From contig JAJYNO010000007.1 of the NCBI GenBank assembly GCA_021786295.1, positions 1 through 42,003 on the forward strand: DNA of 42,003 nt. The letters run 5' to 3'. Origin of the DNA: a bacterium. Its GTDB lineage: Bacteria; Elusimicrobiota; Elusimicrobia; Elusimicrobiales; UBA9959. A program made the translations under genes and the position numbers. Below are positions 1 to 42,003 of this stretch, piece by piece. Below the pieces are notes generated by a model. The model was not told where the DNA came from and did not search any database. It was given only the letters and a program-made list of their open reading frames with translations. Each line of letters begins with the position of its first letter. Positions within the stretch are counted from its first letter, which is position 1.

Positions 1-283
1 TGGCGCCGCTCATCGTCAGCGCGCCCGTCATCGTGTCGCCAGCCTTCAGCACCTTGCTGCTGTCGGTCGCAGTCACGTTGGTAAGACCTGAACCGTTACC
101 AAAGAACGTGCCGCTGGTCGTTATCGACGACCCGCTGATTATGTCGGCGTTGGCGCCGCTCATCGTCAGCGCGCCCGTCATCGTGTCGCCAGCCTTCAGC
201 ACCTTGCTGCTGTCGGTCGCAGTCACGTTCGTAAGACCTGAACCGTTGCCATAGAACGTGCCGCTGGTCGTTATCGATGACTG
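1..283 (-). repeat. Tandem 150-bp coding repeat
   Basis: Two nearly identical 150-bp units (1-150 and 151 to about 283) encode a 50-residue repeat in the surface protein. A third, partial copy lies at about 405-500. The period is a multiple of three, so copy-number changes keep the frame. Confidence 0.85.
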
Positions 284-1489
284 CGCAGTTATATAACTCG
301 CCGCGCCCGTCAAGCCAAGCGCGCCGGTCATCGTACCGCCAGTCAGCGGCAACTGCGCAACATTTGTCACATTCCCCAGGCCTACCTGCGACGCGCTCAT
401 CCCAGTAAGACCGGAACCGTTGCCGTAGAACGTGCCGCTGGTCGTTATCGACGATCCGCTGATTATGTCGGCGTTGGCGCCGCTCATCGTCAGCGAACCG
501 GTTATCGTGTTCGCCACGTTCGTGTATACGCCGTTCGTGACGCTGCCCGCGCTGGCAGCATTGTCCGCGTATATAGCGGAGGAAACCTTTACGTCGTTAA
601 GGTAATTACCGGTGAGTTGCGCGCTCAGCAAAGTACCACTGAGCTTGGAAGCCGACATCCCAGCGATCTTGGCGTCGGTGACGGCAGAGTTCTGGATGGC
701 GCCGGTGTACACCCCGTTTATGGCTATGGAAGAAGCTATGACCCCGGAACCCAGCGCGCCGGCCTGCACGCCGGCGGCGGTCACGTTGGTGGCGGTGATG
801 CCGGTAAGAGCGGAACCGTCGATGGCCGGCAACGCGCCGGTCAGCTTGGAGGCAGTGATGCCGGAAGCGATCTTGGCGTCGGTGACGGCGGAGTTCTGGA
901 TGGCGTCGGTGTACACCCCGTTTATGGCTATGGAAGAAGTTATGACCCCGGAACCCAGCGCGCCGGCCTGCACGCCGGCGGCGGTCACGTTGGTGGCGGT
1001 GATGCCGCTCAGGGAGGAGCCGTCGCCGTAGAATTTGGCGGCGCTCACATAGCCGGAAACGGCAACATAGGTGGAAATGACTACTCCCTGCCCGGCCACG
1101 CCGACGCTGGCGGCGCTGTCGGCGTAAATGGCGTAGGGGACGGAGAGCAACTGGGTGCGCGGGGACATTTCGGCGTCGGTGCCCACCTTGACTCCCAGAT
1201 AGCGGTTATCGGCGGAGAAGACGTCGGGGGTGAGCGGAGTGGAGGCGCCCAGCTTGACATTGAAGATGCCGTTGTCGGGGGTCACGCTCTGGGTTTCGCT
1301 CCAGAGCGTATTCCCGCCGGAGGCTGCGTCGTAGATTGTGAACGCCACGGAGTAGGTCCCGGTTAGAGGGTTCCCGTTGGAGTCGATAAGGCGCCCCTGG
1401 TAGTTTATGTAGGCCGGCGCGGCAGCGGCTACAGCCGGCAGCAGCAGCGCCCCTATCAGGATTCCTATCAGCGCTTTCAGCGTTTTCAT
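1..1489 (-). CDS. Secreted repeat-rich tail-fibre-like surface protein (3' end beyond left edge)
   Basis: The reading frame is open from an ATG at 1489 to the window edge (about 496 codons) and is preceded by a good GGAGG ribosome site at 1494-1498. Residues 1-24 form a signal peptide (MKTLKALIGILIGALLLPAV...). Residues about 27-125 match the N-terminal module common in large secreted proteins of uncultured bacteria: YINYQGRL, then GNPLTGTYSVAFTIYD, LWSE, and PRTQLLSVPYAIYADSA. The rest is low-complexity Gly/Ser/Thr/Ala sequence in tandem repeats with recurrent FYGNGSGLT and GDTMTGALTMSGA phrases, as in phage-tail-fibre-like and S74-peptidase adhesins. The C-terminal domain lies outside the window, so a self-cleaving S74 chaperone is only a guess. 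A sigma-54-type promoter lies 57 bp upstream, and a sigma-54/two-component operon is the next locus upstream on the same strand. No enzymatic function is claimed. Confidence 0.8.
   Translation of the reverse strand, partial: MKTLKALIGILIGALLLPAVAAAAPAYINYQGRLIDSNGNPLTGTYSVAFTIYDAASGGNTLWSETQSVTPDNGIFNVKLGASTPLTPDVFSADNRYLGVKVGTDAEMSPRTQLLSVPYAIYADSAASVGVAGQGVVISTYVAVSGYVSAAKFYGDGSSLSGITATNVTAAGVQAGALGSGVITSSIAINGVYTDAIQNSAVTDAKIASGITASKLTGALPAIDGSALTGITATNVTAAGVQAGALGSGVIASSIAINGVYTGAIQNSAVTDAKIAGMSASKLSGTLLSAQLTGNYLNDVKVSSAIYADNAASAGSVTNGVYTNVANTITGSLTMSGANADIISGSSITTSGTFYGNGSGLTGMSASQVGLGNVTNVAQLPLTGGTMTGALGLTGAASYITAQSSITTSGTFYGNGSGLTNVTATDSSKVLKAGDTMTGALTMSGANADIISGSSITTSGTFFGNGSGLTNVTATDSSKVLKAGDTMTGALTMSGA
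663..1024 (-). repeat. Tandem 204-bp coding repeat
   Basis: Two copies of a 204-bp unit begin at 663 and 867, giving 68 residues per unit; similarity fades after about 1024. Each unit encodes phrases such as ITATNVTAAGVQAGALGSGV and SSIAINGVYT. It lies in the same frame as the surface protein, upstream (in reading order) of the 150-bp repeats. Confidence 0.85.
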
Positions 1490-1545
1490 AATGCCTCCGA
1501 AATTCACCGCACTAAAATCGATACAGTGCCCCTCATTTGATATAA

Positions 1546-1561
1546 AGCAACGACTTTGCCA
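1546..1561 (-). promoter_or_regulatory. Sigma-54 (-24/-12) promoter of the repeat surface protein
   Basis: The minus strand reads TGGCAAAGTCGTTGCT. This matches the sigma-54 consensus TGGCAC-N5-TTGCW at the invariant GG and GC with exact spacing, and differs only at the C after TGGCA. Transcription would start near 1535, giving a 5' leader of about 46 nt before the RBS and ATG at 1489. The neighbouring operon encodes a sigma-54-like factor and an NtrC-type activator, which supports the reading. Confidence 0.7.
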
Positions 1562-1755
1562 AATTCTTTTAAAGACGGCATCGGCTGATTGAACCGGCAT
1601 TTCGTCGCTCTGTGTAATGCCCTGTCAGTTGCAAGGACTCCGGGCTGGATGTCTTTTCTCATAGGCGCACTTCTGTAAAGCATGTTGAATTATAGGAAAT
1701 ATCCAGTAAGGGAAATGCGGCAAATAGATGAACAAGTTGTTAACAGTAATTGTAG
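1562..1755. other. Intergenic stretch without a recognisable gene
   Basis: This AT-richer stretch separates the two-component operon terminator from the sigma-54 promoter. It would be the natural place for activator binding sites, but I see no convincing pair of enhancer palindromes. A 63-codon frame across it has no RBS or family signature and is not called. Confidence 0.5.
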
Positions 1756-1796
1756 AAAAAAAACCACACTGTGGACATAAATCCACATAACAGTGT
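1756..1796 (-). terminator. Terminator of the sigma-54-like/two-component operon
   Basis: On the minus strand, just past the response-regulator stop, ACACTG pairs with CAGTGT and TGGA with TCCA, with a small bulge (stem-loop 1766-1796). The sequence GG and eight T residues (complement of 1756-1763) follow. It fits an intrinsic terminator with an imperfect stem. Confidence 0.65.
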
Positions 1797-1812
1797 AGAA
1801 AAATATCCACAA

Positions 1813-3183
1813 TCACTCAAGCGAGTATTCTTTGATTTTGTTGTAAAGGGCCTTGCGGTCTATGGAAAGAAGTTTGGCCGCCCTCAGTTTGTTGCCGCCG
1901 GTTTTAGCGAGAGCTGCCGCTATAAGACGGCTTTCGGTCCTGGCCCTCGCCGCCTTAAGACTTTCTTTTAAGTTAAAACTCTCCACATCCGGAATTAAAG
2001 GCGCGGCAGCCCCCGCCGGGACCGAAGCGCCCAAAGCCAGATGGGCGGGCTGTATCTCCCCACCGCTCAGCAGGGCGGCGCGGATTATGGCGTTTCTGAG
2101 CTCCCTAACATTGCCGGGCCAGGCATAGGCCGTCAGCGCTGACATAGCCTGGTCAGAAATTCCGCTGATCTTCTTGTTTACCAGCTTTTCTGCTTCCCGC
2201 AGGAAAAAAGCGGCCAAGGTAGGGATATCTTCCCTGCGCTCGGCAAGGGCAGGCACCTGCAGGGCGAACTGGTTCAGGCGATGATAGAGGTCCTCGCGGA
2301 AAGAACCGTCGCGTATGCACCCGGCCAGGTCCTTGTTGGCCGCGGCTATCACCCGGGTATCGACCGGGATATCCTTCTTGCCGCCCAGATGCCGGATCTT
2401 CCGCTCCTCCAGCACGCGCAGGAGCTTCGCCTGGGTGCCGGGCGTCAGGTTGGCTATCTCGTCCAGGAACAGCGTGCCGCCGAAGGCTGCCTCGAAAAGA
2501 CCCTGCTTACGGCGGTCGGCCCCCGTAAAGGCGCCGCGCTCGTAGCCGAACAGTTCGCTCTCTACGAGGTTCTCCGGCAGCGCGCCGCAATCCAGCGCCA
2601 CGAACGGGCTGCCGGCGCGCTGGCTCAGGCGGTGTATCTCCCTGGCCCAGACCTCCTTGCCCGAACCCGACGGTCCTGAAAGTATAACGGTGAGGTCGGT
2701 GGAGGCCACCTGCCGCGCCAACTCGGCCACGCCTTTTATGGCGCGGCTCTCCCCGGTAACCGGCTCCTGCCCATGCGCGCTCTTAACATGGCTGCGCAGC
2801 GCGTCGAACTCGCGCTTCAGCCGGCGTTCCTTTACCGCCTTCTCTATTATCAGCAGCAGCTCCTCGTTGCCGAAAGGTTTCACCAGGTAATCCAGCGCGC
2901 CCAGCTTCATGGCGCGCACCGCGCTCTTTACGTCGGCGTGGCCGGTCAGGATGACGACAGGGAGGCCGGGGTCGTCGTTCTTGAGTTTCTCAAGCACGGC
3001 GAGGCCGTCCGAATCTCCCAGCAGCATGTCCAGCACAACGGCGTCGAAGGTCAGCGAATCGGCCAGGGAAAGCCCCTCTGCGGCGGAGGCCGCCGTCGCG
3101 CAGTTATGCCGCCCGGTCTCCAGCGCGGCCTTAAGGACATAGCGCGTGTCGGCGTCGTCCTCTACGATGAGTATGTTGCCCAT
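1813..3183 (-). CDS. NtrC-family sigma-54-dependent response regulator
   Basis: This is a three-domain bacterial enhancer-binding protein of 456 residues, normal for the family. The receiver domain (about 3-118) has the acidic pair in VEDDAD, phospho-acceptor D52 in VVLDML, and K102 in LVKPFG. The AAA+ domain (about 142-370) has Walker A GPSGSGKE (170-177), the sigma-54-contacting GAFTGA loop (217-222) and Walker B LFLDEI (238-243). A Fis-type helix-turn-helix follows at the C-terminus (about 410-452, ending KALYNKIKEYSLE). All residues needed for ATP-driven open-complex formation are present. It lies 37 bp after the histidine kinase on the same strand and is probably phosphorylated by it. 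It is the third gene of the operon headed by a sigma-54-like protein, so it probably activates that factor or the housekeeping RpoN. Confidence 0.95.
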   Translation of the reverse strand: MGNILIVEDDADTRYVLKAALETGRHNCATAASAAEGLSLADSLTFDAVVLDMLLGDSDGLAVLEKLKNDDPGLPVVILTGHADVKSAVRAMKLGALDYLVKPFGNEELLLIIEKAVKERRLKREFDALRSHVKSAHGQEPVTGESRAIKGVAELARQVASTDLTVILSGPSGSGKEVWAREIHRLSQRAGSPFVALDCGALPENLVESELFGYERGAFTGADRRKQGLFEAAFGGTLFLDEIANLTPGTQAKLLRVLEERKIRHLGGKKDIPVDTRVIAAANKDLAGCIRDGSFREDLYHRLNQFALQVPALAERREDIPTLAAFFLREAEKLVNKKISGISDQAMSALTAYAWPGNVRELRNAIIRAALLSGGEIQPAHLALGASVPAGAAAPLIPDVESFNLKESLKAARARTESRLIAAALAKTGGNKLRAAKLLSIDRKALYNKIKEYSLE

Positions 3184-3220
3184 GTCCGATGAATTATCGC
3201 CACGCCGCCGGCGCCACGGA

Positions 3221-4333
3221 TCAGACTATCTTTCGGAAACGAAGACTGACCACCGCGCCGCCCTCCGGCGAGGCCGACACCAGTATGCGCCCGCCGTGCT
3301 CGTCCATTATCTGCCGCGCCAGGTACAGCCCCAGGCCGGTTCCGTTCTCCTTGGTCGTGAAGAACGGCTGGAACAGGCTCTCCATCATCGCCGGCTCCAG
3401 GCCGGGACCGTTGTCGGCTACGGTCAGGAAGACCTCTTTTTCCGCCTCCAGCCACCCCGAGGAGACAGTCACCCTCCCGTCGGGTACGCCGTCCAGGGCC
3501 TGCAGAGAATTATTGAGGATATTGTAGATCACGCTGTGCATGTAATGCGGGTCAAGGAAGACCTTTGGCGCCTTCTCGAACGTCTTCTCGACCTTGACCT
3601 TGGCGGCCTTCACCGCGCTGTCTATGAGCTCCAGCGCCCTTTCGGTGGCTGTTTCCACCGGGTAGGGTTCCAGCCGGCACATGCCGCTGCGGGAGAAATC
3701 CAGCAGCGTCCTGACTATGTCCGAGGCGCGGCGGGCGTTGCGCTCTATCAGTTCGGCGCCGGAGCGCACGGCCTCTGGCTGCCCGTCCTGCGCGCGTAGC
3801 AGTTCCGAGGTGGAGAGTATCACGTGGAGCGGGTTCTTGATGTCGTGCGCGAACATAGAAGTAAGCTGGCCCATGGAGGTGAGACGGTTCAGCTTGCGGG
3901 CAGCGTTCTTGAAGACGTGCGGGTCCTTAAGCGCGGACCATTCGTCGGGTGAGACCTGCGACAGGAAGAGGCAGAAGCCGTTCGCTCCGCCGTCGCCCCC
4001 TCTAAGCGCCTGCACGGTAAGGTACAGGCGCACTATGCTGCGCGAGGGCGTCAGCATATAGAAACGGTAGTTGCGCACCACGCCGTTCTTGGCCGCCAGT
4101 TCGGTGAGTTCCTTGAAATCCTTGAGGTCCTTTTCCAGGACCAGTTCCGAGGCCGGCTTGCCCTTTATGTCCCGGCTTTCCCAACCGAGGAGTTTCAGCG
4201 CGCTATTGTTGACCACCAGCACGTTGAGGGAGCGGTCCAGCGCCAGCATGGGCTCCTGCGCTCTGAAAAAGACGGCGTCGAAGAGGCTCCGGTAGACCGG
4301 ATGCTCCGCGCCCTCTTCTTTCCTGACTGTCAT
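3221..4333 (-). CDS. Soluble PAS-domain sensor histidine kinase
   Basis: The 370-residue protein has no transmembrane segment, so it should sense a cytoplasmic signal. A PAS-like domain covers about residues 15-125. The HisKA dimerisation helix carries the phospho-accepting H163 in FAHDIKNPLH. The HATPase_c domain shows an N-box (YNILNNSLQAL), a G1 box (VADNGPGL) and a G2 box (GTGLGLYLA). Its ATG overlaps the stop of the upstream sigma-54-like gene (ATGA at 4330-4333), which implies translational coupling, and the response regulator follows. The order sigma factor, kinase, regulator is unusual, because rpoN is normally not operonic with its activator. The signal is unknown. Confidence 0.93.
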   Translation of the reverse strand: MTVRKEEGAEHPVYRSLFDAVFFRAQEPMLALDRSLNVLVVNNSALKLLGWESRDIKGKPASELVLEKDLKDFKELTELAAKNGVVRNYRFYMLTPSRSIVRLYLTVQALRGGDGGANGFCLFLSQVSPDEWSALKDPHVFKNAARKLNRLTSMGQLTSMFAHDIKNPLHVILSTSELLRAQDGQPEAVRSGAELIERNARRASDIVRTLLDFSRSGMCRLEPYPVETATERALELIDSAVKAAKVKVEKTFEKAPKVFLDPHYMHSVIYNILNNSLQALDGVPDGRVTVSSGWLEAEKEVFLTVADNGPGLEPAMMESLFQPFFTTKENGTGLGLYLARQIMDEHGGRILVSASPEGGAVVSLRFRKIV

Positions 4334-5373
4334 AACCCGGCCCTGTAGAGATTAACGCTGCGCCTTGAAACACGCAGGCCGCAGTCCTTTCTAAGAGCCT
4401 CGGATATCTCCCTGTCGGTAATTTTAGCGCTCCCCGCCCCCGTCATGGTTTTTATTTTATCAATTATAAAGGCTTTCTTCGTGAGAAAAAGATCTTTCAT
4501 TCTTATTTCCTCGCCCCACGGAGCCTCCACAGACCGGGAGGAAACCAGCCTCGAGACCGTGGCCGGGTCTAGACCGGTCAGGGCGGCCAGGTCCCGCTGC
4601 GTCAGCGGTTTCAGGCCGGAACGCCCCGACAGAAAGCCCTCCTGCGCCCGGATGAGCGCCTCAAGAACCCGGTGGAACCCGGCCTTTCGCCACGAGAGGC
4701 GCTGGGCCCGGGCCAGCAGGGAATAGGCCCGCCGGGCCTCGTCGGTGGTAAAAGCGCCGCTGCGCACCAGCCGCGAAAGGGCGCTCCTGTCCATAAAGTA
4801 GGCACCGCGGAAGTAGGACGGGTGGGTATACGCGGCGAAAAGGGAACCGCCGTCGCGGACGATGACCGCGGAAAGCCTGAAATAAAGCCGCGGCAGCGAA
4901 GCCGCCGGGACGCGTTCATGCGCCAAAATGAACGAGTCCGTGAAGGCCCTAAGAGCGGAGACCTCCTCCCCGGTAAATCCGCAGGCTTTGGCGGCGGCCT
5001 TCGGGTCAAGCGAGGAGGAAAGGAAGTACTTCTCGAAATTGCCCGCCCCTGCGCGGCGCGCGAGTTCCAGCATGGCCGGTCTGGCGGACAGCCATTCTCC
5101 GGCCCCGGACCTTTCGGCGGCCGAGGCCAGCCCGTCGTCGGCGCAGGCGCGGAAGAAGGCGTAGGCGGCTCCGGGCAGACGCCTTCGCACGACGGGGGCC
5201 GAGCCGTCCTCGCCGGGAGAGCAGAGCCTGGAGAAGAGAGGATCCGCCAGCAGCTCCGCCTCCTGCTCGAGGAAGTCCTTCTCGGGAGACGACAGCACCG
5301 TGAAGAGCCGCAGGTCCTGACGCTGGACCTGTTCCCCGGAGAGCTGAAGCGACTGTTTTTTCCGTTCTTTCAT
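4330..5373 (-). CDS. Compact, divergent sigma-54 (RpoN)-like factor
   Basis: The 347-residue protein is much shorter than typical RpoN (about 430-490). The C-terminal half aligns by eye with sigma-54. It shows the core/DNA-binding stretch HRVLEALIRAQEGFLSG, a helix-turn-helix LTQRDLAALTGLDPATVSRL (257-276) matching the RpoN LxDIAxxxxxHESTxSR motif, then APWG and MKDLF like PRGxFELKYFF. It ends in SRRSVNLYRA (336-345), a variant of the RpoN box ARRTVAKYRE. The N-terminus (SLQLSGEQVQRQDLRLFTVL, 8-27) resembles activator-contacting region I but is poor in the usual Gln/Leu pattern. The acidic linker is mostly missing and the core-binding region is diverged. It heads an operon with a kinase and an NtrC-type activator. 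I infer a dedicated alternative sigma-54 paralogue; an anti-sigma or competitor role cannot be excluded. Confidence 0.85.
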   Translation of the reverse strand: MKERKKQSLQLSGEQVQRQDLRLFTVLSSPEKDFLEQEAELLADPLFSRLCSPGEDGSAPVVRRRLPGAAYAFFRACADDGLASAAERSGAGEWLSARPAMLELARRAGAGNFEKYFLSSSLDPKAAAKACGFTGEEVSALRAFTDSFILAHERVPAASLPRLYFRLSAVIVRDGGSLFAAYTHPSYFRGAYFMDRSALSRLVRSGAFTTDEARRAYSLLARAQRLSWRKAGFHRVLEALIRAQEGFLSGRSGLKPLTQRDLAALTGLDPATVSRLVSSRSVEAPWGEEIRMKDLFLTKKAFIIDKIKTMTGAGSAKITDREISEALRKDCGLRVSRRSVNLYRAGL

Positions 5374-5394
5374 AGGGGGAACGCCTTCCCGGGA

Positions 5395-5400
5395 TTATAA
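5395..5400 (-). promoter_or_regulatory. Candidate -10 for the sigma-54-like operon
   Basis: The minus strand has a perfect TATAAT, 21 bp upstream of the ATG at 5373. The expected -35 position is G-rich with no good hexamer, so the promoter is weak, activated or mis-called. No clear RBS precedes the ATG. Confidence 0.4.
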
Positions 5401-5448
5401 CAATTTTCCCCCCGCCAGCCCCCCCTTACCGCCCCCTCGTCGGCGGAT

Positions 5449-5478
5449 TTGACAACCCCCGCGACTATTGCATAGATT
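5449..5478 (+). promoter_or_regulatory. Sigma-70 promoter for nrdJ
   Basis: TTGACA (5449-5454), an 18-bp spacer and TAGATT (5473-5478) predict a start near 5485 and a leader of about 135 nt. The leader is GC-rich and foldable, but I recognise no riboswitch in it. Confidence 0.55.
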
Positions 5479-5619
5479 AGGCTTATTCCAAACGCATTTT
5501 GCTGTGCGGTTGACGTAAAGGAACCCCGCTCGTAAGGCGCAAGAGTGGCGCGGATACGGGAGCGCGGCCGGACTTTTTACCGGAAAGCCCCCGCAAAAGG
5601 ATTTACCGAGGACAGACGC

Positions 5620-8130
5620 ATGAAAACCACGACGCCGACCAGGAAAGAGATACAACTGAGCGAGAATCAGGCCAAGGTCATAAAGGACAAGTACCTCCGC
5701 GACGAGAAGACCCCGGAGGAACTTTTCGAGCGGGTGGCGCACAACATCTCCCTCTCCGAAATAGTTCTCCATCCCGAAGCCACGAAATGGGGAGTTTTCG
5801 AAGGCGTATCCTTCCGCGCCGAGGAGACACCGGGCGAGGCCCTCGGGCGCACGCTGCTCTTCCATGCCGACCTCGCGGATTCCTCGGAGCGCGAGACCAA
5901 CTTCCTGCGTTTCCTGGCCAACCTGGAAAAAGCCTACAGGGAAGTTCCCGCGGCGCGCGAGGCCGCTGACCGCTGGAAGGCCGAGTTCTACGGCCTGATG
6001 GCGGCCTTCGACTTCCTGCCGAACTCCCCCACGCTGATGAACGCCGGGCGGGACCTGCAGCAGCTTTCGGCCTGCTACGTGCTGCCGGTGCCCGACTCGA
6101 TGGAGGGCATAGCCAAGGCGCTGACCGCGCAGAGCCTTATCCAGAAGTCAGGCGGCGGCACCGGCTTCTCGTTCGGCCGCCTGCGTCCCAAAGGCGACGT
6201 GGTCAAGAAGACCAACGGCGTGGCCTCCGGCGCCGTGTCTTTCATGAAACTCTTCGACAAGCTGACCGACGTGGTGAAGCAGGGCGGCACCCGCCGCGGC
6301 GCCAACATGGGCATCATCCCGTACTGGCATCCGGAGATAAAGGATTTCATCACGATCAAGTCCCAGCAGGGCGCGCTGGAGAACTTCAACATCTCGATAG
6401 CCCTCGACGAGAAGTTCATGAAGGCCGTTGACGACGGCGCCAGTTACGACCTGATCAGCCCCCGCACGAAGGAGGCCGTGGGCGCCTTGAAGGCGCGGGA
6501 GGTCTTCAACGCGATGGTAGAGTCCGCCTGGGCCAGCGGCGATCCCGGCGTGGTCTTTCTTGACCGCATCAACGGGACCAACTCCAACCCGACCCCGGCG
6601 CTGGGCGAGATAGAGAGCACCAACCCCTGCGGCGAGCAGCCGCTCCTGCCCTGGGAATCCTGCAACCTCGGCTCCATCAACCTGGCGAACTTCACGACCG
6701 GGGAACTGATGCGGGCCGGGATGGACTGGGAGCGCCTGGGCGACGCCGTCGCCAAGGCCGTGCGCTTCCTGGACGACGTTATAGAGATAAACAACTACCC
6801 GCTCCCGGAGATAGAGAAGATAGCCAAGGGCAACCGCAAAATAGGCCTGGGCGTGATGGGCTGGGCCGAGACCGCGGTAAAACTTGGCGTCGCCTACGAC
6901 AGTCCCGAAGGTCTGAAGAAGGCCGAAGAGGTGATGAAGTTCGTGAACGACAAGGCGCTCGAGGCCTCGGAGGAACTGGCGAAGGAACGCGGTGTCTTCC
7001 GCAACTGGAAGGGCTCCATCTACGACTCCGGGGGCAGCCACTTCCGAGGCGTTCCGGCCAGGCCGCGCAACGCCTCCCGCACTACGATAGCCCCCACCGG
7101 CACCATAGCGATAGCGGCCGGGCTGCAGGGCTCCGGTATAGAGCCTTTCTTCGCGATAGCCTACACCCGCTACAACGCGAAAGCGCTGGACGCCATCAAG
7201 AACAACAGGGAACCGGAAGCCAAGGACACCTTTTACGAGGTGAACTCGCTTTTCAGGCAGCTCGCCAGGGAGAACCATTACTTCGGGCTGGACGAGAGGA
7301 CGCTCTGGAAGAAGGTGGAGGCCAACCACAAGGCCGTGCGCGGCATACCGGAGGTCCCGAAGCAGGTACAGGAGCTCTTCCCCACCGCGCACGACGTCTC
7401 CGTAGAGAACCACATAAAGATACAGGCGGCCTTCCAGAAGCACGTCGACAACGCGGTCTCCAAGACCATCAACATGCCGAACTCCTCCAAGGTTGAGGAC
7501 GTAAGGCGCTGCTACCTGCTGGCCCACAAGCTGGGCTGCAAGGGCCTGACGGTCTACCGCGACGGCTGCAAGACGCAGCAGGTGCTGAACATCGGCTCCG
7601 GCCCCGAGCACGCCCAGGCCAAGACCAAGAAGAAAAAAGGGGCGTACCAGAGCTTCGGCGTGTCGTCGGAATACTTCCAGCTGAAGACCGGCTACGGCCC
7701 GCTGCACGTGCACATCAACTACAACGAGCACGGCCCTTACCAGGTGTTCACCAACATGCCGCCGCTCGGCACCGAGATCAGCGGCCTGACGTCGCTGATC
7801 GGCATCCTGCTTTCCAAGTACTTCGAGGAAGGCGGCGATCCGGTGAAGATAATAAAGCACCTGAACTCGGTGAAGGGCGACCGGCCCGTCGGACTGGGAG
7901 AGAACCGAATCAACTCGATAGCGCACGGCATAGCCGTGGCGCTCCGCAGCCACCTGAAGCGCACCGGCGTCATAGCTTCCGACCAGGAGATAGGCGGCCA
8001 GGAGAAGCTGGAGCTGTGGGACGCTTCTCACACGCAGTACTGCCCGAAGTGCTACTCTTCCAACGTCAGCTTCGAGTCCGGCTGCTCAGGTCCGACCTGC
8101 CACGACTGCGGCTACTCGGAGTGTTCCTGA
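5620..8130 (+). CDS. nrdJ: Adenosylcobalamin-dependent (class II) ribonucleotide reductase
   Basis: The enzyme reduces ribonucleotides to deoxyribonucleotides in the cytoplasm using a B12-generated thiyl radical, so it works with or without oxygen. The 836-residue protein (from ATG 5620) shows LPNSPTLMNAG, SACYVLPVPDSM with a substrate-reducing Cys, the catalytic motif NPCGE at 335-339, SCNLGSINL, and the phosphate-binding TIAPTGTIAIAAG. Near the C-terminus is a TSCPD-type domain followed by a zinc-ribbon-like CPKC...C...CHDCGYSEC tail that would shuttle electrons from thioredoxin. ATG 5620 is preferred over an upstream GTG at 5545, because similarity begins there and GAGGAC precedes it. It is a single-gene transcript with its own promoter and terminator. 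No cobalamin riboswitch is visible. Confidence 0.96.
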   Translation: MKTTTPTRKEIQLSENQAKVIKDKYLRDEKTPEELFERVAHNISLSEIVLHPEATKWGVFEGVSFRAEETPGEALGRTLLFHADLADSSERETNFLRFLANLEKAYREVPAAREAADRWKAEFYGLMAAFDFLPNSPTLMNAGRDLQQLSACYVLPVPDSMEGIAKALTAQSLIQKSGGGTGFSFGRLRPKGDVVKKTNGVASGAVSFMKLFDKLTDVVKQGGTRRGANMGIIPYWHPEIKDFITIKSQQGALENFNISIALDEKFMKAVDDGASYDLISPRTKEAVGALKAREVFNAMVESAWASGDPGVVFLDRINGTNSNPTPALGEIESTNPCGEQPLLPWESCNLGSINLANFTTGELMRAGMDWERLGDAVAKAVRFLDDVIEINNYPLPEIEKIAKGNRKIGLGVMGWAETAVKLGVAYDSPEGLKKAEEVMKFVNDKALEASEELAKERGVFRNWKGSIYDSGGSHFRGVPARPRNASRTTIAPTGTIAIAAGLQGSGIEPFFAIAYTRYNAKALDAIKNNREPEAKDTFYEVNSLFRQLARENHYFGLDERTLWKKVEANHKAVRGIPEVPKQVQELFPTAHDVSVENHIKIQAAFQKHVDNAVSKTINMPNSSKVEDVRRCYLLAHKLGCKGLTVYRDGCKTQQVLNIGSGPEHAQAKTKKKKGAYQSFGVSSEYFQLKTGYGPLHVHINYNEHGPYQVFTNMPPLGTEISGLTSLIGILLSKYFEEGGDPVKIIKHLNSVKGDRPVGLGENRINSIAHGIAVALRSHLKRTGVIASDQEIGGQEKLELWDASHTQYCPKCYSSNVSFESGCSGPTCHDCGYSECS

Positions 8131-8153
8131 CTCCGAACCGGTCCAGCGGCCAG

Positions 8154-8179
8154 GCCCCGGCCCGCGCCGGGGCTTTTTA
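8154..8179 (+). terminator. Intrinsic terminator of nrdJ
   Basis: A perfect 7-bp GC stem, GCCCCGG (8154-8160) with CCGGGGC (8167-8173), has a 6-nt loop and is followed by TTTTTAT. It lies 24 bp after the nrdJ stop. Confidence 0.9.
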
Positions 8180-8201
8180 TTTCGCGCCTTCCGCATAATT
8201 A

Positions 8202-8222
8202 GCAGTCTTGACATAAGACTGC
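8202..8222. promoter_or_regulatory. Inverted-repeat operator over the clpB -35 box
   Basis: A perfect 8-bp inverted repeat, GCAGTCTT and AAGACTGC, is separated by GACAT. It embeds the TTGACA -35 hexamer (8208-8213). The position is ideal for a repressor. It matches neither CIRCE (TTAGCACTC-N9-GAGTGCTAA) nor HAIR (CTTGAGT-N7-ACTCAAG), so the regulator is unknown. Confidence 0.6.
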
Positions 8223-8236
8223 CAGCAATGTATACT
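8208..8236 (+). promoter_or_regulatory. Strong sigma-70 promoter of clpB
   Basis: TTGACA (8208-8213), an exact 17-bp spacer and TATACT (8231-8236) are followed by an AGGAGG ribosome site at 8273-8278 before ATG 8284. This is the closest match to the vegetative consensus in the window. Confidence 0.88.
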
Positions 8237-8283
8237 ATTTTCCGAAGCGCCACGGACGGGCCGACTACGACAAGGAGGATCCC

Positions 8284-10869
<2,586 letters not shown>

Positions 10870-10928
10870 CTTAGTACTCCCCCTCCGGCTCCGTTACGAA
10901 ATGGCCGGAAGGGTGCCAGTGGATAACT

Positions 10929-11057
10929 GCGGCCCGTGGACTGAGGGGCCGGCGCGACTTTGGGGAAGGGGGACCCGCCATAATTTCCCCTGGCGGGGGG
11001 AACCGCGCAACGGTTCCCCTCTGCCCAGGAGCGCAGGTCCCTCAGCCCACGGGCTGC
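10929..11057. other. Highly structured intergenic palindromic element A (possible RNA or MITE-like repeat)
   Basis: Between clpB and tmk a 19-bp near-perfect closing stem (10929-10947 with 11039-11057) encloses two perfect internal hairpins. These are CCCGCCA...TGGCGGG (10974-10996) and GGGGAACCG-CGCAA-CGGTTCCCC (about 10997-11019). A further GGGCATAGCCC palindrome follows near 11089. It shares the GGGGAACCG/CGGTTCCC and GGGC-AT-GCCC-type blocks with the element at 32563-32733, so both may belong to one dispersed family. No ORF, and no 6S, SRP, tmRNA or RNase P signature was recognised. The transcribed strand is unknown. Confidence 0.6.
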
Positions 11058-11111
11058 GGCGAGAAGTGAGAGACCTCGGGCATAGCCCGCCGCCCCCGGG
11101 CTTTGCTATCA

Positions 11112-11117
11112 TATACT
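11112..11117 (+). promoter_or_regulatory. Candidate -10 of tmk, implying a leaderless transcript
   Basis: TATACT ends 7 bp before the tmk ATG, so transcription would begin at or next to the start codon. No RBS is visible and no good -35 is seen in the GC-rich upstream sequence. Confidence 0.4.
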
Positions 11118-11124
11118 TTCACCC

Positions 11125-11742
11125 ATGAAAAAAGGCGTATTCATAGTACTGGAAGGCCCGGACCGCTCCGGCAAGTCCACCCAGGCCGCCCTCCTCAGGA
11201 AGTGGCTAGAAGAGCGCGGCCGCGAAGTGCTCGTCACGCGCGAACCCGGCGGCACTTACCTCTCCGAGAAGATCCGCAAGATACTCCTGGACCCGAAGAG
11301 CAACATCGAGCCCATGACAGAGCTCTTCCTGTACGAGACGTCCCGCGTCAAGCACACCCTGGAGAAGATAATCCCCGCGCTCAAGGCCGGAAAGGTCATC
11401 ATCTCCGACCGCTACACCCTTTCCACCACCGCCTACCAGGGCTACGGCCGCGGTCTGGACCTGAAGACTGTGGAGACGCTCAACCGCATAGCCACGCTGG
11501 ACCTGAAGCCAGACCTGACGATAGTGTTCGATATGCCGGACAGGATCTTCTCACAGCGCGAGCGCCTGAGAAGCGGCAGGGACCGCATCGAGCGGGCTCC
11601 CGACGCCTTCCGCCGGCGCGTGAACCGCGCCTACAAGCGGCTGGCCCGCCGCCCCGGAGTTGCGAGAGTCGACGCAGGCCGCTCCATAGACGAGATCCAG
11701 GCCGAAGTGAGGGCCCTGGCTGCGAAGGCGCTGCGGGGATAA
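11125..11742 (+). CDS. tmk: Thymidylate kinase
   Basis: This enzyme phosphorylates dTMP to dTDP with ATP in the dTTP pathway. The 205-residue length is typical. The P-loop GPDRSGKS is at 11-18; the substrate motif TREPGGTYLSEKIR and the ISDRY nucleoside-binding motif follow. The lid region is Arg-rich (FSQRERLRSGRDRIERAP). It is first in the tmk-holB-metG operon: holB starts 2 bp after its stop. The tmk-holB pairing is common in bacteria. No Shine-Dalgarno sequence is seen, which agrees with a -10 box directly upstream. Confidence 0.96.
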   Translation: MKKGVFIVLEGPDRSGKSTQAALLRKWLEERGREVLVTREPGGTYLSEKIRKILLDPKSNIEPMTELFLYETSRVKHTLEKIIPALKAGKVIISDRYTLSTTAYQGYGRGLDLKTVETLNRIATLDLKPDLTIVFDMPDRIFSQRERLRSGRDRIERAPDAFRRRVNRAYKRLARRPGVARVDAGRSIDEIQAEVRALAAKALRG

Positions 11743-11744
11743 TC

Positions 11745-12836
11745 ATGTCTTTCTCCTCCGTGCTAGGGCAGGACAGGGCGATAAAGCGCTTGCGGGCGCT
11801 TATAACCACTGGCCGCGTGCCGCCGGCGATGATCTTCCACGGGCCGCCCGGCACGGGGAAGTTCCTGGCGGCCCTAGAGTTCGCCAAGGCTCTGAACTGC
11901 TCGCACACCATCCACCGGGAGAAGCCGCCGGCGCCGCAGCAGCCAGATCCGGACGATCTTTTCGCGGCATCGGTCCCCGCCAGTGCGCCGCCCCCGGAGC
12001 CGGAGCCGCGCCCCGGGACGGAGGAGGAGCACGCCGACAGGTCGGACTCCTGCGGCAAATGTCTTTCCTGCCTCCAGGCCGCCAGCGGCGCGCACCCGGA
12101 TATCCGCGTGGTGGACACCGCCATGCAGGCCGCCCTGCTGGACGAGGACGAGAGCTCCAATCTGAAGATCGACACGCTGCGCGAGATGACGCGCTGGGCG
12201 CAGCAGAAGGCCATGCTCTCTCCCTGGAAGGTCTTCATCGTGCGCGACGCCCAAGCCATGGTGACCGCCGCCCAGAACGCCATTCTCAAGACCCTGGAAG
12301 AGCCGCCGCCCGGCACCATAGTCATACTTACCGTCTCGCGCAAGACCTCGCTGCTGTCCACTATACTCTCCCGCTCCTGCCTTATCGAGTTCTCCCCTCT
12401 GCCCCGTGCCGCGCTGGAAAAGGTGCTGGCCGCTCAGGGGGCCGGGCCGGAGCAGGCCGCCGCCATTGCGGCGCTGGGAGCCGGCTCGCTGGAGAAAGCG
12501 GCAGAGGCCTCGGCCTTCCTCAAGCGCGTCTCCGCGCTGCGCCCCGGAGACCCGGCGCGCGCTTTCAAGTTCGCCGCGGGCCTGCCGCGCGACAGCCACA
12601 AGGCCCGCGACGAGGTGAAGACGCTGCTTGACCTCGTGCTCGCCAGGGCGCGGGCAGCCTGGGAGGCCGCCGAAGGCCAGTCCAAGGCCCGCCTTACCGT
12701 CCTGCTGCGCCGGACGCTCGGGCTGCGTGCGATGGCGGAGCGCAATGTCTCCTACCTGCTGCTGCTGGAAACTGCTCTGCTGGAAAGCGAACGCGCCGGG
12801 ATAAAGCTCGAGGACCTGCTGCGCCCGGAACGATGA
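11745..12836 (+). CDS. holB: DNA polymerase III clamp-loader subunit (delta'-like)
   Basis: This clamp-loader AAA+ protein has 363 residues from ATG 11745. The Walker A is GPPGTGKF (33-40), with Phe where Ser/Thr would bind magnesium, which fits a catalytically silent delta' subunit. The zinc module typical of gamma/delta' is present as C52 and C103-GKC106-LSC109, but an insert of about 50 Pro/Glu/Asp-rich residues (53-102) separates the first Cys from the other three. TLEEPPPGTIVILT and the sensor-1-like ILSRSC are conserved. It lies in tmk-holB-metG; its TGA overlaps the metG ATG. dnaX-type identity is less likely because of the degenerate Walker A and the context. Confidence 0.9.
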   Translation: MSFSSVLGQDRAIKRLRALITTGRVPPAMIFHGPPGTGKFLAALEFAKALNCSHTIHREKPPAPQQPDPDDLFAASVPASAPPPEPEPRPGTEEEHADRSDSCGKCLSCLQAASGAHPDIRVVDTAMQAALLDEDESSNLKIDTLREMTRWAQQKAMLSPWKVFIVRDAQAMVTAAQNAILKTLEEPPPGTIVILTVSRKTSLLSTILSRSCLIEFSPLPRAALEKVLAAQGAGPEQAAAIAALGAGSLEKAAEASAFLKRVSALRPGDPARAFKFAAGLPRDSHKARDEVKTLLDLVLARARAAWEAAEGQSKARLTVLLRRTLGLRAMAERNVSYLLLLETALLESERAGIKLEDLLRPER

Positions 12837-14338
12837 ACGCCAAGAAATTCTACATAACCACCCCCCTCTATTACGTCAACGATAAGCCGCACATAGGCCA
12901 CGCCTACACCACGCTGGCGGCGGACGTGCTGGCCAGACACCTGCGCTCGAGGGATATACCTGTCTATCTGCAGACCGGCACAGACGAGCACGGCGCCGGC
13001 GTAGAGCGCGCGGCCCTGGAGCATGGAAAAGAGCCGAAGGCCTGGTGCGACAGGGTTTCCTCCGAGTTCCGCGCCCTCTGGAGAACGCTGAACGTGGGAT
13101 ATGACCGCTTCCTCCGCACCACCGAACCCTCCCACGAGGCGTCGGTCCAGGCCGCCTTCGAGAAGCTCCTTAAGAGCGGCGACATCTATAAAGGTTCCTA
13201 CGAAGGCATGTACTGCCCCTCCTGCGAGGTTTTTTACGACGAAGCGGAGCTGAAGGACGGCAGGTGCCCGGTGCACAACTCCCTGGCGGAACGGGTCAGC
13301 GAGGAGACCTATTTTTTCAGGCTCTCGAAGTACGAAAAGCCTTTGCTGGAGCATTACGCCGCTCACCCCGCCTTCCTTTCCCCGGGACAGCGCGCGCAGG
13401 AACTGCTGAACTTCGTCAGGTCCGGCCTGAAGGACGTCTCCGTATCCCGCAGCAGGGTGGCCTGGGGCGTGCCTGTGAAGTCGGCGCCTGGCCACACCGT
13501 GTACGTCTGGTTCGACGCGCTGCTCAGCTACGCGACCGGGCCCGGCTATCACCCGGAAAAACCGTCCCCGGACCTTCCCGGCGTCTGGCCGGCGGACGTG
13601 CACCTGGTCGGCAAGGAGATCTTCCGCTTCCACGGCGTCATCTGGCCGGCCATGCTGATGGCCCTGGGGCTGGAACTGCCGCGCAGGGTCTACGCGCACG
13701 GCTGGTGGACCATCAACGGCGCCAAGATGTCCAAGACGAAGGGCAACTTCATCCGCGCCGAGGACGTAGTGCGCGACTACGGCGTGGACGCGCTGCGCTA
13801 CTTCCTGTTCCGCGAGGTGCCGTTCGGGCAGGACGGGGATTTCTCGATGGAGGCGCTGCGCCGCCGCTACAACGCGGACCTCGCCAACGACCTGGGCAAC
13901 CTCTTCTCCAGGATCATGAACATGGCCGCCAAGTACCTGGACCTGAAGCTGCCCAGCAAGCCGGAGAGCTCCGTTATCTTCGGGGAGCTCTCCTCCCGCA
14001 CGCCGGTCATACACGGCGCCATGGAAGACCTGCGCTTCTCCGAAGCATTGGAGAGCATCTGGGGCGCGATAGGCAGGCTGAACCGGCTGGTGGACGAGAG
14101 GAAGCCGTGGGCGCTCGCCAAGACCGACCCTGAGGCGCTGAAGTCCTTCCTCCACGAGATGATCTGGTGCCTGCGGCTGGTGGCCGGCTGGCTGGACCCC
14201 TTCATGCCGGATACGGCCAGCAAGATGCAGCTGCAGCTTGGCGTGGGCCGCAGCCTGGACGGCACGCAGCCGCAGAAGGTCCCGCCCCTTTTTCCCCGCA
14301 AGCAGGACGACGCCCCGAAGGACCCGAGCACCAACTGA
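12833..14338 (+). CDS. metG: Methionyl-tRNA synthetase
   Basis: This class I aminoacyl-tRNA synthetase charges tRNA-Met. The 501-residue short form has the HIGH motif at 20-23 and KMSKTKGN from residue 298. The connective domain carries one metal knuckle, CPSC...CPVH. It ends after the anticodon-binding helical bundle, without the C-terminal EMAP-like dimerisation domain of longer forms. The ATG overlaps the holB stop (ATGA). A terminator follows 14 bp after the stop. Confidence 0.96.
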   Translation: MNAKKFYITTPLYYVNDKPHIGHAYTTLAADVLARHLRSRDIPVYLQTGTDEHGAGVERAALEHGKEPKAWCDRVSSEFRALWRTLNVGYDRFLRTTEPSHEASVQAAFEKLLKSGDIYKGSYEGMYCPSCEVFYDEAELKDGRCPVHNSLAERVSEETYFFRLSKYEKPLLEHYAAHPAFLSPGQRAQELLNFVRSGLKDVSVSRSRVAWGVPVKSAPGHTVYVWFDALLSYATGPGYHPEKPSPDLPGVWPADVHLVGKEIFRFHGVIWPAMLMALGLELPRRVYAHGWWTINGAKMSKTKGNFIRAEDVVRDYGVDALRYFLFREVPFGQDGDFSMEALRRRYNADLANDLGNLFSRIMNMAAKYLDLKLPSKPESSVIFGELSSRTPVIHGAMEDLRFSEALESIWGAIGRLNRLVDERKPWALAKTDPEALKSFLHEMIWCLRLVAGWLDPFMPDTASKMQLQLGVGRSLDGTQPQKVPPLFPRKQDDAPKDPSTN

Positions 14339-14351
14339 TCCGCGCGCATGA

Positions 14352-14377
14352 AAAAGCCCGGGCGAGCCCGGGCTTTT
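14352..14377. terminator. Bidirectional terminator between metG and pssA
   Basis: AAAAGCCCGGG, loop CGAG, CCCGGGCTTTT form a symmetric hairpin (14352-14377) that has a T-run on either strand. It can end both metG (plus) and pssA (minus). Confidence 0.9.
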
Positions 14378-14398
14378 CGTCCGGCGGCCGGTACCGCG

Positions 14399-15202
14399 CT
14401 AGGCCTCCTTGGCCGAGAGTATCCCGCGCAGGGCCTTGTAGATGCCGGCTATGATCCCGGAAAGGGCGTACAGCGAGAAGAACAGGAACAGCGCGTCCTG
14501 CGGGTATACGACTATCAGCGAAAGGATGGCCGTTATCAGCAGTATGCCCTTCACCGAAGTGGGCTTTATCATGTCGCCCTTGAACGCGGCGTAAGGCGCC
14601 GTGGAGATCATCAGCAGCGCCAGAGCGATCATGATGAACGGGATGGCCGCGTAGACGTAGGGCATCTGGTTCATCACCAGCTTGATGCTGCGCGTGCCGC
14701 CGTCGCCCTCGAGCATGCTGTAGGCCAGCACGAACGAGACCAGTATGCCGGCGGCGCCGGGTATCGGCAGGCCCTGGAAGAAGTCCTTTGAGCTGCCCCC
14801 GAAGTGCGACTTCACGTTGAAGCGCGCCAGGCGCAGCGCGCCGCACAGCACGTACAGGAAGGCCACAGGGTAGCTCCAGACGCCGTAGTCCTTGAGGACC
14901 AGTTTGTAGATCAGATACGCGGGAGCTATGCCGAACGACATCCAGTCGGACAGCGAGTCTATCTCCACTCCGAAAGAGCTCTCGCCGTGCACAAGTCTCG
15001 CCACGCGGCCGTCCAGCATGTCCATGACGTACGAAAGTATTATGAACCAGGCCGCCTGCACGTAGCGTCCGTCGGAGGCCAGCAGGATGGAGAAGAACCC
15101 GAAGGCCATGTTGGCGATCGTGAAGATGGACGGCAGCACTACGGCCCCGGTCTTCTTCAGCTTCACCATGTCTATGCGTTTCTTTTCCTGTGTTTCTTCC
15201 AT
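14399..15202 (-). CDS. pssA: CDP-diacylglycerol-serine O-phosphatidyltransferase
   Basis: This membrane enzyme makes phosphatidylserine from CDP-diacylglycerol and serine. The CDP-alcohol phosphatidyltransferase signature DG-x2-AR-x8-G-x3-D-x3-D is complete (DGRVARLVHGESSFGVEIDS, then LSD). Several hydrophobic segments fit a polytopic protein. ATG 15202 is preferred over an in-frame GTG at 15211, because AAGGTG lies 6 bp before the ATG; the GTG would add three residues. It directly follows psd, so the two steps to phosphatidylethanolamine are co-transcribed. Confidence 0.93.
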   Translation of the reverse strand: MEETQEKKRIDMVKLKKTGAVVLPSIFTIANMAFGFFSILLASDGRYVQAAWFIILSYVMDMLDGRVARLVHGESSFGVEIDSLSDWMSFGIAPAYLIYKLVLKDYGVWSYPVAFLYVLCGALRLARFNVKSHFGGSSKDFFQGLPIPGAAGILVSFVLAYSMLEGDGGTRSIKLVMNQMPYVYAAIPFIMIALALLMISTAPYAAFKGDMIKPTSVKGILLITAILSLIVVYPQDALFLFFSLYALSGIIAGIYKALRGILSAKEA

Positions 15203-15227
15203 AATCTTCACCTTGTCCGGCGGAGCT

Positions 15228-15854
15228 TCACCACAGCCCCAGCACGGTTTCCGCTCCGGCCACCTTGTCTCCGGGCTTGACCAGGACCCTGGCCGTATCC
15301 GGCAGGTAGACCGCGACCTGCGAGCCGAAGTAGATCATGCCTATGCGCTCCCCGGTCCTGAGCTGCTGGCCCGGCTTGACGTAGCAGGCTATGCGGCGCG
15401 CGATGGAGCCGGTTATCTGCTCCACCTCGGCGAAGCGCCCGTAGTCGCCGGTTATGCCTATCAGGTTGCGCTCGTTGGAGGAGGCCTCCGGCTTGTAGGC
15501 GATGGCGAAAGTCCCCTTGGTGTACTGGGTCCTTTCCACCTTGCCATCCAGCGGGGAGCGCTGCACATGGACGTTCAGCACCGAGAGGAAGATGCGGACG
15601 ACGGTGACGCCGGGCTTGCCTTCGTTGCCTACGCTCATCACGGTCCCGTCGGCAGGGCAGGCGATCTCGCCCGGCGCGAAGACCTTGTCCCGCTCCGGGT
15701 CGCGGAAGAAATAGGCGGAAAAGGCCGCGAAGAAAAAACCGAGGACGAGCAGCGGTATCCCGAAACCGGCGCTCCAGACGCTGAGTACTCCGCCGGCGAC
15801 GGCCGCCAGCACGCCGACTGCTATGATCTTCCTGCCTTCAGGGGCTAATCCCAT
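15228..15854 (-). CDS. psd: Phosphatidylserine decarboxylase (short, pyruvoyl-dependent)
   Basis: This enzyme decarboxylates phosphatidylserine to phosphatidylethanolamine. ATG 15854 has a clear GGAGG, giving 208 residues of the short type. Two N-terminal hydrophobic stretches anchor it. FLSVLNVHVQRSP is the conserved His-containing motif, and MIYFGSQVAVYLP near the C-terminus holds the Gly-Ser self-cleavage site that yields the pyruvoyl group. It lies upstream of pssA with a 25-bp gap and downstream of a tRNA-Leu gene; no separate promoter was seen. Confidence 0.93.
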   Translation of the reverse strand: MGLAPEGRKIIAVGVLAAVAGGVLSVWSAGFGIPLLVLGFFFAAFSAYFFRDPERDKVFAPGEIACPADGTVMSVGNEGKPGVTVVRIFLSVLNVHVQRSPLDGKVERTQYTKGTFAIAYKPEASSNERNLIGITGDYGRFAEVEQITGSIARRIACYVKPGQQLRTGERIGMIYFGSQVAVYLPDTARVLVKPGDKVAGAETVLGLW

Positions 15855-15911
15855 ATTTTTCCTCCAGGACCGAAAACCATCGGCCCGGCCGGCCGCCGGA
15901 CGCTTATCTGA

Positions 15912-15994
15912 TGGGCTTGGTGGGAATCGAACCCACACGGCCTTGCGGCCAACGGATTTTAAGTCCGTCGCGTCTGCCGTTCCGCCACAAGCCC
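15912..15994 (-). tRNA. tRNA-Leu (UAA anticodon)
   Basis: The minus strand folds into a cloverleaf. The acceptor stem is GGGCTTG/CAAGCCC, the anticodon stem ACGGA/TCCGT with loop CTTAAAA (anticodon TAA), a long class II variable arm (GGCC-GCAA-GGCC) follows, and the T-arm is GTGGG-TTCGATT-CCCAC. Discriminator A is at 15912. The 3' CCA is not encoded (TCA follows). The class II arm and the A discriminator support Leu. Confidence 0.97.
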
Positions 15995-16019
15995 GGCTTC
16001 AACCGTCTATTCTACAAAT

Positions 16020-16445
16020 TTACCTGCTTTCCTTGCGGAGCTCCTCTTCGGCCAGGCGCCGGAAGGTCTCGCAGTTCATGCTCTGCACGTCCTCCGCCGC
16101 GGCACGGTCCCGCAGGCCGTTGTCCGAAGTGACTATAATGGCCCGTATGCCCTCGCTGCGCATGAAATAGCCGCGCTCCAGCAGCATCTCGTCGGCCGGC
16201 TCGGACTCGCTGTAATAGATCGTCACCGCCGGGCCAGCAGGAAAAGGCTTGCGCCAGGGGCCGTCAAAGACCACGCGGAAGCAGGAGGCGCGCAGGACCT
16301 GCGCGCGGGAGACTTCCGCCAGCCAGGCGAGGAAGGCCCGCTCCAGCTCGTCGGGCTTCTCCCCGGAAGCGCGCTCCCAGAAGCGAAGCGAAAAATTGGA
16401 GCCGTCTATCAGGTAGACCGTGGGCTTGGAGGAGAAGCGCTTCAT
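16020..16445 (-). CDS. NYN/PIN-like ribonuclease of the YacP (Rae1) type
   Basis: The 141-residue protein has the NYN (YacP/DUF901) pattern of acidic metal-binding residues: YLIDGSNF at the N-terminus, VVFDG, EPADEMLLERGY, and IIVTSDNGLRDRAA. The family consists of small single-domain endoribonucleases; the Bacillus member cleaves mRNA on the ribosome. Activity is inferred from the fold only. Its ATG overlaps the stop of the redoxin gene (ATGA at 16442-16445), so it is translationally coupled. A tRNA-Leu gene lies immediately downstream. Confidence 0.8.
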   Translation of the reverse strand: MKRFSSKPTVYLIDGSNFSLRFWERASGEKPDELERAFLAWLAEVSRAQVLRASCFRVVFDGPWRKPFPAGPAVTIYYSESEPADEMLLERGYFMRSEGIRAIIVTSDNGLRDRAAAEDVQSMNCETFRRLAEEELRKESR

Positions 16446-17587
16446 CTATCCTCCCCGCAGGTCACCTTGAGCGCGGTAGTCTTACGGCGCGCCCTGAAGA
16501 GCCTGAGGCCGAGACGGCCGCGCAGTTCGGAGGCCATGGTGCCGGGATCGGCCGTGTCCAGCGTGAAGCTGTACTGGTACGGGCCTGGCGCGGAGGTCTC
16601 GTCGCGCACCGGCGCGCTCAGCGCTTCGCCCAGCCTTTCCGCCAGCGCCGCGAAAGAGCCCCCGTCCACGCGCAGGACCGCGCCGTCTATGCTGGCCGCG
16701 CCGTAGCTGCGGACCGGCCTGACGTTGAGCGGCCCGCCCGGAGCCCTGGCGAGCACGTAGACTTCGGACTCTTCCTCCGACTTGGCGGCCCGCAGGCCCA
16801 GCGCCGCCCGCAAGCCGGCCAGGAGCAGTTCCTTCCCGTCCCGCCCCGGCGGCACGCGCAGACGCAGGTCGTACTTTCCCGCCATGGCCTCGGCGGCCGG
16901 GGGAGCTATCTCCAGGCGGTCCGCCTTGCCGAAGGCCCATTCCAGGGCGTAGCTCAGCGGCATGGCGACGGCGTCGAGACGGTCCGGCCCGTACTGCGCC
17001 GAGCCGGCCCCGGCCGCGGACCTGGAGATAGAGAACTCGGCCAGGGGCGGCGCGGTGGAGGGACTGGCCGAGAATTCTCCGGCGCCGCCGGCCAGCAGCC
17101 GCATGACCGCGTCCGCCCCCGGCGCGGCCGAGTACAGGGCCGCCACTCTGCCCACCGAGTCCACCAGCACGACGCGCGGCCTGGAATAGACCCTGAAGGC
17201 CTTGAACATCCCGGCCCCGGCCTCCGGGGCCACCCAGCCGTCCACGCGGGCTCGCTCCAGAAAACGGGCCACGGCGGAGGAACTCTCGTCGGTTATGTGT
17301 ATGAAGACCACCGGCCTGTCCTTGAAGCGCACGGCCAAAGCGTTCAGTGATCGCATGGTACTGGCGCACTCGTCCGACCAGGTGGCCCAGAAATCCAGCA
17401 CCACGACCTTTCCTTTCAGGCTGTCCCAGCCGTCCAGCGCCTTTACCGGGGCGTTCATCAGTTTCGGCAGCACGAGCTCAGGGGCCGGCCTGCCTTCCGC
17501 GGCCAGAGCCGGCCGCCGAGGCCCGCCGCCGGAGCAGGCGCAGAGGGCCGCCAATGCCCCGGCCAGGGCGGCCTTTTTGTTCAGCAT
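16442..17587 (-). CDS. Redoxin-like lipoprotein fused to a DUF3738-type domain
   Basis: From ATG 17587 the product has 381 residues. An N-terminal signal with possible lipobox LCAC (lipid Cys18) predicts envelope export. Residues about 40-170 are a TlpA/thioredoxin fold (KGKVVVLDFWATW...), but the redox motif reads WSDEC in place of WCxxC, so the attacking Cys is a Ser. The C-terminal half (about 190-380) matches my memory of DUF3738 (TIGR03435): PLSYALEWAFG, KYDLRLRVPPG, and GAVLRVDGGSFAALAERLGE followed by YQYSFTLD. A longer frame upstream is rejected: it overlaps the methyltransferase gene and lacks a signal. ATG 17587 overlaps the methyltransferase stop. Disulfide exchange seems impaired; the role is unknown. 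Confidence 0.75.
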   Translation of the reverse strand: MLNKKAALAGALAALCACSGGGPRRPALAAEGRPAPELVLPKLMNAPVKALDGWDSLKGKVVVLDFWATWSDECASTMRSLNALAVRFKDRPVVFIHITDESSSAVARFLERARVDGWVAPEAGAGMFKAFRVYSRPRVVLVDSVGRVAALYSAAPGADAVMRLLAGGAGEFSASPSTAPPLAEFSISRSAAGAGSAQYGPDRLDAVAMPLSYALEWAFGKADRLEIAPPAAEAMAGKYDLRLRVPPGRDGKELLLAGLRAALGLRAAKSEEESEVYVLARAPGGPLNVRPVRSYGAASIDGAVLRVDGGSFAALAERLGEALSAPVRDETSAPGPYQYSFTLDTADPGTMASELRGRLGLRLFRARRKTTALKVTCGEDR

Positions 17588-18264
17588 TTTATGCCCAGCG
17601 CCAGTCCTTCTCCGGTAGGGACGACGGCGGATGAGACGAAACGGTCCGAATCGTAGAGCACATGAAAGAATTCCCGCATCGCGCGCGCGCGGACATTGTC
17701 CTCCTGGACCTCCCCCTCGTAGCATACCTTGCCTTTGAAGAGGACTCCGTCGGCCAGCAGCAGCCCCCCGGGGCGCAGGTTGGAGGCCGCCCAGCGCAGG
17801 TATGCGGGATAGTTCTCCAGGTCCGCGTCCATGTAGCAGAGATCGAACGGTCCCAGCTTGGCGAGCGTCCTGAGACTTTCAGAGGCCTGTCCCTCCATTA
17901 CGGTCACGGTGCGCGCAAGCGCGGACGTTCCCAGCCCTTCCCTGGCGGCGTTCACGCAGGAGGGATCTTTCTCCAGGGAATAGAGCCTGGCCCCCTCAGG
18001 AAGGCCGCGGGCCAGCCAATGCGCCGAATAGCCGTAAAGGGAGCCTATCTCGACGGCTTTTTTAGCGCCCGAAAGACGGGCCAGGGCCTCCAGCAGCCTG
18101 CCCTCCGCGGCGGAAACGGAAAGTCCGCGCACCCCGGCTTTATCCATGGCCTCTACGACATGGGAGGCGTAGCCTTCGTCCGCGGCGGAAAAGGATGCGA
18201 GGTAGGAAACCAGTTCCCTGGTGTGGTACCCCCCCGAGAACATGCCGGCTTTCTCTTTTATCAT
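17581..18264 (-). CDS. O-methyltransferase, caffeoyl-CoA (family 3) type
   Basis: This SAM-dependent methyltransferase has 227 residues from ATG 18264. The Rossmann SAM site is AVEIGSLYGYSAHWLA. YSLEKDPSCVNAAREG and the metal/substrate motif CYMDADLENYPAYL follow, with LRPGGLLLADGVLF after that. Bacterial members methylate catechol-like hydroxyls, or 5-hydroxyuridine in tRNA (TrmR); the substrate here is not determined. The start overlaps the stop of the preceding secreted-protein gene (ATGA), and its own stop overlaps the redoxin start. Confidence 0.88.
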   Translation of the reverse strand: MIKEKAGMFSGGYHTRELVSYLASFSAADEGYASHVVEAMDKAGVRGLSVSAAEGRLLEALARLSGAKKAVEIGSLYGYSAHWLARGLPEGARLYSLEKDPSCVNAAREGLGTSALARTVTVMEGQASESLRTLAKLGPFDLCYMDADLENYPAYLRWAASNLRPGGLLLADGVLFKGKVCYEGEVQEDNVRARAMREFFHVLYDSDRFVSSAVVPTGEGLALGIKC

Positions 18265-18746
18265 ATCTTTCCCGCGAACGGCCGCCTGTGGAGGGTGACC
18301 CCGTAGCGGCGGCCGTCGGCCGATATCCCCGCGCACATGACCACCGGGAAAGGCAGAAAATCCCCGGCGTTCAGTGAAGAGGCGCAGAAGGCCCTGGCCG
18401 GGCCGGAGAGCGAGACTTGCACCTGGAAATACCGGTCGGGACAGGCATCCACGGTGCTGGGGCAGACGGCGTAAAGATCGATCTCCACGGGGAGCTGCGC
18501 TCCGCCGGGCAACGCCAGCTTCAGCGAGGCCCGGGCGGCCGAGGCCTGGCCCGGGACGGAAGGCACGGACAGGCTTAAGTTCAGCGGCGCGTCGCTCTGG
18601 CCCGCGGCAGGCAACTGACAGCTCCCGCCGGAGCAGTCCTGTGTCCAGGCCGAGACATAACCAGAGAGCTCCAGCGGGGCTCCGCCGGCGGACGCCGGGA
18701 GCGACTGAAAAAGAAGGCAGACGGGGACTATGAGTATACTTTTCAT
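18261..18746 (-). CDS. Secreted Cys-containing protein of unknown function
   Basis: The 161-residue protein begins with a clear signal peptide (MKSILIVPVCLLFQSLPASA, cleavage near 20-21). The mature part has a short Ser/Gly/Cys-rich segment (DCSGGSCQLPAAGQSD), amphipathic beta-like strands, and several Cys that could form disulfides. I recognise no family. It is first in a run of four coupled genes with a methyltransferase, a redoxin-like lipoprotein and an RNase. An A/T-rich region (ATATATAGACT) lies just upstream of its ATG, with no ribosome site, so it may be leaderless. Confidence 0.75.
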   Translation of the reverse strand: MKSILIVPVCLLFQSLPASAGGAPLELSGYVSAWTQDCSGGSCQLPAAGQSDAPLNLSLSVPSVPGQASAARASLKLALPGGAQLPVEIDLYAVCPSTVDACPDRYFQVQVSLSGPARAFCASSLNAGDFLPFPVVMCAGISADGRRYGVTLHRRPFAGKI

Positions 18747-18809
18747 TTTAGTCTATATATTTTACAAAATTCCGGGATTTTGCTCCGGGCCGGCCCGGCA
18801 TGGCCTTTT

Positions 18810-18838
18810 TTGATTTACGCGGTCTTTTATGCTATATT
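18810..18838 (+). promoter_or_regulatory. Promoter of the phosphohexomutase-enolase pair
   Basis: TTGATT (18810-18815), 17 bp and TATATT (18833-18838) predict a start near 18845, only about 4 nt before ATG 18849. No Shine-Dalgarno sequence fits, so the mRNA would be essentially leaderless. Confidence 0.6.
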
Positions 18839-18848
18839 GCAGTTAACT

Positions 18849-20348
18849 ATGGCGACCCAAAATATCAAGTTCGGCACCTCAGGCTGGAGAGCCGTCATCG
18901 GCGAGGATTTCAATATAGCGGCCCTGCGCAGGGTGAGCCACGCGGCCGCAGAGCACGTCAAAGAGAACAAGGAATACGGCTATAAAGGCGAAGAATACCT
19001 TTTGAGCCTGCGGAAAGACGGCCGGACGGCCCCAAAAACGCCCAGCGTTATAGTCGGCTACGACTGCCGCTACATGTCGGAGGATTTCGCCAAGAACGCC
19101 GCCGAGGCCATCGCCGCGGAAGGGATAACCGTCGTCTTCTCCGACCGGGAGGCCCCCACCCCGGTAACGGCCTGGGAGGTGCTGCGCAACCACGCTTCAG
19201 GCGGCCTGACCCTTACGGCCAGCCAGAACCCTCCGGAGTACAGCGGCCTGAAGTGGACCCCCTATTGGGGCGGCCCCGCCCTGCCCGAGATAACAGCGGA
19301 CATAGAGGCCAGGGTGCAGGCGCTGACCATAGCGGAGGTGGAAAAACATATCCCGTTCGAGCACGGAGTCTCGGCCGGAATGATAAGGGTGCAGGATTTC
19401 CACGAGGACTATTTCAGCCAGCTCTCCTCCCTGCTGGACCTGGGCGCGATAAAGAAGGCAGGCCTCAGGATAGCCGCGGACGCGGTTAACGGCGCGGCGC
19501 GCGGCTACCTGCGCCCGATGCTGGAGAGGGCCGGAGCCAGCGTGACCGCGCTGCGCGAAGAACGCGACGTGCTTTTCGGCGGGCGTTCCCCCGACACGGG
19601 GGAGGAGAACCTGAAAGGGCTGCGCGAGGCCGTCGTGAAGGGCAAACTGAGCCTGGGCCTGGCCTGCGACGGGGACGCGGACCGATTCGGGGTCATAGAC
19701 TCGGACGGGACCTGGATCTCCCCTAATCTGGTGCTGGGCCTGGCCTTGGAGCACCTGGTCAGGAACCGCGGGCTCAAGGGCAAGGTGGTCCGCACCGTGG
19801 TGACCTCGCATTTCGTGGACGCAATAGCACGCAGCCACGGGCTGGAGGTGCGCGAGACCGCCGTCGGCTTCAAGCACGTCGGCAACCTGCTGCGCACCGG
19901 CCAGTACCTGATAGGCGGCGAGGAGTCAGGAGGGCTGTCGGTAATGGGGCACGTGCCGGAGAAGGACGGCATCCTGGCCTGCCTGCTGATGGCGGAACTG
20001 GTGGCCTACGAGCGCAAGCCGCTCAAGAAGATCCTCGCCGAGCTTTCCAAGAAGACAGGCAGTTTCAGCAACACCCGCCTGACGCTGCAGCTCGATAAGC
20101 ACATGCACATGGAATCCCTCTTGGAGCGCTTGAAGCTGAACCCGCCGCTCTCGCTGGCCGGGACCTCGGTCTGGCGCATAGACCAGACCGACGGCTTCAA
20201 GTTCATCATGAAGGACGGCAGCTGGCTGGGCCTGCGGCCGGCCGGCCTGGGGGAATCCACCGTGCGTCTTTACGCCGAGGCGGCCGACCAGAAGAAGATA
20301 GCCGCGCTCTGCGAAGCCGGCAGGAAGATAGTGAGCGGGAAATTTTGA
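18849..20348 (+). CDS. Phosphoglucomutase/phosphomannomutase family protein
   Basis: This alpha-D-phosphohexomutase superfamily enzyme has 499 residues and moves phosphate between C1 and C6 of hexose phosphates. ATG 18849 is chosen because FGTSGWRAVIGEDF, the conserved N-terminal motif, starts there. The active-site loop is TASQNP (123-128), where TASHNP is usual, with phospho-Ser S125. The metal loop is CDGDADR and the sugar loop GGEESGG. The C-terminal phosphate loop is LRPAGLGESTVRLYAEA in place of RPSGTEP. The variants at two loops leave the exact sugar open (glucose, mannose or glucosamine). Enolase follows 30 bp downstream. Confidence 0.88.
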   Translation: MATQNIKFGTSGWRAVIGEDFNIAALRRVSHAAAEHVKENKEYGYKGEEYLLSLRKDGRTAPKTPSVIVGYDCRYMSEDFAKNAAEAIAAEGITVVFSDREAPTPVTAWEVLRNHASGGLTLTASQNPPEYSGLKWTPYWGGPALPEITADIEARVQALTIAEVEKHIPFEHGVSAGMIRVQDFHEDYFSQLSSLLDLGAIKKAGLRIAADAVNGAARGYLRPMLERAGASVTALREERDVLFGGRSPDTGEENLKGLREAVVKGKLSLGLACDGDADRFGVIDSDGTWISPNLVLGLALEHLVRNRGLKGKVVRTVVTSHFVDAIARSHGLEVRETAVGFKHVGNLLRTGQYLIGGEESGGLSVMGHVPEKDGILACLLMAELVAYERKPLKKILAELSKKTGSFSNTRLTLQLDKHMHMESLLERLKLNPPLSLAGTSVWRIDQTDGFKFIMKDGSWLGLRPAGLGESTVRLYAEAADQKKIAALCEAGRKIVSGKF

Positions 20349-20378
20349 TTCAGCGCGCACAAACAGGAGAAAACACAC

Positions 20379-21662
20379 ATGGAAGCTAAAATAAAGAAGA
20401 TCCTCGCCAGGGAAATCCTTGATTCACGCGGTTTCCCCACTGTGGAGGCCGATGTAACGCTTACCGACGGCTCTTTCGGCCGCGCGGCCGTGCCCAGCGG
20501 CGCCTCCACCGGGACCCACGAAGCGCTCGAGATGCGCGACGGAGGGAAGCGCTACCTTGGCAAGGGCGTATCCAAGGCCGTGGAGAACGTCAACAAGGCC
20601 ATAGCCGACGAGATCACCGGCCTCAAGGCCGACCAGATAAAGATCGACGAGATGATGCTGGAGCTCGACGGCACCCAGATGAAGACCAAACTGGGCGCGA
20701 ACGCGATACTTTCCGTCTCGATGGCGCTCGCCCGCGCCGGCGCGGATTCGGCGGGCCTGCCGCTCTACGCCTACCTGCGCAAGGCCTACGGCCTCAAGCA
20801 CAAGGATTTCGTGATCCCGGCCCCGATGATGAACATCGTCAACGGCGGCAAGCACGCGGACTCCGGCATCAACATCCAGGAGTTCATGATCGTGCCGACA
20901 GGAGCCGCCAGGTTCACCGACGCGATCCGCATGGGCAGCGAGATCTACCACACGCTGAAGAAGATCCTCGCCAAGGCCGGCTATACCGTGGCCGTAGGCG
21001 ACGAGGGCGGTTTCGCCCCCAAGATCTTCACGCACGAGGCCGTACTCGAGACCATCTGCAACGCCATCAAGGACGCCGGCTACACCTTCAAGGAGGTCCA
21101 GATAGCGCTGGACTCCGCCGCGAGCGAGTTCTACCAGAACGACCGCTACGTCTTCGAGGGCTCGAACCTGACCGCCGAGGACCTGACCGCCAAGTACGCC
21201 GAGTGGAAGAAGCACTTCCCTATCATCTCGTACGAGGACCCGCTCGCCGAGGACGACTGGGAGGGCTGGGACCACCTGTCGAAGAGCCTCTGCAAGAAGG
21301 CCCGCGTGGTCGGCGACGACCTGTTCGTCACTAACCCGGAGCGCCTGAAGAAGGGCATAGAGGAGAGCGTCGCTAACGCCATCCTGATAAAGCTCAACCA
21401 GATCGGCTCGGTCACCGAGACCGTGCGCGTCATCGAGATGGCCCACAAGGCCGACTACGCCACGATCATCTCGCACCGCTCCGGCGAGACCGAGGACGCG
21501 TTCATCGCGGACCTCGCCGTGGCCACTAACGCCGGCGCGATCAAGACCGGCGCGCCGTGCCGCTCCGAGCGCCTCTGCAAGTACAACCAGCTGATCCGCA
21601 TAGAGGAGGAGCTGGGCAAGAAGTCGCGCTACGCCAAGGATTCGGTCTTCAAGTTCAAGTAA
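20379..21662 (+). CDS. eno: Enolase
   Basis: This enzyme interconverts 2-phosphoglycerate and phosphoenolpyruvate in glycolysis. The 427-residue protein carries [14 protein letters not shown], the SGASTG loop, VGDEGGFAP, and the C-terminal signature [20 protein letters not shown] followed by [13 protein letters not shown]. An AGGAG site precedes the ATG. It is probably co-transcribed with the phosphohexomutase and ends at a strong terminator. Confidence 0.98.
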
Positions 21663-21678
21663 GGCCTCCTTTCCGCGA

Positions 21679-21711
21679 GCCCCGTCCGCCTTCCGGCGGG
21701 CGGGGCTTTTT
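21679..21711 (+). terminator. Intrinsic terminator of eno
   Basis: GCCCCGTCCGCC (21679-21690) pairs with GGCGGGCGGGGC (21695-21706) around a TTCC loop, with one G-T wobble. TTTTT follows. Confidence 0.92.
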
Positions 21712-21722
21712 CTCACCGCCCC

Positions 21723-22013
21723 ATGAAACCAGTCCGCCTCAGGCTTAATCTCAAGTATCTCCTGATCGCAGCAGCCGCAGTGCTGCTGCTGGCCAACAGG
21801 GGATTCCGCATGCTGGTCAGTAATTACAGGGAATACCGCCATCTCCAGCAGGAGAAGTCCATGCTGGAGGCCCAGGGCGCCGAACTGCGCGCCCAGCTAG
21901 GGACGATCAACAGCAAGCCCGCCATCGAACAGGCCGCCAGAAAGGAGCTCAGCATGATCAGGCCTGGAGAGACCGAGTACAGGTTCCCGCCCCCGAAGGA
22001 GTCCGACAGATGA
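21723..22013 (+). CDS. FtsB/DivIC-like septum formation initiator
   Basis: The 96-residue bitopic protein has a short basic cytoplasmic N-terminus, one transmembrane helix (about 11-26, YLLIAAAAVLLLANRG) and a coiled coil (about 36-65, with QQEKSMLEAQGAELRAQL). The C-terminal ARKELSMIRPGETEYRF matches the ExARxxLgmvrpGE motif of FtsB/DivIC. It would join FtsL and FtsQ in the divisome. It begins 12 bp after the eno terminator, and its stop overlaps the MBL gene start (ATGA). Confidence 0.85.
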   Translation: MKPVRLRLNLKYLLIAAAAVLLLANRGFRMLVSNYREYRHLQQEKSMLEAQGAELRAQLGTINSKPAIEQAARKELSMIRPGETEYRFPPPKESDR

Positions 22014-22642
22014 AGGTACGCCAGTTCAAGGTCGGACCGATGGACAATTTCTCCTACCTGCTCTGGGACGAGGAGACGCGCGACGCCGCCGTGATAGACC
22101 CGGCCTGGCAGCCGGAGAAACTTGCGGCCTTTTCCGGGGAGAACAAACTGAACCTGCAGGCGGTGCTGCTGACGCATGCCCACCCGGACCATCTGAACGG
22201 CCTGGCGCCCTTCACCGATCCCGAGGGCAGGCGGCCAGTCTACCTGCACGACGCCGATTATTTCATGCTGGAGGCGAAGCCGGCGGGACTGAAAACGCTC
22301 AGCGACGGGGAAACTCTGCAGGCCGGGGCGCTGAAGATAGGGGTCATGCACACCCCGGGCCACACGCCGGGCTCCGTCTGCTACCTGGCTGGCGGGGCGG
22401 TTTTTACCGGCGACACCTTGTTCATCGGAGAGTGCGGCCGCGTTGACCTGCCCGGCTCCAGCGCCGAGTCGCTTTACGACAGCTTCGTCAGGCTGGCGGC
22501 CCTGCCGGATGATTCGGTGGTCTGGCCGGGCCATTCCTACAACGGGGATACCTCCACTTTCGGGGTCCAGAAGGAATACAATCTCTACCTGAAACTGGCC
22601 CGGCAGGGGAGGCGCGCGGACTTCCTCAAAGCCGTGGCATGA
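22010..22642 (+). CDS. Metallo-beta-lactamase-fold hydrolase (glyoxalase II/ETHE1-like)
   Basis: The 210-residue MBL-fold protein has the metal motif THAHPDH, the metal His in TPGHTPGSVCY, the bridging Asp in FTGDTLFIGECGRVDLPGS, and the final His in WPGHSYNG. The GECGRxDLPG stretch resembles GloB and persulfide dioxygenases. The substrate (glutathione thioester, persulfide or other) cannot be assigned; the C-terminal substrate domain of true GloB is missing. It is coupled to both neighbours by ATGA overlaps. Confidence 0.85.
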   Translation: MKVRQFKVGPMDNFSYLLWDEETRDAAVIDPAWQPEKLAAFSGENKLNLQAVLLTHAHPDHLNGLAPFTDPEGRRPVYLHDADYFMLEAKPAGLKTLSDGETLQAGALKIGVMHTPGHTPGSVCYLAGGAVFTGDTLFIGECGRVDLPGSSAESLYDSFVRLAALPDDSVVWPGHSYNGDTSTFGVQKEYNLYLKLARQGRRADFLKAVA

Positions 22643-23298
22643 AAAGGATCAAGGGCTGGGCGGCCGTCTCCGATTTCGACGGCACGATAACGCTCCGGGA
22701 CGTGGGCGACCACATTCTCCTGCACTACGGCTTCGCCGACAGAAAGACCATCGAGGCTTCCTACTCGCTGAGGGTCCGGGTGGAGGATTTCATGCGGCGG
22801 GCCTTTTCCCGGGTCGGGCTTTCGGAAAAGGCCATCGCGGACTTCGTCATAAAGAAAGTGAAGGCGCGGCCCGGCTTCGCCGCCTTCGCGCCTTTCTGCG
22901 CCGGGGCCGGGGTGCCGCTGGAGATAGTCAGCGGCGGCGTGGACCTCTACGCCGGGCCGTTCCTCCGCAAGCACGGCGTCAAGGTCCGCTCCTTCTTCGG
23001 CCGGGCGCGGCTTGTTGGCGGAGGCATAAAAATAACGTATCCTTTCCTGAGACGCTCAGAGTTGAGCTCGTTCAAGGCCTCCAGGGTCCTGCGTTTCAGG
23101 AAGGCCGGCTACAAGGTCGTATTCTTCGGCGACGGGCCGAACGACCTGAAGGCGGCAAAGCTGGCCCACAAGGTCTACGCGGCCGGGCGTCTCTACAGGC
23201 TGTGCCGGGAGCGCGGCATCCCGGTCTCCCGCCTGACCGATTTCGAGAAAGCCGCCAGGTTCCTGGCGGCGGAGCTGGGCCTGCCGGGCAGGAGGTAA
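22639..23298 (+). CDS. HAD-superfamily phosphatase, MtnX/SerB-like
   Basis: The 219-residue HAD-IB hydrolase has motif I SDFDGTIT (nucleophile and acid Asp), motif II IVSGG, a motif III-region Lys, and motif IV FFGDGPNDLKAA. The DVGDHILLHYG cap and overall length resemble MtnX (methionine salvage) and phosphoserine phosphatase-like enzymes. No other methionine-salvage gene is nearby, so the substrate is open. The start overlaps the MBL stop. Confidence 0.85.
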   Translation: MKRIKGWAAVSDFDGTITLRDVGDHILLHYGFADRKTIEASYSLRVRVEDFMRRAFSRVGLSEKAIADFVIKKVKARPGFAAFAPFCAGAGVPLEIVSGGVDLYAGPFLRKHGVKVRSFFGRARLVGGGIKITYPFLRRSELSSFKASRVLRFRKAGYKVVFFGDGPNDLKAAKLAHKVYAAGRLYRLCRERGIPVSRLTDFEKAARFLAAELGLPGRR

Positions 23299-23304
23299 GA
23301 CATC

Positions 23305-24102
23305 ATGCACCCGATACTTTTCCACCTGGGATCTTTTACGTTCCCCACTTACGGCCTTATGGTCGCCTCCGGCTATCTGGCCGCGATCCTCTACATCTTC
23401 AGCAAGGCGCGGCCGGCCGGCTTCAAAAAAGAGGACCTCTCCGACCTGGTCTTCTACACCGTGATCAGCGGCATAGCCGGAGCCAAGTTCTTCTACGCGG
23501 CCACCTACTGGAGCGAATTCGGCCCGGACACGCTCTCCCGCCTCGTCTACGTCGCGCGGAGCTTCCAGTACGGGTTCGTCTTCTACGGCGGCCTGATCTT
23601 CGGGGCCGCGGCCTTCTTCTACGTGGGCCGCCGCAAGCGCATGGACCCGCTGCGGACTTCGGATCTGTTCGCCCCGGCCCTGTCGCTGGGTCACGCTTTC
23701 GGACGCATCGGCTGCTTCATGGCCGGCTGCTGCTACGGCAGCCCCACCACCGGCCCGCTGAGCGTGATCTTCACCGATCCTAATTCCGAGGTAAACCCGG
23801 CTTTCCTCGGACGCCCGCTGTACCCCGTTCAGCTCTACGAATCGGCGGGCAACTTCCTCATCTTCCTGATACTCAACTACGCGCTGAAACGCTCGCTGGC
23901 GGGGAAGCTCCCGCGCGGTTTCTCCATCGCCCTGTACGCGGCGCTCTATTCGCTGCTGCGCTTCTCGGACGAATTCCTGCGCGGCGACGACAGGGGCGCC
24001 TTCCACTTCGGTCTCTCCCCGGCCCAGCTGATCTCCGCGGCGGTCTTCGTTATCGCGGTCACCGCGCTGGCCATGATGAAGCTCAGGCATGAAAAGAACT
24101 GA
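23305..24102 (+). CDS. lgt: Prolipoprotein diacylglyceryl transferase
   Basis: This integral membrane enzyme transfers diacylglycerol from phosphatidylglycerol to the lipobox Cys of prolipoproteins. The 265-residue protein shows HPILFHLGSFTFPTYGLMVA at the N-terminus, the signature GRIGCFMAGCCYG, YPVQLYESAGN, and several hydrophobic helices. It lies 6 bp after the HAD gene, and its 3' end overlaps the pseudouridine synthase start by 14 bp. Confidence 0.96.
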   Translation: MHPILFHLGSFTFPTYGLMVASGYLAAILYIFSKARPAGFKKEDLSDLVFYTVISGIAGAKFFYAATYWSEFGPDTLSRLVYVARSFQYGFVFYGGLIFGAAAFFYVGRRKRMDPLRTSDLFAPALSLGHAFGRIGCFMAGCCYGSPTTGPLSVIFTDPNSEVNPAFLGRPLYPVQLYESAGNFLIFLILNYALKRSLAGKLPRGFSIALYAALYSLLRFSDEFLRGDDRGAFHFGLSPAQLISAAVFVIAVTALAMMKLRHEKN

Positions 24103-24988
24103 ACTGGTCTACTCCGGAGTCCCGGTTCGCCTTGACGTCTTCCTGACGCAGTCCGGGGAGAACCTCTCCCGTTCCTACGCGCGCCGGCTCATAGAGGAAG
24201 GCCTCGCGACCGTCAACGGAGAAAGAAAGAAGCCCTCCTACCTCCTCGGAGAGAACGACAGGGTCGTCATAGCCGGGCCCGGGGAGGCCCAGCCTGAACT
24301 GAGCGGGCTGATCGTCTTCGAGGACAGGGCGCTCATAGCCGTCAGCAAGCCGGCCGGGCTGGCCGTGCACCCTAACCCGCCGGGCTGGGAGACCAACCCC
24401 GAAGCGGCCATGATAGGCGAACCGACGCTGGTCTCGATGATCTACGCCGCGCGCCCGGAGATGGCCGAAGGACTGGAGCGTCTGGGGCTGGTCCACAGGC
24501 TGGACCGCGACACCAGCGGCCTCATGCTGATCGCGAAGACCCAGGAAGCCCAGCGGACGCTGAAGGAGGGCTTCAGGGAGCGCCTGATGGAGAAGACCTA
24601 CATCGGGGCGGTGGCCGGAATACCTGATAAAAGGACCGCCCTTATCGACGCTCCTATAGGCCGGGCCAGCGGCTTCAAGAAGATAAAGGTCTGGGAATAC
24701 GGGCGCGAGGCCGTCACCGAGTACGCGGTCAGGGAGAAGGGCCGCGCTTGCGCGCTGCTCAGCATCCACCCGATGACCGGCCGCACCAACCAGATCAGGA
24801 TACACCTGGCGCACATCGGGCACCCGATAATTGGCGACAGGTTATACGGCGGCCCGGAGGCAGAGCGCATGCTGCTGCACTCCTTCAGCCTAGTCTTCAG
24901 CCATCCGGCCACAGGGAAGGAGACGAGGCTCGAAGTCCCCATCCCCGACGACTTCAAGCGCGTCTGGAAGAAGTTCAAGGCCCGCTGA
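24089..24988 (+). CDS. RluD-type 23S rRNA pseudouridine synthase
   Basis: The 299-residue protein has an N-terminal S4 RNA-binding domain (about 12-62, VRLDVFLTQSGENLSRSYAR) and the RluA-family catalytic motif HRLDRDTSGL (136-145) with catalytic D139. MTGRTNQIRIHLAHIGHPI closes the active site. It isomerises uridine to pseudouridine in large-subunit rRNA, but RluC and RluD subtypes cannot be told apart here. It is last in the ftsB-like to lgt run and converges with the GH57 gene. Confidence 0.92.
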   Translation: MKRTELVYSGVPVRLDVFLTQSGENLSRSYARRLIEEGLATVNGERKKPSYLLGENDRVVIAGPGEAQPELSGLIVFEDRALIAVSKPAGLAVHPNPPGWETNPEAAMIGEPTLVSMIYAARPEMAEGLERLGLVHRLDRDTSGLMLIAKTQEAQRTLKEGFRERLMEKTYIGAVAGIPDKRTALIDAPIGRASGFKKIKVWEYGREAVTEYAVREKGRACALLSIHPMTGRTNQIRIHLAHIGHPIIGDRLYGGPEAERMLLHSFSLVFSHPATGKETRLEVPIPDDFKRVWKKFKAR

Positions 24989-25000
24989 GCGGCGGGCAGA

Positions 25001-26596
25001 TCAGAACCTGGAAACCGAAGCGAAGACCCTGAAATCCAGGCGGTGGAAGAGATTGTTCTTCTTCTCCAGCCCGGCGAGCGACTGTTCGTCCACGCGCTTC
25101 TCTATTACTTCCCCCAGCAGCTTCAGCGCGTTGGAGGCATGCTCCTCCAGACGACCCTGCGCGTAGGCGGAGTGGGAGCCGATGTAGAGCAGAAAGGCCC
25201 AGTCCGAGGACTGCGCCAGCAGCGTCTCGCGCGCGGCCTGGTTAAGGGCCCGGGCGTTGATGTTGTCCAGGTCCTGGTTTCGGAAGCGGTTGGCGGTCTC
25301 TATCATCTTGTCGGTGGCGGCGTATACGGCCGGATAGATGAAATCGTTCGACTCGTTGACCCACGGATCGAAATAGCCGTTCTCCCCCCACGACGAGACC
25401 CGCGGAGAGATCTCCTGTGGCTCCTGGCAGGAATTAAGATATTCGGACGGGGTCACGAACTGCAGGGGGAGCCGCTCCTGCCTTATCCGGCGTATCACAG
25501 TCTCCAGGAAAGCCGGGCCTTCGAACCACCAGTGCCCGAAAAGCTCCGCGTCGTAGCAGCTGACGATCAGCGGCCTGCCGCCCCGGGAGGCGTAAAACCC
25601 GTCGACGTCCTTCACGCGGCGCTCCAGGAAATCCGCCGCATGTTCCTGCACGCGCGCCAGCGCCGCGTCGGGGTCGTAATACTGCTTCTCGGCAAGGTCC
25701 TTGCCGGCCCCGGTGATGCGGTAGTACTTCAGGCCTAGGGGACGCCTGGCGCCGTCGGCCCCCAGGTACGGGCGCACGTACTCCAGGTCCCCGTCGTACC
25801 CGAGGTCGCGGTAGAATTCCCTGTAAGCCGGGTCCCCGGGATAGCCTCCGCGCGAACTCCAGACCTCCCTGGAGCTGGCCGCGTCGCGCGCGAACAGCCC
25901 TACGCCGTTGGAAGTGCGGTAGGGAGAATAAACGCCGTCTGGCGGACCGCCCACGGAATGCGTCTCGGTGAACGTATAGTTGAAGCCGGAAAGTTTCAGG
26001 TAGGAGTTCAGGCGCGGCTCGTAGGCGCACTCCGGCAGCCAGAAACCGGCTGACTTGCGGTTGAACCTGTCCAGGTAGTCCTCAGCGGCCACGGAGAGCT
26101 GCGCGCGCACCGCCTCCGGCCTTTCCAGCAGCGGCAGCACGGCGTGCGTGGCGGCCGTGGTGATGATCTCTATCTGACCGGCGTGCTGCAGCGCCTTCAG
26201 CGGCGTTATCAGGTCCCCGCTATACTTGTGGAGCAGCTTAGCTGCGGATTCGTAGAGATCGCGGTAGAGCTGGACCGTCCTAAGCAGAGCGGGATCGTTC
26301 TGCGCCCGCTCCAGTTCCTTTTCTATCAGCTCCAGGCGTGACTCGACGTAAAGCCCGAGTTTCGTCTCGAGCGCCTCGTTCTCGAGCATCGCGCCGAGGG
26401 TCGGGGATATGGAAAGCGTGATACCGGGCCGTATACCTTCGGAAGCCAGGCGCTCCAGGGAGACGATCAGCGGCACGTAGGCCTCGACCACGGCCTCGAA
26501 AAACCAGTTCTCCTCAAGAAAAGCGGAATCCTGCGGATGGTTCACGTACGGCAGATGCGCGTGAAGCAGGAACATCAGCGAGCCGCGCGAGCTCAT
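25001..26596 (-). CDS. GH57 1,4-alpha-glucan branching enzyme (DUF1957-type)
   Basis: The 531-residue protein makes alpha-1,6 branches in glycogen-like glucans. The N-terminal LMFLLHAHLPYV is the first GH57 motif. The nucleophile is E189 in GFWLPECAY and the acid/base D349 in SCYDAELFGHWWFEG; both are typical of branching enzymes. The C-terminal part (WGENGYFDPWVN, and LLAQSSDWAFLLYIGS) is the family helical domain. Its ATG overlaps the stop of a DUF4912 gene, a recurrent partner. Confidence 0.93.
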   Translation of the reverse strand: MSSRGSLMFLLHAHLPYVNHPQDSAFLEENWFFEAVVEAYVPLIVSLERLASEGIRPGITLSISPTLGAMLENEALETKLGLYVESRLELIEKELERAQNDPALLRTVQLYRDLYESAAKLLHKYSGDLITPLKALQHAGQIEIITTAATHAVLPLLERPEAVRAQLSVAAEDYLDRFNRKSAGFWLPECAYEPRLNSYLKLSGFNYTFTETHSVGGPPDGVYSPYRTSNGVGLFARDAASSREVWSSRGGYPGDPAYREFYRDLGYDGDLEYVRPYLGADGARRPLGLKYYRITGAGKDLAEKQYYDPDAALARVQEHAADFLERRVKDVDGFYASRGGRPLIVSCYDAELFGHWWFEGPAFLETVIRRIRQERLPLQFVTPSEYLNSCQEPQEISPRVSSWGENGYFDPWVNESNDFIYPAVYAATDKMIETANRFRNQDLDNINARALNQAARETLLAQSSDWAFLLYIGSHSAYAQGRLEEHASNALKLLGEVIEKRVDEQSLAGLEKKNNLFHRLDFRVFASVSRF

Positions 26597-26982
26597 GACT
26601 GGGACCTCTTCATGAATTCCATGCTGGCGTAGGCGCGGCCGTCCTGTCCAGAGGCGGGTTCCGGGGCCGCGGCCTGGTTCGACTCCAGCAGCCGCTCCCA
26701 GGCGCCGTTGCGCAGCGCGTAGAGGGCGGCTTCGCAGTTCCCGCCGCGCTCCGGCACCGGCAGATAGGCGCGCCCCGAGCTCCAGACCGCCTTGTGGACT
26801 GAGGCGTGGGTCTTGTCGTCGGAATAGACGAGGCGCAATTCCACTTCGGGAAAGAAGGCGGCGGAACGGAAAGCCTCGAGGCGGCTCTCCGAGAACTGCC
26901 AGAAAACGAAAAAGGCCCCCGGGTTCTTGGGGAGCAGCACGAGTCTGTCTTCCAGCGGCAGCGGCCTGGCTAGTTCCGGCAT
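26593..26982 (-). CDS. DUF4912 family protein
   Basis: The 129-residue protein has the DUF4912 core LVLLPKNPGAFFVFWQFS, like the LxVRDPxxLFAYWE motif of the family, and DUF4912-like strands (VELRLVYSD, RAYLPVPERGGNCEAALYAL). Function is unknown; it recurs next to GH57 branching enzymes. ATG 26982 is the first plausible start. Codons upstream are AT-rich and promoter-like (TTGAAC, 16 bp, TAAATT), though they also stay in frame, so a longer protein is possible. The stop overlaps the GH57 start. Confidence 0.75.
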   Translation of the reverse strand: MPELARPLPLEDRLVLLPKNPGAFFVFWQFSESRLEAFRSAAFFPEVELRLVYSDDKTHASVHKAVWSSGRAYLPVPERGGNCEAALYALRNGAWERLLESNQAAAPEPASGQDGRAYASMEFMKRSQS

Positions 26983-27084
26983 CTCAAAGAATAATTTACC
27001 AAATTTTTCCGGAAGTTCAACGCGTTTTTTTATATCATTTATGGGTAGGCCGGCGCTGAGCGCAGGGCCGCCAAGGAGCCAGGA

Positions 27085-28116
27085 ATGAAAGCCATAATGA
27101 AGACCTCCAAGTCCCGCGGCGCGGCGTACCGCGACGCCGAGGTACCGGAGACGTCCAGGGACGGGCTGCTGATACGCGTCACGGCGGCTTCTATCAGCCC
27201 GGGAGACCTGGCCATGTACAATTCCGCGGGACCGGACTGGGCCCCCCCTTTCCTGCCTTTCGTCTTCGGCCAGGAATTCTGCGGAGAGGTGGTGCAGATA
27301 GGTTCCCAGGCCAAAGGCTTCGACAAGGGCGACTTCGTCTCGGTGGAGTCGCATATCTTCTGCGGCGTCTGCGGGCAGTGCCGCAACGACCAGCGGCACA
27401 TATGCCGGGACCTCAGGGTGATAGGACGCGACGTGCCGGGCGGCCTGGCGGAATACGCGGCGGTCCCGGCGCGCTGCGCGTGGAAGCACACCGACGATTC
27501 GCTCAAGGACATCGGGGCCGTAATGCCCCCTTTCGGCAGCGCTGTACATGCCGTGCTGTCGGAGGACCTCGTCGGCCGCAGCGTGGTCGTCTCCGGGAAC
27601 GCTCCGCACGGTCTTTTTGCCGCCGGCATAGCGAAGGCGGCCGGCGCCAAGCGGGTCATCGCGCTGGACCCCTCCCCATACCGCCGGGCCCTCGCGCTGA
27701 GGCTGGGCGCCTCCACGGCCCTTGACCCGGCGGACACGGACTGCCTCGCACGGCTCTCCCGGCTCTGCCCGGAAGGCGCCGACACCGTGATCGAGATGAG
27801 CGGCAGCCCGCGCTCGGTGGCGCTGGGTCTCAAGGCGCTGCGCCCCGGCGGACGCCTGGTCGCCTTCGGACTGCCGGCCGAGAACCTGGACCTGGACTAC
27901 GCCGGAGACATAGTCAAGCGGGGCCTCCGGCTGGAGGGCATCTCCGGGCGCGAGATCTTCCGCAGCTGGTACAAGATGGAAAGCCTGCTCAAGTCCGGCG
28001 CGGTCAACCCGCGTCCGGCGATAACGCACCATTTCAAGTTCAAGGACTTCAAGAAGGCCTTCGACCTGATAAATTCAAAGGAAAAGAAGTGCGGCAAGAT
28101 AATTCTGACCCCCTGA
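27085..28116 (+). CDS. Threonine 3-dehydrogenase-like MDR protein with altered catalytic zinc site
   Basis: The 343-residue medium-chain dehydrogenase aligns without gaps through residue 110 with E. coli Tdh as I recall it. The structural zinc Cys are present at 93, 96, 99 and 107 (CGVCGQCRNDQRHIC), and H90 is kept. The catalytic site is lost: Cys38 is S38, Thr40 is G40, His43 is A43 and His63 is Q63 (in GQEFCGE). The Rossmann core and C-terminus (GREIFRSWYKMESLL, ITHHFKF) remain Tdh-like. It is 20 bp upstream of kbl, the normal partner that cleaves 2-amino-3-ketobutyrate. Either it uses a zinc-independent mechanism on the same substrate or its substrate has shifted. A good AAGGAG precedes the ATG. 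Confidence 0.85.
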   Translation: MKAIMKTSKSRGAAYRDAEVPETSRDGLLIRVTAASISPGDLAMYNSAGPDWAPPFLPFVFGQEFCGEVVQIGSQAKGFDKGDFVSVESHIFCGVCGQCRNDQRHICRDLRVIGRDVPGGLAEYAAVPARCAWKHTDDSLKDIGAVMPPFGSAVHAVLSEDLVGRSVVVSGNAPHGLFAAGIAKAAGAKRVIALDPSPYRRALALRLGASTALDPADTDCLARLSRLCPEGADTVIEMSGSPRSVALGLKALRPGGRLVAFGLPAENLDLDYAGDIVKRGLRLEGISGREIFRSWYKMESLLKSGAVNPRPAITHHFKFKDFKKAFDLINSKEKKCGKIILTP

Positions 28117-28136
28117 GGGCCACAAGGAGAAATCAC

Positions 28137-29333
28137 ATGCTGACGACTTTCGACACGCTGAAGTTCGCCGACGAGGAGATCGCGGCGCTCAAGAAGGAGA
28201 ACCGCTTCATACAGCCGCGCGTGCTGCAGTCCGCGCAGGCGCCGGTCTCGGTGATAGACGGCAAGGAGGTCGTCAACCTGACCTCCAACAACTACCTGGC
28301 CCTGGCCGACAACCAGAAGGTCAAGAAGGCGGCCATAGACGCGATAAAGAAGTACGGCGTCGGGTCGGCCGCCGTGCGCACGATCATCGGCACGATGTCG
28401 CTTCACAAGGAGCTAGAGGAGAAGTTCGCGGCTTTCAAGCACGCCGAGGCCTCGATCCTGTTCCAGTCCGGCTTCACGTCCAACGTGGCGGTCTGCCAGT
28501 CGCTGATGTCGTCCGAGCAGGACCTGCTTATCTCCGACGAACTGAACCACGCCTCCATCATAGACGGCGCGCGCCTGGCCAAGGCCCCGCGCAAGATCTA
28601 CCGTCACAAGGACATAAAGCACCTGACCGAGGTGCTGGAGAGCCCTGAGGCCCGCAAGGCCCGCCGGAAAATGATCGTCACCGACGGAGTCTTTTCTATG
28701 GACGGCGACATCGCAGACCTTGACCAGGTTGTGGAGGTCGCGCACCGCTACGGGGCGTTCGTGATGGTGGACGACGCCCACGCCAGCGGCGTGATAGGCA
28801 AGGAGGGGCGCGGCACGGTGAGCCATTTCGGACTGGACGGGAAGGTGGAGATCCAGATAGGCACTCTCTCCAAGGCCTTCGCCGCTGTGGGAGGCTACGC
28901 CGCCACGACGAGGAGCCTGCGCGACTACCTTGGCTCGGTGGCCAGACCCTTCCTGTTCTCCAGCTCGCAGCCGCCGTCGGTGGCCGCGACCTGCATAGCG
29001 GTCCTGGACATCCTGCTGACCGAACCCAAGTACCTCAAGAAGCTCTGGGACAACACCGCCTTCTTCAAGGAGGAGCTCAAGAAGGCTGGGTTCGATACAG
29101 GAGAGTCTGTCACGCCTATAACCCCGGTGATGGTCGGCGACATGGACAAGGCCAAGGCTCTTTCCGCCCGCCTTTTCGAGGAGGGCGTCTTCGCGCTGCC
29201 GCTGGGCTTTCCGACGGTACCGAAGGGCAAGGAGCGCCTGCGCACGATAGTGACCGCCGGCCACACGCTGAAGGACCTCAAGTTCGCGGTGGAGAAGTTC
29301 CGGAAGACGGGCAGAGAGCTCGGCATCATCTGA
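28137..29333 (+). CDS. kbl: Glycine C-acetyltransferase (2-amino-3-ketobutyrate CoA ligase)
   Basis: This PLP enzyme of the alpha-oxoamine synthase family has 398 residues. It cleaves 2-amino-3-ketobutyrate with CoA into glycine and acetyl-CoA. Motifs are LTSNNYLALADN, FQSGFTSNV, DELNHASIIDG, DDAHASGVIG, and the PLP Lys in GTLSKAFAAVGGY. ATG 28137 has AAGGAGA at 28124-28130. It forms a pair with the Tdh-like gene, as in threonine catabolism, although the catalytic residues of the partner have changed. Confidence 0.93.
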   Translation: MLTTFDTLKFADEEIAALKKENRFIQPRVLQSAQAPVSVIDGKEVVNLTSNNYLALADNQKVKKAAIDAIKKYGVGSAAVRTIIGTMSLHKELEEKFAAFKHAEASILFQSGFTSNVAVCQSLMSSEQDLLISDELNHASIIDGARLAKAPRKIYRHKDIKHLTEVLESPEARKARRKMIVTDGVFSMDGDIADLDQVVEVAHRYGAFVMVDDAHASGVIGKEGRGTVSHFGLDGKVEIQIGTLSKAFAAVGGYAATTRSLRDYLGSVARPFLFSSSQPPSVAATCIAVLDILLTEPKYLKKLWDNTAFFKEELKKAGFDTGESVTPITPVMVGDMDKAKALSARLFEEGVFALPLGFPTVPKGKERLRTIVTAGHTLKDLKFAVEKFRKTGRELGII

Positions 29334-29354
29334 GCCGCCCCGCTCCGGGAGACG

Positions 29355-29384
29355 AAAAACCCCGGCTTCGAGGCCGGGGTTTTT
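29355..29384. terminator. Bidirectional terminator between kbl and the GH84 gene
   Basis: AAAAACCCCGGC, loop TTCGAG, GCCGGGGTTTTT: the stem is 29360-29366 with 29373-29379, flanked by A5 and T5. It serves converging transcripts from both sides. Confidence 0.9.
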
Positions 29385-29406
29385 CAACGTCCCGCCGGGG
29401 CGCGGA

Positions 29407-30495
29407 TCACTGCGACAGTATGAGTTCCTTAGTTACCCTGTACCGGCCCGCCAGCCAGTCGATCACTTCCCGCGCCGCTCTGGCGGTATCGTTCTCCCTT
29501 GTCTCCAGAAAAGCGGAGTAATCGTCCCTGAGCGAGGCTTTCTCCTCTTCGGTCAGCGCGTCCAGGCCCCTGTCCGCGAAAGCGGGCAGGTCACGCTCCA
29601 GCAGTTCCGCCATGCCGCCGCAGGTCGCGGCCCTGGCAGCTTTCCGGAAAGCTTTCTGCGGGTCATAGCCCGCCCCCTTCCGGCGGGCCTCCGCCAGCGT
29701 CAGCAGGGGGATCCTGGAAAGCGCGGCCTGGTTCATCGGGTTAACGGCGTGGCCGGAGAGCAGGTCCCACATCCCGTGCGGCCGGCCGGTGAACGGGCGC
29801 AGGTGCAGGAAGGCGCACATGCGCGGCCCGTCGTTGACAGGGTAGTTGTCCCACAGGAACGGCCTGCGCCCCAGCCTCCGCCCGGCCTCCGCCAGGTGTT
29901 CCGGGGTATACGAAGGAGAGCAGACCTGCTCTCCTGTCCAGAATATCTGGACGCCAGGAGGCAGGCCCTTGTTGAGCGAACCGAAATAGCCTTCCGGCAT
30001 CTTCCCGAAAAGGCGCTCCAGCGCCGGGTCGTCGGAGTAGTAGGTAGGGCAGAACAGGACCTCCTTCGCGCGCGAGCGGGCGGCCACCCAGGCGGCCACC
30101 TCGGCCTGGCGCTCGGCCAGCCCCGGCAGATCCCCCCTCATGTCGTCCATAAGCACGCAGAGCTTGGCGGCGCCTACGCGATTGAAGACGTCGATCCTGG
30201 ACTGCAGAAGTTTCTTGATCCCTGAGTCGAACGGGGAGAGATATATCTCGTAAGGGCTGAAACCGATCCCGAACTCAACGCCCGAGGAGCGGAACTGCCC
30301 GGCCAGGCGCGCCATCTTTTCCTCGTGCGCCTTGGGAAAAGGCTCGCGCCACTTCCTGCGCAGGTACGGGTCGCCCTTCGGGGCGTAGATGTAGAAGGAG
30401 AAGCCGTGCTTCCCCAGGAACGCGGCATAGTCCGCGCGCTCGCCCCAGCTCCACGGCTGGCCGTAGAAGCCTTCTATGACCCCGAGCTGCGTCAT
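29407..30495 (-). CDS. GH84 beta-N-acetylglucosaminidase-like protein
   Basis: The 362-residue catalytic domain matches GH84 (O-GlcNAcase/hyaluronidase family): GVIEGFYGQPWSW at the N-terminus, the catalytic Asp pair D117-D118 in VLMDDMRGDL, FWTGEQVCS, and LWDNYPVND. The family uses substrate-assisted catalysis to remove terminal N-acetylglucosamine. There is no signal peptide, so the enzyme seems cytoplasmic. It could act on glycoproteins or recycled sugars, but the target is unknown. It starts 1 bp after the TPR gene stop, implying co-transcription downstream of the microcompartment operon. Confidence 0.9.
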   Translation of the reverse strand: MTQLGVIEGFYGQPWSWGERADYAAFLGKHGFSFYIYAPKGDPYLRRKWREPFPKAHEEKMARLAGQFRSSGVEFGIGFSPYEIYLSPFDSGIKKLLQSRIDVFNRVGAAKLCVLMDDMRGDLPGLAERQAEVAAWVAARSRAKEVLFCPTYYSDDPALERLFGKMPEGYFGSLNKGLPPGVQIFWTGEQVCSPSYTPEHLAEAGRRLGRRPFLWDNYPVNDGPRMCAFLHLRPFTGRPHGMWDLLSGHAVNPMNQAALSRIPLLTLAEARRKGAGYDPQKAFRKAARAATCGGMAELLERDLPAFADRGLDALTEEEKASLRDDYSAFLETRENDTARAAREVIDWLAGRYRVTKELILSQ

Positions 30496-30496
30496 A

Positions 30497-31882
30497 TCAG
30501 AACTTCCCCGCCGCTATCCGCGCTACGCGCCCGGCGGCCTTCCGGAACTCGCCGGAACCGGGGTATAGGTCCATTATCTTATGGAAGTACCAGTTGGCCT
30601 TTTCCGCGTTCCTTTGTTCGTAGAAAAGCTCCCCGGCCTGGTAAAGCGCCCTGGGAGCTTCCGGGCTGGCGCTGTAGTCGGAAGCTATACGGTCGTACAT
30701 CTTCACCTCCCCGTCGGGGTCCTTAAGGTCCTTGCGGTATATCTTTGCCGCCAGTTCCAGGGCGTCCAGGCCCCGGCCGTCCTTGTAGTTGTCCGCCAGG
30801 CGGGCAAGGACGTCCACTGCCTCCCGGTACTTGTCCAGTTCGTCGCGCAGAACCCGCGCTTCCGAGAGGTAAGCCTTATAGGCTTCCGGCTTCTGCGGGT
30901 ACAGCGCGATGATCCTCTCATAAGTCCGCACGGCCAGGTCGTACTTTTTCATTTTCTTGGCCAGTTCCGGCAGGCGCTGGTAGGAGGCCCAGGCCTCGCC
31001 CGTACCAGGGAAAGAGGCGGCGATGTCCTCGTAAACCTCTATGGCCCGATCGTACTCCTTCAGCTTATAGGAAAGCGTGTCCGCCAGCGCCAGTTTCGCC
31101 GCCGCCATGAGCGGGCTGGAAGGATAAAGCTTCGTCATTTCCTCGTAGACAAGCGAGGCGGCCAGGAACCTGCCGTTCAGCTCGTCCAGGGAGGCCAGCG
31201 ACATGCGCAGCACGTCGTTGCCGGGATAGTCGGGGAACCTGTCGAAGAAATAGCGGTATTCCCTCAGGAGGGGCTTGTAATAGGCCTCGCCGGCGCGCTC
31301 GGAAAGCTTCTTCAGCAGGCCGGCCAGGTTGAAATCAGGGGCCGCCGTGGCGGGAGCGGAGGAGGCATCCTCAAGCGCGGCGCGAGTCCTCTTGTCGCCC
31401 TTCCGCGCCAGTATCTCCTCGAAGAGTTTCCTGGCCTCCGTCCCGCCGGAGTCTCCCGGATAGAGCTGGAAATACTTGAGCAGGTCCACCAGCGCGAACC
31501 TGTGGCAGCCCAGCTCCTCGTGGATCCGGGCTTTCAGGAGCTGCGCTTCCGGTGCCGCCGGAGAGGAGGGATAGTGGTCCAGCCAGTCGTCGAGCTCCGG
31601 CAGCACCAGCCTGAGCGTATCCTCGTCCGTGGAGGAGCCTGCCTCCTTCAGGAAGGACCATTCGGCCCCCGGCCCGCCGGATTGTCCGCCCCACACAGGG
31701 ATCATCGGAACCGGCCGCAGATCCCCGGCCGGTGACGCGGCCGCGTCACCGGAGGCCGTCCCGACGGCTATCACAGCGGCCACGCCGCTGCCGTCAGAGG
31801 CCGCGGGAGCCAGCTGGCAAAACGCCGCGCAACAGAACGCCGACAGCCCTACCGCGGCGGCGAGTTTGGGTATCTCACGCAT
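30497..31882 (-). CDS. Exported TPR-repeat protein
   Basis: The 461-residue protein has a signal peptide (about 1-28). A Gly/Ala/Pro-rich spacer follows, then many tetratricopeptide-type helical pairs (for example AIEVYEDIAASFPGTGEAWA, and AVRTYERIIALYPQKPEAY). Repeated YPxxPEA turns resemble BamD/YbgF-type TPRs. It is likely a periplasmic scaffold; partners are unknown. It lies 59 bp after the last microcompartment gene and just before the GH84 gene, with no terminator in between. Confidence 0.85.
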   Translation of the reverse strand: MREIPKLAAAVGLSAFCCAAFCQLAPAASDGSGVAAVIAVGTASGDAAASPAGDLRPVPMIPVWGGQSGGPGAEWSFLKEAGSSTDEDTLRLVLPELDDWLDHYPSSPAAPEAQLLKARIHEELGCHRFALVDLLKYFQLYPGDSGGTEARKLFEEILARKGDKRTRAALEDASSAPATAAPDFNLAGLLKKLSERAGEAYYKPLLREYRYFFDRFPDYPGNDVLRMSLASLDELNGRFLAASLVYEEMTKLYPSSPLMAAAKLALADTLSYKLKEYDRAIEVYEDIAASFPGTGEAWASYQRLPELAKKMKKYDLAVRTYERIIALYPQKPEAYKAYLSEARVLRDELDKYREAVDVLARLADNYKDGRGLDALELAAKIYRKDLKDPDGEVKMYDRIASDYSASPEAPRALYQAGELFYEQRNAEKANWYFHKIMDLYPGSGEFRKAAGRVARIAAGKF

Positions 31883-31941
31883 ATTCAGAATCGCTCCGTA
31901 GCGGCGGGCCGCCTAGCCTGCCCTGCCGCACCCCCCGAATG

Positions 31942-32190
31942 TCAGGCCCTGAGCACCTCGACGCCGTCATAGTCCAGCCAGTCGACGGAAAGCGGGCTGA
32001 GGATGGCGTCGGCAGGCACCGTCACGGTCCTGGAGCCGGGCCTGTACAGTCCGCGCAGCTCCAAGTCGCTTAGAAAGACCTTTTTCCTGAGTTCCGGCAC
32101 TTTCCTGGCTGCTGGCATGGCGCGGCCTTCCCCGCGCCCCCGGGATAGGTGCGCGAAGATAAGGTCTTCGACCGCGCCCTTGGTCAGCAT
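31942..32190 (-). CDS. Small microcompartment-associated protein (linker/targeting-like)
   Basis: The 82-residue protein starts with an amphipathic helix-like segment (MLTKGAVEDLIFAHLSRG), similar in style to encapsulation peptides. A basic linker and a short module follow: FLSDLELRGLYRPGSRTVTV, then ADAILSPLSVDWLDYDGVEV. This pattern (turn, hydrophobic strand, ILSPLxxD, then GVE) resembles short modules I associate with microcompartment proteins such as EutQ-like N-termini; that is recall, not a search. It lies 27 bp after the last BMC-H gene and ends the operon proper. Role unknown: cargo adaptor or shell linker. Confidence 0.55.
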   Translation of the reverse strand: MLTKGAVEDLIFAHLSRGRGEGRAMPAARKVPELRKKVFLSDLELRGLYRPGSRTVTVPADAILSPLSVDWLDYDGVEVLRA

Positions 32191-32217
32191 CCGGCCGCTC
32201 CGCCGCCGTGCCGCAGC

Positions 32218-32514
32218 TTAGCCTACCTTCACCGAAATCCTGGCCAGGTACTTATCCAGGTCGTCGGAGGGACGCGGGATAACGTGCATCCCGACGAGCT
32301 CCCCGACCTTCTGTGCGGCCGCCGCGCCGGCCTCGACGGCCGCGCGCACGGCGCCGACCTCTCCCACGCACAGCGTGGTCATGTAGCCGGAGCCGATCTT
32401 CTCGTAGCCGAGCAGGCGCACCTTGGCCGCCTTGCTCATGGCGTCGGAAGCCTCGATCATGCCGATGAAACCCTTGGTCTCTATCATTCCCAGCGCTTCT
32501 TTAGGTTCGGACAT
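32218..32514 (-). CDS. BMC-H hexameric shell protein (second copy)
   Basis: The 98-residue single-BMC-domain protein (PduA/CcmK type) has [20 protein letters not shown], the pore loop KIGSGYMT, and [20 protein letters not shown]. Its hexamers tile shell facets. It differs from the copy at 37185-37469 in the residues flanking the pore loop (GYMT against GLVT). It is preceded in transcription order by a 171-bp structured element after deoC. Confidence 0.95.
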
Positions 32515-32562
32515 ATTCTTTCTCCTTGATTTTAAGGAACTCCTCTTTTAAATCCGCCTCAA

Positions 32563-32733
32563 GGTCCGGCCGGGGGGATGCCCCGAACGCCCGTTGGGGA
32601 GGGGAGGCTCCAGACGCTTCGGCTGGAGGGGAACCGCGCTGGGCTATGCCCGTGCCGTATCAAGAGCTATGCTCATCAGACGGCCAACGGTTCCCTGCAG
32701 TCCGGGCGAGCGGGGTATCCCCCCGGCCGGACC
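32563..32733. repeat. Palindromic element B inside the microcompartment operon
   Basis: A 23-bp closing stem (32563-32585 with 32711-32733, one G-U-type mismatch) encloses nested stems: CGCCCG/CGGGCG (32588-32593/32703-32708), CTCCAG/CTGGAG (32608-32613/32623-32628), GGGAACCG/CGGTTCCC (32629-32636/32688-32695), and small hairpins GGGCTATGCCC and GAGCTATGCTC. There is no ORF. It occupies nearly all the deoC-to-BMC-H gap. It shares blocks with the element at 10929-11057, so it may be a dispersed repeat; it could also act as an mRNA stability or attenuation structure. Confidence 0.7.
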
Positions 32734-32740
32734 GCAGCCC

Positions 32741-33730
32741 CTAGTACTGCCCTTTGGCGGCCTCGCCGCCGGAAACTATCGCTATGCTGGCGCTCGTGCC
32801 GAGGCGATTGGCGCCGGCCTTGATCATCGCCGCGGCGACCTCGGCGTTCTTGATGCCGCCCGAGGCCTTCACGCCCATCTCTGGGCCCACGGTCTCGCGC
32901 ATCAGCGCCACGTCCTCGGGGGTGGCGCCGCCGGAGCCGAAGCCGGTGGAGGTCTTCACGAAGTCGGCCTGCGCCTGTTTCGACATCTTGCATGCGCGCA
33001 CCTTCTCGTCCTTCGTCAGGTAGGATGTCTCGAGGATGACCTTCAGCACCTTGCCGCGGGTGGCCTCGCGCACGGCCTTGATGTCGTCCAGGACCAGCTG
33101 GTAGATCGGGCTTTTCAGCGCGCCGATGTTGATGACCATGTCGATTTCTTCCGCGCCGTTGGCTATGGCGTCGCGGGCCTCTATGGCCTTGACCGTGGGC
33201 GTAGTAGAGCCCAGAGGGAAGCCGATGACGGTGCAGACCTTCACGCACGAGCCGCGCAACAGGCGGGCCGAGAGCGGGACGTAGGCCGGGTTCACGCAGA
33301 CCGACGCGAACCCGTACTTCCTGGCTTCCTCGCAGAGCTTGCCTATCTCCTCCTGCGTGGCATTGGCCTTCAGCAGGGTATGGTCTATCATGCCGGCTAT
33401 CGACGAGCTGGCGGCGTTCGGGTTGCAGAAACTGACGCGGTCGGCAGAGGCCTTGATCTGCTGCGGCGTGTAGCTATTGAGCGGGTTGCAGCCCTGGCAG
33501 CTGGGCCCGCAAGTGTTGGGCTCCAGGCGGCATTCGTCCCCGGAACAGGTCTTCTTCTCCGCGGCTGCCGGGCTACCCTGCCTGTTCACGAGCGGATGCT
33601 GGAACACCTTGCCTGCCGTGCCGATGGGAACGGAATCCCCGGGCATCCTGCGGGGGGCGGCGCCGCCTTCCTTTTCCCGCATTATCCTGGCCACCTCTGC
33701 CGCTATCTTCTTTATATCCTCGTCGTTCAT
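32741..33730 (-). CDS. deoC: Deoxyribose-5-phosphate aldolase with microcompartment-targeting extension
   Basis: This class I aldolase splits 2-deoxyribose-5-phosphate into acetaldehyde and glyceraldehyde-3-phosphate. The barrel (about 110-329) has [16 protein letters not shown], Schiff-base K259 in FVKTSTGFG and the second Lys K288 in VKASGGI. At 329 residues it is about 70-100 longer than many DeoC. The extra N-terminus begins with an amphipathic helix ([20 protein letters not shown]) typical of encapsulation peptides. A flexible linker and a Cys cluster (C62, C67, C74, C78, C81; also C102) follow, and the cluster could bind a metal or Fe-S centre. It is probably the signature aldehyde-producing enzyme of the compartment. 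Its ATG lies 1 bp after the BMC-P stop. Confidence 0.93.
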
Positions 33731-33731
33731 A

Positions 33732-34010
33732 TCATTTCTCCAGGTGTACCTTGTCCACTATGCCGGCTATCACGGTGCGCACCGGCGCCTTGGAATTCCT
33801 CAGTATCTTGCGGGCGCTGCCGCCCTCGTCCACTATCAGCACGGTGTCGCCGACTCCGGCGCCCTGGCCGCCGTCTAGCGCGAGCTGCGCCTCGCCGGAG
33901 AGCGCGCCGTCGGCGGGGTTAACGGGCTTCACCAGCAGCAGCGCGGCGTTCTTCAGCCCCGGGTGCTTGCGCGTGGCCCAGACGTTGCCTATCACTTTGG
34001 CTACGAACAT
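33732..34010 (-). CDS. BMC-P pentameric vertex protein (EutN/CcmL family), copy 1
   Basis: The 92-residue protein has the EutN/CcmL pattern: [49 protein letters not shown], and [10 protein letters not shown]. Pentamers cap shell vertices. It lies between another BMC-P gene and deoC with gaps of a few bases. Three different BMC-P genes occur in this operon. Confidence 0.94.
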
Positions 34011-34014
34011 AAAT

Positions 34015-34311
34015 TCAGCCCAGCCTCTTGCCGTCTATGATGCCCACTATCGCGGCGTCCACCGGCGGAGGGTTGGACTTCGCCGCAGTCTCGCCTTCCC
34101 AGCCCTCGAAGGCCACTATAGCCTCGCGCGAGGCCACGAAGAAGACGGTCTCGCCGGCGCCCGCGCCGACGGTATCGCCGGCCACCAGCGGGTCGCCCGA
34201 CGGCTTGTCGGTCTCCCAGTCGAGCGGCTGGATAAGGAGCAGCGTCTTCTGCTCCAGCCCGCAGCAGTAGCGGGAGCAGAACACCCTTCCTATGACCTTG
34301 GCCTGTTTCAT
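34015..34311 (-). CDS. BMC-P pentameric vertex protein, copy 2
   Basis: The 98-residue EutN/CcmL-type protein has KQAKVIGRVFCSRYCCGLEQ, LLLIQPLDWETDKPSGDPLV, GAGAGETVFFVASREAI, and AAIVGIIDGKRL. The Cys-rich CSRYCC segment and an insert before the last strand distinguish it from the other two. It lies between the isomerase and BMC-P copy 1. Confidence 0.92.
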   Translation of the reverse strand: MKQAKVIGRVFCSRYCCGLEQKTLLLIQPLDWETDKPSGDPLVAGDTVGAGAGETVFFVASREAIVAFEGWEGETAAKSNPPPVDAAIVGIIDGKRLG

Positions 34312-34318
34312 CCTTTTG

Positions 34319-34765
34319 CTAGCAGCAGCGCTGCTCTATAGCCGTTATCTTGTCGAGGCGCTTCTGGTATTTGCCGCCCTCGAAGGGCGTGTTCAGCCAG
34401 ACCTTGAGCATCTCCTGCAGCGCCAGCTCGCCGTGCGTCTTGCCGCCGAGGCACAGCACGTTGCAGTCCTCGTGGGCGGCAGCGAAGCGCGCCGAGATCA
34501 CGTCGTAGGCGCCCACCGCCCGGATGCCCTGTACCTTGTTGGCGGCCAGCGGCATCGCGCCGTTGAAGCCGTCCACCAGCACGCCCTTGTCGAACTCGCG
34601 CTTGCGCACGGCCTCGCCTACGAGCAGGGCTATGTCAGGGAAGTCCACCGGCTCGGCCGAGTAGCAGCCGAAGTCGGTCACCTCGTGGCCGAGGCCCTGC
34701 AGGAACTTCTTGAGCCTCTCCTTCGCCTCGAAACCGGCGTGGTCCGCCCCTATGACTATTCTCAT
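34319..34765 (-). CDS. RpiB/LacA-like sugar-phosphate isomerase with altered catalytic loop
   Basis: The 148-residue protein of the RpiB/LacAB family aligns along its length with E. coli RpiB: GADHAGF, YSAEPVDFPD, AANKVQGIRAV, H98 in AAAHEDCNVLCLGG, and ITAIEQR at the end. The catalytic-Cys loop CGTGVG reads DGFNGA (65-70), so the base Cys is D65. To my memory this position is Asp in LacA, the galactose-6-phosphate isomerase subunit. The substrate is therefore uncertain: a pentose phosphate is expected from the DeoC context. There is no encapsulation-peptide extension. The C-terminus ends in CC. Confidence 0.85.
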   Translation of the reverse strand: MRIVIGADHAGFEAKERLKKFLQGLGHEVTDFGCYSAEPVDFPDIALLVGEAVRKREFDKGVLVDGFNGAMPLAANKVQGIRAVGAYDVISARFAAAHEDCNVLCLGGKTHGELALQEMLKVWLNTPFEGGKYQKRLDKITAIEQRCC

Positions 34766-34775
34766 CGCTGTTCTC

Positions 34776-35324
34776 CTATATGACTTCGCCCAGGTGGTCG
34801 TGGGCGTTGGGGATCACTATGCGGCTCACCACGGCCCCGTCGCCTACGGCCTTCACTCCGGCGGCCACCGCGGTGCGCACCGCGCCTGGCTCGCCCACCA
34901 CGGTGAAATAGCCTTTGCCGCCTATGCCCTTGCCGGTGTTCACCTCGGCGACGTGCACGAAGGCCGCCTTGGCGGCGGCGTCCGCCGCGAACAGGGCCGG
35001 CAGCGCCTCTCTGGTCTCCACTATACCGACGGCCTCCATCTTGGCCGGCTTTACCTTCTTGTTGAGGGCAGCAAGAGCCCCGGCGTGGATGTTGCGTATG
35101 ATGTGGCGGGCTATGACGGTGTCGCCGGCTATCTCGGCCCCCTTCGCCAGCGAGGATTCCACCTCGCCGACCGGGCCTGAGATCACCACGATGTACTTTC
35201 CCTTGGAGATGGCCTGGTGCACCTCGGGCGTCACGCCCGCGGCCTTGCACATCCCGTCGAGGGCCTCGATGCCCTTGGCTATCGAGGAGGTCTCCATAAG
35301 TCCCACGGCTATGTTCGCCTGCAT
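34776..35324 (-). CDS. BMC-T tandem-domain shell protein (no pore Cys)
   Basis: The 182-residue protein has two BMC domains in a row (IAVGLMETSSIAKGIEALDG, then MEAVGIVETREALPALFAAD). It is similar to PduT in length and layout, but its first pore loop is AISKGKYIV, without the Fe-S-binding Cys. The second loop is GIGGKGYF. It would form trimers (pseudohexamers) in the facet. It lies between the aldehyde dehydrogenase and the isomerase. Confidence 0.92.
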   Translation of the reverse strand: MQANIAVGLMETSSIAKGIEALDGMCKAAGVTPEVHQAISKGKYIVVISGPVGEVESSLAKGAEIAGDTVIARHIIRNIHAGALAALNKKVKPAKMEAVGIVETREALPALFAADAAAKAAFVHVAEVNTGKGIGGKGYFTVVGEPGAVRTAVAAGVKAVGDGAVVSRIVIPNAHDHLGEVI

Positions 35325-35333
35325 AAGATCTCC

Positions 35334-36746
35334 TTAAGCTATCCTTAGGTCGCCCACCACGCTGCACTGCAGCGGCCGCACGAAATGGCTGGTCTTGGTT
35401 ATGCCGTCCCCCGTCGGGGTGCCTATAGACATCGAAGCGTAGCCCTCGCCGAGGCCGAGACCGTGCAGCGTACAGCCGTTCTTGACGAAGATCGAGCAGG
35501 CCATGCGGCGCCCCATCTTGGTCATGTTCTTGACGTTAGTGGAGTACATCCCGGCGCTGTGGTGGTTGTCCCATTCAACCTTCTTGGCGAGCTCAATGGC
35601 GGCGTCCACGTCGCGCGCCACCGTTACCGGCAGGACCGGCATAAGCTGCTCGCTTACCACGAACGGGTGGTCGTTGCCGACCTCCGCCCAAAGCACGCGC
35701 ACCTCGTCGGAAAGGCCGAGGCCTATGGCCTTCGCTATCACGGAAGGGTTCTTGCCTATGAACTTACGGTCCACCCTGGGCTCGCGGCCCGGCTCGGGAA
35801 TGGCTATCTTCGCGAGCTGGTCCATCTGCGCGGAGGTGAGTTCGTAGGCGCGCTTGTCGGCGCGCATGGCCTCGAGGAAGCGGGCCCGCGCGGCCTCGGT
35901 CACTATCACTTCCTTCTCGGCGATGCAGAGCACGTTGTTGTCGAAGCCGCAGCCGGTGATTATCTCGGAGGCGCAGTCCGGGAAGACCGCGGTCTCGTCC
36001 ACCACCACCGGCGGGTTGCCGGGGCCTGCGGCTATGGTCTTGCAGGGCTTGCCGGCGGTCATGGCCACCTTCACGATGGCCGGGCCGCCGGTGACGATGT
36101 TCATATTGGTGCGCGGATGGCCGAGCAGCTGCTTGGTGGCCTCCTGCGTGGGATTGGCGATAGTGGTCACCAGGTTCGCCGGCCCGCCCGCCGCGACTAT
36201 GACCTGGTTGAGCGAGCGCACGGCGTCGGCCACGCAGCCCTTTGCGGCCGGATGCGGCGAGAAGACCGCGGAATTGCCGGCGGAGAGTATACCGATGGAA
36301 TTGCTTATGATGGTCGCCACCGGGTTGGTGGACGGGGTTATGGCGGCGACCACGCCGAACGGCGCGAACTCCACTAGCGCCAGGCCCTTGTCGCCGGTGT
36401 AGGCCAGAGCGCGCAGGTCCTCCACGCCTGGGGTCTTGTCCGCGCAGACCAGGTTCTTCAGCACCTTGTCGTCCACGCGGCCCATGCCGGTCTCGGCCAC
36501 GGCCATCTCGGCCCAGCGGCGGGCGTTGGCGCGCGAGACCTCCCGTATCGAGGTTATTATCTTCTCCCGCGCGGCGAGGCCCAGGTCCTGAAAGACAGGC
36601 TGGGCCCTGCCGGCCGCGTCCACGGCCTGGTCCACGGTGTCGAACACCGGCCCGCCCGATGAGGCCGGCGCCGCGGCCGGCGCGGACTCGAGGTTCCGCA
36701 CGACCTCTGACACTATCTTCCTGAGCTCTTCTTCAGTAAGAGGCAT
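35334..36746 (-). CDS. CoA-acylating aldehyde dehydrogenase (PduP/EutE type)
   Basis: The 470-residue enzyme converts an aldehyde, here probably acetaldehyde, plus CoA and NAD+ to acyl-CoA and NADH. The N-terminal amphipathic helix LTEEELRKIVSEVVRNLE plus Ala/Pro linker is a typical encapsulation peptide. The catalytic Cys is C274 in GFDNNVLCIAEKE. ITPSTNPVATIISNSI and AAGPGNPPVVVDETA belong to the cofactor-binding region. It is the core enzyme of aldehyde-processing microcompartments and lies between a BMC-P and a BMC-T gene. Confidence 0.95.
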   Translation of the reverse strand: MPLTEEELRKIVSEVVRNLESAPAAAPASSGGPVFDTVDQAVDAAGRAQPVFQDLGLAAREKIITSIREVSRANARRWAEMAVAETGMGRVDDKVLKNLVCADKTPGVEDLRALAYTGDKGLALVEFAPFGVVAAITPSTNPVATIISNSIGILSAGNSAVFSPHPAAKGCVADAVRSLNQVIVAAGGPANLVTTIANPTQEATKQLLGHPRTNMNIVTGGPAIVKVAMTAGKPCKTIAAGPGNPPVVVDETAVFPDCASEIITGCGFDNNVLCIAEKEVIVTEAARARFLEAMRADKRAYELTSAQMDQLAKIAIPEPGREPRVDRKFIGKNPSVIAKAIGLGLSDEVRVLWAEVGNDHPFVVSEQLMPVLPVTVARDVDAAIELAKKVEWDNHHSAGMYSTNVKNMTKMGRRMACSIFVKNGCTLHGLGLGEGYASMSIGTPTGDGITKTSHFVRPLQCSVVGDLRIA

Positions 36747-36755
36747 GATGATCGC

Positions 36756-37064
36756 CTATCCCTCAAGCTTGTCCGCGGACTTCTTGAACACTATCTTTCC
36801 GTCCTTCTCGATAGTGTCCACTATCGCGAACACGGTGCAGTCCACCGGGGTGTTCTCGGTTTTGGAGGTCTGCCTGGCGCTGGAGCCCTGCACCAGCAGC
36901 ACCAGTTCGCCGGAGCCCGCGCCCACAGCGTCCACGCCCACGAGCGTGTTGCCCCTGGGCTTGTCGTCCAGCCCCACCGGCTGCACCATCAGCAGCTTGG
37001 TCCCCACGAGCTTGTCGTCCTTGCGCGTGCAGACCACATTCCCCACCACTCGTGCAAATAACAT
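36756..37064 (-). CDS. BMC-P pentameric vertex protein, copy 3
   Basis: The EutN/CcmL-type protein has 102 residues from ATG 37064, with GGAGGG just upstream. Motifs are LFARVVGNVVCTRKDDKLVG, LLMVQPVG, GAGSGELVLLVQGSSARQ, and VFAIVDTIEKDG. A 16-codon longer frame runs into the palindromic insert and is not used. The MITE-like element ends 15 bp upstream of this ATG and abuts the ribosome-binding region. Confidence 0.93.
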   Translation of the reverse strand: MLFARVVGNVVCTRKDDKLVGTKLLMVQPVGLDDKPRGNTLVGVDAVGAGSGELVLLVQGSSARQTSKTENTPVDCTVFAIVDTIEKDGKIVFKKSADKLEG

Positions 37065-37078
37065 ATTCCCTCCGCAGG

Positions 37079-37175
37079 AAAATAGGGACAGACACCTATT
37101 TTGCCCATCCACGGACAGACTGCCTTATTGATATCTATGAACTAGACGACCAAAATAGGTGTCTGTCCCTATTTT
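37079..37175. mobile_element. MITE/REP-like palindromic insertion in the microcompartment operon
   Basis: Perfect 25-bp inverted terminal repeats (37079-37103 and 37151-37175) flank a 47-bp AT-rich centre. Each arm is itself partly palindromic (AAAATAGG...CCTATTTT around GACAGACA). The sequence type (AATAGGGACAGACACCTATT) resembles dispersed palindromes that I associate with REP-associated or IS200-like transposases, from memory. It has no coding capacity. It fills the gap between a BMC-H stop and a BMC-P RBS without breaking either gene. No target-site duplication is obvious. Confidence 0.75.
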
Positions 37176-37184
37176 CTAGCCGCC

Positions 37185-37469
37185 TTATTTCTTCTTGGCT
37201 TCGCTGATCGGGAGCTTGCCTTCCAGGTCGCCGTGCGGCTGCGGGATCACGTGCACGCTGACGAGCTCGCCCACCTTCTGGGCGGCGGCGGCGCCGGCGT
37301 CGCAGCTGGCGCGGCAGGCGGCCACTTCGCCGCGGAACAGGATCGTGACGAGGCCGGAGCCTATCTTCTCATAGCCCACTATATGCACGTTCGCGGCCTT
37401 GACGGCGGCGTCGGCGGCTTCCACGCAGGCCACGAGGCCCTTGGTCTCTATCATTCCGAGTGCTTCCAT
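37185..37469 (-). CDS. BMC-H hexameric shell protein (first copy)
   Basis: The 94-residue PduA-type protein has [20 protein letters not shown], the pore loop [28 protein letters not shown], and [14 protein letters not shown]. It has four Cys, unlike the second copy. It lies just upstream, in transcription order, of the palindromic insert. Confidence 0.95.
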
Positions 37470-37505
37470 GTTATCCTCCTGTCGAACTCAGCTAAATCAC
37501 TGAAA

Positions 37506-38135
37506 TCAGACTATATAGGCCGGGGCGTTGTTCTTCAGACCGGCGGCGTTGGCCTCGTCGGTGTCGAGGTGCAGTTCCAGCGCGAACTTGTCGCTGACGC
37601 GGCACAGCACGCGTTCGAAGATGGCCTCCTTGTCGGTGCCTTTGCCGCACAGCACGCGCACTTCCTGGCCGTCCTTTACCTTGTACCGCTCGGCCTCCTT
37701 AGTGTGGAAGTGGATGTGGCGCTTGGCTATGATGACGCCGCCGGCTATGGTGACCGAGCCCTTCGGGCCGGTCAGCTTGATGCCGGGGGTATTGTCGAGC
37801 TTGCCGGAGTCGCGTACGGGCGGCTCCACGCCGAGGCGGCGCGTGTCCGCGAGCGACACCTCCACCTGAGAGGCGGGCCGGAAAGGCCCCAGCACGCGCA
37901 CGTCCTTGATGGCGCCCTTCGGGCCCTCTATCGTGACGACCTCCTTGCAGGCGTACTGGCCGGGCTGCTTGAGGTCCTTGTAGACGGTCAGCTGGTCGTA
38001 GCCGAACAGCGCGACGAAGTCCTCCTTCTTCAGGTGCATGTGGCGGTTAGAGATGCCCACCGGCACCGGCATCGAAGAACGTTCCTGCCGCAGCTGCAGG
38101 TCCTCGAGTATTTCTTTCAGCAGCTTTTCGTCCAT
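37506..38135 (-). CDS. pduL: Phosphate propanoyl/acetyltransferase of the PduL type
   Basis: The 209-residue protein converts acyl-CoA and phosphate to acyl-phosphate and frees CoA inside the compartment. The N-terminal helix MDEKLLKEILEDLQLR is encapsulation-peptide-like. The two PduL beta-barrel domains carry the metal His motifs SNRHMHL and AKRHIHFH, plus GPFRPASQVEVSLAD. Its ATG directly abuts the TPI stop (TAA-ATG). No acetate kinase was seen in the window. Confidence 0.95.
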   Translation of the reverse strand: MDEKLLKEILEDLQLRQERSSMPVPVGISNRHMHLKKEDFVALFGYDQLTVYKDLKQPGQYACKEVVTIEGPKGAIKDVRVLGPFRPASQVEVSLADTRRLGVEPPVRDSGKLDNTPGIKLTGPKGSVTIAGGVIIAKRHIHFHTKEAERYKVKDGQEVRVLCGKGTDKEAIFERVLCRVSDKFALELHLDTDEANAAGLKNNAPAYIV

Positions 38136-38915
38136 TTACCTGCTCAGCACCGGCTGGAAATGTATCACGCGCAGGAACTTGTCCGCCTTCAGGCTTTCGC
38201 CGCCGACCAGCGCGCCGTCGATATCGGGCTGCGCCATCAGTTCGTCGATGTTCTCGGCCTTCACCGAGCCGCCGTAGAGAATGCGCACGGCCCCGGCGTA
38301 GTCCTTGCCGTAGATGCGCTCCATCTGCTTCCTGACGAAAGTGTGGGCGTCCTGAGCCTGGTCCGGGGTGGCCGTCTTGCCGGTGCCTATCGCCCAGACG
38401 GGCTCGTAGGCGATAACCACCCTCGCGGCCTCCGCGGCGCTGATGCCGGCGAACGCGCCGGTAAGCTGCGTCTCGAGCACCCTGTAGGTCTTCTGGCTCT
38501 CGCGCTCCTCGAGCGTCTCGCCGATGCAGAGCACGGGCACGATGCCGTCCTTTATAGCGGTCTTCATCTTCTTATTGACGACCTCGTCGGTCTCGAGGAA
38601 GATCTTGCGGCGCTCCGAGTGGCCGATGATCGCGTGCGTGCAGCCCGCGTCCTTGATCTGCGACGGGGAGACCGCGCCGGTGAAAGCGCCTTTCTCCTCC
38701 CAGCAGACGTCCTGGGACGAGAGGAGGACCTTGGAGCCGGAGAGCGCGCCGTGCACGGCGTGCAGCGCGGTGAAGGTCGGGGCCAGCAGCACCTCGTGCT
38801 TCAGGTCCGGGTCCAGCCCCTTCCTGATGGCGGCGGCGAGGTCGGCGGCCTCCCTGGCTGTCATGTGCATCTTCCAGTTGCCGGCTATCATCGGGACGCG
38901 CTTTTCAGAAGCCAT
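38136..38915 (-). CDS. tpiA: Triosephosphate isomerase within the microcompartment operon
   Basis: This enzyme interconverts glyceraldehyde-3-phosphate and dihydroxyacetone phosphate. From ATG 38915, which has AAGGAGA 8 bp before it, there are 259 residues. AGNWKM (catalytic Lys15), IIGHSERR (His) and AYEPVWAIGTG (Glu) are intact, and LYGGSVK binds phosphate. There is no encapsulation-peptide extension, so it may work outside the shell on DeoC-derived triose phosphate. A short C-terminal tail (VIHFQPVLSR) differs from common TPI ends. Whether the genome has a second tpiA cannot be seen. Confidence 0.95.
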   Translation of the reverse strand: MASEKRVPMIAGNWKMHMTAREAADLAAAIRKGLDPDLKHEVLLAPTFTALHAVHGALSGSKVLLSSQDVCWEEKGAFTGAVSPSQIKDAGCTHAIIGHSERRKIFLETDEVVNKKMKTAIKDGIVPVLCIGETLEERESQKTYRVLETQLTGAFAGISAAEAARVVIAYEPVWAIGTGKTATPDQAQDAHTFVRKQMERIYGKDYAGAVRILYGGSVKAENIDELMAQPDIDGALVGGESLKADKFLRVIHFQPVLSR

Positions 38916-38942
38916 ATTCGGGGTCTCCTTGATATCAAAAAG

Positions 38943-38948
38943 ATTATA
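38943..38948 (-). promoter_or_regulatory. Possible internal promoter before tpiA
   Basis: An AT-rich island between the pduT-type stop and tpiA contains a perfect TATAAT on the minus strand, about 27 bp before the ATG. The -35 region has no good hexamer, so this is a weak call. Confidence 0.3.
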
Positions 38949-38959
38949 CAAATAAAGAC

Positions 38960-39508
38960 TTAAATTATTTCCCGCAGCAGCTCGGGCCTGGGCTGTGGTA
39001 TGACCACTTTCTCAACCAGCAGGCCTTTCTTCGCGGCCACCGCGGCTCCGGCGCCTACCGCGGCCTCGGCCGCGGCCACGGGCCCGGTAAGGGTAACGAA
39101 AGCCTTGCCGCCCAGCGCCATCGCCAGGCGGATCTCCAGCAGCTTCACCGGCGCGGCCTTGACGGCGGCGTCGGCGGCCTCCACCAGGGCGGCCACCGAG
39201 AAAGCCTCTATGATGCCGAGGGCCTCCAGCCCCTCCGGCACGGTGGTGCCCTCTATGGCCGGGAAAACGTCGGGGTGGATGTTCGGGATCACGAAGCTGT
39301 CCACCAGCGCATGGGCGGCCTTGGAGGCTCCCGCCTCCACGGCGGCGTTCACGTCGCCCACGTCGCCCGAGATCAGGATCACGTACTTGCCGGCGCAGAC
39401 GGAGCGCGAGAGTATCAGCTGCACCTTGGAGGTTTTGAGCATCGCGTCGGCCGTCTCGAGACCTTTGGCGACGCTGGAAAGTTCTACTCCGCCGATAGCG
39501 TTTAACAT
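38960..39508 (-). CDS. PduT-type BMC-T shell protein with pore cysteine
   Basis: The 182-residue tandem BMC protein resembles PduT: MLNAIGGVELSSVAKGLETA, then C38 in SRSVCAGKYVILISG at the position where PduT ligates a [4Fe-4S] cluster in the trimer pore, VIPNIHPDVFPAI, and a second domain EALGIIEAFSVAALVEAAD. It probably passes electrons through the shell together with the adjacent PduS. Confidence 0.93.
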   Translation of the reverse strand: MLNAIGGVELSSVAKGLETADAMLKTSKVQLILSRSVCAGKYVILISGDVGDVNAAVEAGASKAAHALVDSFVIPNIHPDVFPAIEGTTVPEGLEALGIIEAFSVAALVEAADAAVKAAPVKLLEIRLAMALGGKAFVTLTGPVAAAEAAVGAGAAVAAKKGLLVEKVVIPQPRPELLREII

Positions 39509-39516
39509 AGGCGACC

Positions 39517-40866
39517 TTAAGCGGTTATCTCCACGTATTTTTCGTTGACCCGGCTCACCGCGCCGGAGATGCTGGCGTGCACCGGGCAGCCCAGCTTGTC
39601 GGCGGGGACGTCCCCCACCACGGCGCCCTTCTCCACCCGCTGGCCCTCCTTAACGGCGGGCAGGCACGGCATCCCGATATGCTGGGCCATCAGTATCCTG
39701 ACCTTGGAGGGCCTGTAGGTCTCGTCGGTCCACGGCGCGTCCTTGTTGTAATCCTCGAGGCCGAGGCGCCGCACCAGTTTGGAGACCGGCACCTTGCGGA
39801 ACTCGCGGACCGGGTGGACTTCCGGCTTGCGGCCGGTGTCGAGCCCCGAGTTCTTAAAGCCTATCTTCGCCTCGCGCAGATCGGCCTTGGCGGCCACGCA
39901 GGCCTCGCGCGGGTTGAGCCCCTCGGGGCAGGAATAGAGCGAGCACAGCGAGCACTCGCAGCAGAGCAGGCCGTACCGGCTGTTGAGTTTGTGGCCCTCC
40001 GTCCCGGAGGAAAAAAGCATGGTCCGCATCACGCGGTGCGGCTGCACGTTGTGGCCCAGCAGGTAGCGGGGGCAGAACTCGGTGCAGTAGGAGCACTGGT
40101 CGCAGGCGGAGCGGCCTATGCGGGTGAACGTCGGGCGGCCCTGGGCCTTCTTGACGATCAGCGGGTGGTCCTTCGGCAGCACGATGATGCCGCCCGAGGC
40201 CTTCACGAGCGGCAGGTCGAAGTCGGTCCGCACCTTGCCCATCATCGGGCCGCCGTCGATATAGGCGGGGTCCTTCACGGTGAAGCCGCCGCAGAACCGT
40301 TCGACGCATTCGCGCCAGGTCACGCCCACCGGGACTCGGAAGGTGGCGGGCCTCTTCACCCCTCCGTTCACCGTGACGAAGGTCTCGGTGACGGGGCGCG
40401 GGGCGAACGCGGCGTTGTAGAGGGTCTCGACGTTGCTGACGACGCAGCCCACGTCCAGCGGTATGCCGCCCGGCGGCACCACGCGGCCGGCGGCCTCGTA
40501 GACCAGGCACTGCTCGTCGCCGGCGGGGTAGTAGTCCCCCATCTCCAGCACGGAAACGTTCCTGCGGGACTTCGCGATCTCTTTGAGCCTGGGGATGAGC
40601 TTCTCGTGCTTGCGCTTGATGCCGAGCACGCCGCGGGAGGCGCCGACGGCCCCCATCAGCAGGTCCAGCCCGTCGAAGACCTTCTCCGGCCAGCGCTCCA
40701 GGATCTTCTGGTCCTTCTTCAGCAGCGGCTCGCATTCGGCCGCGTTGACCAGCGCGTACTCGGCCTTCCCCTGCGCCTTGACGTAGGACGGAAAGCCGGC
40801 GCCGCCGGCTCCCACTACTCCGGCGGCACGCAGGTTTTTGCTGAATTCTGCCGAGAATTCCGACAT
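39517..40866 (-). CDS. pduS: PduS/RnfC-like flavo-iron-sulfur oxidoreductase
   Basis: The 449-residue protein resembles PduS, which oxidises NADH in microcompartments using flavin and two [4Fe-4S] clusters. AGVVGAGGAGFPSYVK and NAAECEPLLKKDQ are the Rnf/complex I-51K-type nucleotide and flavin motifs. Two cluster motifs are present: CDQCSYCTEFCPR, and CCECSLCSLYSCPE. A C-terminal biotinyl/SLBB-like end (VGDVPADKLGCPVHASISG) closes the protein. With no alcohol dehydrogenase in the visible operon, it is the obvious NADH-recycling route. The PduT-type shell protein is next. Confidence 0.94.
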   Translation of the reverse strand: MSEFSAEFSKNLRAAGVVGAGGAGFPSYVKAQGKAEYALVNAAECEPLLKKDQKILERWPEKVFDGLDLLMGAVGASRGVLGIKRKHEKLIPRLKEIAKSRRNVSVLEMGDYYPAGDEQCLVYEAAGRVVPPGGIPLDVGCVVSNVETLYNAAFAPRPVTETFVTVNGGVKRPATFRVPVGVTWRECVERFCGGFTVKDPAYIDGGPMMGKVRTDFDLPLVKASGGIIVLPKDHPLIVKKAQGRPTFTRIGRSACDQCSYCTEFCPRYLLGHNVQPHRVMRTMLFSSGTEGHKLNSRYGLLCCECSLCSLYSCPEGLNPREACVAAKADLREAKIGFKNSGLDTGRKPEVHPVREFRKVPVSKLVRRLGLEDYNKDAPWTDETYRPSKVRILMAQHIGMPCLPAVKEGQRVEKGAVVGDVPADKLGCPVHASISGAVSRVNEKYVEITA

Positions 40867-40876
40867 CCGGCGGTTC

Positions 40877-42003
40877 TTACTTGGCGGCCACGAGGCGCTT
40901 CTTGACCGCGGCGGCGAGGCGCTTGATGCCCTCGTCTATCTTTTCCGGGGTGGCGAAAGAGAAGTTCAGGCGCATCGTGTTCTTGCCGGACCCGTCGGAA
41001 TGGAAAGCGGAGCCTATCACGTAGGCCACGTTCTCCTTCAGCGCGTCCTGGAACATGTCGTCGGCGCTCATGCCCTCCGGCAGGCGCACCCACAGGAACA
41101 GGCCGCCCTCCGGGTTGGTCCACGTGACGCCCTCGGGCATGTACTTCTCGAGCGCGCCGACCATCGCGTTCTTCTTCATGCGGTAGTCCTTCTTGACCAC
41201 CTCGATATGCTTCTCGAAGAAGCCGGTGCGCAGGAACTCGGCGGCTATCAGCTGGTTCAGGCTCGACGTGCAGAGGTCCAGCGACTGCTTGAGGATCTCC
41301 ATCTTCTTGATGATCTGCGGGTGGCCCAGGATGATGCCGAGGCGCAGGCCCGGGGCGAAGGTCTTGGAGAACGTGAACAGCGAAACGATGTTGTGCGTCC
41401 GCTTGCCGTCCTGGTCCAGGCGGTAGAGCATCTTGGGCTCTTTGCCCTCGAAGCGGATCTGGCGGTACGGGGAATCCTCGATGACCGCGACGTTGTACTT
41501 ATCGGAAAGCTCTATCACCTTGTGGCGCTTGGCCTCCGACAGCGTGACGCCGCTGGGATTCTGGAAGTCGGGCACCAGGTAAATGAACTTATAGTGCTCG
41601 TCCTGCGCGTGCAGCCACTGCAGCTTCTCCTCGAGTTCCTCGGTGCTGATGCCGTCGTCCTCGAGCTTGACGCCTATGAACTCGGCGCCGTAGGAGCGGA
41701 ACACCTGCAGCGCGCCCATGTAGCTGGGCTTCTCGACGATGACGGGGTCGGAGGCGTCGACGAACAGGCGGCCCACCATGTCCAGCGCCTGCTGGCTCGC
41801 GGTGGTGATGATCAGTTCCTCGGGCTTCACGTCGAGGCCTTCGTACTTCTTCAGGAACTTTATGAACTCCTCTTTCAGCTCGGGCAGGCCGTCGGTGGGG
41901 CCGTACTGCAGCGCCACCTTGCCCTTCTTGGACATGATCTCCTTGACCACGTCCGCGACGAAATCGTAAGGGAAATGCTCGGGGGCGGGCAGGCCGCCGG
42001 CGA
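40877..42003 (-). CDS. PLP-dependent class I/II aminotransferase (5' end beyond right edge)
   Basis: The fold type I aminotransferase is open to the right edge; the window supplies at least 375 residues. The first visible residues (AGGLPAPEHFPYDFVADVV) are the usual N-terminal motif. An internal ATG at 41950 is not the true start. LQYGPTDGLPELKEEF, PDFQNPSGVTLSEAKRH, EDSPYRQIRFEG and the PLP Lys in FTFSKTFAPGLRLG place it in the LysN/2-aminoadipate or valine-pyruvate-type group. It lies 10 bp before pduS, so it is co-transcribed with the microcompartment genes. It may supply a substrate or be a neighbouring operon leader. Confidence 0.9.
   Translation of the reverse strand, partial: AGGLPAPEHFPYDFVADVVKEIMSKKGKVALQYGPTDGLPELKEEFIKFLKKYEGLDVKPEELIITTASQQALDMVGRLFVDASDPVIVEKPSYMGALQVFRSYGAEFIGVKLEDDGISTEELEEKLQWLHAQDEHYKFIYLVPDFQNPSGVTLSEAKRHKVIELSDKYNVAVIEDSPYRQIRFEGKEPKMLYRLDQDGKRTHNIVSLFTFSKTFAPGLRLGIILGHPQIIKKMEILKQSLDLCTSSLNQLIAAEFLRTGFFEKHIEVVKKDYRMKKNAMVGALEKYMPEGVTWTNPEGGLFLWVRLPEGMSADDMFQDALKENVAYVIGSAFHSDGSGKNTMRLNFSFATPEKIDEGIKRLAAAVKKRLVAAK

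Follow-up and report, generated by a model that had tools for sequence, protein, structure and literature searches.

A compact sigma-54 paralogue encoded beside its own kinase, activator and apparent single target in Elusimicrobiota

Cereibacter (Rhodobacter) sphaeroides carries four full-length sigma-54 paralogues, RpoN1-RpoN4. Each paralogue studied so far is paired with its own activator (NifA, FleQ or AprX) and target genes, and the promoters of RpoN1 and RpoN2 are distinguished at position -11 (PMC11999139). In the sigma-54 holoenzyme as described, region II occupies the channels for DNA and RNA, the core-binding domain (CBD) obstructs the RNA exit, and these elements contribute to keeping the polymerase inactive before activation (PMC7057263). 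Sigma-54 has also been proposed to govern the exterior of the cell (PMC3162934). Here we describe a locus in a 42,003-nucleotide stretch of DNA (hereafter the window) from an uncultured bacterium that its relatives place in Elusimicrobiota that looks, judged from its sequence, like a self-contained sigma-54 circuit of predicted function with a single visible target.

The genes of the locus and its promoter lie on the minus strand. The first gene encodes sigma-54A, a compact sigma-54 paralogue of 347 residues with a Sigma54_DBD match (4330..5373, stop codon 4330-4332), and is followed by that for a soluble sensor histidine kinase of 370 residues (3221..4333; PAS, HisKA and HATPase_c in Pfam), the stop of one and the start of the other overlapping as ATGA when read from the minus strand. 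The label ‘soluble’ is a fair one, since the most hydrophobic 19-residue window of the kinase averages just 0.81. The third gene (1813..3183) encodes a 456-residue response regulator with Pfam matches to Response_reg, Sigma54_activat (4.5e-65) and HTH_8; its receiver, its AAA+ domain with GAFTGA at residue 217 and its Fis-type HTH make it an NtrC-type enhancer-binding protein. Behind it are three tandem palindromes of the form TGTRG-N8-CYACA (1751..1811, individually 1751-1768, 1770-1787 and 1794-1811, with at most one mismatch each) that form a candidate enhancer for the activator, then an A-type -24/-12 promoter, TGGCAAAGTCGTTGCT (1546..1561), and finally the likely target, a gene for a secreted repeat protein with a signal-peptide-like start and an NYQGR motif (2..1489, truncated at the contig end). 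In each of the 28 A loci the kinase gene adjoins the sigma-54A gene on its downstream side; the activator follows the kinase in all 26 that are long enough, the remaining two stopping at a contig edge; an order kept in every testable locus is not due to chance. The ATGA coupling to a soluble PAS kinase and the intact GAFTGA of the activator behind it, both pointed out in an earlier note on this DNA, are confirmed, and the three-gene order whose conservation the note proposed to examine holds in relatives. The anatomy of the circuit, its conservation and linkage, and the promoter and palindrome variants described below are read directly from the DNA.

The same note had seen a sigma-54-like HTH and a variant terminal RpoN box in the 347-residue protein, and rightly so. 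Pfam places Sigma54_DBD at residues 224-345 (57 bits against a cut-off of 22.8, E 2.4e-15), and the C-terminal RpoN box reads SRRSVNLYR, the canonical form being ARRTVAKYR. The best match in a PDB profile search is Aquifex RpoN (5ui5_I, 8.1e-24, residues 167-347). An AF2 model (pLDDT 86.8), which has two helices at residues 21-28 and 31-43, retrieves sigma-54 chains as its top 26 Foldseek matches (best E 4.6e-8) and points to an overall fold of sigma-54 type, with low query TM-scores (0.27-0.38) that are perhaps due to domain movement. A check against the three sigma-54 domain profiles, as had been suggested, thus succeeds for the DBD and fails for AID and CBD, neither of which gives a Pfam match at E<=1, and the score against the TIGR02395 rpoN_sigma equivalog (58.1 bits) is below the curated cut-off of 277.35. 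Searching a plasmid collection with sigma-54A returned seven records, all of them partial (at best from residue 126 onward).

What the compact proteins have kept is clearer from profiles. A compact-sigma-54 profile (74 rows from 73 distinct proteins, the window's being present twice, and 62 after the program's filter; L094, L097, L099, L102 and L109 were left out, as were the rows for canonical and Margulisbacteria proteins) matches a canonical profile at E 9e-31. Apparently retained are region I, in diverged form, the CBD second half and the DNA-binding part, the matching pieces scoring E 0.0007-0.0018 and reversed-profile controls 0.34-0.57; taken alone, the matches of region I (0.0018 against 0.34 reversed) and of the CBD second half (7e-4) are weak (E about 0.001). 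This comparison found no counterpart to region II or to the CBD first half. Broader profiles were needed to obtain the N-terminal match, since an A-only profile set against a single canonical protein, L087, gave the DNA-binding part alone. The expectation of a reduced region I and core-binding part needs amending: the parts with no counterpart are region II and the CBD first half, and region I is diverged but weakly recognisable.

The lack of a Pfam CBD match and of counterparts to region II and half of the CBD would also suit a protein that has ceased to act as a sigma factor and, as a remnant that binds DNA, competes at -24/-12 sites or marks them. We regard this as very unlikely. A protein that did no more than bind DNA would gain little from region I, which is weakly recognisable, and GAFTGA persists in the activators, most of which occur together with sigma genes. 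In hand counts, strong activators (PF00158, E<1e-50) and sigma-54 genes were equal in number in 18 of 23 family genomes, the other five (G003, G004, G014, G020, G022) being off by one, and in the sister family a strong activator in 0 of 14 genomes examined and a sigma-54 in 0 of 24. Moreover, in a phylum sample of 294 genomes, 115 have a sigma-54 DBD (113 over the cut-off) and a single one has a CBD above cut-off; with a recognisable CBD missing from 114 of the 115 DBD-bearing genomes, no full-length sigma-54 is seen with which a remnant could compete. Annotation that required a CBD would overlook sigma-54 in those 114. In the source genome itself (79% complete) the DBD occurs in sigma-54A and one other protein only and no CBD is found, and full-length rpoN was detected neither there nor in 37 family genomes searched for the DBD. 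The earlier note had called sigma-54A a paralogue and proposed a search for a second, full-length rpoN. In these genomes sigma-54A does not supplement a conventional rpoN; the second copy proved to be paralogue B, which is equally compact. A literature search whose scope excluded most subscription journals found no account of compact sigma-54 in Elusimicrobiota.

Because a loose pattern, TGGCA-N6-TTGCW, does not separate sigma-54-bearing from sigma-54-less genomes, occurring in similar numbers in the sister family, narrower A and B patterns were adopted; these and the palindromes were derived from the same loci in which they are counted. The TGGCAA variant is the best -24/-12 site in 24 of 26 A loci, the scan matrix having favoured C after TGGCA. 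Of the 26 A loci that include the activator gene, 25 have a TGGCAA-N5-TTGC site downstream of it; all 25 have A after TGGCA, having been picked by TGGCAA. At least two palindrome copies are present in 22 of 25 A loci against 0 of 1250 shuffled sequences, and an NYQGR ORF is found downstream in 24 of 26. Rfam at its gathering threshold, applied to the window and five loci, returned a tRNA alone, so no known leader RNA separates palindromes and promoter in those loci. In the assembly, at its 79% completeness, no A-type site was found other than that at 1546-1561, and no sigma-54 site scored well upstream of the A operon itself in the window (1.5). A strict A site occurs once apiece in 23 of 28 A-bearing family genomes and in none of nine A-less ones (Fisher 1.6e-5, a test that ignores shared descent), and with one mismatch allowed there is never more than one per genome across 32 genus genomes. 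Among the five A-bearing genomes without a strict site, three (G001, G029, G033) carry versions altered at one or two positions, in G004 the locus stops at a contig edge, and G027 has neither site nor target. An A-like site is present in G003, from which the A gene is absent, and eight strict A-pattern sites occur in six sister-family genomes that have no sigma-54. The promoter set of its own that had been postulated for this sigma factor therefore survives as a promoter type, but one with at most a single site per genome in the genus, next to the operon; sigma-54A seems to serve one neighbouring secreted-protein gene.

Paralogue B adjoins its own activator in 23 of 24 testable loci. Its promoter variant, TGGCAY, accompanies 23 of 25 sigma-B genes, all 23 sites detected ahead of them having T or C after TGGCA, and across 61 genomes strict B sites number 117, against four for the reversed pattern. 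Of 57 B sites, 39 have a B palindrome no more than 250 nt away (46 of 1056 random windows), and a signal-peptide-like ORF follows 22 of 34 (92 of 1160 random positions). The source genome has five B sites, just three of them followed by such an ORF; B sites are present in four genomes without a detected B and absent from two that have it. The two compact paralogues of the family form separate clades with long branches in an analysis of 42 rows, a hand-picked part comprising 8 of 28 A and 6 of 25 B proteins, in which L094, L099 and L102 were cut to their C-terminal 400 residues. Such branches, and the TGGCA-N6-TTGC or close form common to A and B sites, are also compatible with a merely fast-evolving rpoN, in which drift accounts for the gene linkage and the promoter differences, and A and B share activators and promoters freely. 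The separation of the clades argues against this, as do the differences between A and B in the base after TGGCA, in the enhancer-like palindromes and in the linked activators, and we consider it unlikely.

Our preferred explanation, to which we assign a probability of about 0.75, is one of two parallel circuits built on trimmed sigma-54s. In the A circuit a cytoplasmic signal would reach the soluble PAS kinase, leading to phosphorylation of the NtrC-type regulator, which would bind the three palindromes immediately downstream of its gene. Its GAFTGA loop would then remodel RNA polymerase carrying sigma-54A at the A-type promoter, some 200-240 bp off, and so switch on the secreted repeat protein. 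The B circuit would employ another activator, palindrome and promoter variant, with a site ahead of its own gene, and would also serve a few unlinked genes, many encoding small secreted proteins. Both sigma factors would work with a diverged region I, the CBD second half, the HTH and the RpoN box, and without counterparts to region II and the CBD first half. Core binding, activator dependence, exclusive pairing, the phosphorelay, the enhancer role of the palindromes and expression are what we infer from these features. The idea of a dedicated, minimised sigma-54 with its own kinase and activator, first raised in the earlier note, is supported by the comparative evidence. We would give slightly better than even odds to a wider proposal, namely that Elusimicrobiota swapped canonical rpoN for a lineage of activator-dependent miniature sigma-54s lacking region II and the CBD first half, each insulated by an activator, an enhancer and a promoter variant of its own and with regulons down to one neighbouring gene, amounting to a natural set of orthogonal circuits.

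Sigma-54s that occur in nature without region II and one half of the CBD make it testable which of the plugs silence and activation need, and activator-sigma-promoter insulation may have a natural example in the A and B sets. The likely secreted targets of A and B sites fit the cell-exterior proposal (PMC3162934).

With canonical RpoN (PF00309, PF04963 and PF04552; TIGR02395) the compact proteins share the HTH, the RpoN box, a long pre-HTH helix and, weakly recognisable, a diverged region I, along with -24/-12 sites and GAFTGA activators; they differ in having no counterpart to region II and the CBD first half, and in scoring 58 bits against the 277-bit TIGR02395 cut-off. The top NCBIfam models for the kinase and activator of the window are of the AtoS-AtoC type, but the equivalog cut-offs are far from reached (189 against 646 bits for the kinase, 403 against 714 for the activator) and, unlike systems of that type, this operon includes a sigma factor. 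As in C. sphaeroides (PMC11999139), several sigma-54 paralogues each apparently have their own activator and targets. There, however, four copies are found in one proteobacterium, whereas the Elusimicrobiota paralogues are compact and the lack of a recognisable CBD spans the phylum sample; the differing promoter base is at position -11 in that organism and directly after TGGCA here; and in the window sigma factor, kinase, activator, palindromes, promoter and target form a single block.

The three genes that an earlier note had described on the minus strand were found in their places, namely the gene for a 347-residue protein (4330-5373), a PAS kinase gene (3221-4333) and an NtrC-type activator gene (1813-3183). 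The proposed kinship of the 347-residue protein with sigma-54 was upheld for one domain: Sigma54_DBD matched residues 224-345 (2.4e-15) and was the only sigma-54 domain matched in Pfam, with AID and CBD unmatched at E<=1, and the protein missed the cut-off of the rpoN equivalog model (58 bits against 277 bits). The kinase (PAS-HisKA-HATPase) and the activator (receiver-AAA-HTH) have ordinary Pfam architectures, and the GAFTGA loop of the activator is intact, as claimed. Judged from its sequence, the region shows all the anatomical parts of a sigma-54 circuit.

The extent to which the canonical protein is retained was examined at the level of structure and of profiles. An AlphaFold2 model of the compact sigma-54, termed A, built from 25 sequences, reached a pLDDT of 86.8 and a pTM of 0.83, with pLDDT <50 for residues 1-18, and the best 26 Foldseek matches to it were all sigma-54 chains (best E 4.6e-8; query TM-scores 0.27-0.38). 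A profile of compact proteins (74 rows) aligned over its full length with nine canonical or Margulisbacteria proteins (E 9e-31). When profile pieces were compared with the canonical profile, residues 1-60 matched region I (E 0.0018; reversed control 0.34) and residues 108-225 the second half of the core-binding domain (E 0.0007; reversed control 0.49), while residues 52-110 remained unmatched (E 0.54; reversed control 0.46); tblastn matches of a single sequence to canonical genes began at residue 126 at best. In these profile and tblastn comparisons, no counterpart was thus detected for either region II or the first half of the core-binding domain. At one locus, L108, residues 113-140, which belong to the half of that domain that is kept, matched HTH_24 (3.7e-8); a match to Sigma70_r4 (3.9e-5) stayed under the cut-off.

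The earlier note had proposed a search of the genome for a second, full-length rpoN. A profile search of the contigs of this assembly (2.30 Mb, 79% complete) located two Sigma54_DBD places, one in the window, which makes up contig C5 in full, and one on contig C1, but the product of the second, paralogue B, has 353 residues and is as compact as A rather than full-length; Sigma54_CBD had no match in the genome at E<=10. Among 61 draft genomes, the DBD was matched in 33 of 37 from the family and in none of 24 from the sister family, the latter in agreement with the listing of Elusimicrobium minutum among species without sigma-54 and activators in Francke et al. 2011 (PMC3162934). Sigma-54 ORFs at 56 loci (the window and 55 further stretches, the contig-edge fragment G001:C63 being left out) measure 335-453 residues. 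In a 42-protein tree, for which the tool warned of long branches and uneven letter composition, the 39 compact Elusimicrobiota proteins split (99/99) from two Margulisbacteria proteins and the canonical protein of genome G107; paralogues A and B each formed a clade of their own. Further compact sigma-54s, at L058, L083 and L042, fall outside these two clades, and at L058 and L083 a kinase and an activator adjoin the sigma gene.

Across a draft-genome sample of the phylum, 115 of 294 genomes had a DBD match (113 above cut-off); CBD exceeded its cut-off in G107 only, with two further genomes below cut-off at E<=0.01. The G107 locus, L087, is the only one in the sample with CBD above cut-off; its protein carries AID, CBD and DBD, neither an activator-like nor a kinase-like gene lies nearby, and it may have been acquired or may be ancestral. 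At 22 non-canonical loci of the sample the ORFs, whose starts are unchecked, comprise 341-396 residues in 17 and 442-642 in five, two of which run past the contig end. When the flanks were read for roughly 1.5 kb in both directions, nine of these loci proved to have an activator-like gene or gene fragment (>60 bits) near the sigma gene, and three more a kinase-like gene (>80 bits).

Conservation of the three-gene order in relatives was confirmed: the kinase gene follows sigma A at all 28 A loci, overlapping it by 4 nt in 20, and the activator gene comes next at each of the 26 loci that are long enough to show it. For sigma B, a different activator gene stands head to head with the sigma gene at 23 of 24 testable loci by hand count; the B loci number 25 in all, with L064 cut by the contig edge and L085 having no activator beside sigma B. 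Of the 23 family genomes examined, 18 have as many strong activators (E<1e-50) as sigma-54 genes, the G001 contig-edge fragment not being counted; no strong activator was found in the 14 sister-family genomes examined. Another sigma-activator pair is seen in Candidatus Marinamargulisbacteria and Candidatus Termititenax (L173:219-2700 and L174:3933-6372), where a sigma-54 gene of about 370 codons, with CBD above cut-off, overlaps at its start an upstream NtrC-type activator-like gene.

The A and B loci carry different variants of the -24/-12 promoter sequence. In an open scan with a matrix for the sigma-54 consensus, which favours C after TGGCA, a TGGCAA site was the best match in the 600 nt behind the activator gene at 24 of the 26 A loci, and at 18 it exceeded 14 bits with a core AAAGT-like spacer; TGGCAT or TGGCAC sites lie upstream of most sigma-B genes. 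The scan gave the same result as a comparison of 25 A sites preselected by TGGCAA, all of which have A in this position; a site precedes 23 of 25 sigma-B genes, and in each of these TGGCA is followed by T or C. The A site is absent at L073 and lies farther away at L047, where an inserted gene (about 11047-11865), which we take to be transposase-like, separates the activator gene from the likely target, the A-type promoter having remained with the latter.

These variants were also searched for genome-wide. TGGCA-N6-TTGCW occurs six times in the genome of the window (three for the reversed pattern), once as the A type (1546-1561) and five times as the B type. In the 61 genomes the A pattern has one site each in 23 of 28 A-bearing family genomes, none in the nine A-less ones and eight sites in six sister-family genomes, against no site for the reversed control. 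With one mismatch allowed, exactly one site is found in 20 of 32 genus genomes (19 of the 24 that bear A, plus G003, where an A gene is missing) and none in 12. The strict B pattern has 117 sites, 115 of them in the family, against four for its reverse.

A gene with the NYQGR motif, its start signal-peptide-like as judged by eye, follows the A promoter at 24 of 26 A loci; of the exceptions, L041 is cut off before this point, and L073 has neither site nor target. The NYQGR protein of the window (2..1489, minus strand, cut by the contig end) matched only a short repeat family in Pfam, Chlorovi_GP_rpt. By a simple hydrophobicity rule, a signal-peptide-like ORF follows 22 of 34 B sites against 92 of 1160 random positions, and three of the five strict B sites in the window's own genome; several other B sites precede the sigma-B gene itself.

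Three TGTRG-N8-CYACA palindromes follow directly on the activator stop codon; the spacing between their centres is mostly 19 and 23-25 nt. At least two copies, with one mismatch allowed, occur at 22 of 25 A loci against 0 of 1250 shuffles, counted in about 300 nt before each site, a span too short for the longer gaps at L041, L061, L072 and L047. In its strict form, TGTRGA-N6-TCYACA, the palindrome was located at 64 places in the 61 genomes, against 25 for its reverse; by our count, 48 of the 64 belong to A loci. At the 24 loci with a palindrome, the nearest lies 95-97 bp before the -24 element in seven and 196-201 bp before it in eight. The palindrome near B sites is a different one, ATTTTCA-N2-TGAAAAT; allowing as many as three mismatches, it occurs within 250 nt of 39 of 57 B sites, the same sites from which it was derived, against 46 of 1056 random windows. 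The two palindromes are putative binding sites of the respective activators. The stretch from the palindromes to the -24/-12 site contains a recurrent CCTATAAT-like element (window about 1680-1720), which may be a promoter of the sigma-70 type or belong to a leader; its 8-mer ATTATAGG is present on either strand at 12 of 25 A loci, and Rfam gave no match for the element in six sources including the window.

A description of the canonical enzyme places region II in the channels for DNA and RNA and assigns the blocking of RNA exit to the CBD (PMC7057263), so that the parts missing from the compact proteins bear on the keeping of silence. In C. sphaeroides each sigma-54 copy covered by one account has one activator (PMC11999139). 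Given this precedent, the present finding is a variation on a known theme and not a new class.
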